A stretch of DNA of 64,000 nt from Epilithonimonas sp. JDS. Its GTDB lineage: Bacteria > Bacteroidota > Bacteroidia > Flavobacteriales > Weeksellaceae. The stretch spans positions 62,001 through 126,000 of the forward strand of contig NZ_JAJSAX010000007.1 in assembly GCF_021261315.1 (NCBI RefSeq). Reading direction: 5' to 3'. Positions 1 to 64,000 of this stretch are shown one piece after another. The notes under the pieces were generated by a model. It ran no database searches and was not told the DNA's origin. It saw only the letters and a program-made list of their open reading frames with translations. Position 1 is the stretch's first letter, and each line of letters opens with the position of its first letter. The translations under genes were made by a program, and so were the position numbers.

Positions 1-226
1 TGATGGAAATTTTTAATTGTTTTTGTCTTATTGGCAATTGATTTAATTTTTTTGCGTTTTAATTTTCTGTTAATTGGTGTTTTGTGTTAAATTATTGTGA
101 TGTGTGTATTGATTTTTATAATTAATTGAAAAATAATTATAAAATAATGTTCATTTTACGGTTTACCGTAATGTTTGTATTGTGAAAAATATTATTTTTA
201 TCACACTAACTAAAAACATTTTTTTT

Positions 227-1741
227 ATGATGAAAACCTATTTATTCTGGTTTGCTATATTAGCATTCCTTCTGTTGGGCTGTAGGAATGACAATTTCAA
301 TCCTAATGACACCAACAGTAACCATCAGGCTTTAAAGTTCCGGATTGTCCCAAAATCGGAAATACCGAAGATCATTGATGAACTGCAGGCGAAGACGGAT
401 CACTTCAAAGTCCCATTGAAAAATCTTTCTTCTTCGATTGGGAAAACGGAAACTGTGTTTGGAGAGATCAATACGAATTACATTATTGAAACTACTAACG
501 GCACAGATGAGATTTATTACACATTCGGTGTAATCCCAAGTGCAGCGTATGCTGCTGAAACCTACAATCTGGAAGTGCAAGCAAATGGTACAAACACTGC
601 TATTGCCAAAATATTCGTTTATGAGCCGACGGCAGAGTGGGCACTGAACGGAAATAATAATTACTTGACATTTTCTGGGAGTAAAAAAACCTATTCATTA
701 GACGGGACTCTAGAAGATACAGTAACGTACCTTGCCGGAATGCCTAATTGTGACCCTCCGGTGCCATGTCCGGATTGTCCTGGACCGTCTACTCCTGGTG
801 GTGGAACCGGAGGAAATGGCGGTGGGATTCCTGGCGGTGGAGCTGGTGGAGGCGGTGGGACTGGTGGGGGCTCGGGGGGCGGCACGACTGGTGATGGTGG
901 TGATGGCGGCGGTGGGGGCGGTGGTGGTACGCAATGCCCCGTATGTGTGACGGTAGACCCACAAAGCGGAAACTGTACTCAATGGATTATGGTAACTTGT
1001 TCTGGAGGATTGGTTGGAAAATTAATTAAAAACTGCCCTAAAAATGGGAATCTAGGTGGCGGCGGTGGAATCGTGATTTATGATCCAAACAAATCGCCCT
1101 GTGCACGAACCAAAAAAATGATTGAAAATAGTGATTTGAAAAATGTAGTGCAGGATCTTAAAACCCATATTGCAAATGGAGCAACCGGAGAGAAAGGATG
1201 GAAACTCAATAAAGTTGGCAGTCCAACACAAACGACAGAAAATGGGGATCACAGTGTGGATTTTGGAGATCCTTCTTTATTGAATGGAGGTTATCATAAC
1301 CATACAGGAACAAAAGTTGATGTATTTTCGCCAACAGATATAGGAACATTGATTGAAATCGCCAGATATAATGGTGCTTCTGATCCTAATAATGCATTTA
1401 TGGGACTTGTGGCACCAAATAATGTTCATTATGTTATCCGTTTTGGAGATACTCATGCAGGTTTACCAATTACGGGAAGCTATTCTCAGACGCAAATTGA
1501 AATTTGGAAAATTGATCAAATAACATTATGGCAACAATTGTTAATGAGTGATAATTATTATTCATTAATTAGCGGAAAAAAAGTGCTGAATGCGAAAGGT
1601 CTAGAAAGAATTCTTTTTGATACATTAGAAAAAATGGGATTAAAAAATAAAGTTAATTTACTCAAAATTGATGAAAACAATTCAGTAAGTATTATTGTAC
1701 AAAATTCTGATAAATCTACTATTTCAATTCCTTGTCCTTAA
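227..1741 (+). CDS. Surface lipoprotein, Gly-rich linker, JAMM-like C-terminal motif
   Basis: I do not recognise a named family. The reading frame is open from a GTG at 182, but the ATG at 227 is a better start because it places a lipoprotein signal directly at the N-terminus (MMKTYLFWF, then LLLGC with lipidated Cys19). Residues ~25-165 form an ordinary globular region. About residues 190-235 are almost pure Gly/Ser/Thr, flanked by Cys pairs (CPDC, CPVC). The C-terminal part holds H357-N-H359, then eight residues, then S-P-T-D at 368-371. This is close to the JAMM/MPN metalloprotease signature (HxH-x7-SxxD) with one extra residue; I could not place the expected upstream Glu. It probably sits on the outer surface with the Gly stretch as a flexible tether. 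The next gene starts 14 nt downstream, so the two are probably cotranscribed. The metalloprotease reading is an inference; the lipoprotein call is firmer. Confidence 0.6.
   Translation: MMKTYLFWFAILAFLLLGCRNDNFNPNDTNSNHQALKFRIVPKSEIPKIIDELQAKTDHFKVPLKNLSSSIGKTETVFGEINTNYIIETTNGTDEIYYTFGVIPSAAYAAETYNLEVQANGTNTAIAKIFVYEPTAEWALNGNNNYLTFSGSKKTYSLDGTLEDTVTYLAGMPNCDPPVPCPDCPGPSTPGGGTGGNGGGIPGGGAGGGGGTGGGSGGGTTGDGGDGGGGGGGGTQCPVCVTVDPQSGNCTQWIMVTCSGGLVGKLIKNCPKNGNLGGGGGIVIYDPNKSPCARTKKMIENSDLKNVVQDLKTHIANGATGEKGWKLNKVGSPTQTTENGDHSVDFGDPSLLNGGYHNHTGTKVDVFSPTDIGTLIEIARYNGASDPNNAFMGLVAPNNVHYVIRFGDTHAGLPITGSYSQTQIEIWKIDQITLWQQLLMSDNYYSLISGKKVLNAKGLERILFDTLEKMGLKNKVNLLKIDENNSVSIIVQNSDKSTISIPCP
800..935 (+). 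repeat. GC-rich Gly-codon low-complexity tract
   Basis: This part of the lipoprotein gene is a run of GGN codons, giving a local GC island in very AT-rich DNA. It encodes the flexible Gly linker and could vary in length by slippage. Confidence 0.8.
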
Positions 1742-1755
1742 CGAAAATAAACCCT

Positions 1756-2334
1756 ATGAAAAATATTTTATTATTAAGCTTTATAGTTGCAATAGTATCG
1801 TGTAAAGCGCAACAGACATATCCATTAAGCCAATCAGCGGTTGACATGCCAGAAAATTCATATTTTAAAGATTTTAATAACGAATTGGATCCTTATATCG
1901 GAACTTGGAAAGCGAGTTTCAATGGGAAACTAATAACATTAAACATTAATAAAGAATTGGAAAGAACATTTTCCTTACTTGGAAAATATTATTTAACAGA
2001 CCAATTAATCGTGAGGTACGAAGTAAGAGATTCAAGCGGTACTGTAATACAAACATCACTAAGTAATACATATCCGGCAGGAGGTTCTGTAAAATATTTA
2101 ATAATTAGTACGAGTATTAATATAAGAGGTAATAATGAAGTGAATTTTGCTTATGCGGGTGGGAATTGTGGCGTTGGCGGCGGAGAAATTTCATTAAAAC
2201 AGATAAGTAGTACGCAGTTTTATTGGAGCTATTATCCAGGTGTTACCACTTTAAACGATATAACCTGTCCACCAAACTTAGATTATCATATTTATCTGCC
2301 AGAAACGGAGAATCTGGTTTTCACAAAACAATAA
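1756..2334 (+). CDS. Small lipoprotein, DUF6705-like
   Basis: The 192-residue product starts at the ATG at 1756; upstream in-frame codons overlap the previous gene and would displace the signal sequence. The N-terminus MKNILLLSFIVAIVSCKAQQ is a lipoprotein signal with Cys16 as the lipidated residue. The mature start (QQTYPL, then a P-NSY-KD-NNELDPYIGTWK pattern) matches my memory of the DUF6705 family of Flavobacteriia, whose function is unknown. The name comes from memory and was not searched. 'GTW' near residue 60 followed by alternating beta-type sequence suggests a lipocalin-like barrel. It lies 14 nt after the JAMM-like lipoprotein and may be its partner. Confidence 0.6.
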   Translation: MKNILLLSFIVAIVSCKAQQTYPLSQSAVDMPENSYFKDFNNELDPYIGTWKASFNGKLITLNINKELERTFSLLGKYYLTDQLIVRYEVRDSSGTVIQTSLSNTYPAGGSVKYLIISTSINIRGNNEVNFAYAGGNCGVGGGEISLKQISSTQFYWSYYPGVTTLNDITCPPNLDYHIYLPETENLVFTKQ

Positions 2335-2340
2335 ATAACA

Positions 2341-2360
2341 AAGCCTCAGCAATGGGGCTT
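2341..2360 (+). terminator. GNRA-loop hairpin before M23 gene
   Basis: AAGCCTCA-GCAA-TGGGGCTT forms an 8-bp stem with a GCAA tetraloop. It ends only 5 nt before the ATG at 2366 and has no real T run. It may be a 3' end for the lipoprotein mRNA or a structure over the initiation region of the next gene. Confidence 0.5.
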
Positions 2361-2365
2361 TCATA

Positions 2366-3223
2366 ATGATGAAAAAATTAATTTCCTTACTGATATTTTT
2401 TAAAAGCTTTATGCTATTGTCACAGGAATATCATTTCAGACTATATTATCAAAAGAAAGAAGATACAATCAGTGTTCTTATGGATAATAATGATCCTTAT
2501 CCTTACTCATTTGAGTTTTTCGATGAGCCAAAAGGAGCAAATATGCGCTCTTTAAGAGAGCTTTTTAGTTCCAAATTTGCTATAGAGGGTAACACTTCCG
2601 GATTGATTCTGGCGAAATTTGTGCCTCTTGACGCTAAAAAGCCATTTACTATTAAGGATGTTTCTTTTTTTAAAGTGAAAAAAATATTTTTCAAAGTAGT
2701 TGTCGGAAATATCTGGAAAACGGACTATGATGAGAATTATGTCTATGATTTGCCGTATGCCAAAAAGGAAAAGTTTTTACTATATCAAGGCTATGATGGG
2801 AATGAAACGCACCAAGGCCAAAATGCTTTAGACTTTTCAATGCCAATTGGGACGGAGGTTCTGGCAGCCAGGGAAGGTTATGTAATAGAACTAAAACAAG
2901 ACAGCAATACTGGATGTCCAGAGAAAAAATGTGTAAACCAGGGGAATTTTATCAAAATTATTCATCCAGATGGAACTATTGCAGAGTACTATCATCTTAA
3001 AATGAACAGTTCTAAGGTAAAATTCGGAGATAAAGTGGAGAAAGGGCAAACTATTGCAGTAAGTGGAAATACTGGCTGGAGTAGCCGTCCACACCTTCAT
3101 TTTATGTGCTATCTACCAAAGCCAAAAGGAAAAAATATCAGCATTAAAACTTTATTTCGAATAGATAATGGTGATAAAGCTAAGTTTCTTAATCCTGGAA
3201 ATGCCTATAAAAGGAATTATTAA
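2366..3223 (+). CDS. M23 family metallopeptidase (LytM-type)
   Basis: This 285-residue exported protein probably cleaves peptide cross-bridges in peptidoglycan. A signal peptide spans ~1-20 (ends SQ|EY). An N-terminal beta-rich region of unknown role runs to ~135, followed by the M23 fold: H149 and D156 in HQGQNALDFSMP, GTEVLAAREGYV, and the closing HLH motif at H243/H245. The spacing between His149 and Asp156 is that of the 'H-N-AxDF' subtype, common in single-domain Bacteroidota enzymes. All zinc ligands are visible, so it should be active. The start may be either of two adjacent ATGs (2366 or 2369). It lies 31 nt after the DUF6705-like gene and ends at a terminator shared with the convergent asnB. 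Confidence 0.85.
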   Translation: MMKKLISLLIFFKSFMLLSQEYHFRLYYQKKEDTISVLMDNNDPYPYSFEFFDEPKGANMRSLRELFSSKFAIEGNTSGLILAKFVPLDAKKPFTIKDVSFFKVKKIFFKVVVGNIWKTDYDENYVYDLPYAKKEKFLLYQGYDGNETHQGQNALDFSMPIGTEVLAAREGYVIELKQDSNTGCPEKKCVNQGNFIKIIHPDGTIAEYYHLKMNSSKVKFGDKVEKGQTIAVSGNTGWSSRPHLHFMCYLPKPKGKNISIKTLFRIDNGDKAKFLNPGNAYKRNY

Positions 3224-3244
3224 AATATTTTGATCTTTATGCAA

Positions 3245-3276
3245 AAAACCACAAGCCAAGCCTGTGGTTTTCTTTT
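3245..3276. terminator. Bidirectional terminator, M23 gene / asnB
   Basis: AAACCACA and TGTGGTTT form the stem. The hairpin is flanked by T-rich sequence downstream on the plus strand and by a run of A upstream, which reads as a T run on the minus strand. It serves the two convergent genes. Confidence 0.75.
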
Positions 3277-3307
3277 GTAGTTAGTTTATGGTAGTTTTAA
3301 TAAATGT

Positions 3308-4969
3308 CTAATAAGCCGTCTCATGCACTTTCACCGCTCTTCCGCTTGGGTCATTCATTTTTTTGAAAGCTTCGTCCCATTCTAATGCAACAGGCGTAGA
3401 GCAAGCTACTGATGGGACAGAAGGCACACAACTCGCTGCAGAATCACTTGGGAAGTGGCTTTCGAAGATCGTTCTGTATCGGTATTCTTCTTTGCTCATT
3501 GGCACGTTAATCGGGAATCTGAATTTAGCATTCGCCATCATTTCGTCCGTCACTTCATCTTCAGCCACTTGTTTCAAAGTATCAATCCACGAGTATCCAA
3601 CGCCATCACTGAACTGCTCTTTCTGTCTCCACGCAATGCTTTCCGGCAACAAGTCTTCGAACGCTTTTCTAAGCACCCATTTTTCCATTCTTTCCGGTGT
3701 GATCATTTTATCTTTAGGATTGATGGTCATTGCGATGTCCATAAATTCTTTGTCAAGGAAAGGAACTCTGCCTTCGATTCCCCAAGCCATCAAAGATTTG
3801 TTGGCTCTAAGACAATCGTAAAGGTGTAGTTTACCCAATTTTCTCACCGTTTCTTCGTGGAAAGCCTGTGCAGATGGTGCTTTGTGGAAATAAAGATAAC
3901 CTCCGAACAATTCGTCAGAACCTTCGCCAGAAAGTACCATTTTGATTCCCATTGATTTGATGACTCTTGCCAGAAGATACATCGGCGTGGATGCTCTTAT
4001 CGTCGTTACATCATAAGTTTCCAAATGGTAGATTACATCTTTAATAGCGTCCAAACCTTCCTGAACTGTGTATTTAATTTCGTGGTGTACAGATCCGATG
4101 TGATCTGCAGCTTTTCTGGCTGCTGCCAAATCCGGCGAACCTTCCAACCCAACTGCGAAACTGTGCAGTCTTGGATACCAGGCTTCCTGTGTGTCGCCAC
4201 TCTCAATTCTTTGTCTTGCGTATTTTGCCGTTACAGCTGCGATGATCGAAGAATCCAAACCGCCGGAAAGTAAAACACCGTAAGGCACATCACTCATTAA
4301 CTGTCTATGAACAGCTTCTTCCAGTCCTTTTCTGATGGCTGCAATGTCGGTTTCGTTATCTTTTACATTGTCGAATTCTGTCCAGTCTCTTTTGTACCAT
4401 TGCTGAAGTTCCTGTCCATCTTTGCTGTAAAGAAAATGTCCGGGTAAGAATTCTTCGATTTTGTTGCAGACACCTTCAAGGGATTTCAGTTCAGAAGCTA
4501 CGTAGAAACTTCCGTTTTTGTCCCAGCCCATATATAAAGGCACGATTCCCATATGGTCTCTGCCGATGAGGTAAGCATCATTTTCTTCATCATATAAAGC
4601 GAAAGCGAAAATTCCGTTTAGTTTTTCAAGGAAATCTTTTCCGTCTCTTCTGTATAATGCCAAAATAACTTCACAGTCAGATTGGGTTAGAAATTCGTAA
4701 TCCGGGAATTCTAATCTGAGTTCCTGATGGTTGTATATTTCTCCGTTTACGGCTAGTGCCACTTTATTATCTTTGGTAAATAGCGGCTGTTTTCCGGATG
4801 TTGGATCTACGATTGCCAATCTCTCGTGGGAGAAAATGACGTTGTCGTGTTGGTAGATCCCTGACCAGTCCGGACCTCTGTGTCTTATTTTTTTGGACAT
4901 TTCGAGGATCTGAGGTCTTATCGCTTCATTTTTTTGTTTGGTGTCAAACACACATACAATTCCACACAT
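3308..4969 (-). CDS. asnB: Asparagine synthase B (glutamine-hydrolysing)
   Basis: The 553-residue enzyme makes asparagine from aspartate, ATP and glutamine. The start is fixed by chemistry: the ATG at 4969 gives MCGIV, whose Cys2 becomes the N-terminal nucleophile of the glutaminase domain; the in-frame extension to 5011 would bury it. The class II glutaminase domain covers ~1-190 (RGPDWSG, NGEIYNH, SDCE). The synthetase domain follows, with the pyrophosphate loop SGGLDSS at 235-241 and SGEGSDELFGGY further on. Length matches E. coli AsnB (554). It is a single-gene unit facing away from purA, with a -7 element TACTTTTG (minus strand, 5016-5009) 39 nt upstream. Confidence 0.96.
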   Translation of the reverse strand: MCGIVCVFDTKQKNEAIRPQILEMSKKIRHRGPDWSGIYQHDNVIFSHERLAIVDPTSGKQPLFTKDNKVALAVNGEIYNHQELRLEFPDYEFLTQSDCEVILALYRRDGKDFLEKLNGIFAFALYDEENDAYLIGRDHMGIVPLYMGWDKNGSFYVASELKSLEGVCNKIEEFLPGHFLYSKDGQELQQWYKRDWTEFDNVKDNETDIAAIRKGLEEAVHRQLMSDVPYGVLLSGGLDSSIIAAVTAKYARQRIESGDTQEAWYPRLHSFAVGLEGSPDLAAARKAADHIGSVHHEIKYTVQEGLDAIKDVIYHLETYDVTTIRASTPMYLLARVIKSMGIKMVLSGEGSDELFGGYLYFHKAPSAQAFHEETVRKLGKLHLYDCLRANKSLMAWGIEGRVPFLDKEFMDIAMTINPKDKMITPERMEKWVLRKAFEDLLPESIAWRQKEQFSDGVGYSWIDTLKQVAEDEVTDEMMANAKFRFPINVPMSKEEYRYRTIFESHFPSDSAASCVPSVPSVACSTPVALEWDEAFKKMNDPSGRAVKVHETAY

Positions 4970-5008
4970 TATTTTATTTGTTTTTTGATTTTGATTAAAA
5001 TTATATTG

Positions 5009-5016
5009 CAAAAGTA
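5009..5016 (-). promoter_or_regulatory. asnB promoter -7 element
   Basis: On the minus strand this reads TACTTTTG, matching the Bacteroidota TAnnTTTG -7 element, 39 nt before the asnB ATG. I see no clear -33 TTG. Confidence 0.6.
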
Positions 5017-5392
5017 GAATTGATAATTCGAAAATAAAATTATTTTTGCTTTAATATTAAAATAATCAGTAAATTAATTTAAATCAGTTGATTATATTCC
5101 GAATATTCATTAAAATTAATAATTCTTCTTAAAATTTTATAGATGTTATTTTTAAAGCGTTAATTTATTTAATTTTTTAGAAAATAGATTTAATTTAGAT
5201 ATTATTTGGTTTAAAATTTTAAAAATAACCGATTATTTTTAATAAAAATTTAAGGCGATAAAATAAAGTTTAATTTTTATTAGGATAATTAATAAAAAAT
5301 GTACGATTTTTGCACCGAAAATTGTATTGTAAATGTGAGGTAAGAAATTACTTCAAATGCATTTATAATTTTTTTCATCATTTGTGTTTTTG

Positions 5393-5424
5393 CCCTCTTA
5401 TTTTCATTAGTAAGAGGGTTTTTT
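5393..5424 (+). terminator. Terminator hairpin in purA leader
   Basis: CCCTCTTA and TAAGAGGG form a perfect 8-bp stem with a 10-nt loop, followed by TTTTTT. It lies 69 nt before the purA ATG and ~90 nt after the candidate promoter. It could be an attenuator or the end of a ~120-nt leader RNA. An upstream TAAGA (5341-5345) could compete for the left arm, but only over 5 bp. Confidence 0.6.
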
Positions 5425-5492
5425 GTGCAATCGATTTTGCCAGCCAATATTTAAGATTTAACTTTGTCAATAATCTAAAAAAAGTAAAAAGT

Positions 5493-6779
5493 ATGTCAAC
5501 TTACGTAGTTGTAGGTCTCCAGTATGGGGACGAAGGAAAAGGAAAGATCACGGATGTCTTATCGGCAAAGTCAGATTATGTTGTTCGTTTTCAGGGCGGA
5601 GACAATGCTGGCCACACAGTGTATGTAGGCGATGAGAAATTTGTACTGCATCTTTTGCCTTCCGGTGTTTTGCAATGCAAAGGAAAATGTATCATCGCCA
5701 ATGGTGTAGTGGTAAATCCAAAAGCTTTTGTGAAAGAAATCAACCAAATCGAAAGCAAAGGAATGCGCACAGATCACGTTTTCATCAGCAGAAGAGCACA
5801 CGTGATTATGCCTTACCACATTTTGCTGGATACTTATAGAGAAGAAGAGCAGGGCGGAACTCAGATCGGGACTACAAAAAAAGGAATCGGACCTTGTTAC
5901 GAAGACAAAATAGCAAGAGTCGGAATCCGAATGATCGACCTTCTGAATCCTGAAGTTCTAAGAGAAAAAATCGAGAAAAACCTAAAAACAAAAAATTCAC
6001 TTTTCGAAAAATACTTCGAGAAGCCAACTTTGGACGTTGAAGAAATTTTCCAGGAATTCATCGCTTTGGGAGAATTGTTGAAAGACAGAATCGTAGATAC
6101 AGAACTGGAACTGAACGAAGCGATAAGAGACGGAAAAAATATCCTTTTCGAAGGCGCACAGGCTTTGATGCTGGATATCGACTTTGGAACTTACCCGTTT
6201 GTAACTTCATCTTCACCTTCTACTGGTGGCGTTTGTACAGGTGCTGGTGTGCCTCCGACGGCGTTGCAAAACTTAATTGGCGTTGCAAAAGCTTATACAA
6301 CAAGAGTTGGAAACGGTCCTTTCCCTACGGAACTTGACAATGAATTGGGAGAAAATATTCGACAAATCGGAGCAGAATTCGGAGCGACCACAGGAAGACC
6401 GAGAAGAACCGGCTGGCTAGACCTTGTTTCCCTGAAACACGCTTGTATGATCAACGGAATCAATAATTTGGTGATTACGAAACTGGATGTTCTTACAGGT
6501 ATTCATCCTTTGAAAATCGCTACAAAATATAAAACTGAAGACGGAAAAATTATTGATTATTTCACATCTTCTACGACCAAATTGTACGATTACGAACCGC
6601 AATACGAAGAGTTAGACGGCTGGGATGAAGATATTACAAATGCAAGAACGTACGACGAGCTTCCTGCAAATGCTAAAAAATATATCGAATTCATCGAGGA
6701 GCATTTGGGAATCAACGTTTATTTGGTTTCAGTGGGTCCGGAACGTTCTCAGAATATCATCAGAAAAGAACTTTTCTAA
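5493..6779 (+). CDS. purA: Adenylosuccinate synthetase
   Basis: PurA joins IMP and aspartate using GTP, the first committed step to AMP. The open frame reaches back to a TTG at 5310, but the ATG at 5493 gives the family-standard N-terminus (MSTYVVVGLQYGDEGKGK) and a normal length of 428 residues. The GTP/IMP loop GDEGKGK is at 12-18 with catalytic Asp13, and the second catalytic residue His41 lies in NAGHT. Also seen are GTTKKGIGP, VGNGPFPTE and TGRPRRTGW. It is followed by a terminator at ~6800 and appears monocistronic, preceded by a leader with its own terminator hairpin. Confidence 0.97.
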   Translation: MSTYVVVGLQYGDEGKGKITDVLSAKSDYVVRFQGGDNAGHTVYVGDEKFVLHLLPSGVLQCKGKCIIANGVVVNPKAFVKEINQIESKGMRTDHVFISRRAHVIMPYHILLDTYREEEQGGTQIGTTKKGIGPCYEDKIARVGIRMIDLLNPEVLREKIEKNLKTKNSLFEKYFEKPTLDVEEIFQEFIALGELLKDRIVDTELELNEAIRDGKNILFEGAQALMLDIDFGTYPFVTSSSPSTGGVCTGAGVPPTALQNLIGVAKAYTTRVGNGPFPTELDNELGENIRQIGAEFGATTGRPRRTGWLDLVSLKHACMINGINNLVITKLDVLTGIHPLKIATKYKTEDGKIIDYFTSSTTKLYDYEPQYEELDGWDEDITNARTYDELPANAKKYIEFIEEHLGINVYLVSVGPERSQNIIRKELF

Positions 6780-6797
6780 AAAAAATTAATATACTTA

Positions 6798-6829
6798 CAA
6801 AGCTTTTCCACAAAGGGAAAGCTTTTTTT
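6798..6829 (+). terminator. purA terminator
   Basis: AGCTTTTCC and GGGAAAGCT pair (one G-T wobble) around a short ACAAA loop, followed by seven T. Confidence 0.75.
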
Positions 6830-6922
6830 GTTTTAACAAACTTTGGCAGTGATTTTATTTTTTGGAATAATAATTGAAAAGTGTAACTCAACAATTCACA
6901 TTGAGTGAAAAAATGAATGATT

Positions 6923-7480
6923 ATGAAAAAGTTATTTTTAACAGGATTCGCAGCAACATTGATTTTGACATCGTGTAATAAAGATGAAAAAATTCAGACT
7001 GCATCCTTAGAACAGCAAAAATTAGATTATCAGGCGAGACAGATCGACCTTGAAAAACAAAAACTTGCAATAGAAAAAGAAAAAATATCTTTCGAGAAAC
7101 AAAAAGACAGTCTCAACAAAGTAGCGGAAGCAAAAGAAGCTGAAAGAAAAGCCGAAGCTAACAGAGTTGCAAGAAACTCGACGCCTAGAAGAAGTTCATC
7201 TTCCGGCAGTTCTGGTGGAGGCGGAGGGTCATCTTCCGGTTCTACAGCATCTAACTCCGGATCATCCAGCTCAGCGGGAACTACCGCAACGCAGAAAAAA
7301 GGATGGAGTAGTGCGGCAAAAGGTACTGTGATCGGTACAGTTGGTGGTGCAGCTGCAGGAGCGATTATTTCTAAGAAAAATCCTGGTCTTGGTGCCGTGA
7401 TTGGTGGTGTTGCCGGTGGTGCAACAGGTTACACAATTGGTAGAGCCAATGACAGAAAAACCGGACGAGTTCAGAAGTAA
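6923..7480 (+). CDS. Coiled-coil lipoprotein with glycine-zipper domain
   Basis: The 185-residue product starts at the ATG at 6923 (MKKLFL); the ATG at 6917 adds only two residues. Signal sequence ...LILTSC gives a lipidated Cys around residue 18. Residues ~25-80 form a charged coiled coil rich in Gln, Glu and Lys (repeated KQKLxxEKEK). A Ser/Gly linker spans ~85-125. Residues ~133-185 form a glycine-zipper segment (GTVIGTVGGAAAGAII, GAVIGGVAGGATGYTIG) like those of Rick_17kDa/YMGG-type envelope proteins, which insert into or line membranes. No enzyme motif is present. A structural or envelope-stabilising role is likely but not shown. The gene has a terminator at 7511. Confidence 0.65.
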   Translation: MKKLFLTGFAATLILTSCNKDEKIQTASLEQQKLDYQARQIDLEKQKLAIEKEKISFEKQKDSLNKVAEAKEAERKAEANRVARNSTPRRSSSSGSSGGGGGSSSGSTASNSGSSSSAGTTATQKKGWSSAAKGTVIGTVGGAAAGAIISKKNPGLGAVIGGVAGGATGYTIGRANDRKTGRVQK

Positions 7481-7510
7481 ATTTTCTTCACACTTATATA
7501 TTAAACACGG

Positions 7511-7541
7511 AAAGATTGCTTATTTTTAAGCAATCTTTTTT
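7511..7541 (+). terminator. Terminator after glycine-zipper lipoprotein
   Basis: AAAGATTGCTTA and TAAGCAATCTTT form a long stem followed by T. The in-frame TTG at 7516 of the next reading frame lies inside this stem, which argues against that start. Confidence 0.8.
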
Positions 7542-7542
7542 T

Positions 7543-9150
7543 ATGCTTTTCATTTTCTTTACCATTTTGATTTTGCTGGCTGTTAATTTCGGGATCGGAA
7601 TTATCACCAGGAATTTGCTTAAAATTGAGAGTCAGAATTTCGCGCTGACCTCATTTTTGGGAATGATGGGAATTACAGTAACAGAGACGGTTTTCGCATT
7701 CTTCTTTCCACTGAATTCATATTTTGAACTTTTTTTTGTTGTAGCAGGATTGTCTGGAACTGGCTTTTTTTTGATTAAAGAAAAGCTATCAAAATTCAAT
7801 TTTAAATTTGATTTTTGGTTTTACTTTTTTCTTTTTGTGATCATTTTTTCAGCGTCATTTTCACCTTACTTGTTTGATCATTATGGTTATTATGTTCCAA
7901 CCATTTCGTATTTGAATGAGGTTGGTTTCGTGAAAGGGATTTCAAATCTTGATTTGTTGCTTGGCCAGACATCGTTTTGGCATATTTATCAGGCTGGATT
8001 TTCTCATTTTACAGATCCATTTTTGAAGATTAATTCTTATTTGTTGGTTCTTTTTTTAATTTATATTTATGAACGAAAACAATATTTTTTACTGATTTTG
8101 CTTCCCATATTTTTACTTTTCGTTCAGCAGCCAAGTCCGGATTTACCGATATTAATTATCAGTTTAATTGTAATTAATGAATTAATTAATAAAAGAGAAA
8201 GCAAAGTCCTTTTGTATTTATCACTATTTGCGGTTTGCATCAAGCCGATTGTTTTTTGGTTGCCGCTTTTTGTGATTTTTAATGATTTCAGTCGGAATAA
8301 ATTTAAGCTAAAATCAATTTTTCCAATTGCTGTATTTGGGATTTTACTGGTGATGAAAAATCTTTGGCTTTTCGGATTTCCAATATTTCCGGTTTCATTT
8401 CCTGATTTTAATTTAGCCTGGAAACCAAGTCAGGAAATGATGACTTACTCATCACAAATTGGCTTAATGAAGTCTTATGATATGAAATATTCTTTTGAAC
8501 AAGTTTCACGTTTTAATTCGATCAACAAAATATATCATTGGTTTACAATTGGTTATAAATCTGTTTTGAATCTTGGAATCATCATTTCATTAATCATTAT
8601 TTCAATTGTTGCATTAAAGAAAAAGAATAAATTTTATTATTTATTATTGATTTGTTTACTTTTAAAATCAGTTTTAATACTAGCATTTTCAGCGCAATAC
8701 AGATTTTTTCTTGATGTTTATTTGATCGCCATATTTTTATTGATTAAGAATTTTTCGGAGCAGAAGGCAGTTTTCACAACAGTTTTTCTGTCAATATTTA
8801 TCAGCGTGATTTTTACATTTCCCGGATTCATTCAAAAGTATAACATTGGAAAAAGAATGTCGGCGTTTAGTTTTTCTCAACTTTATAAACCACATGTAAG
8901 TTCTGCGATCGACATTTACTCAGAATATCAGATTGGGAATTTCATTTTTAATGTGTCAAAATATCCTTTAACTAAAGAAGCTTTTCCTGCACTTAACATT
9001 TATGATCTGAAACTTTATGATTATTACGGCATTTTCCCGCAGTATTTCGGAAAGGATTATAAAAATGGATTTTTTCAAAGAAAATTAACAGAAACTGAAA
9101 AAGTTCAGTTGAAAAATATCATCTCTGAAACTGAAAAACTGAACCCATAA
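7543..9150 (+). CDS. Polytopic membrane protein, unknown function
   Basis: The 535-residue product starts at the ATG at 7543; an earlier in-frame TTG (7516) falls within the preceding terminator stem. About 11-12 hydrophobic segments alternate with short loops. Between segments ~4 and 5 is a conserved-looking loop (SPYLFDHYGYYVPTISYLNE, then LDLLLGQTSFWHIYQAGFSH). The architecture resembles integral-membrane glycosyltransferases of the GT-C type and a set I remember as LIC_10190-family membrane proteins. I see no clear catalytic motif, so both are suggestions. It sits alone between two housekeeping genes. Confidence 0.5.
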   Translation: MLFIFFTILILLAVNFGIGIITRNLLKIESQNFALTSFLGMMGITVTETVFAFFFPLNSYFELFFVVAGLSGTGFFLIKEKLSKFNFKFDFWFYFFLFVIIFSASFSPYLFDHYGYYVPTISYLNEVGFVKGISNLDLLLGQTSFWHIYQAGFSHFTDPFLKINSYLLVLFLIYIYERKQYFLLILLPIFLLFVQQPSPDLPILIISLIVINELINKRESKVLLYLSLFAVCIKPIVFWLPLFVIFNDFSRNKFKLKSIFPIAVFGILLVMKNLWLFGFPIFPVSFPDFNLAWKPSQEMMTYSSQIGLMKSYDMKYSFEQVSRFNSINKIYHWFTIGYKSVLNLGIIISLIIISIVALKKKNKFYYLLLICLLLKSVLILAFSAQYRFFLDVYLIAIFLLIKNFSEQKAVFTTVFLSIFISVIFTFPGFIQKYNIGKRMSAFSFSQLYKPHVSSAIDIYSEYQIGNFIFNVSKYPLTKEAFPALNIYDLKLYDYYGIFPQYFGKDYKNGFFQRKLTETEKVQLKNIISETEKLNP

Positions 9151-9168
9151 TTCCTCTATTTTTTCTTT

Positions 9169-9197
9169 ATCTTTGAATCTGATTTTCTATCAAAGAT
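9169..9197 (+). repeat. Inverted repeat upstream of ruvB
   Basis: ATCTTTGA and TCAAAGAT form a perfect 8-bp inverted repeat with a 13-nt loop. There is no T run. It is followed at 9217-9258 by loosely 7-nt-periodic sequence running into the ruvB ATG. Confidence 0.4.
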
Positions 9198-9258
9198 TTA
9201 GTTTTTAAAACATTGATTTTAAGTCTGATATATAAAGTTTAATATCTAAGTTCCTGTT

Positions 9259-10281
9259 ATGCCCGATTTTTTACATCCCGACAAAGAAAATTATTCCAAT
9301 GACGATTTGATTCAGGAGGAAAAGATCCGTCCGCAAAGTTTTAATGATTTTGCCGGACAAAGAAAAACCCTTGATAATCTTGAAGTTTTTGTTGCGGCTG
9401 CGAAAAATCGTGGTGGCGCCCTGGATCACGTTCTTTTGCACGGTCCACCGGGACTTGGGAAAACGACTTTGGCAAATATTATTGCGAATGAATTGGGTGT
9501 TGGCTGCAAAATCACATCTGGTCCGGTTCTCGACAAACCAGGAAGTTTAGCCGGATTGCTGACCAATCTTGAAGAAAATGATGTGCTTTTCATCGATGAA
9601 ATCCACCGGCTTTCTCCGATTGTAGAAGAATATCTTTACTCCGCAATGGAAGATTACAAGATCGATATTATGCTGGAAACCGGTCCCAATGCACGTTCTG
9701 TACAGATCGGACTCAATCCATTTACATTAGTTGGTGCAACTACCAGAAGTGGAATGTTGACCAAGCCAATGCTTGCCAGATTCGGAATTCAGTCACGACT
9801 GGAATATTATACTATCGAACTTCTCGGAATGATTATCAAGCGAAGTGCAAGGGTCTTGGGTGTGAAAATCTACGAAGATGCTGCTCTGGAGATCGCCAGA
9901 AGAAGTCGCGGAACGCCTAGAATAGCTAATGCACTTTTAAGAAGAGTCCGTGATTTTGCCGAAATCAAAGGTAATGGCGAAATCGAAATTGAGATTACAA
10001 AATTTGCACTTAATTCACTCAACGTAGATGAATTTGGTTTGGATGACATGGATAACAAGATTATGCGTGTTATGATCGAGAATTTCCGTGGAAAGCCGGT
10101 TGGAATTTCAGCTCTGGCAACTTCTATCGCAGAGAATCCTGAAACATTGGAAGAAGTCTATGAACCATTTCTAATTCAGGAAGGTTTTATCATCAGAACA
10201 CCACGCGGAAGAGAAGTGACCGATAAAGCCTACAAACATTTGGGTATCTCTAGACCAAAAAATCCAGGTGAACTTTTCTGA
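9259..10281 (+). CDS. ruvB: Holliday junction DNA helicase RuvB
   Basis: RuvB is the hexameric AAA+ motor that drives branch migration of Holliday junctions with RuvA. The 340-residue length is normal. Visible features are the entry motif [12 protein letters not shown], Walker A GPPGLGKT at 62-69, Walker B DEIH at 113-116, the sensor-1/beta-hairpin region ([10 protein letters not shown]), and the C-terminal winged-helix part ([17 protein letters not shown]). ruvA and ruvC are not nearby, as is common in Bacteroidota. The ATG at 9259 is the natural start. Confidence 0.97.
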
Positions 10282-10565
10282 TAAAATTCATTTTTTATGT
10301 ACATTGAGAGTACAAATTATGTACATATTATAAAATTTTTCACGATCAAATTATCGCTTTTATAAATCTTTATTAAAATTTAAAATATATAATAATTTAA
10401 TTATTAATTGTTTTAATTTATTTTATTGACTTTATGTTTGTTGATTTGATAATTTGAAACCTTGTTGTTTTTTGCTTTTTTGTTGATATAAGAGTAAAAT
10501 TTAAAGGATTCAGAATTCTTATGGCTAATTTTTTATTAATTTAGTATTAATAAAATAAAAGCATA
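10282..10565. other. Intergenic gap with two ATGTACAT palindromes
   Basis: This 284-nt AT-rich gap separates ruvB from the T9SS pair. It contains two copies of the palindrome ATGTACAT at 10297-10304 and 10319-10326, 22 nt apart start to start, like a pair of operator half-sites on one face of the helix. I see no clear TAnnTTTG element and no gene. Confidence 0.4.
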
Positions 10566-11435
10566 ATGAAAAAATCAATTTTCTCTTTTGTGTTTTGTGC
10601 AATCGGTGCATTTGCATTTTCACAAACAACTTATACAACCACAAATTTCGGAGCCTGGGATGATCCGGCTCGTTGGGCTGGCGGAATGGTTCCACCAACA
10701 ACAATTGGTGCTACCGACATCGTCAATCTAAATCACAACACATTTATAAAATCGAAAGATATTGTAAACAACGGTACGATTAATATCAACGCAGGTGCCG
10801 GATATCAGGATGGTTCTACGATTACTAATAATGGTAAGATCATTATTGCAAAAAATGCTTCTTTGACGGGAAACAGGAATGCCGGCAATTTTACAAATAA
10901 TTATGCGATTGATATAAATGGCTCATTGACTCATGTCAAAGATTTGCTTAACTACGGTTATATCTTTAATCAGGGCGATATTTATAATTTTCAAAAATTA
11001 TTCTATGACGGTGTTACGATGAACTGCAGCGATTGGGGAAGATTGGTCAATAACAATGTACTGTGTAACAACAATGGCGGTTTTGTGAACAATGACTGCG
11101 GAAGTGTGACAACTGGAACTCCTGCGATAAACAGTTGTGATGCTTTGAAATCCACCATTATGAATGCGCCGTTGCTGGCAGTCAGTGATGCGAAATCTAA
11201 GGATTTAAAAGTCTATCCTAATCCGACAACCGGCGTTTTCACTATAGATTTGGATTCTGACAATTCCGAAGTCAAAATCTTTGATATGACCGGGAAAACT
11301 ATAGTTACTAAAAGTAGCCAACGGGCAAAAAACAATCAGACTTTTGATATTTCGAATCTGCCAAAAGGAACTTATATTTTGAAGATCAAAACTGCTGACA
11401 ACAATGAAGTCGTAAAAAAAATCATCAAAAAATAG
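10566..11435 (+). CDS. T9SS type A cargo protein, tandem copy 1
   Basis: This 289-residue secreted protein has a signal peptide ~1-19 (ending AFSQ). The N-terminal region (FGAWDDPARWAGGMVPP, then repeated 'NNGTI/NNGKI' strands) looks like a right-handed beta-helix or G8-type start. A Cys-containing block follows (NCSDWG, NNNVLCNNNGGFVNNDCGS). The last ~75 residues are a type IX secretion sorting domain (VYPNPTTGVF, FDMTGKTIV, LPKGTYILKI, ending KKIIKK). It should be exported through the outer membrane and cleaved or anchored. Function is unknown. A paralogue follows 54 nt downstream. Confidence 0.75.
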   Translation: MKKSIFSFVFCAIGAFAFSQTTYTTTNFGAWDDPARWAGGMVPPTTIGATDIVNLNHNTFIKSKDIVNNGTININAGAGYQDGSTITNNGKIIIAKNASLTGNRNAGNFTNNYAIDINGSLTHVKDLLNYGYIFNQGDIYNFQKLFYDGVTMNCSDWGRLVNNNVLCNNNGGFVNNDCGSVTTGTPAINSCDALKSTIMNAPLLAVSDAKSKDLKVYPNPTTGVFTIDLDSDNSEVKIFDMTGKTIVTKSSQRAKNNQTFDISNLPKGTYILKIKTADNNEVVKKIIKK

Positions 11436-11489
11436 GACTCGAAACAACAATACATTTTTCACTATATAATTCTAAAAAATAAAAACATT

Positions 11490-12356
11490 ATGAAAAAAGC
11501 ACTATTAATTTTAGGGATTTTAACTATTGGTTCAAAATTATTTGGTCAAACCACTTACACTACCACGACTTTTGGTAGATGGGATGATCCTGCACATTGG
11601 GTAGGAGGTGTAGTTCCTCCAAGTACACTCGGAACGGGAGATGTTGTTAATATAAATCACAACACCTTTTTTTACGGCCAAAATATTATTAACAACGGTA
11701 CATTCAACATAAAAGCAATCGCAGACTCTCGTGAAGGAACCAAAATTACCAACAACGGTAAAATGATTCTTACCACTGAAGGCAGATTGTATTCAAATGA
11801 CAATGACAGCGATATCACAAACAATTATGCGATTGATAATTCCGGAGTTATAACTCAAATTGGTACATTTACCAACAATGGCTATGTATTCAATCAAGGT
11901 CATATCATTAACTATCAAAAATTATTTTACGATGGTGTAACGATGAACTGCAGTGATTGGGGAACGCTGATCAACAACAATGTGCTGTGTAACAACAATG
12001 GCGGATTTGTAAACAATGATTGCGGAAGTGTGACAACAGGTGCTCCTGCCATTACCAGTTGTGACGATTTGAAATCAACTATTATGAATGCCTCACTGGC
12101 AGTAGGAGAAACTGGAAAGTCTAAAGAAATGAAAGTTTATCCTAATCCGACAACTGGTGTGTTCAAAATAGATTTGGATTCTAATTCGGAGGTTAAAATC
12201 TTCGATATGACAGGGAAAAGCATAGTTTCCAAGAATAGCCAAATAGATGGCAACAGTCAGACTTTTGATATTTCGAATCTGCCTAAAGGAACTTATATTT
12301 TGAAGATCAAAACGGCTGATAACAATGAAGTCATTAAGAAAATTATTAAGAAATAA
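11490..12356 (+). CDS. T9SS type A cargo protein, tandem copy 2
   Basis: This 288-residue paralogue of the previous gene has the same layout: signal peptide, FGRWDDPAHWVGGVVPP start, 'NNG' strands, the Cys block and a T9SS type A sorting domain. The Cys block (LFYDGVTMNCSDWG through GSVTTG) and the sorting domain are nearly identical between the two copies, while the middle beta-strand region differs in sequence. This points to a recent tandem duplication with the middle diverging fastest, as expected for a surface-exposed part. A terminator lies at 12381. Confidence 0.75.
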   Translation: MKKALLILGILTIGSKLFGQTTYTTTTFGRWDDPAHWVGGVVPPSTLGTGDVVNINHNTFFYGQNIINNGTFNIKAIADSREGTKITNNGKMILTTEGRLYSNDNDSDITNNYAIDNSGVITQIGTFTNNGYVFNQGHIINYQKLFYDGVTMNCSDWGTLINNNVLCNNNGGFVNNDCGSVTTGAPAITSCDDLKSTIMNASLAVGETGKSKEMKVYPNPTTGVFKIDLDSNSEVKIFDMTGKSIVSKNSQIDGNSQTFDISNLPKGTYILKIKTADNNEVIKKIIKK

Positions 12357-12380
12357 ATTATAGACCTTAATATAATTTCA

Positions 12381-12428
12381 GAAGCGGAAGTACAGATTGT
12401 TTGATTTGAGCTTTCGCTTCTTTTTTTT
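12381..12428 (+). terminator. Terminator after T9SS type A pair
   Basis: GAAGCGGAAG and CTTTCGCTTC pair (one G-T) around a 20-nt loop, followed by eight T. Confidence 0.75.
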
Positions 12429-12559
12429 GTGATTGATTTAATTTTTTTATAAATCTACAACTTTGGTAATTCTGCCGAAGTTTTGTATTTTAGCCAAAAG
12501 CGACAATTGCATTTGATATTTTGCAAATAAATATCAATCGAGATAAAAAACGAAAATTT

Positions 12560-13426
12560 ATGAAACTGTATCCAATCCAATGTGGGAAATTTAAATTAGA
12601 CGGCGGCGCAATGTTTGGCGTAGTCCCAAAAACAATTTGGGAAAAGACAAATCCGGCTGACGAAAAAAATCTGATCGAATTAGGAACGCGCTCTCTTCTC
12701 GTGGAAGACGGCAAAAAATTAATCCTCATCGATTGCGGACTCGGAAACAAACAGGATGAGAAATTCTTCGGACATTATTCACTTTGGGGCGATGATTCTT
12801 TGGATAAGAATTTGAAGAAATTTGGTTTCGTGCGCGATGATATTACGGACGTTTTCCTCACGCACCTTCATTTCGACCATTGCGGTGGCGCAGTAGAGTG
12901 GAATGATGACAAAACTGGTTACAGACCTGCATTCAGAAATGCACATTTCTGGACAAATGAAAACCATTGGAAATGGGCAACAGAACCAAATCCCAGAGAA
13001 AAGGCAAGCTTCTTGAAGGAGAATATTCTTCCAATGCAGGAAAGCGGACAGCTTAACTTCTTACCTTTGCCAGCAACAGGAAATTACGGCTTTGCACCAG
13101 ACCTGAAAATGGATGTGATCTTCGTTGATGGTCACACTGAAAAGCAAATGCTGCCAGTTCTCCAGTATCAGGAAAAAACTATTGTCTTCGCAGCAGATTT
13201 GATTCCGACTTCAGGTCATATTCCGCAGGTTTATGTGATGGGTTATGATACAAGACCGATGCTGACAATGGAGGAAAAAGGTAAATTTTTAAAACAATGT
13301 GTGGATAATGATTACCTTTTGTTTTTCGAACACGATGCGCACAACGAATTGGCAAGTCTGAAGATGACCGAACGCGGCGTGAAACTGGATCAGACTTTTA
13401 GTTTTAATGAAGTTTTTGGATATTAA
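12560..13426 (+). CDS. MBL-fold metallo-hydrolase
   Basis: This 288-residue, probably cytoplasmic zinc hydrolase has the full metallo-beta-lactamase signature. HLHFDH at 102-107 supplies the first metal ligands. Downstream are a His in FVDGHTEKQM, an Asp in VFAADLIPT and a C-terminal His in FFEHDAHNE. The start at 12560 gives MKLYPIQCGKFKL, the usual beginning of this quorum-quenching-lactonase-like subgroup; the upstream extension to 12521 is unlike family members. The substrate cannot be read from sequence. It is 7 nt upstream of coaE and probably cotranscribed with it. Confidence 0.85.
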   Translation: MKLYPIQCGKFKLDGGAMFGVVPKTIWEKTNPADEKNLIELGTRSLLVEDGKKLILIDCGLGNKQDEKFFGHYSLWGDDSLDKNLKKFGFVRDDITDVFLTHLHFDHCGGAVEWNDDKTGYRPAFRNAHFWTNENHWKWATEPNPREKASFLKENILPMQESGQLNFLPLPATGNYGFAPDLKMDVIFVDGHTEKQMLPVLQYQEKTIVFAADLIPTSGHIPQVYVMGYDTRPMLTMEEKGKFLKQCVDNDYLLFFEHDAHNELASLKMTERGVKLDQTFSFNEVFGY

Positions 13427-13433
13427 TTAAATT

Positions 13434-14057
13434 ATGGAAATACAAGATATAACACAAAATCAGGAAGATATTCCTCCTCCCAGGATCATTGGGCTGACAG
13501 GCGGAATAGGGTCAGGGAAAACATCCGTGGCGAAATTTTTGGAGAACAAAGGTTTTCCGGTCTATTATTCAGACGATCAGGCAAAAAATATTGTCAATAT
13601 TGATCCTGTCTTGAAAGAAAAAATAATTGCACTCCTTGGAGAACAAGCCTACCTGGATGGAATTTACAACAGAAAATATGTTGGAGAAAAAGTTTTCAAT
13701 GATGCAGAACTTCTGGATCAGTTGAATCATTTGATTCATCCGGCTGTAAGAATGGATTTTGAAAAATGGGTGGCTTCTCAGACTTCAGAGTTTGTTTTTA
13801 AAGAAACAGCGCTGTTGTTTGAATTAAAATTAAATGAGCAATGTTACAAATCTCTTTTGGTAACAGCTGATGACAATCTCAGGATCAAAAGAACGATGGA
13901 TCGCGATCATAAAACCTACCGGGAAATTGAAACCATAATGCAGAATCAAATGCCGGAAAAAGATAAAATGAAACTGGCAGACTACATTATTTTTAACAAT
14001 TCCGACAGAGATAATCTGGAAGCTGAAACCGATATATTTCTCACAGAGCTCAATTAA
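13434..14057 (+). CDS. coaE: Dephospho-CoA kinase
   Basis: CoaE phosphorylates the 3'-OH of dephospho-CoA, the last step of coenzyme A synthesis. The 207-residue protein has the P-loop GGIGSGKT at 23-30, SDDQAK after the first strand, LLDQLNHLIHPAVR and the lid Arg in NLRIKRTMDRD. It carries ~18 extra N-terminal residues before the usual start of the fold; the first in-frame ATG is used because it is 7 nt after the hydrolase. It ends at a bidirectional terminator shared with the convergent metallopeptidase gene. Confidence 0.93.
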   Translation: MEIQDITQNQEDIPPPRIIGLTGGIGSGKTSVAKFLENKGFPVYYSDDQAKNIVNIDPVLKEKIIALLGEQAYLDGIYNRKYVGEKVFNDAELLDQLNHLIHPAVRMDFEKWVASQTSEFVFKETALLFELKLNEQCYKSLLVTADDNLRIKRTMDRDHKTYREIETIMQNQMPEKDKMKLADYIIFNNSDRDNLEAETDIFLTELN

Positions 14058-14076
14058 TCTCAATATATAAAAACAA

Positions 14077-14105
14077 AAATCCCCGAAATTAACTTTCGGG
14101 GATTT
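14077..14105. terminator. Bidirectional terminator, coaE / zincin
   Basis: AAATCCCCGAAA and TTTCGGGGATTT form a perfect 12-bp stem with a 5-nt loop. A on one side and T on the other allow termination from both directions. Confidence 0.85.
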
Positions 14106-14128
14106 CTTATTTAAGTAAAATCTCAATC

Positions 14129-17026
14129 TTAATTCTTGATGAATTTGGTTTGGGATTTTTCTCCGTTAGATTCTACTGTCAGGATGTAAACACCTTTTGT
14201 CAGTTTAGAAACATTTACTTTTCCGTCAGTTGTTCCTTGGTTTACCAGTTGACCTCCAACGTTGTAGATTTCAAATTGGGTTTTAGAAGAAACATTAGAA
14301 ATATTAATCACGTCAGTTGCAGGATTTGGATAAACCTGAATGTTATTTTTCTTAACATCTGCTACTGCAAGTACTCCGATATTCACTGAGTAATCTTCAA
14401 CCTGTCCGAAGCTGGAAGTTCCGCAAGGTGTAGAGTTAGGTGTCAAAGAGGAATCGTGAAGACGAACTCTCATTCTTGTTTTTCCAGTAAGAGCAGTTGC
14501 CGGAATTGTGATGTTTCCTGTCCAAGGAGATAATTTCTTAGCAGTTGTCAAAACCAATTCACCAGCATCTTCGAAGTCGCCATCTTGGTTGAAATCGATC
14601 CAAACAAGAACCTGATCATCAGCATAAGATGTACCGCCAAATGATGCAGAGAAAGGATAAACTTGTCCCTTGTTGACGTTTCCTGTAATAGTTGTGAAAT
14701 CTTCGTAACCTGCTGTAGAAGTAGATGCGTTGTTGATGTTTGCAAATGTTACGTTAGCAATTTTTTCAAAACTTGTAGAAGTTGCACCAGCTGTACAGTA
14801 TGCAATACCGGCTGTTGTAAAGTCAACATTAGCATAAGTTCCAACCGTTCCTGTACAGATAGAGGCAACACTTACGTTGTAAGCTGTATTAAGCGTTAAT
14901 CCTGCGATGGTGTAAGTGTTTGTTGTAAGATTATTTACTTCAGTCCAGGTTGCGTCAGTTGCTTTTTTATATCTTAAAATATAAGTAGCGTCTGCAATTG
15001 CATCCCAATCTATTTTAGCACCAGTCTGAGTGATGGCAGAAGCTGCTAATCCTGCAGGAGCAGCACCGTTGCAAGTTACCATTGCAGAAACAGTTACTTT
15101 TCCAACAGCGTAGAAAACATTGTCAATAGCTGAAACTCTGATGGTAATAACTGTATTTGTAGGAATACCTGCAAAACTCAAATTCTCCGTTCCGTCATTC
15201 GCAGTAGATGCTGCTAAAACTGTCCAGGAAGTACCATTGTTTGTAGTGTAATCTATTTTAACATTTGCAACATTGTAAGGAGCAGCATTTGTTCCTACCA
15301 CATCCCAAGTGAATGCACCGGCAGCGTTGTTGTAAACTTTGGTTGAGTTAATTTTGAAAGGTCCGGCAGCGCCTACAGTAATGGTTTGAGTACCAATTTG
15401 AGTCTGTTGCTGCTTGATGTCAGGATTATTATCTCTAACTGTTACACGGAAATTCATTGTTCTGGCAACATTAGGAACAGCTTCCCAATCTGTAGCACTG
15501 GATAAAGTTCCGGCTAAGACGTTACTCAATTTTGGAAAATATCTGTAAGGTAGAGTAGAACTGTTCAAAGATCTGAATTTTGCACCAGAGGTATTATTTC
15601 CTGTTACAGTAGTCACAGCAGATGTAGCTGCGTCATATTCTTCCCAGTTATAAGTCAAAGGATTATTTTCAGCGTCTGTTGCAGAAGCCGTTAGGACAAA
15701 TGCAGTTCCTTTTGGAATTGTTTTGTTTGCTAAAGCCGCAATTACAGGAGGATTGTTTGTGATAGCAGAATTGACATCACAAGTCTGAGAGTTGGCGTAG
15801 GTCTGAACTTGCTCAATACTTCTTACGTGGAAATATGCGTCAGAATGTGGCTGTACATCATAGCTTGTAATCCCTGCATAACCCATAATCGTAGATCCGG
15901 ATCCCGGTTCCATATGCGCAGTATTGTTTGGTGCCGGATGGATGCCGTGAGAAAAAGTATGATCTGCTCCAAACTGGTGTCCCATCTCGTGAGCTACATA
16001 ATCGATATCGAAGTTGTCACCTTCTGGTCCGCCAGTTCCCGGAGAGGTAAATCCGGATCCTTTGGAAGTGTCATCAGAATTGCTTGCCGGATTTCTACAA
16101 ACGTTTCCAACATCACCCGCGCTTCCGCCGCCGCCTGATCTTCCGAACAAGTGTCCGATGTCATAAGCTGCATTACCGATCACTGAAGTCAAAGTTTGCT
16201 GAAGTTCAAGATTCCAAGCGCCTCCAGCACCTGTAGCTGCTGCAGAATAAGGATCTGTAGAAGCATTGGTGTAAATCAGCTGGGGAAGGTCAAGAACATT
16301 CAGGTGGATTGCAAAATCTTTTTCGAAAACGCCATTAACTCTCGTCATTGTAGCATTAATCGCCGCTGCAGCCTGAGCAACACCTCCAAAATAAGTTGTG
16401 TATTCTCCGGTTACAGAAATTGCTAATCTGTAAGTTCTGTATTTTTTGTCGCTGGCTCTGCTGAAATCTGTTACATTATGCGTAAAATCCGTAGAGTTAG
16501 ACAATGCGTCCATTTGCTTTTTACTTAGCAGACTTTCGCTTGTATTACATTCAAATGCTTTGCCGGAGCTTGGTTTGTTTGTTTTTGGAAAAACACCATA
16601 GACGGTTTTGTCTGTATTCTGTGGTTCGATAAACTCATAAGCTCCGTTTCTGAACATCATTGCCTGTAAGTCATAAGGAGAAACACTGAATCTTACATAA
16701 ACAGTCGGATCATCCACTTTTACTCCAGTGTAGGAGCCCAATTGGTAACGGTTTGCCATTTCCTGGTCAACTACAGGAAGACTATAAACGGCAAACTTTT
16801 CGATCGTCCCGTCCAAAGTTGGAAGGTTGATAATGACTGGTTTGCTGGTTTTTCCTGTTGGTTCTGCTTGAGAAAGCTGTGATCTGATGGCACCAAGATC
16901 TAATGAATAGAACTGTGTAGCTTTAGTTTGTCGTAATTTTTCTCCTTTCATAGAAGTCGGACTCCATTGTGCCAGAGCGCCGGTAATCATTCCTAAAGAA
17001 AGAAGAGAGGTAAAGATTTTCTTCAT
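14129..17026 (-). CDS. Secreted reprolysin-like zinc metallopeptidase, T9SS type A
   Basis: This 965-residue exported protease has a signal peptide (1-19, ending ALAQ). A propeptide-like region runs to ~190. The zincin domain carries the extended zinc motif HEMGH-xx-G-xx-DH starting at H346 (third ligand H356) with a Met-turn candidate (STIMGYAG), placing it among metzincins of the M12B/reprolysin-like type. Ig/fibronectin-like regions follow (~430-740; the fn3 starts CNGAAPAGLAAS), then a GEVED domain (~790-860, WIDFNQDGDFEDAGE) and a T9SS type A sorting domain (VYPNPATDVI ... FIKN). It should be secreted to act on extracellular protein. A -7 element lies 21 nt upstream. Confidence 0.9.
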   Translation of the reverse strand: MKKIFTSLLSLGMITGALAQWSPTSMKGEKLRQTKATQFYSLDLGAIRSQLSQAEPTGKTSKPVIINLPTLDGTIEKFAVYSLPVVDQEMANRYQLGSYTGVKVDDPTVYVRFSVSPYDLQAMMFRNGAYEFIEPQNTDKTVYGVFPKTNKPSSGKAFECNTSESLLSKKQMDALSNSTDFTHNVTDFSRASDKKYRTYRLAISVTGEYTTYFGGVAQAAAAINATMTRVNGVFEKDFAIHLNVLDLPQLIYTNASTDPYSAAATGAGGAWNLELQQTLTSVIGNAAYDIGHLFGRSGGGGSAGDVGNVCRNPASNSDDTSKGSGFTSPGTGGPEGDNFDIDYVAHEMGHQFGADHTFSHGIHPAPNNTAHMEPGSGSTIMGYAGITSYDVQPHSDAYFHVRSIEQVQTYANSQTCDVNSAITNNPPVIAALANKTIPKGTAFVLTASATDAENNPLTYNWEEYDAATSAVTTVTGNNTSGAKFRSLNSSTLPYRYFPKLSNVLAGTLSSATDWEAVPNVARTMNFRVTVRDNNPDIKQQQTQIGTQTITVGAAGPFKINSTKVYNNAAGAFTWDVVGTNAAPYNVANVKIDYTTNNGTSWTVLAASTANDGTENLSFAGIPTNTVITIRVSAIDNVFYAVGKVTVSAMVTCNGAAPAGLAASAITQTGAKIDWDAIADATYILRYKKATDATWTEVNNLTTNTYTIAGLTLNTAYNVSVASICTGTVGTYANVDFTTAGIAYCTAGATSTSFEKIANVTFANINNASTSTAGYEDFTTITGNVNKGQVYPFSASFGGTSYADDQVLVWIDFNQDGDFEDAGELVLTTAKKLSPWTGNITIPATALTGKTRMRVRLHDSSLTPNSTPCGTSSFGQVEDYSVNIGVLAVADVKKNNIQVYPNPATDVINISNVSSKTQFEIYNVGGQLVNQGTTDGKVNVSKLTKGVYILTVESNGEKSQTKFIKN

Positions 17027-17046
17027 ACTTTTAATTTAATTTTTAT

Positions 17047-17080
17047 CAAATATAAAAGTTTTTTATTAGAAATAAACAAA
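17047..17080 (-). promoter_or_regulatory. Promoter of secreted zincin gene
   Basis: On the minus strand TTTG (17080-17077), 22 nt, then TATATTTG (17054-17047). Both elements and spacing fit the Bacteroidota consensus (TTTG-N17-23-TAnnTTTG). It overlaps the terminator of the neighbouring gene. Confidence 0.7.
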
Positions 17081-17106
17081 AATGCGCCATAAAATATGAC
17101 GCATTT
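17080..17106 (-). terminator. Terminator of GlsB-like gene
   Basis: AATGCG-c-CATA and TATG-a-CGCATT pair with one mismatch. Read on the minus strand it is followed by TTTTTG. Confidence 0.65.
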
Positions 17107-17145
17107 AATAATATCGTTTTATTAATGTAGATTAGTTAATCTAAA

Positions 17146-17397
17146 TTATTTGTTCGTTACCATTCGATAAAGGAACAATAGAAGTACTGAACCTCCAATT
17201 GCTACCAAGAAACTTGAAAAATTGAATCCGGAAACATCTACTCCTAAAAGCATCGATCCAAGCCAGCCTCCGAGCATTGCTCCTAAAATACCAATAATGA
17301 TTGTTACTACCCAGCCTCCAGGATCATTCCCGGGATGAATTGCTTTTGCGATTGCTCCGGCGATAAGACCGAAAATAATCCATGTTAAAATACCCAT
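17146..17397 (-). CDS. GlsB/YeaQ/YmgE-type stress membrane protein
   Basis: This 83-residue inner-membrane protein has three hydrophobic segments, with GLIAGAIAKAIHPG in the first loop and GILGAMLGGWLGSMLLG in the second segment. These are hallmarks of the transglycosylase-associated/GlsB family, induced by general or acid stress in other bacteria. Biochemical function is unknown. It lies 35 nt downstream of ftsY and has its own terminator, so it may be the distal gene of an ftsY transcript. Confidence 0.88.
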   Translation of the reverse strand: MGILTWIIFGLIAGAIAKAIHPGNDPGGWVVTIIIGILGAMLGGWLGSMLLGVDVSGFNFSSFLVAIGGSVLLLFLYRMVTNK

Positions 17398-17432
17398 AGT
17401 TTAAATTTTTTAATGTTAATAGTGTGATTTGT

Positions 17433-18386
17433 TTATCTCTTTCTAAAGAATGAGTTTACAAATTCCATACCATTAAAAATTTGAAGATCCTGCATTTTTT
17501 CCCCGACGCCAATATATTTTACAGGGATTTGAAATTGGTCTGAGATGCCAATCACGACGCCGCCTTTCGCTGTACCGTCTAACTTTGTAACAGCCAGTGC
17601 AGTAACTTCCGTCGCTGCTGTAAATTGTTTTGCCTGTTCAAATGCATTCTGTCCAGTTGAGCCATCCAAAACCAATAAAACTTCGTGAGGCGCGTCGGGT
17701 AAAACTTTTTGCATCACCCGTTTTATTTTCGAAAGTTCGTTCATTAAGTTGACTTTGTTGTGAAGTCTTCCAGCGGTATCGATGATCACTACATCGGCAT
17801 CCTGAGCTACAGCAGATTGTACGGTATCAAATGCCACGGAAGCAGGATCAGAACCCATTTCTTGCTTCACAATCGGAACACCAACTCTTTCGCTCCAGAT
17901 TACCAATTGATCTACAGCAGCAGCACGGAAAGTATCAGCAGCGCCAAGAACTACTTTCAGTCCTTGAGATTTGAATTGATGGGCTAATTTCCCGATTGTA
18001 GTCGTTTTTCCAACACCGTTAACGCCTACAACCATAATGACATAAGGTTTTTTGGTTGTGTCGATGTTATCGGTATCAAGATGTGGATTGTCCAATAATA
18101 GCCCGGAGATTTCTTCTTTAAGGATCTCATCAAGTTCGCTAACATTGACATATTTGTCTCTTGCAACGCGTTCCTCAATTCTTTTAATGATTTTGATGGT
18201 GGTTTCCGCGCCCACGTCGGAAGCGATGAGAACTTCCTCCAGATTGTCAAGGACTTCATCATCGACTGTGTTTTTGCCGACAACGGCTCTGGATATTTTA
18301 TCAAAAAAACCCTGGCTGGATTTTTCCAATCCTTTGTCAAGTGTTTCCTTATCTTCTTTTTTGAATATTTTTTTAAACCAACTCAT
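17433..18386 (-). CDS. ftsY: Signal recognition particle receptor FtsY
   Basis: FtsY docks SRP-bound ribosomes at the inner membrane. The 317-residue protein has a short acidic/basic N-terminal region and the NG GTPase core: helical N domain ~20-105, P-loop GVNGVGKT at 121-128, DTFRAAAVDQL at 151-161, DTAGR at 203-207 and TKLDGTAKGG at 267-276. The long acidic A domain of E. coli is absent, as is common in Bacteroidota. It follows the rpmB-rpmG-DUF4295 genes but is separated from them by a terminator and by a 7-nt-periodic array that runs into its ATG. Confidence 0.96.
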   Translation of the reverse strand: MSWFKKIFKKEDKETLDKGLEKSSQGFFDKISRAVVGKNTVDDEVLDNLEEVLIASDVGAETTIKIIKRIEERVARDKYVNVSELDEILKEEISGLLLDNPHLDTDNIDTTKKPYVIMVVGVNGVGKTTTIGKLAHQFKSQGLKVVLGAADTFRAAAVDQLVIWSERVGVPIVKQEMGSDPASVAFDTVQSAVAQDADVVIIDTAGRLHNKVNLMNELSKIKRVMQKVLPDAPHEVLLVLDGSTGQNAFEQAKQFTAATEVTALAVTKLDGTAKGGVVIGISDQFQIPVKYIGVGEKMQDLQIFNGMEFVNSFFRKR

Positions 18387-18425
18387 TTGATATATAAATG
18401 ATTAATGATAATCGATAAATGATTT
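18384..18425 (-). repeat. 7-nt-periodic array running into ftsY start
   Basis: On the coding (minus) strand the units are AAATCAT, TTATCGA, TTATCAT, TAATCAT, TTATATA and TCAAATG, the last containing the start codon. The 7-nt register is strict across six units while the units vary. No second, inverted arm is seen. Confidence 0.6.
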
Positions 18426-18446
18426 TACCGGAAACAAATATAACAA

Positions 18447-18474
18447 AAAAACTACCCTTAAAAAGAGTAGTTTT
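18447..18474 (-). terminator. Terminator of rpmB-rpmG-DUF4295
   Basis: ACTAC-c-CTT and AAG-a-GTAGT pair around AAA. The minus-strand 3' side runs into TTTTTTG. Confidence 0.75.
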
Positions 18475-18497
18475 CTATATTGTATCCGGTTGAGAGA

Positions 18498-18653
18498 TTA
18501 TTTTTTAAGATAAGCTTCAACTTCGTCAGCGTTCATTACTTTTTCTTCAAAAACGTAAGCTTCAGATTTAGAAGACTTCACCATTTTGATAACTTTGGTC
18601 ATTTTTTTTGATCCAGCACCACCTTGAAGCGTTGCTACTACTTTTTTTGCCAT
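18498..18653 (-). CDS. DUF4295 small protein
   Basis: This 51-residue protein reads MAKKVVATLQGG at the start and ends VEAYLKK. It has the basic, Lys-rich character of a ribosome-associated peptide and matches my memory of DUF4295, found in Bacteroidota between rpmG and ftsY, exactly as here (19 nt after rpmG). Its linkage with two ribosomal protein genes suggests a ribosome-linked role, but none is established that I know of. Confidence 0.85.
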   Translation of the reverse strand: MAKKVVATLQGGAGSKKMTKVIKMVKSSKSEAYVFEEKVMNADEVEAYLKK

Positions 18654-18672
18654 TGTAAAATATTTTTATAGA

Positions 18673-18855
18673 TTACTTAATCTCTTTGTGAACAGTATAT
18701 TTCTTAAGAACCGGATTGAATTTTTTAAGCTCCAATCTTTCTGTAGTGTTCTTTTTATTTTTTGTAGTAATGTATCTTGACATTCCTGCTACGCCGCTTT
18801 CTCTGTGCTCAGTACATTCTAGAATTACCTGAACTCTGTTACCTTTTTTAGCCAT
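18673..18855 (-). CDS. rpmG: 50S ribosomal protein L33
   Basis: The 60-residue L33 ([31 protein letters not shown], ending YTVHKEIK) sits near the ribosomal E site. It lacks the CxxC zinc pairs of the C+ form, so it is a C- (zinc-independent) L33. The start overlaps the rpmB stop by one base (TAATG), implying translational coupling. Confidence 0.95.
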
Positions 18856-19103
18856 TACTTAGTAGTGTTTTTAATAAATCCATTTCTAGCTGCTCTTTCA
18901 AGCGCCTCCTCGATACCAATCTTATTGATAATTCTCAATCCGTGTGCAGAAACTTTCAGGGTTACTGATTTATCTTGCTCAGGAAGAAAAAATTTCTTCT
19001 CTAGTAAATTAATTTCAAAACGTCTTTTCGTTTTGTTATTAGCGTGGGAAACGTTGTTTCCTACCATTGCACGCTTACCTGTTATTTGGCAAATTCTTGA
19101 CAT
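18855..19103 (-). CDS. rpmB: 50S ribosomal protein L28
   Basis: The 82-residue L28 ([33 protein letters not shown]) has the family-typical beginning and the [13 protein letters not shown] segment. It is the first gene of the rpmB-rpmG-DUF4295 unit on the minus strand and begins 157 nt from the ArsC-like gene. Confidence 0.96.
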
Positions 19104-19193
19104 ATCTCGATGTTCTTTTGACTAATGAATATTTGAGAGTGCAAAATAAAGGATTATTTTCCAGATAGGCAAATTATTTTAAAAATAATTCAT

Positions 19194-19239
19194 AAAAAAA
19201 CGAACGTGAAATATTTGATAATTAATATTCCACGTTCGT
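19194..19239 (-). terminator. Terminator of ArsC-like gene
   Basis: CGAACGTG-a-AATATT and AATATT-c-CACGTTCG pair over 14 bp with one mismatch. The minus-strand 3' side runs into TTTTTTT. Confidence 0.8.
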
Positions 19240-19260
19240 CCCTGTTTATATAGTGCAATT

Positions 19261-19611
19261 CTAGTTTTCTATAAAGAATTTAACGTTTTCCAACGGATTT
19301 CCCGGCATCGCCACCTTTCCTTTGATCAGGATAGGGCATTGTATTATTTCCGGATTTAAAGCAATGACTTCCAGTGCCTGATCGTCATTCACAGTTTCTG
19401 ATTCAGAAAAATATTTTTTGTAAAGTTCTGTGGAATGTCTCAGAATTCTACTTGGATTTTTATTTAGTTTTTTGAATAAAGTCCTCAGCTCAAAAAGGCT
19501 CAACGGATCTTTTTTGATATCAATGATTTGAAATTTGATATCATTCTCGTCCAGATATTCCAGAATAGCTTTGGATTTTGGACAGCTGTTGTTGTGAATT
19601 ACTTTTATCAT
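19261..19611 (-). CDS. ArsC/Spx-fold thioredoxin-like protein
   Basis: This 116-residue protein begins with a thioredoxin-type strand and turn (MIKVIHNNSCPKSKAILEYL). A single Cys10 sits where ArsC has its catalytic Cys, followed by the family's LFELRTLFKKL and RSxxE-like segment (LRHSTELYKKYF), and ends PILIKGKVAMPGNP. It looks like the glutaredoxin-dependent arsenate reductase fold. The canonical three-Arg anion pocket is not obvious, so arsenate reduction is not assured. It is the last gene of a minus-strand run with the deoxynucleoside kinase, 68 nt apart. Confidence 0.65.
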   Translation of the reverse strand: MIKVIHNNSCPKSKAILEYLDENDIKFQIIDIKKDPLSLFELRTLFKKLNKNPSRILRHSTELYKKYFSESETVNDDQALEVIALNPEIIQCPILIKGKVAMPGNPLENVKFFIEN

Positions 19612-19679
19612 GATGCTTTAAATTAAAATTTGGCGATTCTATTCTTTGAGATTTGTACAATTATTTCGCCAAAAATAAT

Positions 19680-20294
19680 TTAAAACAAACCGTTCAGCTC
19701 TGCATCAATTCTTTCCAATATGTACCCGAAATCTTCCTGTTTTTCTACAAAATCCAAGTTGTCAACATCTATTATAAGAAGCTTGCCTTCTTTGTAATTT
19801 TCTATCCAGCTCTGGTATTTGTTATTCAGTTTTGAAAGATAATCAATACTGATTCCGGCTTCATATTCACGTCCTCTTTTGGAGATTTGTCTTACCAAAG
19901 TAGGGACGTCTGCTCTAAGGTAGATTAGCAAATCCGGTGCCGAAACAAAGTCTTTCATCAAGGAAAAAACTGATAAATAATTCTTAAAATCCCGTTCGGA
20001 AAGCAAGTTCATTTCAGCTAAATTCTCAGCAAAAATGTGTGCATCTTCGTAGATTGTTCTGTCCTGAATCACGTTTTTTCCGCTCTCGCGAATCTCCTTC
20101 ACTTGTCGGAATCTGCTGCCTAAAAAGTAAATCTGAAGTGCAAAACTCCATTTCGACATATCGCCATAAAAATCATCCAAATAAGGGTTGTGATCTACGT
20201 CTTCAAATTGTGCTTCCCAATTGTAATGCTTGGACAGCATTGTCGTAAGAGTAGTTTTCCCGGCTCCAATATTTCCTGTAACAGCGATGTGCAT
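19680..20294 (-). CDS. Deoxynucleoside kinase
   Basis: This 204-residue kinase phosphorylates deoxynucleosides for nucleotide salvage. It shows the P-loop GNIGAGKTT at 7-15, the family ED/WxFALQ motifs (KWSFALQIYFLGSRF), the DRS-like catalytic segment QDRTIYED at ~76-83 and the lid RGREYEAGIS. Base preference (dAdo, dGuo or dCyd) cannot be told from sequence. It lies 65 nt after the propeller-like gene. An 8-nt-periodic array lies just upstream of its start. Confidence 0.9.
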   Translation of the reverse strand: MHIAVTGNIGAGKTTLTTMLSKHYNWEAQFEDVDHNPYLDDFYGDMSKWSFALQIYFLGSRFRQVKEIRESGKNVIQDRTIYEDAHIFAENLAEMNLLSERDFKNYLSVFSLMKDFVSAPDLLIYLRADVPTLVRQISKRGREYEAGISIDYLSKLNNKYQSWIENYKEGKLLIIDVDNLDFVEKQEDFGYILERIDAELNGLF

Positions 20295-20303
20295 TCTTTA
20301 TTA

Positions 20304-20335
20304 ATTAAATGATTAAAAAATTAAGAGATTAAATA
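20304..20335. repeat. 8-nt-periodic ATTA array upstream of deoxynucleoside kinase
   Basis: ATTAAATG, ATTAAAAA, ATTAAGAG and ATTAAATA are four exact octamer-spaced units with an invariant ATTA, ending 9 nt before the ATG (minus strand). Confidence 0.6.
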
Positions 20336-20359
20336 TTACAAAATGGTTCTTGAATTTCT

Positions 20360-21124
20360 TCAATCTTTTAAGTTGTAAAGATAAAGCTTGTCTTTTATGA
20401 GAGCCAAAAATCCTGCATTATTTTTATCCACAAGTTTTGCGCTTTCATTTTTGAAGATTTCAGACAGGTTTTTGCCGTCAAACTGATGAACAGTCTGGTC
20501 TCCGAAAATCAGAATGTCATTATTGATTCGTCGGAGTTTTCGGGCATTTGAAATTAGAGAAGTGTAGAGTAGTGTTGCTTTGGTATTGTAAACTTCGAAA
20601 GTGTTTTCGCGAAGAATGTAGATCCTGTTATTGTAAACCAAAAAATCCTTCAGCGATTGCAGATTAATATTAAAAGGAAAAGAACTGATCGTAGAAGTGC
20701 TTCTGAAATTATATTGGATCAAGGTTTTGTTGCTGTCGTCAATCATCCAGGCGTATTGGAGATCTTCTGCGTACACAGCTTTTATAAATCCAAATATAGC
20801 GCTCAGATTTATTTTCTGGATCTCGTTCAGATTTTGATCAATGAATTTAATTTCCTGAGCGTTTTCGGAAAACATCACGATATTCAAAGGATTGTTCACG
20901 CTCTGGATTTTGTAAGGAAAAGTCAGCATCAGCTTTCCGAGCTGAGTTCCGAGAGAATCATATTTCGTAAAACTTAAATCCTTATTCTTATATAAATAGA
21001 TGCTTCCGTAATCATCTCCCAAAAGTTCCTGCACATCGTTGGTGTACAAAGAATCCAAGCCTATCTTCTTCTGAGAAAAAAATAGGCTTGAACTTAATAT
21101 TAATATGAGCGAAAAGAACTTCAA
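20360..21124 (-). CDS. Exported protein, likely beta-propeller, unknown function
   Basis: This 254-residue protein has a signal peptide (~1-18, ending FFSQ). The rest is alternating short strands with propeller-like repeats (YLYKNKDLSFTKYDS, IKFIDQNLNEIQKI, IYILRENTFEVYN, ILIFGDQTVHQFDG, FLALIKDKLYLYNLKD). No catalytic motif is seen. It lies 30 nt after the next gene upstream in the same orientation, so the two are likely cotranscribed. Periplasmic location is inferred. I recognise no named family. Confidence 0.55.
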   Translation of the reverse strand: MKFFSLILILSSSLFFSQKKIGLDSLYTNDVQELLGDDYGSIYLYKNKDLSFTKYDSLGTQLGKLMLTFPYKIQSVNNPLNIVMFSENAQEIKFIDQNLNEIQKINLSAIFGFIKAVYAEDLQYAWMIDDSNKTLIQYNFRSTSTISSFPFNINLQSLKDFLVYNNRIYILRENTFEVYNTKATLLYTSLISNARKLRRINNDILIFGDQTVHQFDGKNLSEIFKNESAKLVDKNNAGFLALIKDKLYLYNLKD

Positions 21125-21154
21125 TAAAATGGGTTTTCGAAATTAATTCGGAGC

Positions 21155-21721
21155 TTATCTTTTTCCACCGTTCAGCGTAATAATAAGATCTTTGGTAAGT
21201 GCCTTATTTTGATTGTAAGCAGCGTCACAGATTGAGGTTGTCACATTGTAGGTTCCCTTTTCTACCATAATATAATTTTGTCCGTTAGCGGGAACTGTTA
21301 AGTTATAGAATTTTTTACCGCTTATTTTGATCACAAGAATACATTTTGATTTGTTTACAAACTGTACGATGGCTTCTTTTTTATTAGGATCATTGTTGAA
21401 AAGGCTTGTAAGAACTGCAGCTGTATTCTTTGCCTGCTCAGAAGGCTGTCCTTTTGCTGCCGTTGTTCCCACTTTGGAAGTTTTCTCGATTTTGTTTTCC
21501 GTCATTTGGGTAATGGTCGGTTTTGCAACAGTTGATGATTTCCCGTAAGAAAGTGACGGTAATCTTCTTTGCAGTTCCGGAACGGCCGGATGTTTTGGAT
21601 TGTCCCTGATAAATTTCTCTACTACAGCTCGGTCATTGGTCTTTTTTGCTTCAAAAACGCTGACTTGCGAAAAGATAGAAATGGACATCAGGAAAAACGA
21701 AAGTAAAAATATCTTCTTCAT
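21155..21721 (-). CDS. Exported protein with DUF6759-like domain, copy 1
   Basis: This 188-residue protein has a signal peptide (~1-18, ending SIFSQ), a short helical segment with a repeat-like pattern (VEKFIRDNPKHPAVPEL) and a low-complexity linker. The C-terminal ~75-residue beta domain reads FVNKSKCILVIKISGKKFYNL, VPANGQNYIMVEKGTY and TSICDAAYNQNK. The same domain with two similarly placed Cys occurs in the lipoprotein at 30140-30598. I recall it as DUF6759, not searched. It is first in a minus-strand run leading to the deoxynucleoside kinase and faces away from tsf. Confidence 0.6.
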   Translation of the reverse strand: MKKIFLLSFFLMSISIFSQVSVFEAKKTNDRAVVEKFIRDNPKHPAVPELQRRLPSLSYGKSSTVAKPTITQMTENKIEKTSKVGTTAAKGQPSEQAKNTAAVLTSLFNNDPNKKEAIVQFVNKSKCILVIKISGKKFYNLTVPANGQNYIMVEKGTYNVTTSICDAAYNQNKALTKDLIITLNGGKR

Positions 21722-21960
21722 TATATATTAAGATCTGTTATTGATTTGTAACGTAAAAATAAATTAATTCTTGTGAATTGATTGGAAATTTATAATAAAT
21801 AAATGAGAAGTTGACTATTTTGATTTTAAAAACTATTTGCGGATTCTGTTTTATTAAGAATATGAATGTGTATTATTTTTTTATAAAAATCACTATATTT
21901 GCACGCTGAAAAACGTGAAAGCGTAAAATCAAAACAAAATAATAAAAAAATAATTTCATT
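21722..21960. other. Divergent gap upstream of tsf
   Basis: This AT-rich 239-nt region contains the tsf -7 element TATATTTG at 21894-21901 followed by GCACGC. No other feature is evident. Confidence 0.5.
21894..21901 (+). promoter_or_regulatory. tsf promoter -7 element
   Basis: TATATTTG is a perfect match to TAnnTTTG, followed by GCA as at many Bacteroidota promoters, 60 nt before the ATG. I see no convincing -33 TTG. Confidence 0.7.
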
Positions 21961-22785
21961 ATGTATACACCAGTAGCTGCAGATGTAGCAAAACTAAGAA
22001 ACACCACAGGTGCAGGAATGATGGATTGCAAGAAAGCTCTTACAGAAGCTGAAGGAGATTTCGAAAAAGCAATCGACATCCTTAGAAAAAAAGGACAAAA
22101 AGTTGCTGCTAACAGAGCAGACAGAGATTCTTCTGAAGGTGCAGTGATCGCAAGAGTAAACGAAGACAACACATTGGGAGCAATCATTTCTCTTAACTGT
22201 GAGACTGACTTCGTTGCTAAGAATGATGCATTCGTAGAATTGGCTTACGAATTGGCTGAGCAGGCTATCGTATATTCCAACAAAGAAGAGTTTTTGGCTT
22301 CTGACTTCCACGGACAGACTGTTGCTGATAAATTGATCGAGCAGACTGGAATCATCGGAGAAAAAATCGAGATCGGTGCTTTTGAAAGTATTCAAGGTGC
22401 GTTCTTAGGAGCTTACATCCACGCTGGAAACAAAATTGCTGCCATCACTTCTCTTTCTGCAAAAGTAGACGGAGCTGACGAAGCTGCAAAATCTGTATCT
22501 ATGCAAGTAGCTGCGATGAACCCAATTGCACTTGACGAGACTAAAGTTTCTCAGGAAACTATCGACAAAGAATTGGAAATCGAAAGAGAATTGTTGACGA
22601 AAGAAGGGAAACCTGCAAACATCATCGATAATATCCTGAAAGGAAAAATGCAAAGATTCTACAAAGACAACACTTTGGTACACCAGTCTTTCATCAAAGA
22701 TGCGGGAATCAGCGTTGCTGACTATGTGAAGTCTGTAAGCGGAGATCTTAAAGTGACAGGATTCGTAAGAGTTGCTTTAGCTTAA
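21961..22785 (+). CDS. tsf: Translation elongation factor Ts
   Basis: EF-Ts exchanges GDP for GTP on EF-Tu. The 274-residue protein has the N-terminal UBA-like helices (VAKLRNTTGAGMMDCKKAL), the Tu-contacting core NCETDFVAKND around residue 80 and a C-terminal module ending VRVALA. tsf usually follows rpsB. Here its upstream neighbour points the other way and tsf has its own promoter and terminator, so it is transcribed alone. Confidence 0.97.
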   Translation: MYTPVAADVAKLRNTTGAGMMDCKKALTEAEGDFEKAIDILRKKGQKVAANRADRDSSEGAVIARVNEDNTLGAIISLNCETDFVAKNDAFVELAYELAEQAIVYSNKEEFLASDFHGQTVADKLIEQTGIIGEKIEIGAFESIQGAFLGAYIHAGNKIAAITSLSAKVDGADEAAKSVSMQVAAMNPIALDETKVSQETIDKELEIERELLTKEGKPANIIDNILKGKMQRFYKDNTLVHQSFIKDAGISVADYVKSVSGDLKVTGFVRVALA

Positions 22786-22808
22786 TCAAGATTCCAAACA
22801 AATAAATT

Positions 22809-22842
22809 AAATCCTGCTGTATTTTTACGGCAGGATTTTTTG
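22809..22842 (+). terminator. tsf terminator
   Basis: AAATCCTGCTGT and ACGGCAGGATTT form a 12-bp stem (one G-T) with a 6-nt loop, followed by a T run. Confidence 0.85.
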
Positions 22843-22873
22843 TTTGATACCTCATTTAAAAAACAAAATAGAC

Positions 22874-22881
22874 TAAATTTG
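22874..22881 (+). promoter_or_regulatory. -7 element before first T9SS type B gene
   Basis: TAAATTTG matches TAnnTTTG, 21 nt before the TTG start at 22902. Confidence 0.6.
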
Positions 22882-22901
22882 TAGTCCTAATATTTCATAT
22901 T

Positions 22902-25631
22902 TTGAAAAAGAGTTTCCTGTTTATATTAATTTTTATTTCGTCTCTGTTTTTTGCGCAAATGGATGTTGAGCATTGGTTTGCACCAATATTTGATTCTTCT
23001 GCCAATACAGAATTGGATAGTGACAGTGGAGATTATCTTTATTTGTCAACAGATAAAACGACTCCCTTTGAAGTGATTATTTATTATCAAAATGTTGAGA
23101 TAAATAGAGTTAATATAAGTTTTGGAAGTCCTGTGCTTGTTAAAATTGATGATGGTTTTGTCACGACAAAAAATTCCGGTGATTTGTTTTCTGCAAATAA
23201 AAAAGGTCTCCATCTGGTGGGGGCTAATAAGTTTTTTGCAAATCTTCGGATTTTAAGAAAAAATCATGCAGAGATTATCAATTCCAAAGGATTGGCAGCA
23301 TTGGGCGAAACTTTTTATGCAGGTATGGCCAGGCTGTCTGATGCTAAAAGTTATTATAACTATCAAACCAGTATAATTGCTACACAAAATAATACAAAAG
23401 TTGATATTTCCGGATATGATCCAGGGTTAAGATTTTCAGACGGGAACACTTATCCAAGCGGTATATCAGTGACGCTGCAAAAAGGTGATTCTTACATAAT
23501 ATCTGCACCATATTCTCTTACCAGTCCAAATGGTTTGATCGGTATGAAAATTCAGGCAACCGGTGGTCCCATAAGTGTGACTAATGGTAATTTTACTGGA
23601 ACTTACATTGCAGGTACAACTAGTACAGATATACTCATGGATCAGTCGGTCCCTACTAACAGATTGGGTGCTGACTACATCGTTGCAAAAGGAAATGGTG
23701 TAGTCACACCCGTTACTCCATCAACTCCATCCGACTATCTGAACGATATGGAGAGAGTTTTGGTTGTAGCAACTAATCCCAATAATCCGACAGTTATATA
23801 TGTGAATGGAGCAATATACACAACTTTGAATGCCGGAGAATCTGATTTTTTATACACCGATTCTTATAAAGATCTGGATGGCTCGGGAAATTACAGCATG
23901 TCAATCAAGGCTGTTGGTGGGGAGATTTATGTTTACCAGCTTTTATCCGGATTACCAACTTCAAAAGCTACAGGTGGTATGAATCTCATTCCATCTCTAA
24001 ACTGTTTTCTTCCCAATAACATTGTAGAATTACCAGCAATAAATGAGATAGGTCCAAGAAATAACTTTACAACTAAAGTTAATATTTTATCGCAAAAAGG
24101 TGCTGTTGTACTATTGAACGGAGATCAGCTTGTAGGACATCCGGTTCCGGATAATACGGACTGGGAATTGTTCGTAAAAGATAACGTTGCGGGAAATGTA
24201 TCAATTATTTCTGATAAAGCGGCTACAGCGGGTATTGCATCTGGAAATGCTAATGTTGGATATGGTGGTTATTTTGCAGGATTCAGTTCTATACCTGCCA
24301 TCTCTAAAGTAGGAGACTGCGCAAGAGGACAACATCTCGAAGTGAACGACGGTTATGACTTTTATGAATGGAGACATAATGGTGTACTTCTAGACTCTGG
24401 TGCCAAGTTAAGTTCTATAGATCCACGGAGTTATTATCCTTCAAATCCAACAGATGCAGAAGGAATCTATGTCTGCACAATTAGTAAAATAGGATGCGGA
24501 TCCAAAACGACGACAAGCTTTACCTATCTTAATTGCCCTAATTTAACCACAAAATCACTTCCAATCATCGGGAACTGTAAATCTACAGATCCTATATTGA
24601 TCGAGTTCACTGCAGATCCTTCAAAAAAAGTTAATTTCAGCAGCATCAGTATTACACAATATCCTGCTGAAGGAACTGTTTCGACGCCTTATATAGATCC
24701 TGTTACCAACAAGATTTATATTAAGTATAATGCAGATAATACGCTGCTTCCACAAGTAACTTTCAAATATTATTTTGAAGATACTGATGTTTTTCCAGAC
24801 CCGGAGGAAGTAACAGTCACTGTCAATATTGCTCAGATTAATTTAAAAAATCCAAAGATTTCAATCATATCGTGTTTGCAAAATCAGATGGGTTCTTATG
24901 ATTTGAAAAAACAGTTCGAACCCATTAATAATGATCCGAGTATTTCCCGATATGAATATTATGAGGATTCAAATTATGGAAAAAGAATACCAGACTCTCA
25001 ATTAAATAACTATCCGTATTATACTTCAAAACCTGGAGATTCGGTATATGTTAAAATATATAATACTTTTGATTGTTTCAAAACTGGAGAAATTTCTCTG
25101 GAAACCTTTGAATTACCAGTGATTAATACTGTTGATATATCAGATAATACTTCCGTAACAATCAATGTGACAAAAGGGAAGGCTCCTTATTTGTATTATA
25201 TTAAAAAAGATGGTCCCTTGGATTATCTGCCACAACTTTCTGATTACAGTACTTCCAATGTTCTTCCTGTTAAAGATGGAAAAGGTACTTACACAGTTTA
25301 TGTAAAGTCAGCTGATGGATGCAATCCGGTAACACAAATATTCGCAGTGATTGGAATTCCAAATGTGATTACACCTAATGGTGATGGAAAAAATGACGTT
25401 ATTGATATGTCTATGCTTAATTACAAACTGAATCCTAAATTTCAGATTTTTAATAGAAACAGCGTGAAACTATTTGATGGCAATGTTTCTAATAATTTTA
25501 TTTGGGACGGAAAACAAAATGGAAGACAGCTGCCAACGGGAACTTATTGGTATATATTGCAATGGCAGGATTTCGAAGGTGCAGAACCGGATTTAATGAA
25601 CGGATGGATTCTCCTTAAAAATAGAAATTAA
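22902..25631 (+). CDS. Large T9SS type B secreted protein, tandem copy 1
   Basis: This 909-residue protein appears to start with TTG at 22902: the codon begins a standard signal peptide (MKKSFLFILIFISSLFFAQ) and no nearby ATG would keep it. The N-terminal ~450 residues (HWFAPIFDS, KGLHLVGANKFFANLRI, ATQNNTKVDISGY, MNLIPSLNCFLPN) resemble the IgGFc-binding N-terminal domain, with low certainty. Cys-bearing Ig-like modules follow (~470-730). The last ~90 residues are the gliding-motility-associated/CHU_C domain (PNVITPNGDGKNDVIDM, FQIFNRNSVKLFDG, GTYWYILQW), the T9SS type B signal that uses an accessory translocon subunit. It should be a cell-surface adhesin-like protein. A paralogue follows 58 nt on. 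Confidence 0.8.
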   Translation: MKKSFLFILIFISSLFFAQMDVEHWFAPIFDSSANTELDSDSGDYLYLSTDKTTPFEVIIYYQNVEINRVNISFGSPVLVKIDDGFVTTKNSGDLFSANKKGLHLVGANKFFANLRILRKNHAEIINSKGLAALGETFYAGMARLSDAKSYYNYQTSIIATQNNTKVDISGYDPGLRFSDGNTYPSGISVTLQKGDSYIISAPYSLTSPNGLIGMKIQATGGPISVTNGNFTGTYIAGTTSTDILMDQSVPTNRLGADYIVAKGNGVVTPVTPSTPSDYLNDMERVLVVATNPNNPTVIYVNGAIYTTLNAGESDFLYTDSYKDLDGSGNYSMSIKAVGGEIYVYQLLSGLPTSKATGGMNLIPSLNCFLPNNIVELPAINEIGPRNNFTTKVNILSQKGAVVLLNGDQLVGHPVPDNTDWELFVKDNVAGNVSIISDKAATAGIASGNANVGYGGYFAGFSSIPAISKVGDCARGQHLEVNDGYDFYEWRHNGVLLDSGAKLSSIDPRSYYPSNPTDAEGIYVCTISKIGCGSKTTTSFTYLNCPNLTTKSLPIIGNCKSTDPILIEFTADPSKKVNFSSISITQYPAEGTVSTPYIDPVTNKIYIKYNADNTLLPQVTFKYYFEDTDVFPDPEEVTVTVNIAQINLKNPKISIISCLQNQMGSYDLKKQFEPINNDPSISRYEYYEDSNYGKRIPDSQLNNYPYYTSKPGDSVYVKIYNTFDCFKTGEISLETFELPVINTVDISDNTSVTINVTKGKAPYLYYIKKDGPLDYLPQLSDYSTSNVLPVKDGKGTYTVYVKSADGCNPVTQIFAVIGIPNVITPNGDGKNDVIDMSMLNYKLNPKFQIFNRNSVKLFDGNVSNNFIWDGKQNGRQLPTGTYWYILQWQDFEGAEPDLMNGWILLKNRN

Positions 25632-25659
25632 ATAATACCGAAGTAATAAACACTTTTTT

Positions 25660-25667
25660 TACATTTG
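25660..25667 (+). promoter_or_regulatory. -7 element before second T9SS type B gene
   Basis: TACATTTG matches TAnnTTTG, 22 nt before the ATG at 25690, so the second copy may be transcribed separately from the first. Confidence 0.6.
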
Positions 25668-25689
25668 TATTAATAACCATATTAATACA

Positions 25690-28413
25690 ATGAAGAAAGT
25701 TCTACAGATTTTAATATTCCTTGTTTTCTCATTAAAATCATTTGCTCAGATGGATACCGAGCATTGGTTTGCGCCTATATTCGACACGTTTAATTATTCT
25801 CATCCGGATTATGACAATAGTCTGAATGGTGATTTTTTATATCTTTCAACAGATTCGACCGATGAATTCGAAATTATTATCTATTCAGGAGAAGTAGAAT
25901 TGAACAGGGTTTCTATTCGTAAAGGTAATCCCAAATACGTCAAACTTGCGCCAAAAGTTATCACAACACTAGATGTATCTGACACATTTAAAGTCGCAAA
26001 AAGAGGATTACATCTTGTTGGTTCCCGCAAGTTTTTTGCAAACTTAAGAATATTAAGAGGTCCACACGCAGAGATTATTAATTCAAAAGGTTTTGCGGGA
26101 CTTGGAACAGATTTTTACGCTATAACGTCACCGCTTACCAGGCAGCAGACAAATCTTACTTCACAGGTCAATATACTTGCAACAGAAAATAATACTTCCG
26201 TTAAAATCAATGGCTATAATCCCGATATTCTATTCCAAAATGGTTCGCAAGCACCTGAATTAAATATGAGACTGAACAAAGGTGATTCATTTATGGTTTC
26301 TGTTCCCAACAGACCGCCTTATGTAGTAGATTCTACAGGATTAGGCGATCCGGATGCGAATTATCTTGGGTTGCTGGGTGCCAATATCCATTCCGATAAG
26401 CCTATTACTGTTACTAATGGTAATTTTAATGGGACTTATGTTAATGATTCTGGTGGAAATGATATATTGATGGATCAGGCAACGCCAGTCAATCGTTTGG
26501 GCAGAGAATATGTTGTTGCAAAAGGGAATGGACCGATCCGTGCTGCAGATCAGGGAGGAATAGATTCTGAAAGGGTCATAGTGATTGCCACAAAAGATAA
26601 TACAAAGTTTACTCTTAATGACAGTCCAATTGTTTATACATTAGATAAAGGGAAGTATAAAATTATCTATGGTTCAGAATCCTACATAAAACAAGGGACA
26701 GATATTTATAATTTATATATTAAAAGTACTGAAGATATATATGTCTATCAGTTTTTGGCCGGTAATGCACTTTATGACTCTGCTTCTGGCGGTATGAATA
26801 TGATACCATCATTGAATTGCCTGCTGCCAAACCAAATAGTGGAATTACCAGAAGTAAATCAAATTGGTACGAAGGATGATTTTGAGACTACGGTGAATAT
26901 CATTACAAAAAAAGGAGCTCAGGTCACAATGAATGGTGAGTCACTGAATGGCTTATACGGACCTTATTCTGTCTCCGGAACGTCGGAGTGGGTTCTTTTT
27001 AGTAAAAAAAATGTCAAAGGTAATCTTTCAATATATTCAACGGAGGCGGTCACTGCCGGAGTAGCTGGAGGTAGTAATGCTGTAGGTTATGGTGGGTTTT
27101 TTGGTGGTTTCAGTTCTATTCCTCAAATTACAAAAACCGGAGATTGTACTGCTGCTCAGAAATTGCAGGTAGATCATGGTTATGATTCTTACGAGTGGTA
27201 TTACAACAATGTCCTGATAGCTTCCGGAGCAAATTTGTTTTTCATCGATCCGGAAAATTACGGTTCAGGCAATTATTATTGTAAAATTTTCAAGAAAGAC
27301 TGCGGCTATTTTATAACGGATGTTTTTGTTTATAATAAATGCCCTCAGATTACCACAAAAAGCTTTACAGAAAGTAACTGTAAAATCCTGAAAATACCTG
27401 TAGCTTTTTCTTCAGATCCCTTGAAGCAGGTGAGATGGGATAGTGTACTGATTACAAAACAAGCAGAGAGAGGTGAAGCTTATTTTGATTTGTCTACGCA
27501 GCAAATTATTTTTGATCCAAAAAATACAGATTTAAAAGCCGTTACTTTTAAATATTATTTTGAAAGTACTGGGACTCTTCCCGACTCAGAAGAAGTGACA
27601 GTTACCGTCAATATTGCACAGATTAATTTACAAAATCCGAAGATTTCAATTTCATCGTGTCTTCAAAATCAGATAGGTTCATATAATTTGAAAGACGAAT
27701 ATGAAACCAAAAATAATGATCCAAGTATTTCACGTTACGCATATTACAAAGATGCAACTTTTGGACAAATCATACCAGATTCCCAATTGGATTCCTATAC
27801 TGCAAAGCCAGGAGATACAGTATTTGTAAAAATATTTAATAGTTATGACTGCTATAAAACAGGAGAAATCTATCTGAATACTTTTGAACTTCCAGTGATT
27901 AAATCGATTGATGTCAAAGGTAATACTTCAGTAACAATTAATGTGACCCAAGGAAAACCACCTTACTTATATTACATCAAAAAAGATGGTGATGTCAATT
28001 ATTTGCCTCAACTTTCTGATTACAGTTCTTCAAATACACTTCCAATCACAGAAGGAAAGGGTAATTACACAGTTTATGTCAAATCTGCAGATGATTGTGA
28101 TCCTGTGACCCAGAAATTTTTAGTCATTGGAGTTTCCAATGTGATTACGCCAAATGATGACGGGAAAAATGATATTATAGATATGTCTGTCCTTAATGAT
28201 AAAGTCAATCCGAAATTCCAGATATTTACAAGAAACACCAAAATGGTTTTTGAAGGAACTATCACCAACAATTTTATCTGGACAGGAAAACAAAATGGGA
28301 CGCCGCTGCCATCAGAAACTTATTGGTATCTTCTGCAATGGCAGGATTTTGAAGGCGCAGAGCTTAATGTTTTGACTGGCTGGATTCTCCTGAAAAACAG
28401 AAATTCAGACTGA
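25690..28413 (+). CDS. Large T9SS type B secreted protein, tandem copy 2
   Basis: This 907-residue paralogue has the same architecture: signal peptide (ending SFAQ), MDTEHWFAPIFD, KRGLHLVGSRKFFANLRI, Ig-like middle and CHU_C type B sorting domain (SNVITPNDDGKNDIIDM ... GWILLKNRNSD). From about residue 640 onward the two copies are far more alike than in the N-terminal half, including the shared EEVTVTVNIAQINL segment. The N-terminal half differs by insertions and many substitutions, fitting diversification of an exposed binding region while the secretion region is held constant. Confidence 0.8.
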   Translation: MKKVLQILIFLVFSLKSFAQMDTEHWFAPIFDTFNYSHPDYDNSLNGDFLYLSTDSTDEFEIIIYSGEVELNRVSIRKGNPKYVKLAPKVITTLDVSDTFKVAKRGLHLVGSRKFFANLRILRGPHAEIINSKGFAGLGTDFYAITSPLTRQQTNLTSQVNILATENNTSVKINGYNPDILFQNGSQAPELNMRLNKGDSFMVSVPNRPPYVVDSTGLGDPDANYLGLLGANIHSDKPITVTNGNFNGTYVNDSGGNDILMDQATPVNRLGREYVVAKGNGPIRAADQGGIDSERVIVIATKDNTKFTLNDSPIVYTLDKGKYKIIYGSESYIKQGTDIYNLYIKSTEDIYVYQFLAGNALYDSASGGMNMIPSLNCLLPNQIVELPEVNQIGTKDDFETTVNIITKKGAQVTMNGESLNGLYGPYSVSGTSEWVLFSKKNVKGNLSIYSTEAVTAGVAGGSNAVGYGGFFGGFSSIPQITKTGDCTAAQKLQVDHGYDSYEWYYNNVLIASGANLFFIDPENYGSGNYYCKIFKKDCGYFITDVFVYNKCPQITTKSFTESNCKILKIPVAFSSDPLKQVRWDSVLITKQAERGEAYFDLSTQQIIFDPKNTDLKAVTFKYYFESTGTLPDSEEVTVTVNIAQINLQNPKISISSCLQNQIGSYNLKDEYETKNNDPSISRYAYYKDATFGQIIPDSQLDSYTAKPGDTVFVKIFNSYDCYKTGEIYLNTFELPVIKSIDVKGNTSVTINVTQGKPPYLYYIKKDGDVNYLPQLSDYSSSNTLPITEGKGNYTVYVKSADDCDPVTQKFLVIGVSNVITPNDDGKNDIIDMSVLNDKVNPKFQIFTRNTKMVFEGTITNNFIWTGKQNGTPLPSETYWYLLQWQDFEGAELNVLTGWILLKNRNSD

Positions 28414-28474
28414 AAACAAAAACCTTAACATTCGTTTTCTAAAACAAATTATAATTAAAGTTACTTAACAGATT

Positions 28475-28517
28475 GCCGATAAAGTTTAATAAAATTTTAA
28501 CCTTATCGGCATTTTTT
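28475..28517 (+). terminator. Terminator after T9SS type B pair
   Basis: GCCGATAA and TTATCGGC pair; inside them further A/T-rich pairing is possible. The hairpin is followed by ATTTTTTT. Confidence 0.75.
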
Positions 28518-28544
28518 TGTAATGATTGTCAATTTTATTCTCTA

Positions 28545-28552
28545 TAAATTTG
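28545..28552 (+). promoter_or_regulatory. -7 element of carboxypeptidase-like-domain gene
   Basis: TAAATTTG is a perfect -7 match only 9 nt before the ATG at 28562, so the mRNA would have almost no leader. Confidence 0.55.
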
Positions 28553-28561
28553 CCGGATTAT

Positions 28562-29362
28562 ATGAAGAAGATTTTTACAATTGTGCTTATGTTTTGTCTG
28601 GCAACTGTGTACGGACAGGATTTTGAAGGCGAAATTTTTATCCGGGATAAGTCCAGCCTTTATCTCAATCAGGTTTACGTGACCAATATCAACGCGCACA
28701 AAAGTGTTCTTGCCAATTACAACGGCGAGTTCAAAATCGCTGCAAAAGTGGGCGATATTCTAAGATTTACTTCCATCGCAACAGAAAGAAAAGACGTCGA
28801 AATGACAGCCGAAATGCTGGAGCGCAGAAAAAACTTTGTAGAGTTGCAGATTGCGTATTACGAGATTCAGGAAGTGATATTAAGCTCCTTCAAACCAACC
28901 GGTAATCTCCGCAGGGATGTCGCAATGCTGAAAGGCTCTGAAAAAGCGTTTGAACTTAGAAAAATGATCGGACTGCCAGAGCCAAAGGGCGACGGAACTT
29001 CTCCAGAGCTTCCGATTTTAGGATTTAATCAGGGTCTCAGCTTCAGTATTGACAGTATTTTCGATTTGATTTCGGGAGAGAAAAAGAAAAAAGAACGCTA
29101 TTACCAGTATGAAAGAATGAGCAAGAATATCAAGAATCTTCAGGATTACTTCGGCGACGAGTATTTCATCAAAATGAAAATTCCAAAAGAGCTGATTCCA
29201 AATTTTCTTCAATTCATCTACAGTTCGGATAACATCACGGATTATCTGGAAACCAACAATTACGAAGCTGCAAAAACTTATATCGAAAAATACCTTCCGA
29301 TCTACCTCAGAAGATTACAGAATTCTCATCTGATGCAGGCAACTTCAGAAACTTTAAAATAA
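28562..29362 (+). CDS. Exported protein with carboxypeptidase-like regulatory domain
   Basis: This 266-residue protein starts at the ATG at 28562, giving a clean signal peptide (MKKIFTIVLMFCLATVYGQ); the frame open from 28526 overlaps the promoter. Residues ~20-95 form the small Ig-like domain seen in CarboxypepD_reg/SusC N-termini (FEGEIFIRDKSSLYLNQVYVTNINAHKSVLANYNGEFKIAAKVGDILRFTS, split by loops). The rest is helical and charged, with no recognised domain. Such Bacteroidota proteins are usually periplasmic. The gene is upstream of trmB, with a strong inverted repeat between. Confidence 0.65.
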   Translation: MKKIFTIVLMFCLATVYGQDFEGEIFIRDKSSLYLNQVYVTNINAHKSVLANYNGEFKIAAKVGDILRFTSIATERKDVEMTAEMLERRKNFVELQIAYYEIQEVILSSFKPTGNLRRDVAMLKGSEKAFELRKMIGLPEPKGDGTSPELPILGFNQGLSFSIDSIFDLISGEKKKKERYYQYERMSKNIKNLQDYFGDEYFIKMKIPKELIPNFLQFIYSSDNITDYLETNNYEAAKTYIEKYLPIYLRRLQNSHLMQATSETLK

Positions 29363-29397
29363 TATTAATTATCAAATTTTAAACAATAAACAATTAT

Positions 29398-29426
29398 ACT
29401 ATGCAATTTAAAATAAATTGTATAGT
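29398..29426. repeat. Inverted repeat overlapping trmB promoter
   Basis: ACTAT-g-CAATTTA and TAAATTG-t-ATAGT pair over 13 positions around AAA. The right arm overlaps the -7 element TAGTTTTG (29423-29430). It could be an operator, or a weak terminator of the upstream gene, since a T run is lacking. Confidence 0.5.
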
Positions 29427-29430
29427 TTTG
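29423..29430 (+). promoter_or_regulatory. trmB promoter -7 element
   Basis: TAGTTTTG matches TAnnTTTG, 36 nt before the trmB ATG. Confidence 0.55.
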
Positions 29431-29466
29431 TTGCGTTTTTAAGGCTTAAAAACAACTTTAAACAAA

Positions 29467-30147
29467 ATGGGCAAGAACAAAGCTGCAAGATTCAGAGAAA
29501 ATACAATTTTACCAAATGTCATCCAGCCAACACGTGATCAGGCAATAAATTCGTTTGAACACAAAGGAAAATGGAAAGAATTTTTTGGAAATGATAATCC
29601 GATTGTTTTGGAACTTGGCTGCGGAAAAGGCGAATATTCTGTAGGATTGGCAAAGGCTTTTCCGGAGAAAAATTTCATCGGTGTCGATATCAAAGGTGCC
29701 AGATTCTGGTTCGGTGCCAAAGAAGCGATCGAAGGTAATCTGAACAATGTTGCTTTCCTCAGAACCCAAATTGAATTGATAGACAATCTGTTTGCGGAAA
29801 ATGAAGTTTCCGAGATCTGGATCACATTTCCGGATCCGCAGATAAAATACAGAAGAACGAAGCACAGGCTTACAAACCCTGAGTTTCTGGCAAAATACAG
29901 ACAAATCCTGAAAAAAGACGGAATCATCCACCTGAAAACCGATTCCGAATACCTGCACGGATACACGCTGGGACTATTGCAAGGTTTGGGTCACGAGATC
30001 CTCACTGCGCATCACGACATTTACGGCGCTGCGGAATATCAGCCCGACACACCATTGCTGAAAGATATACGAACGTATTACGAGGAATTGTTCTCTTCCA
30101 AAGGAAAGACAATTACCTACATCAAATTCAAATTAAAAAATGAATAG
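29467..30147 (+). CDS. trmB: tRNA (guanosine(46)-N7)-methyltransferase
   Basis: TrmB places m7G46 in the variable loop of tRNAs using SAM. The 226-residue protein has the Rossmann SAM loop LELGCGKGEYSVGLA (~49-63), FIGVDIKGARFW, the family hallmark ITFPDPQIKYRRTKHRL and the C-terminal DTPLLKDIRTYYEELF. The gene overlaps the next by 8 nt (ATGAATAG), so the two are translationally coupled. Confidence 0.95.
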   Translation: MGKNKAARFRENTILPNVIQPTRDQAINSFEHKGKWKEFFGNDNPIVLELGCGKGEYSVGLAKAFPEKNFIGVDIKGARFWFGAKEAIEGNLNNVAFLRTQIELIDNLFAENEVSEIWITFPDPQIKYRRTKHRLTNPEFLAKYRQILKKDGIIHLKTDSEYLHGYTLGLLQGLGHEILTAHHDIYGAAEYQPDTPLLKDIRTYYEELFSSKGKTITYIKFKLKNE

Positions 30148-30598
30148 AATATTTTTATTATTTTTTGCCTGCAGTCTAGTGAGTTGTTCAACCACACAAT
30201 CTGCAAACACCATTTTCGCCAAACAGGATATGTCAGCAGAAGCCGAGCAGGCCAAAGCGCCACAGGCACCCATATCCAAACTGGAAGACAAAGCAGTCAC
30301 ATTACTCAATCAATTATTCAATAGTGATGCTGCAAACAAGAAAATGGTTCTGGTAATTAATAATGAATCTGATTGCGATTTTACGATGAATATTTTGGGT
30401 GGTAAAAGTTATGTATTACCAGTTGCATCCAAAAAAACCGAAAGCATAGTCGTAGAACAGGGCGAATATGAAATGAAGTCGGAAGTTTGCAAAAGTCCTT
30501 ATCAGGCTCACAAAAATTTAGTCGAAAATACGCAGGTCAACATCCGGTATTCTGTTGTTAAAAATCCCGAAACTGACAATTTAGCAACTATCCAATAA
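30140..30598 (+). CDS. Lipoprotein with DUF6759-like domain, copy 2
   Basis: The 152-residue product starts 8 nt inside trmB. The N-terminus MNRIFLLFFACSLVSC is a lipoprotein signal with Cys16. Residues ~55-145 repeat the domain of the protein at 21155-21721: FNSDAANKKMVLVINNESDCDFTMNILGGKSYVLPV, VEQGEYEMKSEVC and SPYQAHKNLVENTQ line up with FNNDPNKKEAIVQFVNKSKC and its two Cys (each segment broken at loops). Copy 1 has a cleavable signal peptide and this one is lipidated, so they likely sit in different places in the envelope. Function is unknown. Confidence 0.65.
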   Translation: MNRIFLLFFACSLVSCSTTQSANTIFAKQDMSAEAEQAKAPQAPISKLEDKAVTLLNQLFNSDAANKKMVLVINNESDCDFTMNILGGKSYVLPVASKKTESIVVEQGEYEMKSEVCKSPYQAHKNLVENTQVNIRYSVVKNPETDNLATIQ

Positions 30599-30600
30599 AA

Positions 30601-30628
30601 AAACGAGCTTCATTTTTGAAGCTCGTTT
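30601..30628. terminator. Bidirectional terminator
   Basis: AAACGAGCTTC and GAAGCTCGTTT form a perfect 11-bp stem with an ATTTTT loop, between the convergent lipoprotein and cyclotransferase genes. Confidence 0.85.
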
Positions 30629-30659
30629 CTGTTATATTAAAGACCTAAATCTCTTGATT

Positions 30660-31679
30660 CTATTTAATTGAGATCTCATAAATTCTGCTCCAGTTTTTCC
30701 CTGTAACCAGCATGTTGTCTCCTTTGAATGCGATTCCGTTCAGAACATCTTCTCCGCCACCTGAGCTCTGTTTAACAATGTTTGTCAGATCTATAATTCC
30801 GGTCACTTCTCCATTCGCTGGATTTATTTTTAGAATAATCGGTTTATGCCAAACATTCGAATAGATAAATCCGTTGTGGTATTCCAGTTCGTTTATTTGA
30901 TCATAACCTTCTTTGTCACTCGCAACCGAAATATATCTTACAACTTCTGAAGGGTTTTCCGGATTTAGGAAATAAATATTTTTTGTTCCATCAGAAACGA
31001 TGAGGTTTTTTCCGTCATTCGTCATTCCCCAGCCTTCGCCAATGATGTTTGGATATTCGAATTCCTTTTCAAGCTTCATATTAGAATCGTAAATAAATCC
31101 TTTCTTGGTTTTATAAGTCAATTGATAAATTTTATTTCCAAAAAGGGTAATTCCTTCAGAAAATATATTTGTAGGCTGTGCAACTTCCTGAAGCGGCTTT
31201 GTGGTTCCCAAAGTGTATTTCATAAGCTTCGATTTTCCTTCCAAACCTATACTTTCGTAAACTGTATTGTCGTGCACTTCAAAACCTTCCGTAAAATTAT
31301 CAGCACTATGCGGATATTGGTTTACAACTTCGTAAGACAGAGGAACTGCTTTAGCTTTTGCAAAAACATTAATCGTTGCATCCTGCTGCAAAACTTCGCC
31401 CCCTTTTGTTTTGATATTGAAAGTCACATCATTTTCGCCTAATGTGAAGAATTTTGGATCGATGTTCAAGTCGGTGCTTTCTTTGTCGCCAAAACTGATG
31501 GTGATGGCTTCTGCATAGTCCAGAACATCTTGCGGAATCTCAATTTTGTCTCCAAAATGATAGCCGCTGTTTTGCTGGCTTAGGTTGTAATCATTCAAGG
31601 AATTCAAAATGTCTTTGTCCTTATTACAGCCTACCAAAACTAAAAGAGCGAAAGCTGATGCTAAAAAAATCTTTTTCAT
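30660..31679 (-). CDS. Glutaminyl-peptide cyclotransferase (lipoprotein)
   Basis: The 339-residue product has a lipoprotein signal (MKKIFLASAFALLVLVGC, Cys18). After an Ig-like N-terminal segment (~30-115) comes a five-bladed propeller of the glutamine cyclotransferase family: YPHSADNFTEGFEVHDNTVYES at the start, IFSEGITLFGNKIYQLTYK, IIGEGWGMTNDGK, LIVSDGTKNIYFLNP, NELEYHNGFIYSNVWH and VLNGIAFKG (broken at loops). These enzymes convert N-terminal Gln of peptides to pyroglutamate. Many T9SS cargos start with Gln after signal cleavage, as do several proteins in this window, which makes a role in capping them plausible, though it is not shown here. Confidence 0.9.
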   Translation of the reverse strand: MKKIFLASAFALLVLVGCNKDKDILNSLNDYNLSQQNSGYHFGDKIEIPQDVLDYAEAITISFGDKESTDLNIDPKFFTLGENDVTFNIKTKGGEVLQQDATINVFAKAKAVPLSYEVVNQYPHSADNFTEGFEVHDNTVYESIGLEGKSKLMKYTLGTTKPLQEVAQPTNIFSEGITLFGNKIYQLTYKTKKGFIYDSNMKLEKEFEYPNIIGEGWGMTNDGKNLIVSDGTKNIYFLNPENPSEVVRYISVASDKEGYDQINELEYHNGFIYSNVWHKPIILKINPANGEVTGIIDLTNIVKQSSGGGEDVLNGIAFKGDNMLVTGKNWSRIYEISIK

Positions 31680-31878
31680 TGAGAAAATATTATTCGCCGG
31701 ATATTTCCGGAATCGATTTTAATTAATTGTTATGTTTCAATTTTTTTCAATCATTCTTCAAATGCTCAGAACTTGAACACCAAAAAGCTTTGAAACTTCG
31801 CCAAAAATACAAAATATGAGAACTAACATCTCATAAATTTTTCTTAATTAAACATAAAAATGTAGATTTGTAAATATT
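31680..31878. other. Gap between cyclotransferase and folA
   Basis: This 199-nt gap contains a small inverted repeat (ATGAGA / TCTCAT, 31815-31834) and the folA -7 element at 31863-31870. No gene is seen. Confidence 0.4.
31863..31870 (+). promoter_or_regulatory. folA promoter -7 element
   Basis: TAGATTTG matches TAnnTTTG and ends 8 nt before the folA ATG, implying a leaderless or nearly leaderless transcript. Confidence 0.6.
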
Positions 31879-32373
31879 ATGATTACGATAATTGCAGCCA
31901 TCGGCAAAAAAAATGCCTTAGGAAAAGACAACCAACTGCTTTGGCGTCTTCCAAAAGATCTGAAACATTTCAAATCGCTTACCGAAAATCACCCTGTCGT
32001 GATGGGAAGGAAAACCTATGAGAGTATTGGTAAGCCTTTGCAAAACAGAACCAATATTGTGGTCAGCAGAAAAGAAAACTGGTTTGCAGAAGATATTCTG
32101 ATTGTCTCAAAACTGAAGGAAGCTATTAAGTTTGCTAAAAAAATCGATAAGGACGTTTTCATCATTGGAGGCGGTGAGATTTATAATCAGACAATGGAAT
32201 TGGCTGACAGACTCGAAATCACTTTTGTAGATGACGATTTCGAAGCAGACACTTTCTTTCCAAAAATAGATTTGAAAATCTGGCAAAAAACCAACGAAGA
32301 ATTCCACGAAAAAGACGAAAAAAACGAACATAATTTCTATTTCCAAACCTACGAGAAAATCAATAAAGACTAA
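31879..32373 (+). CDS. folA: Dihydrofolate reductase
   Basis: FolA reduces dihydrofolate to tetrahydrofolate with NADPH and is the target of trimethoprim. The 164-residue protein shows MITIIAAIGKKNALGKDNQLLWRLP at the start (split at the substrate loop), the hydride-site acidic region LPKDLKHFK, VVMGRKTYESIG for NADPH binding, NIVVSRK and FIIGGGEIYNQ. The start is fixed because the family's first strand begins right at this ATG. recR follows after a 39-nt gap made of a 7-nt-periodic array. Confidence 0.95.
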   Translation: MITIIAAIGKKNALGKDNQLLWRLPKDLKHFKSLTENHPVVMGRKTYESIGKPLQNRTNIVVSRKENWFAEDILIVSKLKEAIKFAKKIDKDVFIIGGGEIYNQTMELADRLEITFVDDDFEADTFFPKIDLKIWQKTNEEFHEKDEKNEHNFYFQTYEKINKD

Positions 32374-32376
32374 AAA

Positions 32377-32411
32377 TCTTGATTCTTAGATCTTTTGTCT
32401 TGTATCTTAAT
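32377..32411 (+). repeat. 7-nt-periodic TCTTnnn array before recR
   Basis: TCTTGAT, TCTTAGA, TCTTTTG, TCTTGTA and TCTTAAT are five consecutive heptamers with invariant TCTT, filling nearly the whole folA-recR gap and ending 1 nt before the recR ATG at 32413. Confidence 0.75.
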
Positions 32412-32412
32412 T

Positions 32413-33024
32413 ATGGATTACCCAAGTAAAGTTTTATCGAAAGCTGTAGAAGAAATATCTGGTTTGCCCGGCATCGGGAAAAAATCGGCGCTTCGTCTTG
32501 CGTTGCATTTATTGCGTCAGCCGGCTTCGCAGGGAATTTCTTTGGGGACATCGATCCAGAATTTGGTCACCGAGATTAAATACTGCAAAGAATGTCATAA
32601 TTTTTCGGATTCCGAAGTTTGTGATATTTGCAGTGATCAAAAGCGTAATGACGATCTAATTTGCATCGTGGAAGATGTTCGTGATGTGATGGCGATAGAA
32701 AATACCGGAAAATTCCGGGGAAAATATCTGGTTCTTGGCGGCAAAATTTCTCCTATGGAAGGCATTGGTCCAAGCCAGTTAAGGATTGGAAGTATAGAAA
32801 AAAAACTGAATAACGGCTTTGTGAAAGAACTTATTTTTGCCCTTAGTGCAACTATGGAAGGCGATACAACGGCTTATTATATTTATAAAAAATTCAAAAC
32901 ATTTCCGGTGGTGTTTTCCAGCATTGCAAGAGGGATCTCCGTAGGTGACGAATTGGAGTACGCAGACGAAATATCTCTCGGAAGATCCATTACCAACAGA
33001 ACTGTTTATAACGAAGCCGGCTAA
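32413..33024 (+). CDS. recR: Recombination protein RecR
   Basis: RecR works with RecO and RecF to load RecA at gaps. The 203-residue protein starts at the ATG at 32413; an in-frame TTG at 32395 lies inside the upstream periodic array. Seen are the helix-hairpin-helix (LPGIGKKSALRLALHLL), the C4 zinc finger (CKECHNFSDSEVCDIC) around 56-71, the Toprim acidic strand (ICIVEDVRDVMAIE) and the Walker-like PSQLRIGSIEKKL. The stop overlaps the next start (TAATG). Confidence 0.95.
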   Translation: MDYPSKVLSKAVEEISGLPGIGKKSALRLALHLLRQPASQGISLGTSIQNLVTEIKYCKECHNFSDSEVCDICSDQKRNDDLICIVEDVRDVMAIENTGKFRGKYLVLGGKISPMEGIGPSQLRIGSIEKKLNNGFVKELIFALSATMEGDTTAYYIYKKFKTFPVVFSSIARGISVGDELEYADEISLGRSITNRTVYNEAG

Positions 33025-33857
33025 TGAAAGTAAGTGTAATTATCGTCCATTATCAGGTAAAGGATCTGTTGCGAAACTGTATTCTTTCGATTCAAAAATA
33101 TTTTCATGAGTTTGATTATGAGATTGTTGTCGTGGACAATCATTCTCCAAATTCAGATTGGAAAGCTCTCATTAACCAATTTCCAAATGTTAATTTTATT
33201 GAATTAAAAGAAAATCTAGGTTTCTCAAAAGCAAATAATATTGGCGTAAATGTCGCGAAAGGAGATTACGTTTATGTCCTGAATCCAGATACTGAAATAG
33301 AAGGTGATTATTTTAAACAAATTCTTGACTTTGCCGATCAGCAGAAGAAATTTGGAGCATTAGGTTTAAGAATGCACGATGCAAAGGGCAATTTTTTACC
33401 GGAAAGTAAACGGTCTGTTCCTGCATTAATCAATTCCTTCGAAAAACTATTCACAAAACTAAACAACGATTCCAAAACCTATTACAGAAATGATATTCCG
33501 GAAACTGATATTGCAGAAGTAGAAGTGATGACCGGTGCCAATCTTTTGATGAAGAAATCTGTTTATCAGGAAGTTGGAGGTTTCGATGAGCGTTATTTTA
33601 TGTATGGAGAAGACATCGATCTTTGCTATACGATTCTTAGGAAAGGTTATAAAAATTTCTACTACGGAAAGGCTTCAATCCTGCATTACAAAGGCGAAAG
33701 CACTGTAAAAGATAAAGTCTATCTCAACCGTTTTTTCGGTGCAATGGATATTTTTATTGGCAAATATTACAAAAAGCAGAAACCACTTCAGTATTTGTTA
33801 ATGAAAATCGGTCTCAAATTCAAACATTTTATAGAAGCGCGAAAAATCAAAAACTAA
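33024..33857 (+). CDS. Glycosyltransferase family 2
   Basis: This 277-residue GT-A enzyme shows VSVIIVHYQVKDLLRNCILSI (split after strand 1), VVVDNHSPNSD with the nucleotide-binding Asp, a DxD-like YVLNPDTEIEG and, near 200, MYGEDIDLCYTILRKGY with the catalytic-base ED. It resembles rhamnosyltransferase-type enzymes of polysaccharide synthesis. It is translationally coupled to recR (one-base overlap). The donor sugar and acceptor are unknown. It converges with the next gene with stop codons overlapping by 4 nt and no terminator between. Confidence 0.85.
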   Translation: MKVSVIIVHYQVKDLLRNCILSIQKYFHEFDYEIVVVDNHSPNSDWKALINQFPNVNFIELKENLGFSKANNIGVNVAKGDYVYVLNPDTEIEGDYFKQILDFADQQKKFGALGLRMHDAKGNFLPESKRSVPALINSFEKLFTKLNNDSKTYYRNDIPETDIAEVEVMTGANLLMKKSVYQEVGGFDERYFMYGEDIDLCYTILRKGYKNFYYGKASILHYKGESTVKDKVYLNRFFGAMDIFIGKYYKKQKPLQYLLMKIGLKFKHFIEARKIKN

Positions 33858-34369
33858 TCTTTCTTTTCCGCATGAAAAGTTGATTCTTCTGCAAATTTCC
33901 TTAATTCCTGCATCTCATATTTCGCTTTCGACTGTCCGAATCTTGCTGCAGCATAAGTGAGTCCAATCAAAACCAATACTACGAAAGAACACGGTAATGC
34001 CCAAGGATAATTGTTGGTATTGATCTGATTTTCCACATAAAAGAGTGTGAAAAATGTCATCCAAGAAACGGTAAAAAGGAAGTATAAGAACATAAAAAAT
34101 GTCCACACCGCAGAACTCGGACCAAAAATTCCTCGAATCACGGTTTTTTCATCTTCCTTTTCGATTCTTAGTGCCAGATTGGGTTTCCAGTAGCTTTCCT
34201 CTTCCGTCCTCACAAAAATAGTTGCCACTTCTTTATTGATATTCCCAAAAAACTGATCGTGGTGTTTGTCCAGATAATCGCGGAGATTAGCCTCATATTC
34301 TTCCAGAGACATATCTGTGTAAAGTTTAAAACGCGGTCTGTTTCGGATGTTGTTCAGTGTTTCGCTCAT
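33854..34369 (-). CDS. Small membrane protein, unknown function
   Basis: This 171-residue protein has a soluble N-terminal ~90 residues (LEEYEANLRDYLDKHHDQFFGN, split; EVATIFVRTEEES), then two transmembrane segments (~90-112 and ~122-145) and a charged C-terminal tail (AARFGQSKAKYEMQELRKF). No named family is recognised. It is followed on the minus strand, after a 33-nt gap, by nothing cotranscribed; its upstream neighbour in the same direction is the aspartyl protease gene. Confidence 0.55.
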   Translation of the reverse strand: MSETLNNIRNRPRFKLYTDMSLEEYEANLRDYLDKHHDQFFGNINKEVATIFVRTEEESYWKPNLALRIEKEDEKTVIRGIFGPSSAVWTFFMFLYFLFTVSWMTFFTLFYVENQINTNNYPWALPCSFVVLVLIGLTYAAARFGQSKAKYEMQELRKFAEESTFHAEKKD

Positions 34370-34402
34370 AGTAAGTATAGTTTTCAGTCATCATTGCTAA
34401 AA

Positions 34403-35737
34403 TCATTCCTCAATATAAGGAATTGGATCTTCCAGCGTAAATTCACATTTCATAAGAACACCATTTCTCTTGATTTCCAGATTTATTTTACGGCTCACAT
34501 TTGTTTTCAGGATTTTATGAATTTTATTTAATGTCATATCCTTTGCCTGTTTGTTGTCGATTGTGATCAATTGGTCGTTTTTGACAATTCCGGCTTTCTG
34601 CGCCGGCGAATCTTTTCGGGTTCCGGAAACCAGGAAAATGGGTTTCAAAGTAAACTTGTATTGGAATCTGTCAGGATTAGTGTTGATTACATTGATTTCG
34701 TTTGATGCCTGATTAGTTTTCGCTGTCTGTACTTGCACCTGTTCTTTTTCCCAGAGCAATCCGTCCTGTTTTATTTCCAGTCCGCTGCCGTCAATCAAAA
34801 ATGGATCATCCAGATATCGGTTTGATTTGAGATAAATTCTCTCATCAGCATAATCGAAAATCACCGTAAAACGTCTCAGTATTTCAGATCCAATCGATCC
34901 TTTTCTGTCTTCTACAAGCTTCAAATGCTGAATCGAATATTCGTCCGGCATCGATGCAATCGGTTTGTTCAGTTTGAAATTTCCAATTGAAAGAGAATTG
35001 ATACGGCTTCTTTTTCCAAAAATATCACCACTGAAACCACGTCCCAAAAAATCATCAATATTAGGTCTGTTGTAAATAAAATCCTTGATTAATGCAGGAA
35101 AAAGCCAGACAGAATCGGTGTTTCCCAAATCCAAAAGCAGTTTTGAGCTTTGTTTATCATGTTTCATTTCAACATCGGCATTCATATATGGTTTGTTGAA
35201 TTCCACACTCATCGGAAAATCAGAATATCGGCTGACTCTTTTCGGGAATTTGGATTTGTCTTTGTAAACTGTAATTGTTTCTTTGATGTAATTGATTTCA
35301 ATCGGGTGATTTTTAAAAAAGTAATAACCGATAATTCCATTAACAGGAATGCCAATGTCTTGAGAAATATTAAACGATTCGTCTAAAACCAAAAAAATCG
35401 TGTGTGATTTATCAATGAAGTGTTTACCGATGCTGACGTCATTTTTAATGGATTTTAAAGCTTCAATACTCACCGTTTCTCCCAAGCCTTTGAAGGTGAT
35501 TTTCTCGATATTTTTGAAGTCAACATCTTTGTTTTCCAGACTGAAAAGCAGCGTTTCAGCAATTCCCGAGTCCAGCATAAAGTTGAGCTCAACACCGTTT
35601 ACAGTCATCGGAATGAAAATCAGATTATTGATCAGCTTGAATTTGATAACCGTTTTATCACCATTATCCAACACAAATCCGTCCTGAGCTTTGGTAAGGA
35701 CTGTGAAGAGAAAACAGATGATGTACAGAAATTTCAT
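34403..35737 (-). CDS. Exported retropepsin-like aspartyl protease with PDZ domain
   Basis: This 444-residue protein has a signal peptide (~1-17, ending TKAQ). It has two aspartyl-protease-like halves: D56-S-G in FMLDSGIAETLLFS with GIIGYYFF as the Psi-loop partner, and LLDLGNTDSVWLFP with SIGSEILRRF in the second half. In the second half the Asp-Thr/Ser-Gly triad reads D-L-G, so it may be degenerate. A PDZ domain covers ~350-435 (SPAQKAGIVKNDQLITIDN). Such proteins occur widely in Bacteroidota as periplasmic or surface proteases of unknown substrate. It is upstream of the small membrane protein in the same direction. Confidence 0.8.
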   Translation of the reverse strand: MKFLYIICFLFTVLTKAQDGFVLDNGDKTVIKFKLINNLIFIPMTVNGVELNFMLDSGIAETLLFSLENKDVDFKNIEKITFKGLGETVSIEALKSIKNDVSIGKHFIDKSHTIFLVLDESFNISQDIGIPVNGIIGYYFFKNHPIEINYIKETITVYKDKSKFPKRVSRYSDFPMSVEFNKPYMNADVEMKHDKQSSKLLLDLGNTDSVWLFPALIKDFIYNRPNIDDFLGRGFSGDIFGKRSRINSLSIGNFKLNKPIASMPDEYSIQHLKLVEDRKGSIGSEILRRFTVIFDYADERIYLKSNRYLDDPFLIDGSGLEIKQDGLLWEKEQVQVQTAKTNQASNEINVINTNPDRFQYKFTLKPIFLVSGTRKDSPAQKAGIVKNDQLITIDNKQAKDMTLNKIHKILKTNVSRKINLEIKRNGVLMKCEFTLEDPIPYIEE

Positions 35738-35915
35738 AACCTTAAATTACATGAATTTTCCACAACTCCAATTTTTTATCATTCAAGTTTGTAAATTACT
35801 TATGTTATTCATAATTTATTTGATAATTAGTATAAATAATGGAATATTATTTGATGTGTTTTCAAACAATATTGTAATACCTTACTAATTATTTAATTTA
35901 ATACTTTTATTTGTC
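35738..35915. other. Divergent gap upstream of TonB-like gene
   Basis: This 178-nt AT-rich gap shows TTTATTTG just before the ATG at 35916, a near match to the -7 element. Nothing else is evident. Confidence 0.35.
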
Positions 35916-36743
35916 ATGAAAAATCTATCATCTCTATTCGGAAAAGATAACCTGGACGAAATTGTTTTCTCCAACAGAAATAAAGCTTACGGTGCCTATG
36001 CACTTAGAAACGAGTATTCCAACCAGCTCACAAAAGCATTATTTGTAGGTGTTGCTTTTTTTGCATCAGTATCCGTCATCCCATTGGTTATATCGGCATT
36101 TGATGTAAAATCAGACATTCCTATGGATGATGATTCTAAACACGATTTTATTTATGTAGATGAGCATGTTGATACTCCAAAACCAACACCAGAAGCTACA
36201 GTTCCAACAAAGGTAAAAACTGTTGCGTCTGAAATAGTTACTCCGGTTAGAGTTGTGAAAAAAAATAAACCTGCACCAACAGAAGATGATAAAAAAGGTG
36301 CGGCACTGAGTTCAGAAACTTCGGACGGACCAGAAACGACTTTAACTGTTGCTCCACCGGCTATTAAGGTTGGTCCACCAGTTGTTGCTCCTCCTTACGT
36401 TCCTCCTACAAAACCTGTAGATCCTAATGAATTATATACACCTGGTACAGTTGATGTTGCAGCAGATTTCAAAGGCGGCATCAATGCGTTTCGCGACAAA
36501 GTTGCTCAAAATTTTGACACAGAATCTGTTGACAAATCCGGCTTAGTTTCAGGCGTTATTACCTTTGTGGTAGAAAAAGACGGGAGCATTTCAAATTTAA
36601 AAGTCAATGGTTCCAGTGCTGATTTCAATTCTGAAGCAGAGAGAACCGTAAAGTCTATCAAAACCAAATGGACGCCGGCACAAGTAAAAGGCAAAGCTGT
36701 AAGATCATCCTTCAGAATGCCTATTTCCATGAAAATTGAATAG
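35916..36743 (+). CDS. TonB family energy transducer
   Basis: TonB proteins carry proton-motive-force energy to outer-membrane receptors. The 275-residue protein has a cytoplasmic start typical of Bacteroidota (LDEIVFSNRNKAYGAYALRNEYS, broken), one transmembrane segment ~45-65, a proline-rich periplasmic spacer (~85-185, PPAIKVGPP, PPYVPPTKPVDP) and a C-terminal TonB domain (GVITFVVEKDGSISNLKV, WTPAQVKGKAVRSSFRMPISM). exbB and exbD are not adjacent. A hairpin with a T run follows at 36789. Confidence 0.9.
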   Translation: MKNLSSLFGKDNLDEIVFSNRNKAYGAYALRNEYSNQLTKALFVGVAFFASVSVIPLVISAFDVKSDIPMDDDSKHDFIYVDEHVDTPKPTPEATVPTKVKTVASEIVTPVRVVKKNKPAPTEDDKKGAALSSETSDGPETTLTVAPPAIKVGPPVVAPPYVPPTKPVDPNELYTPGTVDVAADFKGGINAFRDKVAQNFDTESVDKSGLVSGVITFVVEKDGSISNLKVNGSSADFNSEAERTVKSIKTKWTPAQVKGKAVRSSFRMPISMKIE

Positions 36744-36788
36744 TCTGACAATCAGGGCTATGTAAATATTAAACATTAGGTTTTTTAT

Positions 36789-36828
36789 AATTATCCACAT
36801 TTTCTAAGGAAATGTGGATAATTTTTTT
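36789..36828 (+). terminator. Terminator whose arms are DnaA-box sequences
   Basis: TTATCCACATTT and AAATGTGGATAA form a 12-bp stem with a T run after it, ending the tonB transcript. Each arm contains TTATCCACA, the classical DnaA box, in opposite orientation (36791-36799 and 36813-36821). It is directly upstream of parA. Confidence 0.75.
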
Positions 36829-36904
36829 AGAAGCCAATCGTTTAATTAACAATACTTTAACGGCTTTGCTGGTTTTTCAAAACTTTCCAAGTACTAAAAA
36901 ATCG

Positions 36905-36912
36905 TATTTTTG
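36905..36912 (+). promoter_or_regulatory. parA promoter -7 element
   Basis: TATTTTTG matches TAnnTTTG, 18 nt before the parA ATG. Confidence 0.6.
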
Positions 36913-36930
36913 GGGATTAAATTAATATTT

Positions 36931-37704
36931 ATGGCAAAAATTATAGGTGTTGCAAATCAGAAAGGTGGCGTTGGAAAAACAACAACAGCCGTCAATCTGG
37001 CATCGGCTTTGGGTGTTTTGGAAAAGAGAATTCTCTTGATAGATGCAGATCCACAGGCCAATGCAAGTTCTGGTTTGGGTGTTGAAGAAGTTAATTTTTC
37101 TACCTATCATTTGTTGGAGCACAGCGCAGAAGCGTCGAAATGTATTTTGCCAACGACCTCGCCAAACGTAGATATTATTCCATCACATATTGATTTGGTG
37201 GCGGCAGAAATTGAATTGGTAGATCGCGAAAACCGGGAATATATGATGCGCGAAGCCTTGAAATCCATCAAGGACGATTATGATTACATCATCATAGATT
37301 GTGCACCGAGTTTAGGTTTGATTACCATTAATGCCTTGACGGCCGCAGATTCTGTCATTATCCCGATTCAATGTGAGTATTTCGCTTTGGAAGGTTTGGG
37401 TAAATTATTGAATACCATAAAAAATGTTCAGAAAATCCATAATCCGGATTTGGATATCGAAGGTTTGTTGTTGACAATGTATGACAGCCGTTTGAGATTG
37501 TCCAACCAGGTTGTAGAAGAAGTAAATTCTCACTTCCCGGAAATGGTATTCGAAACAATCATCAGCAGAAATGTAAGATTGAGCGAGGCGCCAAGTTTCG
37601 GAGAAAGCATCTTGAGTTATGATGCCGAAAGTAAAGGTGCCATCCAATACATCCAGTTGGCAGAAGAGGTTTTGCTGAGAAACGAAAAATTAATTAAAAA
37701 TTAA
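36931..37704 (+). CDS. parA: Chromosome partitioning ATPase ParA/Soj
   Basis: ParA is the Walker-type ATPase that positions chromosomal origins with ParB. The 257-residue protein starts at the ATG at 36931 (MAKIIGVANQKGG); the upstream TTG lies in the promoter. The deviant Walker A KGGVGKTTT is at ~11-19, with DADPQANAS and DYIIIDCAPSLG downstream. It heads the parA-parB-DUF5683-dapB-lepB run. I found no clear parS (TGTTnCACGTGnAACA) in the window. Confidence 0.95.
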   Translation: MAKIIGVANQKGGVGKTTTAVNLASALGVLEKRILLIDADPQANASSGLGVEEVNFSTYHLLEHSAEASKCILPTTSPNVDIIPSHIDLVAAEIELVDRENREYMMREALKSIKDDYDYIIIDCAPSLGLITINALTAADSVIIPIQCEYFALEGLGKLLNTIKNVQKIHNPDLDIEGLLLTMYDSRLRLSNQVVEEVNSHFPEMVFETIISRNVRLSEAPSFGESILSYDAESKGAIQYIQLAEEVLLRNEKLIKN

Positions 37705-37779
37705 AAAGCAGGAAGTCAGAAGCTAGAGGCTGGACGTTAATTTTGAAACTTCCATCATCCATCTTCCATTATCCAACTT
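37705..37779 (+). repeat. 7-nt-periodic inverted arrays between parA and parB
   Basis: Left arm 37708-37735: GCAGGAA, GTCAGAA, GCTAGAG, GCTGGAC. Right arm 37750-37777: TTCCATC, ATCCATC, TTCCATT, ATCCAAC. The right-arm complement (GATGGAA etc.) follows the same G-N-T-G-G-A-N pattern as the left arm, so the arms are inverted to each other. The right arm ends 8 nt before the parB ATG. Confidence 0.7.
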
Positions 37780-37785
37780 AAATAT

Positions 37786-38676
37786 ATGAAAGACAAAACT
37801 AGAGCAATGGGTCGCGGTCTCGGCGCAATTTTGAATGCCGAAAGCAAATCCAATATCAACTCGGCATCTGATGAAGGCGCAAAATCTTTGGTAGGAAATA
37901 TCGTTGAAATTTCTATCGAAGATATCTATCCAAATCCCAATCAGCCAAGAACTTATTTCGACGAAAAAGCACTTAATGATCTAGCTGAATCGATCAAAAG
38001 TCTAGGCATCATTCAGCCAATTACACTTCGCAAAGATGGGCCGAAATTCGAAATTATTTCCGGAGAAAGACGTTACCGTGCTTCAAAAATTGCTGGTCTT
38101 GAAACTATTCCGGCTTACATCCGACTGGTCAACGATCAGGAATTGCTGGAAATGGCTTTGGTAGAGAATATTCAGAGAGAAGATCTTGATCCTATCGAAG
38201 TTGCTTTAACTTACCAAAGACTGTTGGACGAAGTTGGGATGACTCAGGAAAATCTTAGTCAACGTGTCGGTAAAGAAAGAAGTACAATTACAAACAGCGT
38301 TCGTCTTCTGAAATTATCTCCAGATATTCAAAAAGGTGTGAGAAGCGGTCAGATTTCTGCAGGTCACGGCCGTGCAATTATGGGATTGGATTCTGAAGAG
38401 AAACGCCAGATTTTGTTTGACAGAATCATCAAAGAACAGCTGAACGTGAGACAAGCTGAACAGCTGGCAAGTCTTATGAAAAATGCTCAGAATTCTGAAA
38501 AACAGGTAAAACAATCCATTATCCCAAATCATTTTAAGAAAGCTCAGAAAAATCTGTCTGATATTCTGAATGTGAATGTCGAAATCAAAACGTCGGCAAA
38601 CGGAAAAAAAGGGAAAATTGTTCTCGATTTTAAAAATGAAGAAGAGCTGGAAAGCATTCTTGCACACATTAGTTAA
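37786..38676 (+). CDS. parB: Chromosome partitioning protein ParB
   Basis: ParB is the CTPase/DNA-binding partner that loads at parS. The 296-residue protein has the ParB N-terminal motifs (DIYPNPNQPRTYFDE, IQPITLRK, ISGERRYRASKIAG at ~89-102 as the CTP-binding GERRxRA motif, MALVENIQREDLDPIE), then the helix-turn-helix (QENLSQRVGKERSTITNSVRLL, broken) and a C-terminal dimerisation part. The DUF5683 gene starts immediately after its stop with no gap. Confidence 0.95.
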   Translation: MKDKTRAMGRGLGAILNAESKSNINSASDEGAKSLVGNIVEISIEDIYPNPNQPRTYFDEKALNDLAESIKSLGIIQPITLRKDGPKFEIISGERRYRASKIAGLETIPAYIRLVNDQELLEMALVENIQREDLDPIEVALTYQRLLDEVGMTQENLSQRVGKERSTITNSVRLLKLSPDIQKGVRSGQISAGHGRAIMGLDSEEKRQILFDRIIKEQLNVRQAEQLASLMKNAQNSEKQVKQSIIPNHFKKAQKNLSDILNVNVEIKTSANGKKGKIVLDFKNEEELESILAHIS

Positions 38677-39306
38677 ATGAAAAAATTACTGTTAGTTTTT
38701 TTGATCCTTTCTTTTAGTTTTGCTTTTTCACAGGTCAATCCGAATGATACGATCCGTGTGGAAAATCTTCCAAAAGACAGTATTCCTGCTGCGAAAAAAT
38801 CTGAAGCTCAGATTCTCGGAGAAATCGATCAAAAAAATGCACCTTTAAAAATAACAAAACTAAGTCCGGCAAAAGCAGGTTTGTATTCAGCCGTTTTACC
38901 GGGACTTGGACAGCTTTATAACAAAAAATACTGGAAAATCCCGTTGGTATGGGGTGCTGTTGGAACTGGTGTCGGAATTGCACTTTGGAACGATAAGCAA
39001 TATAAAATCTACAGAGGCTACTATGTTGCAAAATTGAACGGAACGCCAAATGAGTTTGTAGATAACAATCCAAGATTTACCAAAGAGGTTTTTGGAAACG
39101 CTCAGGATCAATACAAAAGACAGCGCGATTACGCCATTGGCATTGCAGCTTTGATCTACATTTTAAATATCGTGGATGCCGTTGTAGATGCTCATTTGTA
39201 CGAAGGCCGGCACGATCCGGATTTGGCAATTACGCCAACCATCATAAACGATCAATTCACAAATTCTTATGCAAAAGCAGGGTTGAGCCTTAATTTTAGA
39301 TTTTAA
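38677..39306 (+). CDS. DUF5683 membrane protein
   Basis: This 209-residue protein has a signal peptide (~1-19, ending AFSQ) and a characteristic hydrophobic motif (KAGLYSAVLPGLGQLYNKKYWKIP, broken), then a second hydrophobic segment and YILNIVDAVVDAHLYE. This pattern is DUF5683, a Bacteroidota family of unknown function, fixed between parB and dapB in many Flavobacteriia. It abuts parB and is 29 nt from dapB. Confidence 0.85.
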   Translation: MKKLLLVFLILSFSFAFSQVNPNDTIRVENLPKDSIPAAKKSEAQILGEIDQKNAPLKITKLSPAKAGLYSAVLPGLGQLYNKKYWKIPLVWGAVGTGVGIALWNDKQYKIYRGYYVAKLNGTPNEFVDNNPRFTKEVFGNAQDQYKRQRDYAIGIAALIYILNIVDAVVDAHLYEGRHDPDLAITPTIINDQFTNSYAKAGLSLNFRF

Positions 39307-39335
39307 ATTAAATTCCCTTTTAATAATATAGAAGT

Positions 39336-40034
39336 ATGAAAATAGCATTGGTAGGTTACGGAAAAATGGGAAAAATCATTGACGAGATTTCTCAGAGCCG
39401 TGGTCACGAAATCGTAGCAAGATTACGAGAAACACCAACTCCTGAAAACCTGAACAATCCCGATGTTGTCATAGAATTTTCCAATCCGGAAGTCGCTTTT
39501 GAAAACATCAAAACCTGTCTGGAAAATAAAATTCCTGTCATCTGCGGAACTACAGGCTGGCTGGATCAAAAACCGGAAATCGAAAAGATTGCGCTGGAAA
39601 ATAATACCGCTTTTTTATACGGATCCAATTTCAGTCTGGGCGTGAATCTTTTTTTCGCACTCAACGAGAATTTGGCTAGAATGATGAATAAATTCTCCGA
39701 ATATAATTGTCAGTTAGAGGAAATTCATCACATCCACAAGCTGGATGCACCAAGTGGAACAGCTATTTCTCTGGCAGAAGGAATCATCAATAATTCAAAC
39801 TTCGAAGCCTGGAAACTGGGCGAAACCAAAGAAAAAGAATTGGGAATTTTTGCGATCCGCGAAGATGAAGTTCCGGGAACTCATAGCGTTTTCTACAGAT
39901 CGGAAGTGGACGAGATTGAAATCAAACATACCGCTTACAACAGAAACGGATTTGCTTTAGGCGCAGTAATTGCCGCAGAATGGATCGTTGATAAAAAAGG
40001 CGTTTTTGCAATGAAAGATGTTTTAGGATTGTAA
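39336..40034 (+). CDS. dapB: 4-hydroxy-tetrahydrodipicolinate reductase
   Basis: DapB reduces hydroxy-tetrahydrodipicolinate in the diaminopimelate/lysine pathway. The 232-residue protein is shorter than E. coli DapB (273) but complete for this lineage. Seen are the nucleotide-binding VGYGKMGKII at ~5-14, CGTTGW, the substrate and catalytic motif EIHHIHKLDAPSGTA and NRNGFALGAV. It belongs to the parA-lepB run. Confidence 0.95.
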   Translation: MKIALVGYGKMGKIIDEISQSRGHEIVARLRETPTPENLNNPDVVIEFSNPEVAFENIKTCLENKIPVICGTTGWLDQKPEIEKIALENNTAFLYGSNFSLGVNLFFALNENLARMMNKFSEYNCQLEEIHHIHKLDAPSGTAISLAEGIINNSNFEAWKLGETKEKELGIFAIREDEVPGTHSVFYRSEVDEIEIKHTAYNRNGFALGAVIAAEWIVDKKGVFAMKDVLGL

Positions 40035-40103
40035 ATTCTGTAACAAAAACTGCATAGAACAAACTAATAACACAAATACTATAATTTCTAAAATAAAATC
40101 AGA

Positions 40104-41738
40104 ATGAATTATATAATTACGGCACTTGTCTATATTATTCTTATAAGTGTACTTCTTTTTGTTTCTTCGTGGAAACTTTTCAAGAAGATGGGTTATAAAC
40201 CTTATATGGCATTAGTTCCAGTTAAGAACTATCAGATTATTCTGAAAGAAACAAAACACCCAACTTGGTGGGCATTTCTTATATATTTTCCGGTCGTAGG
40301 AACGATAATGATGATTGTTTTTCATCTATTTTTAATGAGAAAATTTGGGAAAACCAGTTTTGTAGATAAATTACTTACTGTACTTTTAGGATATTTATAT
40401 CTTGCAAAGGTTAATTATTTTTCTAATCCTGAAGTTGTTATTGACGAAGAAGAGGAAGAGGAGCAGAAAAAAGAAACCTTCTTAGGTTCAGTGACTTTTG
40501 CTGTAGTTTTTGCGACTTTGATACATACTCTTGTTATACAACCATTTGGTATTCCAACAGGCTCTATGGAGAGAACACTTCTTGTTGGTGATTTTCTTTT
40601 CGTGAATAAATGGAGCTATGGCTTCAGATTGCCAATGAGACCTATAGCAATTCCGTTTTTGCAAGGAACAATTTATGATGCTGGACAAAAAGGCAACCCA
40701 AAAGATGATCCAAAATCTTACGTTGAAGCTATAAAATTACCTTATTACAGAATATTCCAATTTAATACACCACAAAGATATGATATCGTAGTTTTCAATT
40801 ATCCGCAAGATTCTGTTCACGTTGCAACAGACAGAAAAGACCCTTATGTGAAAAGATGCGTCGGAATTCCAGGTGATGTGATTGAGTTTCGTGCCGGAAG
40901 ATTATTTGTCAACAATGCACCGGAAAAAATCCTTGGTGATGAGCAGCAGCAGCATAGATTTATAGTGAAATCAAATTCACAATTAGACATTCAGCAACTT
41001 TACAAAGCTTACGGCTTTTTACCAGTTGTGGAAGAACAAACAAATTCCGGTTTTCAATATGGCTTCCAGGGTTTAACAGATCAGACTGCAAAAGAGATCA
41101 AAGAACTTCCGGGTGTGACAGAAATTAAGGAAGAAATTGAAGAGAAAGGAGCTGGCGCAGTAAGATTCAAACTGAATGCAGATAAAACAGCTTACACAAA
41201 AAATATTGATACCGTTAATTCTATCTATCCGATCAACAAACCGTGGAATCAGGATTGGTATGGACCTCTCAGAATTCCTAAAAAAGGCGATGTTGTAAAA
41301 TTGGATCAGGAATCGCTTCCGCAATACCGTTGGATCATTTCAGAATATGAACACAACAAATTGGAGAACAAAGGCGGAAAAATCTATATAAACGGACAGG
41401 AAACCAACCAATATACCATCAAGCAGAATTATTATATGATGATCGGGGACAACCGTGATGCGTCATTGGATGCTAGATACTTTGGGGTTGTACCGGAAGA
41501 AAATATCGTCGGACGCCCGATGTTTACTTGGTTGAGTGTGGAAGGCTTGTTCTCAGACGCAAGTTCTACATATCAGGCTCCAGGCAAAAGAGTTCGTTGG
41601 GACAGAATGTTCAAAGCGACAAACACCGGAGAAGCCAACAAAACTTCATATTGGTGGGTGGCAGTCCTGATTTTGGTGCTGTTCTTCGGATGGGATTTCT
41701 TCGCCAATATGTTCAAAAAGAAAAAAGAAGAAGATTAG
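40104..41738 (+). CDS. lepB: Signal peptidase I, enlarged Bacteroidota form
   Basis: LepB cleaves signal peptides of secreted proteins at the periplasmic face. The 544-residue protein is much longer than E. coli LepB (324). An N-terminal membrane unit (three or so segments, ~1-105) precedes an acidic linker (EEEEEEQKKE) and the transmembrane segment leading to the catalytic Ser154 in PTGSMERTL. The general-base Lys250 is in YVKRCVGIPGD. About 200 residues (~265-470) then intervene before the conserved MIGDNRDASLDARYFG box, and a C-terminal transmembrane segment closes the protein. It is followed by a large repeat element. Confidence 0.93.
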   Translation: MNYIITALVYIILISVLLFVSSWKLFKKMGYKPYMALVPVKNYQIILKETKHPTWWAFLIYFPVVGTIMMIVFHLFLMRKFGKTSFVDKLLTVLLGYLYLAKVNYFSNPEVVIDEEEEEEQKKETFLGSVTFAVVFATLIHTLVIQPFGIPTGSMERTLLVGDFLFVNKWSYGFRLPMRPIAIPFLQGTIYDAGQKGNPKDDPKSYVEAIKLPYYRIFQFNTPQRYDIVVFNYPQDSVHVATDRKDPYVKRCVGIPGDVIEFRAGRLFVNNAPEKILGDEQQQHRFIVKSNSQLDIQQLYKAYGFLPVVEEQTNSGFQYGFQGLTDQTAKEIKELPGVTEIKEEIEEKGAGAVRFKLNADKTAYTKNIDTVNSIYPINKPWNQDWYGPLRIPKKGDVVKLDQESLPQYRWIISEYEHNKLENKGGKIYINGQETNQYTIKQNYYMMIGDNRDASLDARYFGVVPEENIVGRPMFTWLSVEGLFSDASSTYQAPGKRVRWDRMFKATNTGEANKTSYWWVAVLILVLFFGWDFFANMFKKKKEED

Positions 41739-41743
41739 TAATT

Positions 41744-41884
41744 AGGAGCTAAATCCCGCTATCCACTATATCTTTTTTTGCTTAGAAAGATTTGTCTTTA
41801 GTAGAAATTTTTTGACAAAGCAAAAAAAGGATGCCGCTTCTATCGGGGCTAAGGGATTTGTCATCCAAATAAAATTTCTACACT
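41744..41884. repeat. Dispersed-type palindromic intergenic element
   Basis: The element starts AGGAGCTAAATCCCGCTATC and includes TTTTTTTGC (41773-41781) pairing with GCAAAAAAA (41820-41828), then GCCGCTTCTATCGGGGCTAA. The complement of this right end (TTAGCCCCGATAGAAGCGGC) is a block I remember recurring between genes in Flavobacteriia. A second nested palindrome pairs GTAGAAATTTT with AAAATTTCTAC and TTGACAAA with TTTGTCA. No ORF is present. It could be a non-autonomous mobile or REP-like unit, or a structured RNA. Confidence 0.6.
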
Positions 41885-41926
41885 TGCTTGAAGTTTTTTA
41901 ACTTTAATCAGGTTTAATAATATCAC

Positions 41927-41963
41927 ACTTTGTCAAAGTTTCAAATCTTTGACAAAGTTTTTA
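41927..41963 (+). terminator. Perfect hairpin upstream of WbqC-like gene
   Basis: ACTTTGTCAAAG and CTTTGACAAAGT form a perfect 12-bp stem with an 8-nt loop, followed by TTTTTAG. It lies 13 nt before the ATG at 41976, so transcription must either read through it or be controlled by it. Confidence 0.65.
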
Positions 41964-41975
41964 GTTTTAACAAAT

Positions 41976-42593
41976 ATGAACAACAAGATTCTTTTACCCA
42001 TATTTTATCTACCACCTATTTCGTGGTTCTCAGTTTTTTTGGATCCGGAAAATGAAATTACTTTGGAGCAATTTGAAAATTTTCCAAAACAGACTTACAG
42101 AAATCGGGCAGTCATTTATGGTGCCAATGGAAAATTACCGCTTATCATTCCAATCAAACACACGGGGAAACGTGAAATGAAAGATATTGAAATTTCTTTC
42201 GCGGAAGATTGGCAGAAACTCCATTGGAAATCCATCAAAACAGCTTACCAGAGCACACCATACTTCGAATATTATGAAGACAAACTAAAAACTATTTTCG
42301 AAGGAAAAACGAATTCACTGATAGAATTCAATCTAAATGCTTTGAAAGTTGTGCTTAATATCCTTAAAACCGAAAAAGAATTTACTTTGACAGAGGAATA
42401 TCTAAAAACACCGGAATTTGAAAATTTCAGAGAAAAATTCTCAGCCAAATCCGAATCAGAAACCGAGTTTGCGGAATATTACCAAAGCTTTTCAGAGAAG
42501 TATGGCTTCCTGAAAGATCTGTCAATTTTGGACTTGATCTGTAACATTGGACCGGAAAGTCTGACTTATATAAAAAATATTAAAATCAATTAA
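41976..42593 (+). CDS. WbqC-like family protein
   Basis: The 205-residue product starts at the ATG at 41976; an earlier in-frame TTG lies in the hairpin. It has the WbqC-like pattern: YLPPISWFSVF near the start, TYRNRAVIYGANGKLPLIIPI, KHTGKREMKDIEI, WQKLHWKSIKTAYQSTPYFEYY (broken) and LDLICNIGPES near the end. Function in the family is not settled; members occur in O-antigen loci. In Flavobacteriia it commonly follows lepB, as here. Confidence 0.8.
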   Translation: MNNKILLPIFYLPPISWFSVFLDPENEITLEQFENFPKQTYRNRAVIYGANGKLPLIIPIKHTGKREMKDIEISFAEDWQKLHWKSIKTAYQSTPYFEYYEDKLKTIFEGKTNSLIEFNLNALKVVLNILKTEKEFTLTEEYLKTPEFENFREKFSAKSESETEFAEYYQSFSEKYGFLKDLSILDLICNIGPESLTYIKNIKIN

Positions 42594-42654
42594 TTTTAGA
42601 ATAACTATTTATGATCAGTAATTCTATTTTATTTGAAACAAATACTTATCTAAT

Positions 42655-44343
42655 ATGAAACATTTATTAATAGCGGCAGCTTTTTATGCCGGAGTTGCAA
42701 CAATTGCTGCACAGACAGCTACTCCTGAAAATGATAAAGATCTGAAAACGTGGTATCACAAAGATTATGCGACTACCAAAGTCTATGGTGTGAATACAGA
42801 AAATGCCTATAAATTCTTGGAATCTAAAGGACTTAAACCAAAAACTGTTGTAGTTGGTGTTTTGGATAGCGGTGTAGAAGTAGATCATCCGGGATTGGTA
42901 AAAAATATGTGGAAAAATCCAAATGAGGTTCCAAATAACGGAAAAGATGATGACGGAAATGGTTATATCGATGATGTTTACGGCTGGAATTTCCTGGGTG
43001 GAAAAAATGGTGACATCGATGTTGATAATATGGAAGTTACTAGAGTTGTAAAAAAATACAAACCACTTTTCGAAGGCGACGATTCTGCAAAAAATAAAGA
43101 GAATCAAACCAAAATGCCTGAGGATTTTGCAATGTACATGAAAGCTAAGGAGATCTTTACCAAAAAAGGTGAGGAAGCAAAACAAAGTCTTCAGCTTTAT
43201 ACAATGATCAACAATGCCATTCCAGATATGGTGAAATTGCTGAACGGTAAAAACTTAACCAAAGAAACTTTAGCAGGCATCAAACCGGCAAACCAGCAGG
43301 AAGCAATGGCAATGCAGGTTCTTGCTCAGATGTCAAATGATCCTCAGATTGCAGGAAAACCAGCACCGGAAGTTGAGAAATATCTGAAAGATCAGATGAA
43401 AGAGGCTTTGGATTATTTCACGCCACAAGCTGAGAAAGGTTTTAATTTAGATTTTGATCCTAGAGCTTCTATCGTTGGAGACAATTATGACGATTACTCT
43501 GAGAAAAGTTACGGAAACAACCATTACGAAGGTCCGGATGCAAAACACGGAACGCACGTTGCAGGAATCATTGCAGGTCTGGCAAACGGAGCAGAAAATC
43601 AGTATGGTGTTGCGTCCAGAGTGGCAAAGATTATGACTGTAAGAGCAGTTCCTGATGGCGACGAGAGAGATAAAGACGTTGCAAATGCTGTTCGTTATGC
43701 AGTGGACAACGGTGCGAAAATCCTTAATATGAGTTTCGGAAAACCAGTTTCTCCTGGTAAAAATGTAGTTTGGGATGCATTCAAATATGCAGAAAGCAAA
43801 GGTGTTCTTTTGGTAAAAGCAGCAGGAAATGAAAATGAAGACATTGCAGAACACCAGTATTTCCCAACCAATTTCAAATCTCAGTCAGATGAGAAGCCAT
43901 TTATCAATAATATGATTGTAGTTGGATCAAACACCAATGATGCTGCTGCTTTGAAATCAAGTTTCTCCAATTATGACAAGAAAATGGTAGATGTTTTCGC
44001 ACCGGGTTCACAGATTTATTCTACTGTTCCCGACGGCAAATACGAATATTTGCAGGGAACTTCTATGGCATCACCTGTGGTGGCTGGTTCTGCTGCGGTT
44101 TTGTTAGCTTACATGCCAAATTTGAAACCTGAGCAGATCATAGAATCTTTGGTTAAAACATCAAATGCCAATGCAGTAAACGGTTTTGAGAATTTGTCAA
44201 GATCAGCAGGTGTGATTGATGTAGCGAAAGCTGCAGAATATGCTTACAACAATTTTTACAGAGCCAACTCATCATCAAAGGCCGTAAAAAAATCTGTTAA
44301 AAAAGAAAAAACGCATAAAGCGATTGATAAGTCTAAACTTTAA
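42655..44343 (+). CDS. Exported S8 subtilisin-like protease
   Basis: This 562-residue secreted protease has a signal peptide (~1-20, ending IAAQ). The catalytic triad is Asp71 (GVLDSGVEVDHPG), His298 (HGTHVAGIIAGL) and Ser470 (GTSMASPVVAGSAA), with the oxyanion Asn in KAAGNENED. About 225 residues separate Asp from His, much more than the ~30-40 of subtilisin. This insert is helical and charged and is seen in a Bacteroidota subgroup of S8 proteases. The C-terminus is Lys-rich. No T9SS sorting domain is present, so it is likely periplasmic or outer-membrane-associated. Terminator at 44366. Confidence 0.92.
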   Translation: MKHLLIAAAFYAGVATIAAQTATPENDKDLKTWYHKDYATTKVYGVNTENAYKFLESKGLKPKTVVVGVLDSGVEVDHPGLVKNMWKNPNEVPNNGKDDDGNGYIDDVYGWNFLGGKNGDIDVDNMEVTRVVKKYKPLFEGDDSAKNKENQTKMPEDFAMYMKAKEIFTKKGEEAKQSLQLYTMINNAIPDMVKLLNGKNLTKETLAGIKPANQQEAMAMQVLAQMSNDPQIAGKPAPEVEKYLKDQMKEALDYFTPQAEKGFNLDFDPRASIVGDNYDDYSEKSYGNNHYEGPDAKHGTHVAGIIAGLANGAENQYGVASRVAKIMTVRAVPDGDERDKDVANAVRYAVDNGAKILNMSFGKPVSPGKNVVWDAFKYAESKGVLLVKAAGNENEDIAEHQYFPTNFKSQSDEKPFINNMIVVGSNTNDAAALKSSFSNYDKKMVDVFAPGSQIYSTVPDGKYEYLQGTSMASPVVAGSAAVLLAYMPNLKPEQIIESLVKTSNANAVNGFENLSRSAGVIDVAKAAEYAYNNFYRANSSSKAVKKSVKKEKTHKAIDKSKL

Positions 44344-44365
44344 TTAGTACACTTTTAGGCTAAAA

Positions 44366-44395
44366 CAAAAAATCTGAGAATTTCTCAGATTTTTT
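44366..44395 (+). terminator. Terminator of S8 protease gene
   Basis: AAAAATCTGAGA and TCTCAGATTTTT pair around a 3-nt loop with a T run. Confidence 0.85.
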
Positions 44396-44450
44396 GTTTT
44401 TTATCTTTTGGCATAGTTTTTTATGATACCTTAGTATTAATTTTAAAACT

Positions 44451-44942
44451 ATGAAACAATTATTTTTTTTCGGAATGGTATCAGCAAGTTTGCTTGTTAC
44501 CTCTTGTGCAAGTAAAACCGGCGTAAGCGCAGGTGAAGCACAGACAATGCGTTCTGATGTGATGAAACTAAAAGGTCAGTGGGATATTTCAAACGTAGAT
44601 TATAACAAGGAGTTCAGTGTGAAGCCTTTTGACGAAGGTGTTGGCATCAGCTGTTTTGTAGGAAGTTCTTGGACTTTCATTCCAAATAATTATACAGGAA
44701 CATACACAATTCACGGAAGTTCTGCTTGTCCTGAAAGAACACAGAATATTACATTTAGTGTAGATAAAATGGGCGTTGTTTCCATCAAAAAAGTAGGTGA
44801 AGGCGAAAAAGCGAAGAGAGTAGGATCCGGCTACAAACTGATGTTGGAAAATGCTACAGCAACTACTTTTACTTTGGTTCAATCTGTGAATGCAGATGGA
44901 AAACCAATGGACATCAGATATAATTTTATCAGAACTAAATAA
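44451..44942 (+). CDS. Lipocalin-like lipoprotein
   Basis: The 163-residue product has a lipoprotein signal (FGMVSASLLVTSC, Cys19) and then a single beta-barrel-type domain beginning LKGQWDISNVDYN, the G-x-W lipocalin-like entry, with strands FSVKPF, SWTFIPNN, GTYTIHG and TFTLVQSV. It also carries paired Cys (SCFVGSS, SSACPER). Ligand unknown. It is 17 nt upstream of the OmpA-like gene and likely cotranscribed. Confidence 0.75.
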   Translation: MKQLFFFGMVSASLLVTSCASKTGVSAGEAQTMRSDVMKLKGQWDISNVDYNKEFSVKPFDEGVGISCFVGSSWTFIPNNYTGTYTIHGSSACPERTQNITFSVDKMGVVSIKKVGEGEKAKRVGSGYKLMLENATATTFTLVQSVNADGKPMDIRYNFIRTK

Positions 44943-44959
44943 CCTTAAATAAATTAAAA

Positions 44960-45658
44960 ATGAAATTTACAAAATTAAATATTGCAGCTTTTATGATCTC
45001 CGGATCATTACTGATTACAAGCTGTGAAGCGGTGCAAAACGCAAACAATACACAGAAAGGTGCCGCGATTGGTACAGCTGCAGGTGCGGTTCTTGGTGGA
45101 ATCCTAGGAAACAATCTTGGAAAAGGTGGAAATGCTCCTCTTGGTGCAGTTTTAGGTGGTGTAGTTGGAGGTGTTGCCGGTGGTGTCATTGGTAACAAAA
45201 TGGACAAACAAGCCAAAGAAATCAAAGACGTATTACCAGGAGCAGAAGTGGAAAGAGTAGGAGAAGGAATCAAAGTGACTCTTCACGAGAATACGGTTAA
45301 TTTCGATTTCAACTCATCTACTTTAACGACTCTTGCAAAGACCAATCTTGATAAATTGGTTACAGTTCTTAGAAATAATCCTGATACCAACATTAATATC
45401 TACGGTCATACAGACAGTATTGGTAGTGATGAAGTGAACTTGAGAATCTCTGCTCAGAGAGCTGCTGCTGTTAAAAATTACTTTACAGCGCAAGGTATTG
45501 CTTCTTCCAGATTGTTTACAGAAGGCTTAGGAAAATCTAGTCCGGTTGCTTCTAATGATACAGATGCAGGAAGAGCACAAAACAGACGTGTAGAGTTTGC
45601 CATTACAGCAAATGAGAAAATGATCAATGATGCCGCTCAATCTGCTGGGTCAAATTAA
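44960..45658 (+). CDS. OmpA-family lipoprotein with glycine zipper
   Basis: The 232-residue product has a lipoprotein signal (SGSLLITSC), then a glycine-zipper segment (~35-80; GAAIGTAAGAVLGGILGNN, LGGVVGGVAGGVIGNKMD) and an OmpA-type peptidoglycan-binding domain (~115-225; VNFDFNSSTLT, GHTDSIGSDEVNLRISAQRA and GAxAQNRRVEF-type NRRVEFAI). It should tether the outer membrane to peptidoglycan. The layout is like E. coli YiaD. It is likely cotranscribed with the lipocalin-like gene. Confidence 0.9.
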   Translation: MKFTKLNIAAFMISGSLLITSCEAVQNANNTQKGAAIGTAAGAVLGGILGNNLGKGGNAPLGAVLGGVVGGVAGGVIGNKMDKQAKEIKDVLPGAEVERVGEGIKVTLHENTVNFDFNSSTLTTLAKTNLDKLVTVLRNNPDTNINIYGHTDSIGSDEVNLRISAQRAAAVKNYFTAQGIASSRLFTEGLGKSSPVASNDTDAGRAQNRRVEFAITANEKMINDAAQSAGSN

Positions 45659-45684
45659 TAATTATTCATTTTCAAAGAAATAAC

Positions 45685-45709
45685 AAACCGCAATTTGCGG
45701 TTTTTTTAT
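45685..45709 (+). terminator. Terminator of OmpA-like gene
   Basis: AAACCGC and GCGGTTT pair around AATTT, followed by a T run. Its loop holds the TTTG that may serve as the -33 element of the next promoter. Confidence 0.75.
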
Positions 45710-45725
45710 TTTAATGCTACTTTTG
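45694..45725 (+). promoter_or_regulatory. Promoter of the arabinose-donor-like cluster
   Basis: TTTG (45694-45697), 20 nt, then TACTTTTG (45718-45725) matches both elements of the Bacteroidota consensus, 20 nt before the ATG at 45746. Confidence 0.65.
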
Positions 45726-45745
45726 TAAGATTATTAAAACTATTG

Positions 45746-46633
45746 ATGAAAAACTATTTAAAATTAATCAGAGTGGAACAATGGGTCAAGAATCTGTTTG
45801 TTTTTGCTCCGTTATTTTTTTCAGGTAAAATTACCAATTCTTATTTGTTCTACGAGAGTATTTTCGCATTTCTGGTTTTCTCTTTGACAGCAAGTTCTAT
45901 TTATATAATCAATGATTATTTTGATATCGAATCCGACAAAAAACATCCCGAGAAGAAAAGCCGTCCATTAGCAAGTGGTGCGGTTTCCAAGAGAAGTGCG
46001 GAGATTTTATTTGTCTTTTTGGTATTGTTGTCAATAGCTTCTATTTTCTTTGGTAATTATATTTTTCATACTAATTTTTGGAAGTTCGGGGTAATTATAG
46101 GATTCTATTTTGTGATGAATCTTTTATATACGTTTAAACTAAAACATGTAGCAATTGTTGATATCTGTATTATTGCGATTGGATTTGTTCTCAGGGTTTT
46201 AGCAGGTGGATATGTCACTGGGATTATTGTGACCAATTGGGCAATTCTATTGACTTTCGTTTTAGCCTTAGTTTTAGCAATCGGAAAAAGAAGAGGTGAA
46301 TTGATCAATGCCCAGATTTCCGGGAAAACCAGAAAAGCACTGGACGGCTATAATGTTCAGTTTGCAGATATTGCCTTGTCTATAAGCTGTACTTTGGCGA
46401 TTATATGTTATTTGATGTTCACCTTGTCGCCGGAAGTTCAGGCGCGATTTCATCCAAGGGTTTTTTACACCGTGATATTTGTTGTGTTTGCATTTCTGAG
46501 ATATTTGCAGCAAACGTTGGTTTACAACAAAACCGAATCACCAACCAAAATAGTTTATAAAGACCGGTATATTCAGATTACAATTGTACTTTGGGTAATT
46601 GTTTTCTTGCTGCAAATCTATTTTAAAAAGTAA
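45746..46633 (+). CDS. UbiA-family decaprenyl-phosphate phosphoribosyltransferase-like protein
   Basis: The 295-residue product starts at the ATG at 45746; an earlier in-frame TTG overlaps the upstream terminator. It has about nine transmembrane segments. The opening RVEQWVKNLFVFAPLFFSG and the motif NDYFDIESDKKHPEKKSRPLASG (broken) match the NDxxDxxxDxxHPxKxxRP signature of Rv3806c-type enzymes, which transfer 5-phosphoribose from PRPP to polyprenyl phosphate. That differs from menaquinone- or heme-type UbiA proteins. The next two genes match DprE1 and DprE2, which supports this reading. The lipid in this organism is probably undecaprenyl phosphate, which is an inference. Confidence 0.85.
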   Translation: MKNYLKLIRVEQWVKNLFVFAPLFFSGKITNSYLFYESIFAFLVFSLTASSIYIINDYFDIESDKKHPEKKSRPLASGAVSKRSAEILFVFLVLLSIASIFFGNYIFHTNFWKFGVIIGFYFVMNLLYTFKLKHVAIVDICIIAIGFVLRVLAGGYVTGIIVTNWAILLTFVLALVLAIGKRRGELINAQISGKTRKALDGYNVQFADIALSISCTLAIICYLMFTLSPEVQARFHPRVFYTVIFVVFAFLRYLQQTLVYNKTESPTKIVYKDRYIQITIVLWVIVFLLQIYFKK

Positions 46634-46711
46634 ATCGCAAGAAAGATTAAAAACAATGATGAAGATATTGATGCGAGTCAAATTGACTTATAAAAAAATA
46701 CACATTTACAG

Positions 46712-48028
46712 ATGAAACCAAATTTTGTACAGAAAGTGACTAACTGGGGAAATTTCCCAGTGGTCGAAAAAGAAATGCGGTCAGACGATTCTGTTTCGAA
46801 GATTAAAAAATTTGTAAAAGATCATAACGAAGTCATCGCAAGAGGAAACGGACGTTGCTACGGCGATGCTTCTCTTGGTGAACATATTTTCTCAACCAAA
46901 AGACTCAACAAGTTTATTTCTTTTGATAGATTAAATGGCGTGATCGAATGCGAATCCGGCGTTCTTTTATCCGATATTTTGGAGGTTTCTGTTCCGCAAG
47001 GTTATTTTCTTTACGTGACGCCGGGAACCAAATATATTTCCGTTGGTGGCGCCATCGCATCCGATGTTCACGGGAAAAACCACCACGCAGAAGGTTGCTT
47101 TTCGGAATATGTGATTGAATTTAAATTGGTGAACGAAAATGCCGAAGTCATCACTTGCTCACGTGAACAAAACTCAGACAAATTTTGGGCAACGATTGGC
47201 GGAATGGGATTAACAGGAATTATTCTCTCAGCCAAATTCAAACTGAAAAATATAGAATCCGTTTACATCAAGCAGGAAAGTATCAAAGCTGAAAATCTGG
47301 ATGAGGTTTTCCGATTGTTTGATGAAAGCGAAGATTGGACTTACAACGTCGCTTGGATTGATTGTTTTCAAAAAGGAAAAAACTTAGGAAGATCAATTTT
47401 AATGAGAGGCGAACACGCTTTGAAAGCCGAATTGCCAACCAACCTTCAAAAGAAAACTTTAAAGCTGAAAGAGAAACCAAAGCCGACGATTCCATTCTAT
47501 TTTCCTGGATTTGTTCTTAATTCTTTGAGTATTAAGATTTTCAATTTCCTTTATTATAACAAGCAGACGAAGAAACAACTCAATAATTTCATTGATTACG
47601 AAACGTTTTTCTACCCATTGGATGTGATTAATGAATGGAACAAGATTTACGGAAAAAGTGGATTTATCCAATACCAGATGGTCATCCCGAAAGAAAATGG
47701 CAAAGAAGGAATGCGACAAATCCTTGAGACGATTGCAAAAAGTGGAAACGGTTCTTTCTTAGCAGTTCTAAAGTTATTCGGGAAAAATAATCCACAAGCT
47801 TACAATTCTTTCCCAGTTGAAGGTTACACTCTGGCTTTGGACTTTAAAGTGAACAAAGGTCTGAAAAAACTCGTTGACCAACTCGATACAATTGTAGAAA
47901 ATTTCGGTGGAAGAATTTATTTGACCAAAGACAGTATGAGCCGTTCATCGCTCACGAATTATCTTCAAAACGTTGATTCCTCAAAGTTTGTTTCACTTCA
48001 GCATAAGAGAATTATTAATAATGGTTGA
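46712..48028 (+). CDS. DprE1-like FAD-dependent oxidase
   Basis: This 438-residue FAD oxidoreductase resembles mycobacterial decaprenylphosphoryl-ribose 2'-oxidase along its whole length. It shows the FAD domain start ARGNGRCYGDAS, PGTKYISVGGAIASDVHGKNHH (broken), FWATIGGMGLTGII, the substrate-domain YPLDVINEWNKIYG and IQYQMVIP, LKLFG, and GGRIYLTKDS near the end. Where the mycobacterial enzyme has Cys387 (GWNICVDF), this one has Ala375 (GYTLALDF). The predicted step is oxidation of lipid-linked ribose at C2'. The last codons and stop lie inside the left arm of a 7-nt-periodic array. Confidence 0.88.
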   Translation: MKPNFVQKVTNWGNFPVVEKEMRSDDSVSKIKKFVKDHNEVIARGNGRCYGDASLGEHIFSTKRLNKFISFDRLNGVIECESGVLLSDILEVSVPQGYFLYVTPGTKYISVGGAIASDVHGKNHHAEGCFSEYVIEFKLVNENAEVITCSREQNSDKFWATIGGMGLTGIILSAKFKLKNIESVYIKQESIKAENLDEVFRLFDESEDWTYNVAWIDCFQKGKNLGRSILMRGEHALKAELPTNLQKKTLKLKEKPKPTIPFYFPGFVLNSLSIKIFNFLYYNKQTKKQLNNFIDYETFFYPLDVINEWNKIYGKSGFIQYQMVIPKENGKEGMRQILETIAKSGNGSFLAVLKLFGKNNPQAYNSFPVEGYTLALDFKVNKGLKKLVDQLDTIVENFGGRIYLTKDSMSRSSLTNYLQNVDSSKFVSLQHKRIINNG

Positions 48029-48095
48029 TAGTTTTTTGTTGATGGTTGATAGAAATCTATTCTCTACCAGCAACTGACAACTAACAACCGACAAC
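48024..48095 (+). repeat. 7-nt-periodic inverted arrays, DprE1-like/DprE2-like gap
   Basis: Left arm 48024-48051: GTTGATA, GTTTTTT, GTTGATG, GTTGATA, overlapping the stop codon of the upstream gene. Right arm 48068-48095: CAGCAAC, TGACAAC, TAACAAC, CGACAAC. On the opposite strand every right-arm unit is GTTGnnn, so both arms use GTTGnnn heptamers in inverted orientation. The right arm ends 8 nt before the ATG at 48104. Confidence 0.75.
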
Positions 48096-48103
48096 TAATT
48101 ACT

Positions 48104-48829
48104 ATGATAATATTAGGTTCCAATTCCGAAGTTGCACAGGCATTTGTAGAAGAATGTTTGGCGAAAGGCGAAAAATTCCAGACCATTTATCTCCTAAGTT
48201 CCAATCCCGAAACGACGGAGAAATTCGCCGGACATATTCAGGTGAAGTTTTTTCAACATTCCGAGATCATTCCTTTGGATCTGATGAATGACATCGATTA
48301 TAAAACTCTGGAAAATATCAATTCTGATGTTCTGTTTTGCGCGACTGGCTATCTTGGTCTGGGAACGGAAGAAGGACTTTACGATGATGAAAATACAGAA
48401 AGAATCATTGATGTGAATTATGCGAAATTAGTTCCTGTTCTCAACTTCTTCGCCAAAAGAATGGAATCCAAAAGAGCCGGAACAATGATTGTTTTGTCAT
48501 CTGTCGCAGGCGAAAGAGGAAGACAAAGTAATTTCATTTATGGTTCTGCAAAAGCAGCTTTGACGGCTTATTTAAGCGGATTGAGAAATTATCTTTTTGA
48601 TAAAAAAGTCCACGTGTTGACCGTGAAACCTGGTTTTATGGACACCAAAATGACAGAAGGTTTACCACTAAATCCAGCTCTTACAGCTTCTCCAAAAAAA
48701 GCAGCCGAAGGAATTTATAAAGCTTTTAAAAATAAAAAGAATGTTGCCTACGTTTTACCAATTTGGGCGTTTGTAATGCTAATCATTAGAAACATTCCTG
48801 AGTTTATTTTTAAGAAACTTAAATTATAA
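48104..48829 (+). CDS. DprE2-like short-chain dehydrogenase
   Basis: This 241-residue SDR shows the nucleotide-binding start MIILGSNSEVAQAF, LFCATGYLG, catalytic Ser in VLSSVAGERGRQSNF and the YxxxK pair in IYGSAKAALTAY. The SVAGERxRxSNFxYGSxKA stretch and the C-terminal hydrophobic tail (VMLIIRNIPEFIFKKLKL) match decaprenylphosphoryl-2-keto-ribose reductase (DprE2). Together with the DprE1-like oxidase it would epimerise lipid-linked ribose to lipid-linked arabinose. The gene is flanked on both sides by 7-nt-periodic arrays. Confidence 0.88.
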   Translation: MIILGSNSEVAQAFVEECLAKGEKFQTIYLLSSNPETTEKFAGHIQVKFFQHSEIIPLDLMNDIDYKTLENINSDVLFCATGYLGLGTEEGLYDDENTERIIDVNYAKLVPVLNFFAKRMESKRAGTMIVLSSVAGERGRQSNFIYGSAKAALTAYLSGLRNYLFDKKVHVLTVKPGFMDTKMTEGLPLNPALTASPKKAAEGIYKAFKNKKNVAYVLPIWAFVMLIIRNIPEFIFKKLKL

Positions 48830-48830
48830 T

Positions 48831-48912
48831 TGATGAATGATAGGTCATAATTGACTTCACTTTTAACTCAAAAGAGCGATGCAAATAATCATTTATCATT
48901 CATAATTCATCA
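48831..48912 (+). repeat. 7-nt-periodic inverted arrays before HAD gene
   Basis: Left arm 48831-48858: TGATGAA, TGATAGG, TCATAAT, TGACTTC. Right arm 48885-48912: ATAATCA, TTTATCA, TTCATAA, TTCATCA. The complement of the right arm (TGATGAA, TTATGAA, TGATAAA, TGATTAT) is the same unit type as the left arm. The right arm ends 3 nt before the ATG at 48916. Confidence 0.75.
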
Positions 48913-48915
48913 CTT

Positions 48916-49503
48916 ATGAAAAAACTATATCTATTCGATTTCGACGGAACGCTTACTTACAAAGACACGATGTTTTTGTTTTTGAAGTTTTACAATCCTT
49001 CCAAATATTCGTTTCAATTTCTGAAGCATGTGCCACTTTTTATTTTATTAAAATTAAAATTAGCCAGTGCAGAAGCGGTGAAAAAGAGTTTTATCTCATC
49101 CATCTTAAAAGGTGAATCCAAATATCAGATTGAGAAAAAAGCAAAACTGTTCTTCGAGGAGAATTATCCAAGTTTGTTCAGGGAAAATGCTTTGGATTTC
49201 ATTAATAATATCAACAGAGAAAATACGGAATCTTACATCGTTTCAGCGTCTTTGGATATTTGGGTAAAACCATTTGCGGAGAAGTTTGATATGACTTTGC
49301 TGGCTACAAAAGCGGAGTTCAAAGATGATATTTTTACAGGGAAGTTCATCGGCAAAAATTGTAATAAAGACGAGAAAGTCTGCAGAATAGAAGCGGAACT
49401 TGGTGACAAGAAATTCGACAAGATCATAGCTTTCGGAGACACTTTTGGGGACAAACCAATGTTTAAGTTTGCCAATGAATCGCATTACCGATTTTTTCAC
49501 TAA
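48916..49503 (+). CDS. HAD-IB family phosphatase
   Basis: This 195-residue HAD hydrolase shows motif I DFDGTLT at 8-14, motif II Ser in VSASLDIW, a Lys-rich cap, and motif III/IV GDTFGDKPMF. The IB subfamily includes phosphoserine phosphatase-like enzymes. Position after the UbiA/DprE1/DprE2-like genes suggests it removes the 5'-phosphate from polyprenyl-phosphoryl-5-phosphoribose. Mycobacteria use an unrelated phosphatase for that step, so this is an inference from context. Confidence 0.8.
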   Translation: MKKLYLFDFDGTLTYKDTMFLFLKFYNPSKYSFQFLKHVPLFILLKLKLASAEAVKKSFISSILKGESKYQIEKKAKLFFEENYPSLFRENALDFINNINRENTESYIVSASLDIWVKPFAEKFDMTLLATKAEFKDDIFTGKFIGKNCNKDEKVCRIEAELGDKKFDKIIAFGDTFGDKPMFKFANESHYRFFH

Positions 49504-49554
49504 TTTAGTACCTTAATTTTTCGAACTTTTTCGGCTTCAAAATCTAAATTTAAA

Positions 49555-50727
49555 ATGGAAAGAATTTATCTGGATAATGCTGCAACTACGCCTCTCGACG
49601 ATGAGGTGATAGACTGTATGGTAAATGTAATGAAATTCAATTATGGCAATCCGTCGTCCACGCACAGCTTGGGACAGGAGGCCAAAACCGTTTTGGAGGA
49701 AGTAAGGCGAAAGATTGCAGATTCTTTGAAAGTAACACCTGGAGAGATTGTTTTCACCTCTTGTGGAACAGAATCCAACAACATGATCATCAAATCCGCG
49801 GTCAATTATCTTGGCGTGGAAAGAATCATCACTTCCGCTTTGGAACACAAATGTGTTGCCGAAACCTGCCTCGAAATGAAAAAATTGAAAGGCGTAGAAT
49901 TGGTTTATCTAAGACCAGATTCCAACGGCGATTTTGATTTAAATAAATTAGAAGAAGCGTTAAAATCATCAGATAAGAAAACTTTAGTAACATTGATGCA
50001 CGCCAACAACGAGATCGGGAATCTTCTCGACATCGAAAAAGTAGCGCATCTTTGCAAAGAAAATAATGCACTTTTCCATTCCGACACAGTTCAGACAATG
50101 GCACATCTTGACTTGGATTTTTCTAAAATCCCAGTTGATTTCGCGTCTTGTAGCGCGCACAAATTCCACGGCCCAAAAGGTGCTGGGTTTGCATTCGTAA
50201 GAAAATCTTCAGGATTGAAAGGAATCATCACTGGAGGACCACAGGAAAGAAGCTTGAGAGCTGGTACAGAAAACGTAACAGGAATCGCAGGTTTGGGCAA
50301 AGCTTGGGAAATATCTCAGGAAAAAATGGAGGAATATAAAAACCATATTCTTGACATCAAACATTACGCAATCCAACAATTAACAGAGAAAATATCAGGA
50401 ATCAAATTCAACGGAAGAAGTGCGGACGACGAAAGCCTCTATACGGTTTTAAACGTTTTGCTTCCATACAAAAATCCTCTAATCGGATTGCAATTGGATA
50501 TGAAAGGCATTGCCATTTCTCAAGGAAGTGCTTGTAGCTCAGGTGCTTCAAAGCCTTCAATGGTTTTGATGTCCGTGTTGTCAGAAGATGATTTGGATAA
50601 CAAAACACCTTTAAGAATTTCATTCAGTCATTACACCAAAAAATCGGATATTGATGCTTTGGTTGCAGCTTTGGAGGAAATAGGCAGCCAGTTCGTTATA
50701 GAAAAAGCCGATAGTTTACATAGATAA
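49555..50727 (+). CDS. Cysteine desulfurase
   Basis: This 390-residue PLP enzyme takes sulfur from cysteine for Fe-S clusters or tRNA thiolation. It shows YLDNAATTPLDDEV at the start, TSCGTESNN, the PLP Lys203 in SAHKFHGPKG, AGTENVTGIAGLGKA and the mobile-loop Cys327 in QGSACSSGASKPS. The short-loop GSACSSG form places it with IscS/NifS (group I). No iscU or other Fe-S genes adjoin, so the acceptor is unknown. Confidence 0.93.
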   Translation: MERIYLDNAATTPLDDEVIDCMVNVMKFNYGNPSSTHSLGQEAKTVLEEVRRKIADSLKVTPGEIVFTSCGTESNNMIIKSAVNYLGVERIITSALEHKCVAETCLEMKKLKGVELVYLRPDSNGDFDLNKLEEALKSSDKKTLVTLMHANNEIGNLLDIEKVAHLCKENNALFHSDTVQTMAHLDLDFSKIPVDFASCSAHKFHGPKGAGFAFVRKSSGLKGIITGGPQERSLRAGTENVTGIAGLGKAWEISQEKMEEYKNHILDIKHYAIQQLTEKISGIKFNGRSADDESLYTVLNVLLPYKNPLIGLQLDMKGIAISQGSACSSGASKPSMVLMSVLSEDDLDNKTPLRISFSHYTKKSDIDALVAALEEIGSQFVIEKADSLHR

Positions 50728-50756
50728 TCAACAGAAAAAATAGAATATAAATTTTG

Positions 50757-50764
50757 TAGTTTTG
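50757..50764 (+). promoter_or_regulatory. trxA promoter -7 element
   Basis: TAGTTTTG matches TAnnTTTG, 29 nt before the trxA ATG. Confidence 0.65.
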
Positions 50765-50793
50765 TATTACAAATTAACAAAGAAAAAGAAATC

Positions 50794-51111
50794 ATGGCAG
50801 TAGAAATTACAGATCAGTCCTTTCAGGAAACAGTATTAAATTCAGATAAACCAGTTTTAGTTGACTTTTGGGCAGCTTGGTGCGGACCTTGTAGAATGCT
50901 TGGCCCAATCATCGAAGAAGTAGCAAACGACTTTGAAGGTAGAGCTTTGGTAGGAAAAGTAGATGTTGATAACAATCAGCAGATCTCTGTAGATTACGGG
51001 ATCAGAAATATTCCTACAGTTTTGATCTTCAAAAACGGTGAAGTTGTAGATAAAATCGTAGGTGTAGCACCAAAAGAGGTGATCGCTGAGAAGCTGAATG
51101 CTTACTTGTAA
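50794..51111 (+). CDS. trxA: Thioredoxin
   Basis: This 105-residue cytoplasmic thioredoxin has the redox motif WCGPC (Cys30-Cys33), VLVDFWAAWCGPCRMLGP around it, the cis-Pro in RNIPTVLIFKNG and GVAPKEVIAEKL. No signal peptide is present, so it acts in the cytosol with thioredoxin reductase. It has its own promoter and terminator and appears monocistronic. Confidence 0.96.
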   Translation: MAVEITDQSFQETVLNSDKPVLVDFWAAWCGPCRMLGPIIEEVANDFEGRALVGKVDVDNNQQISVDYGIRNIPTVLIFKNGEVVDKIVGVAPKEVIAEKLNAYL

Positions 51112-51134
51112 GAAATTAATATAATTGAAAATGA

Positions 51135-51165
51135 ACGCTTTTCCTCGGGAGAGGCGTTTTTTTTT
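51135..51165 (+). terminator. trxA terminator
   Basis: CGCTTTTC and GAGAGGCG pair over 8 bp with two G-T wobbles around CTCGG, followed by nine T. It is directly followed by the tRNA promoter. Confidence 0.75.
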
Positions 51166-51173
51166 ATATAAAA

Positions 51174-51204
51174 TTTGCAGTTGTGGATTATTGTTGTATT
51201 TTTG
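51174..51204 (+). promoter_or_regulatory. tRNA-Asp promoter, full consensus
   Basis: TTTG (51174-51177), exactly 19 nt, then TATTTTTG (51197-51204) and CA. This is the best match to TTTG-N19-TAnnTTTG in the window, 46 nt before the first tRNA. Confidence 0.8.
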
Positions 51205-51250
51205 CAACCACAATAAACGACGATAGTTTTTCTAAGTTTGTTGGGCAAGA

Positions 51251-51324
51251 GATCCGGTAGTTCAGCTGGTTAGAATGCCGCCCTGTCACGGCGGAGGTCG
51301 CGGGTTCGAGTCCCGTCCGGATCG
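51251..51324 (+). tRNA. tRNA-Asp (GTC), copy 1
   Basis: The 74-nt gene has acceptor stem GATCCGG/CCGGATC with discriminator G, a D-arm (GTTCAGCTGGTTAGAAT), anticodon loop CTGTCAC with anticodon GTC flanked by the CCGCC/GGCGG stem, and T-loop GTTCGAGTC. CCA is not encoded. Confidence 0.97.
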
Positions 51325-51357
51325 CATAAAGTTTTATCAATTGCTTTTCAAAAAATT

Positions 51358-51431
51358 GATCCGGTAGTTCAGCTGGTTAGAATGCCGCCCTGTCACGGCG
51401 GAGGTCGCGGGTTCGAGTCCCGTCCGGATCG
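51358..51431 (+). tRNA. tRNA-Asp (GTC), copy 2
   Basis: This copy is identical over all 74 nt to copy 1, 33 nt downstream and before a shared terminator. The two are very likely one transcript. Confidence 0.97.
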
Positions 51432-51432
51432 C

Positions 51433-51464
51433 AAATCCTACAATTTTATTGTAGGATTTTTTCG
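51433..51464 (+). terminator. tRNA-Asp operon terminator
   Basis: AAATCCTACAAT and ATTGTAGGATTT pair over 12 bp, followed by a T run. Confidence 0.85.
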
Positions 51465-51489
51465 TTTGTATAATCTTGAGTTTAATTGG

Positions 51490-51519
51490 ACGCTTTAAAA
51501 TTATTTTTAAGCGTTTTTA
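51490..51519 (+). terminator. Second hairpin after tRNA operon
   Basis: ACGCTT-t-AAAA and TTTT-t-AAGCGT pair around TTA, followed by TTTTATTTTT. It is a backup terminator in the 277-nt gap before the signalling operon. The rest of that gap is AT-rich and empty apart from the promoter. Confidence 0.6.
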
Positions 51520-51657
51520 TTTTTAATTAGTTATAAAAATAAAAGAATAGTTTGTAATTATTTAAAAATAATGGATTATGAATTGTCAAGATTTTATTTA
51601 GTGATTTATTTCTTAAATATACTTTAGATAATGGCGTGCTTTTTGAAAATATGTGAG

Positions 51658-51665
51658 TATTTTTG
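51658..51665 (+). promoter_or_regulatory. Signalling-operon promoter -7 element
   Basis: TATTTTTG matches TAnnTTTG, 43 nt before the first kinase ATG. The -33 position has no clear TTTG at 17-23 nt. Confidence 0.6.
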
Positions 51666-51708
51666 AAACTAAGGAAACGTAAACCAGGTATTAGACCATT
51701 TATATATT

Positions 51709-53175
51709 ATGATTTTAATTGTCGATGATAATCAGAACAATATTTATTCATTAAAAAAATTACTGGAATCCAAAGATTTTCAGGTCGATACGGCTGAATC
51801 TGGTGAGCAGGCATTGGGAAAAGCACTCAAAAATAATTATGCATTGATTATTTTGGATGTTCAGATGCCGGGAATGGATGGCTTTGAAGTAGCAGAATCC
51901 TTTGCCGGATATAGCAAAACAAAAGATATTCCAATCATATTTTTATCCGCTGTCAACACAGAAAAACAATTTATTACCCGTGGTTATGAATCCGGCGGGA
52001 TAGATTACGTGACAAAACCGATAGACCCGGAAATTCTTCTGCTCAAAGTCAAAACTTTTTATAACCTGCAGGAGAATAATCTTGCCATGAAAAAAAGCCA
52101 GCAAAGTCTGGAACTGGAAGTACAGGGCAGGAGAGAAGCGCAGGTGACAATGAGATCCGAAATCGATCATTTTCATTTGATGCTGGAAGCCTTGCCTCAG
52201 ATTGCATTCACTCTGGATGCAGACGGCGCAGTTACTTTTGTGAACAGCAAATGGTACGAATATTCCGCCTCAGAAAAAGTTTTTCCTAAAACACATTCCG
52301 ACGATCACAGTATTCTGCTGGAGTTTGAACGCTGCCGAAAGAAAAAGAAAGCACTTGAGTTAGAAATTCGGATCAAGAATAGGGAAACCGGCGACTACAG
52401 ATTTCATTTGCTGAGAATGTCTCCCGTTTTCGACGGAAAGTCAATTAAAAACTGGGTGGGAACTTTCACTGATATAGACGATCAGAAGAAGATTGAAAAG
52501 GAAAAAGACGAATTCCTGAGTATTGCCAGCCACGAACTCAAAACACCTTTGACCAGCATCAAGGCTTACATGCAGCTGTTGGAACGAAAACTGAAAATTA
52601 ATGAAGAAAAATCAGAAGCTGCTTATGTGACAAAAGCTTTATCACAAGTTGAAAAATTGAATAGCCTGATCACAGATCTGCTGGACGTTTCCAAAATTGA
52701 AAACGGAAAACTCAAGATCAATAAAAAAAGAAATAACCTGGATAATGTAATCAACAATGCCATTGACACGATCATTCAGACACACGATGATAAAGTGAAA
52801 ATCACACGACACGGTTTCATTCCTGCTATTCAGATTCCATTTGATGAGATCAGAATCGAGCAGGTTTTGATTAATTTTCTGACGAATGCGATCAAATATT
52901 CTCCGGAAAATAACCAAATCATTGTCACAACTTTTGTAGATGAAACCGAAGTAAGAGTAAGTGTTACCGACTTCGGAATCGGAATTCCGGATTTCAAACA
53001 GGATGCTGTCTTCAAGAAATTTTACAGAGTCGAAGAATCGTCTCTGCAGTTTCAGGGAATGGGGATTGGTTTGTATATTTGTTCCGAGATCATCAACCAG
53101 CACGACGGAACAATCGGGTTATCGAGTGTGATAGAAGAAGGTTCTACATTTTATTTCACATTACCTTTAAATTAA
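51709..53175 (+). CDS. Receiver-PAS-histidine kinase
   Basis: This 488-residue cytoplasmic protein has an N-terminal receiver domain (~1-120; DD pair at 6-7, phospho-acceptor Asp50 in LIILDVQMPGMDG, Lys in YVTKPID), a coiled linker, a PAS domain (~155-260), the HisKA dimerisation helix with His275 in IASHELKTPLTSI, and a HATPase_c domain (N box NFLTNAIKYSP, GIGIPDF, GMGIGLYIC). An N-terminal receiver on a kinase suggests it is itself controlled by phosphorylation from another kinase, probably the hybrid kinase 4 nt downstream. It has no membrane segment. Confidence 0.93.
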   Translation: MILIVDDNQNNIYSLKKLLESKDFQVDTAESGEQALGKALKNNYALIILDVQMPGMDGFEVAESFAGYSKTKDIPIIFLSAVNTEKQFITRGYESGGIDYVTKPIDPEILLLKVKTFYNLQENNLAMKKSQQSLELEVQGRREAQVTMRSEIDHFHLMLEALPQIAFTLDADGAVTFVNSKWYEYSASEKVFPKTHSDDHSILLEFERCRKKKKALELEIRIKNRETGDYRFHLLRMSPVFDGKSIKNWVGTFTDIDDQKKIEKEKDEFLSIASHELKTPLTSIKAYMQLLERKLKINEEKSEAAYVTKALSQVEKLNSLITDLLDVSKIENGKLKINKKRNNLDNVINNAIDTIIQTHDDKVKITRHGFIPAIQIPFDEIRIEQVLINFLTNAIKYSPENNQIIVTTFVDETEVRVSVTDFGIGIPDFKQDAVFKKFYRVEESSLQFQGMGIGLYICSEIINQHDGTIGLSSVIEEGSTFYFTLPLN

Positions 53176-53179
53176 TTTT

Positions 53180-56100
53180 ATGCCGAAAAAAGTTATCAGA
53201 AATCTACAATTCGGGATTGGATTTTCATTATTTATATTAATTGCGAGTTCCATTGCGTCCTATTGGAGCATTCAGAAACAAATGGAACATCGTGAAAATG
53301 TCTCCAAAAGCAGAAAATCTATGACTGCTGTAAAAGATGTTTTGATTGCACTTTTGGATGCGGAAACCGGTAACAGGGGATTTCAGCTCACAGGAAAAGA
53401 AAGTTTTCTGGAACCTTACAACCGCAGTATCAAAGAATATTCTAAGGCAATAGAACTTGCCAAATCATTTGATATTGATAACACTCAACAATTGGAGCGT
53501 CTCAAAAGCCTGGAGCAAAATGTGGACGGCAATATGAGCAATCTGAAACAATTTGTTCAGAACAAACGAAACGGCATTGCAATGACACAGGATCAGATGA
53601 TGCTCAGCAAAGTCTATATGGACAAATGCAGAATTCTAGTTCATAATTTTGTACAGTTTGAAGAAGCTCAGCTGGCGAAAAAAAATATAGATCTTGACAG
53701 ATCGTCTAACACAACTGTTTTATTCATCATATTTTCTGCGCTTGCTGCCATTGCAGTAACTGTATTTTTCTATGTTAAACTTAGAAATGATCTGCTAAGA
53801 AGAGATAAGCTTGAGAAAGAACTGAAAGCAAAAGATATTGAAATTTCAAAAAGAGTAAGCGTCATTCAGCAGGTTGCAAACAGAGTTTCCAATGGCGATT
53901 ACAATCAAAGATTGGTAGATAATTATGACGGCGATCTAGGTGATCTGGTGGAATCTCTGAATCATATGACAGATTCCCTAAAAGAATCCTTTGATAAGAT
54001 TAATAAGAGCGACTGGCATCAGAAAGGTTTGGCTTTGATCAATGAATCTTTGGTTGGAAACAAATCTGTGAGCCAGGTGACAATTGATTCATTAAACCAA
54101 TTAATTGATTACGGGAATTGTACAAACGGTGCAATTTATTTGGTAGATGATGCAAAATTAAGACTTACAACGGCTTTCGGACTGGAAAATACAATGAGAC
54201 AGTCTTTCGAACTTGGTGAAGGAATGGTCGGACAGGCTTTCATTCAAAAAACACAAAAGGTTTATAACGATTTGGATGAGAATGACTTTGCCGTTTCGTT
54301 TGCAACCGGGAAGATTAAAATTAATGGTATTGTACTGGTTCCGATTCTTCTTAATAATGAAGGCATTGGTGTTTTGGAACTGAGTTCAAATTCTAATTTT
54401 GATGAAGATCAAGTCGAATTTTTTGTTGAAAGTTCCCGAAACATTGCAATTGCGCTCAATGCTGCAAAAGGCCGTGAAAAAGAACAGAGATTGCTGGAAG
54501 AAACTCAGGCACAGTCTGAGGAGTTACAGGTTCAGCATTCCGAATTGGAAAATCTGAACACGGAATTGGAAGCGCAGACACAAAAACTGCAAGCTTCCGA
54601 AGAAGAACTCAAAGTGCAGCAGGAAGAACTGATGCAGACCAATACAGAACTGGAAGAGCGTTCCAAATTGCTGGAAGAAAAAAACCATTTGATAGCGGAA
54701 CGTAATTCTGAAATTCAGAAAAAAGCTGAAGAGCTGGAATTAAGCACCAAATATAAATCCGAATTCCTAGCAAATATGTCGCATGAGTTGAGAACACCAT
54801 TGAACTCAATTCTGCTTTTGTCTAGATTAATGGCAGAAAATTCCGATGATAATCTGAATGAAGATCAGATAGAATCTGCACGTGTAATCCAAAGTTCCGG
54901 TACAAGTTTGTTGACATTAATTGATGAAATTCTTGATCTTGCAAAAATCGAATCCGGAAAAATGTCGCTTGAGTATGAAGAAGTTGCTTTGGATAATGTT
55001 TTGAAAGATCTTAAGAATCTAATGGGTCCTGTAGCCAAAAACAAAGGCATCGAATTTAATATTAATATAGAAAATGATCTGGCCAAAACTATTGAAACCG
55101 ACCGTTTGCGACTGGATCAGGTTTTAAGAAATCTGCTTTCCAATGCCATCAAGTTCACAAAAGAAGGCAGTGTGCAGCTGAATATAAAGCAGCATCCAAA
55201 AGATCAGGATTGTATTATTTTCTCTGTGAAAGATACTGGAATTGGAATTCCGCAAGATAAGCAAATGGTAATCTTCGAAGCATTCCAGCAAGCCGATGGA
55301 TCTACTCAGCGCAAGTTTGGCGGAACAGGTTTGGGATTGTCGATCAGCCGCGAGATTGCAAAATTATTGGGCGGCGAATTAGTGCTTGAAAGCGAAGTAA
55401 ATGAAGGCAGTGAGTTTAGCCTCATCATTCCGAAAAATGAAAAATCAAAAATAAATAAGATTCAAAAAGATCAGATTTTGGATCAGGTGATTCGCGAAGA
55501 AGAAGATGTTGAAGAAGTGAAGAACATCATTGATTTCAATGAATACGGGATTTCAACACCAATTAACGATCTTCAGATTCCGGAAGATGTGGCGGATGAC
55601 CGTGATAATATTGAAAAAGATGATAAAGTCATTCTGATTGTAGAAGATGACACCAATTTTGCCAAAGCATTACTGAAATATGCAAGGATTCAAAATTACA
55701 AAGGAATTGTGGCGGTGAGAGGCGATCACGCAATCTCTGCAGCATTGCAATACCGTCCTGCTGCTATTTTGCTTGATGTCCAGCTTCCTGTAAAAGACGG
55801 CTGGCAAGTGATGGATGAGTTGAAAGCAAATCCACAGACCAAACCAATTCCGGTTCATATGATGTCGTCTCTGCACGTAAGACAACAGAGTTTGATGAAA
55901 GGCGCTATCGATTTCATCAACAAACCTGTGGCAATGGAGCAGATGACAGAGATCTTCAAAAAAATTGAAGATGCGCTGAAAAGATCGCCCCAAAAAGTAC
56001 TGATTGTGGAGGAAAACGCGAGACACGCCAACGCATTGTCTTATTTCCTCAGCAACTTTAATATTTCACTTTCTGTTGAAGATAATTTGGAAGACAGCGT

Positions 56101-56797
56101 GAAAGCACTGACGTCGGACAAAGTAGATTGTGTAATTTTGGATATTGGTCCTGCGAGAGGAAATGGCTACCAGATCATCGAGTCTATAAAAAGCTACGAA
56201 GGTCTCGAGAACTTACCGATCATCATTTTTACGGAACGCAATTTGTCCAAGTCCGAAGAACTTAAAATCAAACAGTACGCAGATTCTATTGTTGTAAAGA
56301 CGGCGCATTCTTACCAAAGAATCCTGGATGAGGTTGGACTGTTCTTACATTTGGTAGAGGAAAAAAACAGCTCTGCCGAGATTATTAGAAACAAAACTTT
56401 AGGATCTTTGACAGAAGTTTTAAGTGGCAAAAAAATATTGGTTACGGATGATGACGTTCGCAACATATTCTCACTTTCCAAAGCGTTAGAAAAATACAAG
56501 GTCGAAGTCGTTTTGGCAATGGACGGAAAACAGGCTTTGGATCAGATCAAAATCAATCCGGATATTGATGTCGTATTGATGGATATGATGATGCCGGAAA
56601 TGGATGGTTACGAAACGATCCAGGAAATCAGGAAAATGCCTGCTTATAAGAAGCTGCCAATTATCGCGGTGACGGCAAAATCGATGATTGGCGATCGGGA
56701 CAAATGTCTCCAGGCTGGTGCGTCGGATTATATCACTAAGCCTGTGGATATAGATCAATTGTTATCTTTGCTCCGTGTCTGGTTATATGAAAACTAA
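53180..56797 (+). CDS. CHASE3-HAMP-GAF hybrid histidine kinase with three receivers
   Basis: This 1205-residue inner-membrane kinase has TM1 (~12-30), a periplasmic CHASE3 domain (~40-170; LLDAETGNRGFQLTGKESFLEPY, broken), TM2 (~176-198), HAMP (~200-270), GAF (~285-425), and a long Glu/Gln-rich coiled coil (~430-525). HisKA follows with His535 (ANMSHELRTPLNSI), then HATPase_c (NLLSNAIKFTKEG, GGTGLGLSI). Three receiver domains have acceptors Asp866 (ILLDVQLPVKDGW), Asp988 (VILDIGPARGNGY) and Asp1135 (VLMDMMMPEMDGY). All three keep the acidic pocket and a Lys. No output domain is present, so signal probably flows to the stand-alone receivers or to CheR/CheB. Confidence 0.93.
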   Translation: MPKKVIRNLQFGIGFSLFILIASSIASYWSIQKQMEHRENVSKSRKSMTAVKDVLIALLDAETGNRGFQLTGKESFLEPYNRSIKEYSKAIELAKSFDIDNTQQLERLKSLEQNVDGNMSNLKQFVQNKRNGIAMTQDQMMLSKVYMDKCRILVHNFVQFEEAQLAKKNIDLDRSSNTTVLFIIFSALAAIAVTVFFYVKLRNDLLRRDKLEKELKAKDIEISKRVSVIQQVANRVSNGDYNQRLVDNYDGDLGDLVESLNHMTDSLKESFDKINKSDWHQKGLALINESLVGNKSVSQVTIDSLNQLIDYGNCTNGAIYLVDDAKLRLTTAFGLENTMRQSFELGEGMVGQAFIQKTQKVYNDLDENDFAVSFATGKIKINGIVLVPILLNNEGIGVLELSSNSNFDEDQVEFFVESSRNIAIALNAAKGREKEQRLLEETQAQSEELQVQHSELENLNTELEAQTQKLQASEEELKVQQEELMQTNTELEERSKLLEEKNHLIAERNSEIQKKAEELELSTKYKSEFLANMSHELRTPLNSILLLSRLMAENSDDNLNEDQIESARVIQSSGTSLLTLIDEILDLAKIESGKMSLEYEEVALDNVLKDLKNLMGPVAKNKGIEFNINIENDLAKTIETDRLRLDQVLRNLLSNAIKFTKEGSVQLNIKQHPKDQDCIIFSVKDTGIGIPQDKQMVIFEAFQQADGSTQRKFGGTGLGLSISREIAKLLGGELVLESEVNEGSEFSLIIPKNEKSKINKIQKDQILDQVIREEEDVEEVKNIIDFNEYGISTPINDLQIPEDVADDRDNIEKDDKVILIVEDDTNFAKALLKYARIQNYKGIVAVRGDHAISAALQYRPAAILLDVQLPVKDGWQVMDELKANPQTKPIPVHMMSSLHVRQQSLMKGAIDFINKPVAMEQMTEIFKKIEDALKRSPQKVLIVEENARHANALSYFLSNFNISLSVEDNLEDSVKALTSDKVDCVILDIGPARGNGYQIIESIKSYEGLENLPIIIFTERNLSKSEELKIKQYADSIVVKTAHSYQRILDEVGLFLHLVEEKNSSAEIIRNKTLGSLTEVLSGKKILVTDDDVRNIFSLSKALEKYKVEVVLAMDGKQALDQIKINPDIDVVLMDMMMPEMDGYETIQEIRKMPAYKKLPIIAVTAKSMIGDRDKCLQAGASDYITKPVDIDQLLSLLRVWLYEN

Positions 56798-56815
56798 AAA
56801 CTGTTCGAATTTTTT

Positions 56816-57181
56816 ATGAGTAAGAAAATTTTAATTGTGGATGATGATCCTAATAATATTTTTGCCCTGCGATTGACCCTGAAAGCCAGAAAATATCAGC
56901 TCGAAAGTTGTATGATGGCGGATGAGGCGATCAGGATTTTGAAAGAAGATAAAGAGTTCTGCGTCGTATTGATGGATATGATGATGCCGGAAATAGATGG
57001 ATACGAAGCCATTAAAATTATAAGAAATACACCCGAGATAAGCAAAACACCAATCATTGCCGTGACTGCACAGGCGATGGATGAAGACCGTCAGAAATGT
57101 CTGGAAGCGGGCGCTCAGGATTATATTAAGAAACCAATAGACGTAGATCTGTTGTTAAATGCTATAGAAAAACACTGCTAA
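56816..57181 (+). CDS. Single-domain response regulator
   Basis: This 121-residue protein is a receiver domain only, with acidic residues at 9-11, phospho-acceptor Asp54 in VLMDMMMPEIDGYE, Thr in IAVTAQA and Lys in YIKKPID. It is highly similar to the third receiver of the upstream hybrid kinase (DMMMPE-DGYE, AGA-DYI-KP-D), suggesting duplication from it. No output domain, so it acts through protein contact. Its stop overlaps the cheR-like start by one base. Confidence 0.92.
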   Translation: MSKKILIVDDDPNNIFALRLTLKARKYQLESCMMADEAIRILKEDKEFCVVLMDMMMPEIDGYEAIKIIRNTPEISKTPIIAVTAQAMDEDRQKCLEAGAQDYIKKPIDVDLLLNAIEKHC

Positions 57182-58011
57182 TGCTGGAACCAAGTATCGT
57201 AAAAGATAACGAAATAGAACACCTGATAAAGGACATCTACGAATCTTACGGTTATGATTTTTCTCTGTACAGCCGCGCATCTTTCACAAGAAGGATCAAT
57301 CGGATATGCATGATAGACAGATTTACAAGCTATGCGGAACTGCGCTATCAGGTGCTGAATGATGCAGATTACTTCAAACATTTCATCGAAGAGATCACGG
57401 TGAATGTCACAGAGATGTTCCGTGATCCGTTATTTTTCAAATCGCTTCGGGAAAAGATTTTGCCGCAGTTGGGAACTTTCCCATTGATCAGGATTTGGGT
57501 GGCTGGATGTTCCACAGGTGAGGAAGCGTACTCAATCGCGATTTTACTGAAGGAAGCCGGACTATATCACAAATGTCTGATTTACGGCACAGACATCAAT
57601 CCGTCTGTGTTGGAAACTGCACGAGCCGGCGTTTTCCCGATGCATCAGATGAAAACCTATTCCGAAAATTATATGCTTTCCGGAGGAAAAAAGGATTTCT
57701 CAGATTATTACACTGCTAATTATGACAGTGCAAAATTTGACAAAAGCCTGCAGGAAAAACTGATTTTATCAACGCATAATCTGGTATCAGACAGTTCATT
57801 CAACAGCTTTCAATTGGTCATTTGCCGCAATGTTTTGATTTATTTTGATAAAGAATTGCAGGAGCGCGTTTTTGATTTGTTTGATGCAAGTCTTGAGAAT
57901 TTGGGTTATCTGGCTTTAGGTTCGAAAGAAACATTAAGGTTTTCGAATTTGAATAAATTTTACCATCAGATTGATGATCAGAAAATCTGGAAAAAAGTAG
58001 ATCTTAATTAA
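57181..58011 (+). CDS. CheR-type protein-glutamate methyltransferase
   Basis: This 276-residue SAM-dependent methyltransferase has the CheR N-terminal helical domain (SYGYDFSLYSRASFTRRI, broken; ITVNVTEMFRDPLFFKSLREKILPQL, broken), SAM loop IWVAGCSTGEEAYSIAI, acidic GTDINPSVLETARAG and CRNVLIYFDKELQERVF. In chemotaxis CheR methylates receptor glutamates. No chemoreceptor, CheA or CheW is in the window, and the organism type is non-flagellated, so the likely target is something else, perhaps the coiled coil of the hybrid kinase. That target is a guess. Confidence 0.93.
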   Translation: MLEPSIVKDNEIEHLIKDIYESYGYDFSLYSRASFTRRINRICMIDRFTSYAELRYQVLNDADYFKHFIEEITVNVTEMFRDPLFFKSLREKILPQLGTFPLIRIWVAGCSTGEEAYSIAILLKEAGLYHKCLIYGTDINPSVLETARAGVFPMHQMKTYSENYMLSGGKKDFSDYYTANYDSAKFDKSLQEKLILSTHNLVSDSSFNSFQLVICRNVLIYFDKELQERVFDLFDASLENLGYLALGSKETLRFSNLNKFYHQIDDQKIWKKVDLN

Positions 58012-58014
58012 TTT

Positions 58015-58590
58015 ATGGAGACCAAAGATCCACATACAGAACTGATTGTGATTGGCGGCTCCGCAGGAAGTCTTCAGGTCATTCTGGAGGCGGTCAAAAA
58101 CCTGAAAGCAGATCTTGGGTTTCCAATTGTTTTGGTGCTTCATCGCAAGGCGCAGGCAGAAAGCATTCTCCCAAAATTGATGCAGCAGTTTTCTGCAATA
58201 GAAGTTATCGAAATTGAGGATAAAACCGAAATCGAAAGGAATAAAATCTACATCGTTCCTTCGGATTACCATCTGTTGTTCGAGAATAAAAATACCGTTT
58301 CGCTGGACAGTTCAGAGAAAATGAATTACTCGCGGCCGTCTATAGATGTCACTTTCAGATCTGCAGCAGAGATCTTTAAACAGAGTACAATCGGTGTGCT
58401 TTTGTCGGGTGCAAATTCTGACGGTGTGGAAGGCTTGAAATATATCAAGAAAAATCAGGGAAGAATCTGGATTCAGGATCCGGAAACGGCAGATGTGGAT
58501 TATATGCCAAAACAGGCGATCCAGAATGTGGAATATGATCTGATTATCAAACCAAACAATCTGGCAAATTATATTAATCAACTTAAATAA
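58015..58590 (+). CDS. CheB-type methylesterase domain protein
   Basis: This 191-residue protein is a CheB catalytic domain without the usual N-terminal receiver. The triad is visible: Ser16 in IGGSAGSLQ, His43 in LVLHRKAQ and Asp136 in SGANSDGVEGLK. It follows cheR by 3 nt. Lacking its own receiver, it may be controlled by one of the stand-alone receivers on either side. Confidence 0.92.
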   Translation: METKDPHTELIVIGGSAGSLQVILEAVKNLKADLGFPIVLVLHRKAQAESILPKLMQQFSAIEVIEIEDKTEIERNKIYIVPSDYHLLFENKNTVSLDSSEKMNYSRPSIDVTFRSAAEIFKQSTIGVLLSGANSDGVEGLKYIKKNQGRIWIQDPETADVDYMPKQAIQNVEYDLIIKPNNLANYINQLK

Positions 58591-58607
58591 ACTAACTATA
58601 TATACTA

Positions 58608-58970
58608 ATGAATAAGATTTTAATTTTTGATGACGATGCAAGTATTCTGGAGGTTATCACTATCATTTTTGAAGAAAATGGATACAAAGTAGAGATCTCC
58701 GAAACTTCGCACGACATCATAGAAAAAGTTTCAAAATTCCGTCCGGATGTGATTTTGATGGATAATTGGATTCCGAATATCGGCGGCGTGGAAGCAACTA
58801 AACTGCTGAAAAGCAATGAGGAATTCAAAAATATTCCTGTCATCTATGTGACGGCAAATAATGATATTGCAGCCTTGGCAGAAAGTGCGCAGGCAGATGA
58901 TTTTGTTGCAAAACCTTTTAACCTGGAAGATCTTGAGGAAAAAGTGGCGCACTATATGAAGCTGAAATAA
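58608..58970 (+). CDS. Single-domain response regulator
   Basis: This 120-residue receiver has the DDD pocket at 8-10, Asp52 in ILMDNWIPNIGG, Thr in IYVTANN and Lys in FVAKPFN. It differs from the receiver at 56816 (DNWIP rather than DMMMPE), so the two are not recent copies. It ends the operon at a bidirectional terminator. Confidence 0.92.
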   Translation: MNKILIFDDDASILEVITIIFEENGYKVEISETSHDIIEKVSKFRPDVILMDNWIPNIGGVEATKLLKSNEEFKNIPVIYVTANNDIAALAESAQADDFVAKPFNLEDLEEKVAHYMKLK

Positions 58971-58996
58971 TTTTTTATCAACAACGCTTACAATTG

Positions 58997-59026
58997 AAAA
59001 ACTCTTCCGTCATTGGAAGAGTTTTT
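58997..59026. terminator. Bidirectional terminator, signalling operon / antiporter
   Basis: AAAAACTCTTCC and GGAAGAGTTTTT form a 12-bp stem with a 6-nt loop, serving both convergent units. Confidence 0.9.
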
Positions 59027-59035
59027 GCATTTATT

Positions 59036-60646
59036 TTATGAATGAAAATCCGGATTGATCTTCAGATCATTCAAATCCAGCTGAAGTTCTGCTTTTCTGA
59101 TTTCCTCGTCTTCATAGTATTTTTCTTTTCTCATCTGGAAGATTTCCACCCTTTGTCTGTCGTAGATTTCTTTTAGAATTTCTTCGAAGTTATCAATTTC
59201 CTGAGAGGTACAATTGTTACATTCCATCAGGTCTAATTGATTTTCTGTGTTTTCGGTTTCCAGTGAAATCTGCATCTGATAATTCTTCAGCAGATTACTT
59301 CTCTGCAAAACATCACTGTATTTATTATTAATATGACTCAAAGCCAGTCTGTTGAGCCTCAGTTGAATCTGAGCTTCCTGCTGCTCCTGTGGTAAAACAA
59401 CATCCAAAGGCGGAATGTTGAGTTTTTTGACAATAAATGGCAAAGACAATCCCTGAACTACCAAGGTGATGAAAATCACGATGAAGGTGATAAATAAAAT
59501 CAAGTTACGATGCGGAAAAGGCGAACCGTCCGGCATCAGAAACGGAATTGAAAGCGCCGTTGCCAGAGAAACCACACCTCGCATTCCTGCCCAGCCAATC
59601 ACAAGAGGACCTTTCCAGCCAGGATTTTGTTCTTTCCTTACCGATTTGAAAAGCCATCTGGGAACAAACGCAGCGGGATAAATCCACAAAAACCGAATTG
59701 CAATAGCTACAGCACTAATAATTACCCCATATTTAATTCCCTGAATCAACGATGCTTCTTCAAGTCCGTGAATGATGGAAGGAAGTGACAAGCCTATTAA
59801 TATAAAAACCATTGCATTCATCACGAAAATAACGGTGGTCCAAACGCCCAGCATATTGAGTCGTGTATTTCCGTTTTTGAAAATTTCGTGAGATCGGTAG
59901 GAGATGAAAAGTCCACCTGTCACCACTGCCATTACTCCGGAGAAATGAAATTGTTCTGCACCCAGATATAAAATATAAGGCGTCATTATGGTTAAAGCGG
60001 CATCAATTGCTGAGGTGGTCGGGAGAAAACGATGAATCAAATACATAATTCCACCGCCTGCAAGTCCGCAGACGATTCCCATTCCGGCAACTAAAAAGAA
60101 TTGACCCACTGCTTCGTGCATAGAAAAACTTCCTGTCAGAATCGCAGCCAAAGCAAATCGGAAAACAATCAAAGATGACGCATCATTCACAAGACTCTCA
60201 CCTTCCAGAATGCTCACGATTCTTTTCGGAACTGGTAATCCTTTCAAAACGGTAGTTGCGGCCACGGCATCTGGCGGCGAAATAATTCCGCCTAACAAAA
60301 ATCCTAAAGCCAATGTAAATCCTGGGATCATAGCCTGAGAAAGATAAGCAATAATCACAGACGTTGCGAAAACCAATCCGAAAGCCAAAAGCGAAATCGG
60401 TCTTTTCCATTTCCAAAAGTCATTCCAGGAGGTGTACCATGCGGCTTCGTAAAGCAATGGCGGAAGAAAGATCAGAAAAACCAATTCCGGATCCAGCTCT
60501 ATTTCCGGAATTCCCGGGAGTAAACTGATTGCCAAGCCTGCGATGACCAAAAATATCGGATAAGCGATTTTCATTTTTCTGGCCACCATCACCATCATGA
60601 AAACTGAAAAAAGTAAGGCTAGTATTAATAATAAATTATGATGCAT
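59036..60646 (-). CDS. Na+/H+ antiporter, CPA1/NhaP type
   Basis: This 536-residue inner-membrane protein with about 12 transmembrane segments exchanges Na+ or K+ for protons. Signature residues are Asp126 in GIISPPDAVAATTV and EGESLVND at 148-155, with Asp155 as the transport aspartate. A soluble C-terminal tail from ~415 is charged and helical, with a Cys pair (MECNNCTSQE). It is a single gene convergent with the signalling operon. Confidence 0.92.
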   Translation of the reverse strand: MHHNLLLILALLFSVFMMVMVARKMKIAYPIFLVIAGLAISLLPGIPEIELDPELVFLIFLPPLLYEAAWYTSWNDFWKWKRPISLLAFGLVFATSVIIAYLSQAMIPGFTLALGFLLGGIISPPDAVAATTVLKGLPVPKRIVSILEGESLVNDASSLIVFRFALAAILTGSFSMHEAVGQFFLVAGMGIVCGLAGGGIMYLIHRFLPTTSAIDAALTIMTPYILYLGAEQFHFSGVMAVVTGGLFISYRSHEIFKNGNTRLNMLGVWTTVIFVMNAMVFILIGLSLPSIIHGLEEASLIQGIKYGVIISAVAIAIRFLWIYPAAFVPRWLFKSVRKEQNPGWKGPLVIGWAGMRGVVSLATALSIPFLMPDGSPFPHRNLILFITFIVIFITLVVQGLSLPFIVKKLNIPPLDVVLPQEQQEAQIQLRLNRLALSHINNKYSDVLQRSNLLKNYQMQISLETENTENQLDLMECNNCTSQEIDNFEEILKEIYDRQRVEIFQMRKEKYYEDEEIRKAELQLDLNDLKINPDFHS

Positions 60647-60896
60647 TTGTGTACGATTTGTTGTGAATTAAGATGTAAAAATATCATTCTATCTATTAAA
60701 ATCCTAAATATCAAATCAATTAATTTAATTATTAAATCTACTGAGATTCATTCTTTAATTAATGCTTTAATTATAAGTAAGTTATAGAAGGATTTTGGCT
60801 AATAAGTCTTACTTTTAGTTTTTTGAAATTTGGATGATTAAATTGTAACAAATACAGCTTTAAAACTACATATAGAACAAATATTTTTATCAAGAA
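60647..60896. other. Divergent gap, antiporter / M13 peptidase
   Basis: This 250-nt, very AT-rich gap shows no clear -7 element, repeat array or gene. Confidence 0.4.
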
Positions 60897-62921
60897 ATGA
60901 AAAAGATCTCACTTACAGCATTAATGTTAGCTTCTTTGGTAAGCACTGTTTCTGCGCAATCCAAGCAAAACGCTCTGGAATTGACTTATATGGACACCAC
61001 TGTTCGTCCGCAAGATGATTTTTACAACTATGTCAACGGAACCTGGATGAAAACCGCCAAGATTCCTGCAGACAAGCCAAGCTGGGGATCTTTCACACAG
61101 TTGAGAGAGACAACAGATATGAATTCATTGGGACTTTTGGACAACATCCTGAAAGAGAAATTCGAGAACGGTTCCGAAGGGCAGAAGATCCAGGCGCTTT
61201 ACCAGACTTATATGGATATGAACAAGCGTAATGCCGACGGTCTTAATCCTATCAAAGGAGATCTTGCTAAAATTGATGGTATCAAGAATCTTGCGGATCT
61301 TCAGAAATATCTGATCGACGCAACGAAGAGAGGCGACAACTCATTCTACGAGTGGGGTGTAGACGGCGATCTTAAGGATTCTAAAATGAACGCTGTTTAT
61401 TTGGGTGATGCATCTTTGGGTCTTGGAAGAGATTATTATCAAAAAGATTCTCCGAAGAATACAGAAACCATCGAGGAATACAAAAAGTATGTAGCTCAGG
61501 TTCTAACTGAGATCGGTTACAAGAACTCAGCAGTTGTCGCGGGACAAATTGTAGATTTCGAAAAGAAAATTGCTAAAACATTGCTGACGAATGAGCAGAT
61601 CCGTGATGCTACGCTTCAGTACAATCCTAAGACTTTACCTGAACTTAAAGCCTTAGTTAAGAACATCGATCTTCCAAAATATTTGGCTGAAGTAGGCGTT
61701 AAAACTGATAAAGTAATCATTGGAGAATTGGGTTATTACAAAAACCTTGATACTTTCCTGACAGAGAAAAATATCCCTCTGATTAAGGATTATCTTAAAT
61801 TCAACTTGGTTTCAGGAAGCGCAGGTTACCTGAATCAGAAATTGGATACAATGAAATTCGATTTCTACAGCAAATATCTACAAGGCCAGCAGGAGCAGAG
61901 AGCGATGAACAAAAGAGCGCTTGGTTTGATCAATGGCGTTGTGGGTGAAGCTTTCGGTAAAGTGTATGTTGAGAAGTTTTTTACGCCTGAGGCTAAAGCA
62001 CAGATGTTAACTTACGTGGATTATCTTAAGAAAAGTTTTGCGGTTCACATCAACGGACTGACTTGGATGTCATCTGTAACGAAGACCAAAGCATTAGAGA
62101 AATTAAATAAATTCACCGTTAAGATCGCTTATCCAGATACTTGGAAGGACTATTCTAAATTGACTCTTAAATCTGAAAAAGATGGCGGAACACTTTACGC
62201 AAACCTTCAGAATGTTTCTAGCTGGCATTACGCTAAGGAATTGGAAAAAGTTGGAAAACCTGTAGATAAAGCAGAGTGGGGAATGTCTCCACAGACTGTG
62301 AACGCTTATTACAATCCGGTAAACAACGAGATCGTTTTCCCTGCTGCGATTCTTCAGCCGCCTTTCTTCAATCCAGCGGCAGATGCTGCGGTTAACTTTG
62401 GAGGAATTGGAGCGGTAATCGGGCACGAGATGACGCACGGTTTTGATGACAGTGGTGCACAGTTCGACGGTGATGGTAACCTGAAAGACTGGTGGACTGC
62501 CGAAGACAAAGCCAACTTCGAGAAAGCAACGAAAAGTTTAGCAGCTCAGTACGATACCTATTCTCCGGTAAAAGATATCCACGTGAACGGAACTTTTACA
62601 AACGGAGAGAATATCGCTGATCTTGGCGGTGTCAATATCGCTTATGACGCATTGCAAATGTACCTTAAAGACAAAGGAACGCCTGGAAAAATTGACGGTT
62701 ATACACCGGATCAAAGATTCTTCTTAAGTTGGGCGACCGTATGGAGAACGCTTTCTACCGAGAAGTTTATGACCAATCAGGTGAAAACAGATCCACACTC
62801 TCCAGGACTTTACAGAAGTTTCGGACCATTGGTAAACACCGAAGCCTTCTACAAAGCGTTTGATGTGAAGCAAGGCGACAAGCTTTACAAAAAACCGGAA
62901 GAAAGAGTAAAAATCTGGTAA
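60897..62921 (+). CDS. M13 family metallopeptidase (PepO/neprilysin-like)
   Basis: This 674-residue endopeptidase has a signal peptide (~1-20, ending VSAQ). The M13 N-terminal domain spans ~25-420 (VRPQDDFYNYVNGTWMKTAKIP, broken; NQKLDTMKF). The catalytic domain has the zinc motif HEMTH at 510-514 and the third ligand Glu571 in NGENIADLGG, with the substrate-binding NAYYNPVNNEIVFPAAILQPPFF (broken) upstream. M13 enzymes cut short peptides. Its C-terminal KxW (VKIW) is the family ending. It should be periplasmic or secreted; no T9SS domain is present. Confidence 0.96.
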   Translation: MKKISLTALMLASLVSTVSAQSKQNALELTYMDTTVRPQDDFYNYVNGTWMKTAKIPADKPSWGSFTQLRETTDMNSLGLLDNILKEKFENGSEGQKIQALYQTYMDMNKRNADGLNPIKGDLAKIDGIKNLADLQKYLIDATKRGDNSFYEWGVDGDLKDSKMNAVYLGDASLGLGRDYYQKDSPKNTETIEEYKKYVAQVLTEIGYKNSAVVAGQIVDFEKKIAKTLLTNEQIRDATLQYNPKTLPELKALVKNIDLPKYLAEVGVKTDKVIIGELGYYKNLDTFLTEKNIPLIKDYLKFNLVSGSAGYLNQKLDTMKFDFYSKYLQGQQEQRAMNKRALGLINGVVGEAFGKVYVEKFFTPEAKAQMLTYVDYLKKSFAVHINGLTWMSSVTKTKALEKLNKFTVKIAYPDTWKDYSKLTLKSEKDGGTLYANLQNVSSWHYAKELEKVGKPVDKAEWGMSPQTVNAYYNPVNNEIVFPAAILQPPFFNPAADAAVNFGGIGAVIGHEMTHGFDDSGAQFDGDGNLKDWWTAEDKANFEKATKSLAAQYDTYSPVKDIHVNGTFTNGENIADLGGVNIAYDALQMYLKDKGTPGKIDGYTPDQRFFLSWATVWRTLSTEKFMTNQVKTDPHSPGLYRSFGPLVNTEAFYKAFDVKQGDKLYKKPEERVKIW

Positions 62922-62944
62922 GATCAGCATTATAATAAAATGAC

Positions 62945-62976
62945 AAAGTCCTGTGAATTTCACGGGATTTTTTTTG
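62945..62976 (+). terminator. Terminator of M13 peptidase gene
   Basis: AGTCCTGTGA and TCACGGGATT pair with G-T wobbles around ATT, followed by eight T. The remaining gap to 63160 is AT-rich and empty. Confidence 0.75.
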
Positions 62977-63163
62977 TGGTTTGAATTTAATCTTACGAAA
63001 GTATTATGAATATTAAACAAACGTACTCTTAATGTGACAAGTTTTCTTTTTTTAATGAGTTTCATATTTAAATTAAACTTGCTTTCAGCAGAACCAAATA
63101 TTATTGTATCTAATAAATTAGTGATATAATTTACTTTTGATGATCCATTTGTTGGCAAACAAA

Positions 63164-63187
63164 AAGCCCACTTGTTCGAGTGGGCTT
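63164..63187 (-). terminator. Terminator of partial T9SS gene
   Basis: AAGCCCACT and AGTGGGCTT pair around TGTTCG. Read on the minus strand it is followed by TTTTTG. Confidence 0.85.
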
Positions 63188-63210
63188 AGTATTAAGATAA
63201 TTCTAGAGAA

Positions 63211-64000
63211 TTATTTTTTGATAGCTTTGAAAGTTTTTACACTTCCGTCTTCCATTTGTAGGTTAACGATGTATAATCCAGATTTCAAGCTAGAAAGGTT
63301 AAGTTCTGCAGAAGGTGCAAGCGTTTTAACTTGTCTTCCGGAGATGTCATTAACTGATACGGATTTAACTCCTTTCACATCAGATATTCTAAGAACATCA
63401 GTGAATGGATTTGGATATACAGAGATACCAGCTTTAGTTACGTCAGAAACTGCAAGCGCATCTTGGTAATCAAGTGTGTAATCTTCTGTTTGTCCATTTA
63501 CCATATTTGCACAGCCAGAAACTAAAGCAGTATGGATAGTTGCTCCAGAGAAGTTATATTTAATTCTCATGAATTTTTTACCTAATGAAGTACCTGCTGG
63601 GATTTCGATATTTTTAGTTAATGTAACTGGATTATCTGTTACTCCAGATACTCTAAGCATTGTTTCTGTAGTGTTCCAGTAAGATTCGCCAGCATCATCA
63701 AAGTCTCCATCGTTGTTCCAGTCGATAAATACAGATGCAGCCCATCCATTTACAGGATTTCCGTTAGTAGTTCCTTGGATAGTCAATGGTACACTTGTTA
63801 CATTGTTTTTTACAGGGAATTCTATAGTTGTAAAATTCTGATGAACCGGGAACGAACCAATTGTTGTAGCTGTAGGATCGGATGTGTTTGTAACACCTGC
63901 GAAGTTTACAGACTTAATTGGAGCAATAGCAGTCGGTGCAGTAGATGTCAATGGTCCACAGTGTCCAACTGTATTATTTGTACTGAAAGTAATTTCCTGA
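63211..64000 (-). CDS. T9SS type A secreted protein, C-terminal part (truncated by window)
   Basis: The reading frame is open to the window edge with no stop, so only the last 262 or so residues are seen; a TTG at 63951 is not a convincing start. It shows a GEVED domain (ASVFIDWNNDGDFDDAGESY, FMRIKYNFSG, CANMVNGQTEDYTLDY) and a type A sorting domain (VYPNPFTDVLRIS, GRQVKTLAP, LKSGLYIVNL, KAIKK). The domain order is the same as at the end of the secreted zincin at 14129-17026, but any catalytic part would lie outside the window. Confidence 0.85.
   Translation of the reverse strand, partial: QEITFSTNNTVGHCGPLTSTAPTAIAPIKSVNFAGVTNTSDPTATTIGSFPVHQNFTTIEFPVKNNVTSVPLTIQGTTNGNPVNGWAASVFIDWNNDGDFDDAGESYWNTTETMLRVSGVTDNPVTLTKNIEIPAGTSLGKKFMRIKYNFSGATIHTALVSGCANMVNGQTEDYTLDYQDALAVSDVTKAGISVYPNPFTDVLRISDVKGVKSVSVNDISGRQVKTLAPSAELNLSSLKSGLYIVNLQMEDGSVKTFKAIKK

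Follow-up and report, generated by a model that had tools for sequence, protein, structure and literature searches.

The window, a stretch of 64,000 nucleotides from the genome of Epilithonimonas sp. JDS, contains short tandem arrays of heptamers, and in one case of octamers, in the gaps that precede the genes for a short-chain dehydrogenase (SDR), a HAD-family hydrolase, ParB, a deoxynucleoside kinase (dNK) and FtsY (Table 1). The SDR is called DprE2-like after the name given to it in an earlier prediction made from this DNA; the closest named relatives of the protein are mostly from Epilithonimonas (98% to E. lactis), followed by Chryseobacterium and Kaistella, so the related group named by the original prediction, Chryseobacterium, was right at about family level. 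Single-site P values were derived from gap-specific dinucleotide shuffles (2000 per gap). By this measure, five of the six arrays that had been predicted in the window are individually significant, including the octamer array before the dNK gene, and the candidate before recR is marginal.

Table 1. Arrays and neighboring genes in the window.
Feature	Position	Strand	Evidence and remarks
TCTTnnn candidate, 5' of recR	32377..32394	+	score 5, P=0.055, not significant alone; recR domains found
ftsY	17433..18386	-	PF00448 1e-75
ATCATTT-type array, 5' of ftsY	18394..18423	-	lag-7 score 11, P=0.0025; TAnnTTTG box 11 nt upstream of array
dNK gene	19680..20294	-	PF01712 5.6e-59
Octamer array (ATTAnnnn on +), 5' of dNK gene	20297..20332	-	lag-8 score 14, P<0.0005
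GAAGnnn arm and TTCCATC-type arm, 5' of parB	37712..37775	+	lag-7 score 15, P<0.0005; TRF 37747-37779
parB	37786..38676	+	PF17762 6.8e-36, PF02195 4.5e-32
GTTGnnn array, stop-side arm	48021..48050	+	overlaps stop codon of FAD-binding (DprE1-like) gene; TRF period 7, 4.3 copies
nnnCAAC heptamer array, start-side arm	48071..48104	+	reaches ATG of SDR gene; lag-7 score 13, P<0.0005; TRF
SDR (DprE2-like) gene, 3' of nnnCAAC array	48104..48829	+	PF00106 5.9e-19
TGATGAA-type stop-side arm	48830..48854	+	from sequence; weak alone
ATCATTT-type heptamer array, start-side	48888..48917	+	reaches ATG of HAD gene; lag-7 score 13, P=0.0005
HAD-family hydrolase gene	48916..49503	+	PF12710 3e-29; several unit types at start across species

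Arrays were then counted in 864 kb of the same genome (21% of 4.17 Mb), which comprises 589 gaps with 88.3 kb of intergenic DNA. These stretches were picked after a list of GTTG matches was known, but not for those matches; genes were called with our own greedy ORF finder rather than taken from a curated annotation, and the array score cut-offs (9-12) were fixed only after an initial inspection of the data, with the other lags and the shuffled sequences serving as control. At a score of at least 12, the gaps contain 46 arrays at lag 7 as compared to 2.40 ± 1.39 in 20 dinucleotide shuffles (maximum 6), and the predicted lag-7 signal above shuffled intergenic DNA was thus borne out. At the same threshold there are 14 arrays at lag 8 (2.70 shuffled) and 32 at lag 14 (2.25 shuffled), lag 11 is slightly raised (8 versus 2.75), and lags 5, 6, 9, 10, 12 and 13 show no excess over the shuffles in the 88.3 kb. 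The 7-nt period that had been described as common to the sites is therefore strong, but a genuine period of 8 nt exists beside it. No array was found at lags 5 to 14 in 139 gaps (200 kb) of E. coli K-12. Four other genera of Bacteroidota, which were picked for their many matches to two unit patterns and read in stretches around known matches, yielded 15 arrays at lag 7 and 15 at lag 8 in 274 gaps (400 kb), versus 0.8 and 0.9 in shuffles; with the gaps that had served as guides for choosing the stretches left out, 11 lag-7 arrays are still present. Genomes are termed array-poor here from their counts of two tetramer patterns and are not array-free, as 80 kb of such genomes hold 3 arrays at lag 7 versus 0.2 in shuffles. 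Four consecutive GTTGnnn units are matched 58 times in the own genome (overlapping matches counted) and are found in 130 of 395 Bacteroidota genomes; four TGATnnn units are found in 74 of 198 genomes.

The arrays lie at the edges of genes. In gaps of at least 100 nt, 17 of 25 arrays are within 15 nt of a gene edge, whereas uniform placement gives 5.26 ± 1.93 (maximum 13 in 5000 simulations). When the edges in the own genome are sorted by gene direction, arrays are found at 29/354 tandem starts (1.25 in shuffles), 13/354 tandem stops (0.55), 4/172 divergent starts (0.40) and 3/144 convergent stops (0.25). Tandem starts differ from divergent starts (p=0.007) and from all non-tandem edges taken together (7/316, p=0.0005), and within tandem gaps starts outnumber stops by 29:13 (p=0.02). 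Because arrays adjoin stop codons too, they are features of gene edges with a roughly 2:1 preference for starts; the proposed positional preference for start codons is real, but it is not exclusive. Gap length does not account for the bias toward tandem starts: in gaps of 45-100 nt, arrays occur at 17/124 tandem starts, 0/20 divergent starts and 2/72 convergent stops, the last differing from the tandem starts at p=0.012. In the four other genera, whose stretches were chosen around known arrays, the proportions are 9/151 tandem versus 0/92 divergent (p=0.015), and 6/148 versus 0/92 (p=0.085) without the guide gaps, which points weakly in the same direction; pooled with the own genome, the latter counts give 35/502 versus 4/264 (p=0.0008). 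None of 29 tandem starts in the small array-poor sample has an array.

Read on the strand that leads outward from the gene, the unit types are TGATRAN, GTTGWYR, TTAGANN, GAAGTYR, TTGGCNN and GTAAAAN, and the octamer types include GAGTTTGG and ATTAnnnn; the degenerate spellings are our own summary, and units were labeled partly by eye. The most frequent unit is present in 14 of 63 arrays, a modest excess over a column-permuted null (mean 8.6, maximum 13). Since some units recur, it was too strong to call the units at different sites unrelated, as the original prediction had, although its statement that they do not form one dispersed repeat holds. Over their four positions the cores GTTG and TTAG are matched in 80-88% and 83-94% of units, respectively, with variable bases between them, percentages that are inflated because the cores define the families. 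The GTTG arrays are also found in genome G188, whose sample has 62% GC (51.5% in intergenic DNA), so the units need not follow genome composition. The arrays at start edges have a marked polarity: 28 of 30 contain more G than C in the outward direction and are accordingly G-poor on the mRNA strand. At stop edges, 10 of 16 arrays have more G than C in the outward direction. Between 10 and 40 nt outward of tandem starts, G and C make up 0.211 and 0.046 of the bases where an array is present and 0.132 and 0.116 where there is none, the non-array starts thus showing the same skew in weaker form.

To follow the arrays through evolution, the orthologous gaps before the DprE2, HAD, parB and dNK genes were compared in 22-23 species, which are not independent of one another; a start array was scored in gaps of 40-200 nt at a value of at least 9, or at least 11 for period 8. 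Arrays are present at 7/14 DprE2, 12/18 HAD, 13/18 parB and 11/22 dNK starts, versus 0.02-0.20 in shuffles, and their units differ between species. Unit types over the threshold at the HAD start are ATCATTT, CTTCCAT, ACCTAAA, ATACCAA, ATCACCA and AACCCTCA; GCCAATT in G017, with a score of 7, is under the threshold and was recognized by eye only. By eye, the ATCATTT type occurs in eight species and the ACCTAAA type in four (two over the threshold), two species have decayed-looking arrays and one a different sequence, while the CTTCCAT type occurs in two species with HAD genes 93-98% identical in DNA to that of the own genome. In four species the gap before HAD is shorter than 20 nt (6 nt in G019, 18 nt in G018), and in two of these four, G020 and G006, another gene is located there. 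The ATACCAA, ATCACCA and AACCCTCA types were added by a further set of 80 HAD loci, some of whose sequences are in common with the first set; the HAD homologue, 65-66% identical where these types occur, is the next gene in 74. Of its 36 gaps of 40-200 nt, 13 have start arrays (0.15 in shuffles), two of which, at L281 and L310, are rich in A and T and may have arisen by chance. The parB start has CTTC, ATCA and GCCA types in different species, and at the dNK start most other species have ATCA-type heptamers in place of the octamers seen here. That an array is retained at the same start with a different unit suggests that rhythm, position and low G content outweigh the letters.

Homologous recombination probably contributes to this turnover, as alleles of the same type have spacer sequence in common across species (by eye) and nearest neighbors change along DprE2 and HAD when the flanks are compared. 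In an L30-L15-like ribosomal operon gap (genes named by eye), flanks that are 97-99% identical enclose a spacer that has been replaced between the own genome and G011 on one side and G015 and G008 on the other. The minimum numbers of unit changes on a tree are 11, 11, 9 and 4 at the four sites, as compared to shuffled means of 12.9, 12.9, 10.4 and 3.9; labels were assigned by eye, in the parB gap of G012 because of a gene-finder artefact, non-array states were included and G013, which has parB only, was left out. With weak nodes and recombining flanks, the tree is taken here to indicate no more than that exchange is frequent.

Neutral slippage by 7 or 8 nt in unconstrained leader and trailer DNA would yield arrays under no selection, their skew at starts reflecting a general avoidance of G and their edges perhaps merely marking sequence free of promoters and terminators. 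Polymerase slippage has been put forward as the source of the heptamer excess of many bacteria (Mrazek 2007, cited in PMC4692102 and PMC4679880), one 14-nt and one 7-nt length change were seen between species at high identity, and the tandem bias replicates only weakly in the four other genera. The two length changes are of the kind by which phase-variable simple repeats gain or lose whole units between strains. Nonetheless, length changes in multiples of 7 nt show no general excess and are not enriched in arrays (6/39 versus 36/304 elsewhere), few arrays lie in convergent gaps, where constraint is presumably lowest, the E. coli gaps hold none, and one and the same start has arrays of different units in different species. 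We regard slippage by itself as a rather unlikely explanation.

Pairs of arrays in inverted orientation had been predicted at three sites of the window, where they are indeed found. At 48029-48103 and 48830-48915 the stop-to-start gap consists of a G-type run after the stop and C-type heptamers before the ATG, and palindromic elements span from stop to start at these two sites, at 37705-37785 and likewise in G192 and G188. By eye among 22 species, the GTTGnnn arm near the DprE1-like stop is also present in G015, G008, G009 and G005 and altered in G017; the TGATGAA-type arm before HAD is marked as an array in the orthologous gaps of G011, G004 and G007. Among gaps of 40-140 nt, 4 have an array at both edges, 17 at the start alone, 6 at the stop alone and 187 at neither, so that start and stop arrays tend to occur together (Fisher p=0.0099). 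Most start arrays nevertheless have no partner, and inverted pairs are a subset of the arrays, not a general feature. Fold z-scores do not differ between array gaps (median -1.38, n=37) and controls (-1.61, n=80), nor do linking pairs between the flanks (9.19 in 30 array gaps versus 9.49 in 160 others), and arm similarity in the own array gaps reaches p=0.08 (n=34); pooling with related genomes gives p=6e-5, though from gaps that depend on one another, and a similar excess is seen in gaps without arrays. A stop-start hairpin as a common principle, or an intrinsic terminator, was therefore rejected for the class, even though single elements such as 48029-48103 do pair.

The same gaps bear on the possibility of a mobile origin, in which short REP- or MITE-like elements with inverted repeats would insert between genes and displace each other; the arrays would be the arms of such elements, and an array without a partner would be what is left of a decayed one. 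Palindromes that fill whole gaps, the co-occurrence of start and stop arrays and the very short gaps before HAD in G019 and G018 are as this account expects, and the arrays resemble REP/RAYT and other dispersed palindromes in being intergenic, partly palindromic and present in many copies. Unlike those, they lack a constant sequence, are built on period 7 and have arms that are mostly unpaired. In 15 array-rich and 15 array-poor genomes, hand-picked from tetramer-pattern counts, full-length Y1_Tnp/RAYT-like genes are present in 13 versus 3 (p=0.0007) at E<1e-15, a cut set after the list was known, but any match at E<=0.001 is present in 13 versus 9, and G051 and G126 are array-rich without a RAYT-like gene. 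Among the flanks of RAYT-like genes listed, about 19 of 23, most hold other, GC-rich repeats and not a conserved palindromic unit. In G098, however, the gene is preceded by a heptamer run of 28 nt, and CAAC runs, inside a coding region by eye, lie close to the gene on contig C21 of the own genome (G000). Arm similarity, linking pairs and fold scores equivalent to those of control gaps also weigh against mobility, as do the stretches of 21-25 nt common to different loci, which a column model does not reproduce but resampling of whole units does, and insertion leaves the rarity of arrays in convergent gaps unexplained. Copying between loci was discarded on these grounds, the longest stretches being 22 (column model at most 20) and 25 (at most 24), within unit resampling. 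We consider a mobile origin improbable.

Degenerate, tandem heptanucleotide repeats between genes are known from cyanobacteria as STRR, and the present arrays are similar to them in these respects. The original prediction knew of no description of such arrays, but start-adjacent heptamer repeats are already in print. MacGregor (2015; PMC4679880) reports TAACTGA direct repeats in marine Beggiatoaceae, some Cyanobacteria and five Bacteroidetes, 169 sets of which the majority lie just before start codons, and proposes a translational role. Those repeats are likewise tandem, mostly intergenic heptamers in few copies and one orientation, placed mostly a few nucleotides 5' of the start codon where a Shine-Dalgarno sequence would be, with a minority toward stops, and in tandem 7-nt build, placement directly before starts and fixed orientation, which here is G-poor on the mRNA strand, our arrays agree with them. 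They differ in that one unit was studied there and related heptamers are described as rarely repeated, whereas several types (TGAT, GTTG, TTAG and GAAG recur) and period 8 coexist here, related species can have different units at one start, and co-directional gaps are favored; TGATAAC arrays, the TAACTGA repeat in another frame, are present in G051. Xanthomonas and Nostoc have GGGAATC-type heptamers (Rehm 2015; PMC4692102) that are also intergenic, form inverted pairs at some sites and vary in the same gap between close species, but these are G-rich quadruplex formers of one unit type, in contrast to the present arrays with their low G content in the mRNA ahead of starts. In the open-licence literature, the scope of our search, neither a co-directional bias nor an exchange of units at the starts of orthologous genes was found described.

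MacGregor's candidate binders of the TAACTGA repeats are S1, Csp and Csr (PMC4679880), and the arrays could analogously be multivalent sites for an RNA-binding protein of the bS1, cold-shock or RRM family that controls or recruits translation through short cores at a 7-8 nt pitch. The recurrent GTTG and TTAG cores, and the spread of GTTG arrays over 130 of 395 Bacteroidota genomes and into GC-rich G188, fit such a protein. Several cores at one start codon fit poorly with a single one, the core percentages are inflated by the way families were defined, and RRM proteins are present in 10/15 array-rich and 9/15 array-poor genomes, showing no association. Recognition of the cores seems to us doubtful.

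The original prediction had also considered a translation-initiation element, and the bias toward tandem over divergent starts, the G-poor polarity and the predicted openness of starts in the own genome agree with it. The predicted unpaired probability at -20 to -1 is 0.681 in 26 array leaders and 0.530 in 226 other tandem leaders of this genome (p=5e-5); it falls to 0.592 when array leaders are dinucleotide-shuffled (a cost of 0.09, p=1e-4) and to 0.458 when they are reverse-complemented (a cost of 0.22), whereas 120 non-array leaders gain little over their shuffles (0.515 versus 0.497, p=0.18). Four other genomes did not reproduce this openness: their 12 array leaders have 0.580 and 80 others 0.543 (p=0.45), and there the gain of array leaders over shuffles is no larger than that of non-array leaders, which exceed theirs (0.543 versus 0.501, p=0.0007).

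We tentatively favor, at a probability of a little under 0.4, the reading that the arrays are unstructured, unit-indifferent leaders of internal cistrons in a phylum that initiates translation without Shine-Dalgarno sequences. It builds on the observed period, edge position, tandem bias in the own genome, polarity and unit exchange, and on the openness predicted for this genome. Where one gene follows another in the same direction across a short gap, mostly without a promoter, the mRNA would carry about 3 to 9 tandem heptamers, occasionally octamers, of low G content directly 5' of the start codon. A leader built by repeating one G-poor unit incapable of self-pairing would have less structure and stay single-stranded, which would help a ribosome without Shine-Dalgarno pairing to load at the internal start and may be what selection favors. 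Any such unit would suffice and so be free to change, which would explain the free word together with the fixed polarity and place. New units would arise by duplication of 7 or 8 nt, existing alleles would be swapped between species by homologous recombination, and position, period and G-poverty would persist. In Flavobacterium johnsoniae, a member of this phylum without Shine-Dalgarno sequences, structure near the start is described as tuning translation (PMC6847099). Against the reading stand the stop-edge arrays, whose polarity in the sense strand is opposite (10/16 G>C outward) and which a leader function does not explain, and the two-armed element at 48029-48103, which would partly sequester its own leader. 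Nor does openness require period 7 or 8; a duplication bias is the only reason offered for these periods, and the indel data do not prove it.

The period would have a function of its own if the arrays were cis elements coded by pitch and not by letters, in which ribosomes or a multi-domain single-strand binder (e.g. bS1) sense a G-poor 7-8 nt rhythm in this phylum without Shine-Dalgarno initiation, selection keeping rhythm and place while words swap freely; we hold this to be unlikely. As leaders, the arrays would touch on the unsettled question of how internal start codons are chosen in Bacteroidota that lack Shine-Dalgarno sequences, and their rapid swapping at the same starts in relatives is a natural experiment on whether letters, rhythm, G-poverty or openness matters. 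Heptamer repeats, known from several phyla, would gain a testable role, and intercistronic sequence would be seen to turn over completely under positional constraint.

Two minor observations concern the upstream sequence. The TAnnTTTG box seen before the ftsY array lies just upstream of 1 of 26 start arrays, against a background of 9.3%; the comparison is underpowered but leans toward the leader reading. The 286-nt gap before ftsY is 94-100% identical between the own genome and five other species and, by eye, contains a small gene.

The number of matches to GTTGnnn repeated four times in tandem differs strongly between genomes of the same genus (for example, 94 in G188 versus 0 in G094, and 18 in G145 versus 0 in G044), and differences of this kind provide a handle for tracing a trans-acting cause. 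When orthologous gaps upstream of the DprE2-like gene are inspected by eye, those of G011, G020, G018, G021, G019, G022 and G016 hold another repeat, with '...gcgtc...gcgtt...', at the same site as the GTTG/CAAC array of other species. Downstream of the DprE2-like gene in G020 and G006, the HAD position is taken by a different gene, which follows a gap of 2 nt and is ~50% different from all other species compared.

Other repeats and structured RNAs are listed in the table. Several copies of a 'gtcgctctgcgac' palindrome lie downstream of a RAYT-like Y1 transposase gene, and a dispersed repeat resembling 'TTCGAGARCCTCAGMCTGACA' adjoins heptamer arrays at three places. The Flavo-1 RNA, a long and palindromic intergenic element, is found in the window and at locus L045. 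A TPP riboswitch aptamer match, at 46.5 bits slightly below the gathering score of 54.3, is directly followed, ahead of the gene, by a TGAT-type heptamer palindrome that is perhaps part of the riboswitch's expression platform. Two tRNA genes with almost identical sequences are located near each other in the window.

Coordinates of repeats, structured RNAs and associated genes (C1, contig of the Epilithonimonas genome, G000; L, single loci)
Feature	Location	Strand	Score
RAYT-like Y1 transposase gene	G000:C1:702115-702459 (L106)		
Repeat resembling 'TTCGAGARCCTCAGMCTGACA'	G000:C1, ~170.7, 182.5, 259.7 kb		
Flavo-1 RNA (RF01705)	window 41748-41854	-	71.7 bits
Flavo-1 RNA (RF01705)	L045 3432-3536		73 bits
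TPP aptamer match	L118 7710-7800 (G000:C1)	-	E 5.6e-8
tRNA gene	window 51251-51324		67.9 bits
tRNA gene	window 51358-51431		67.9 bits
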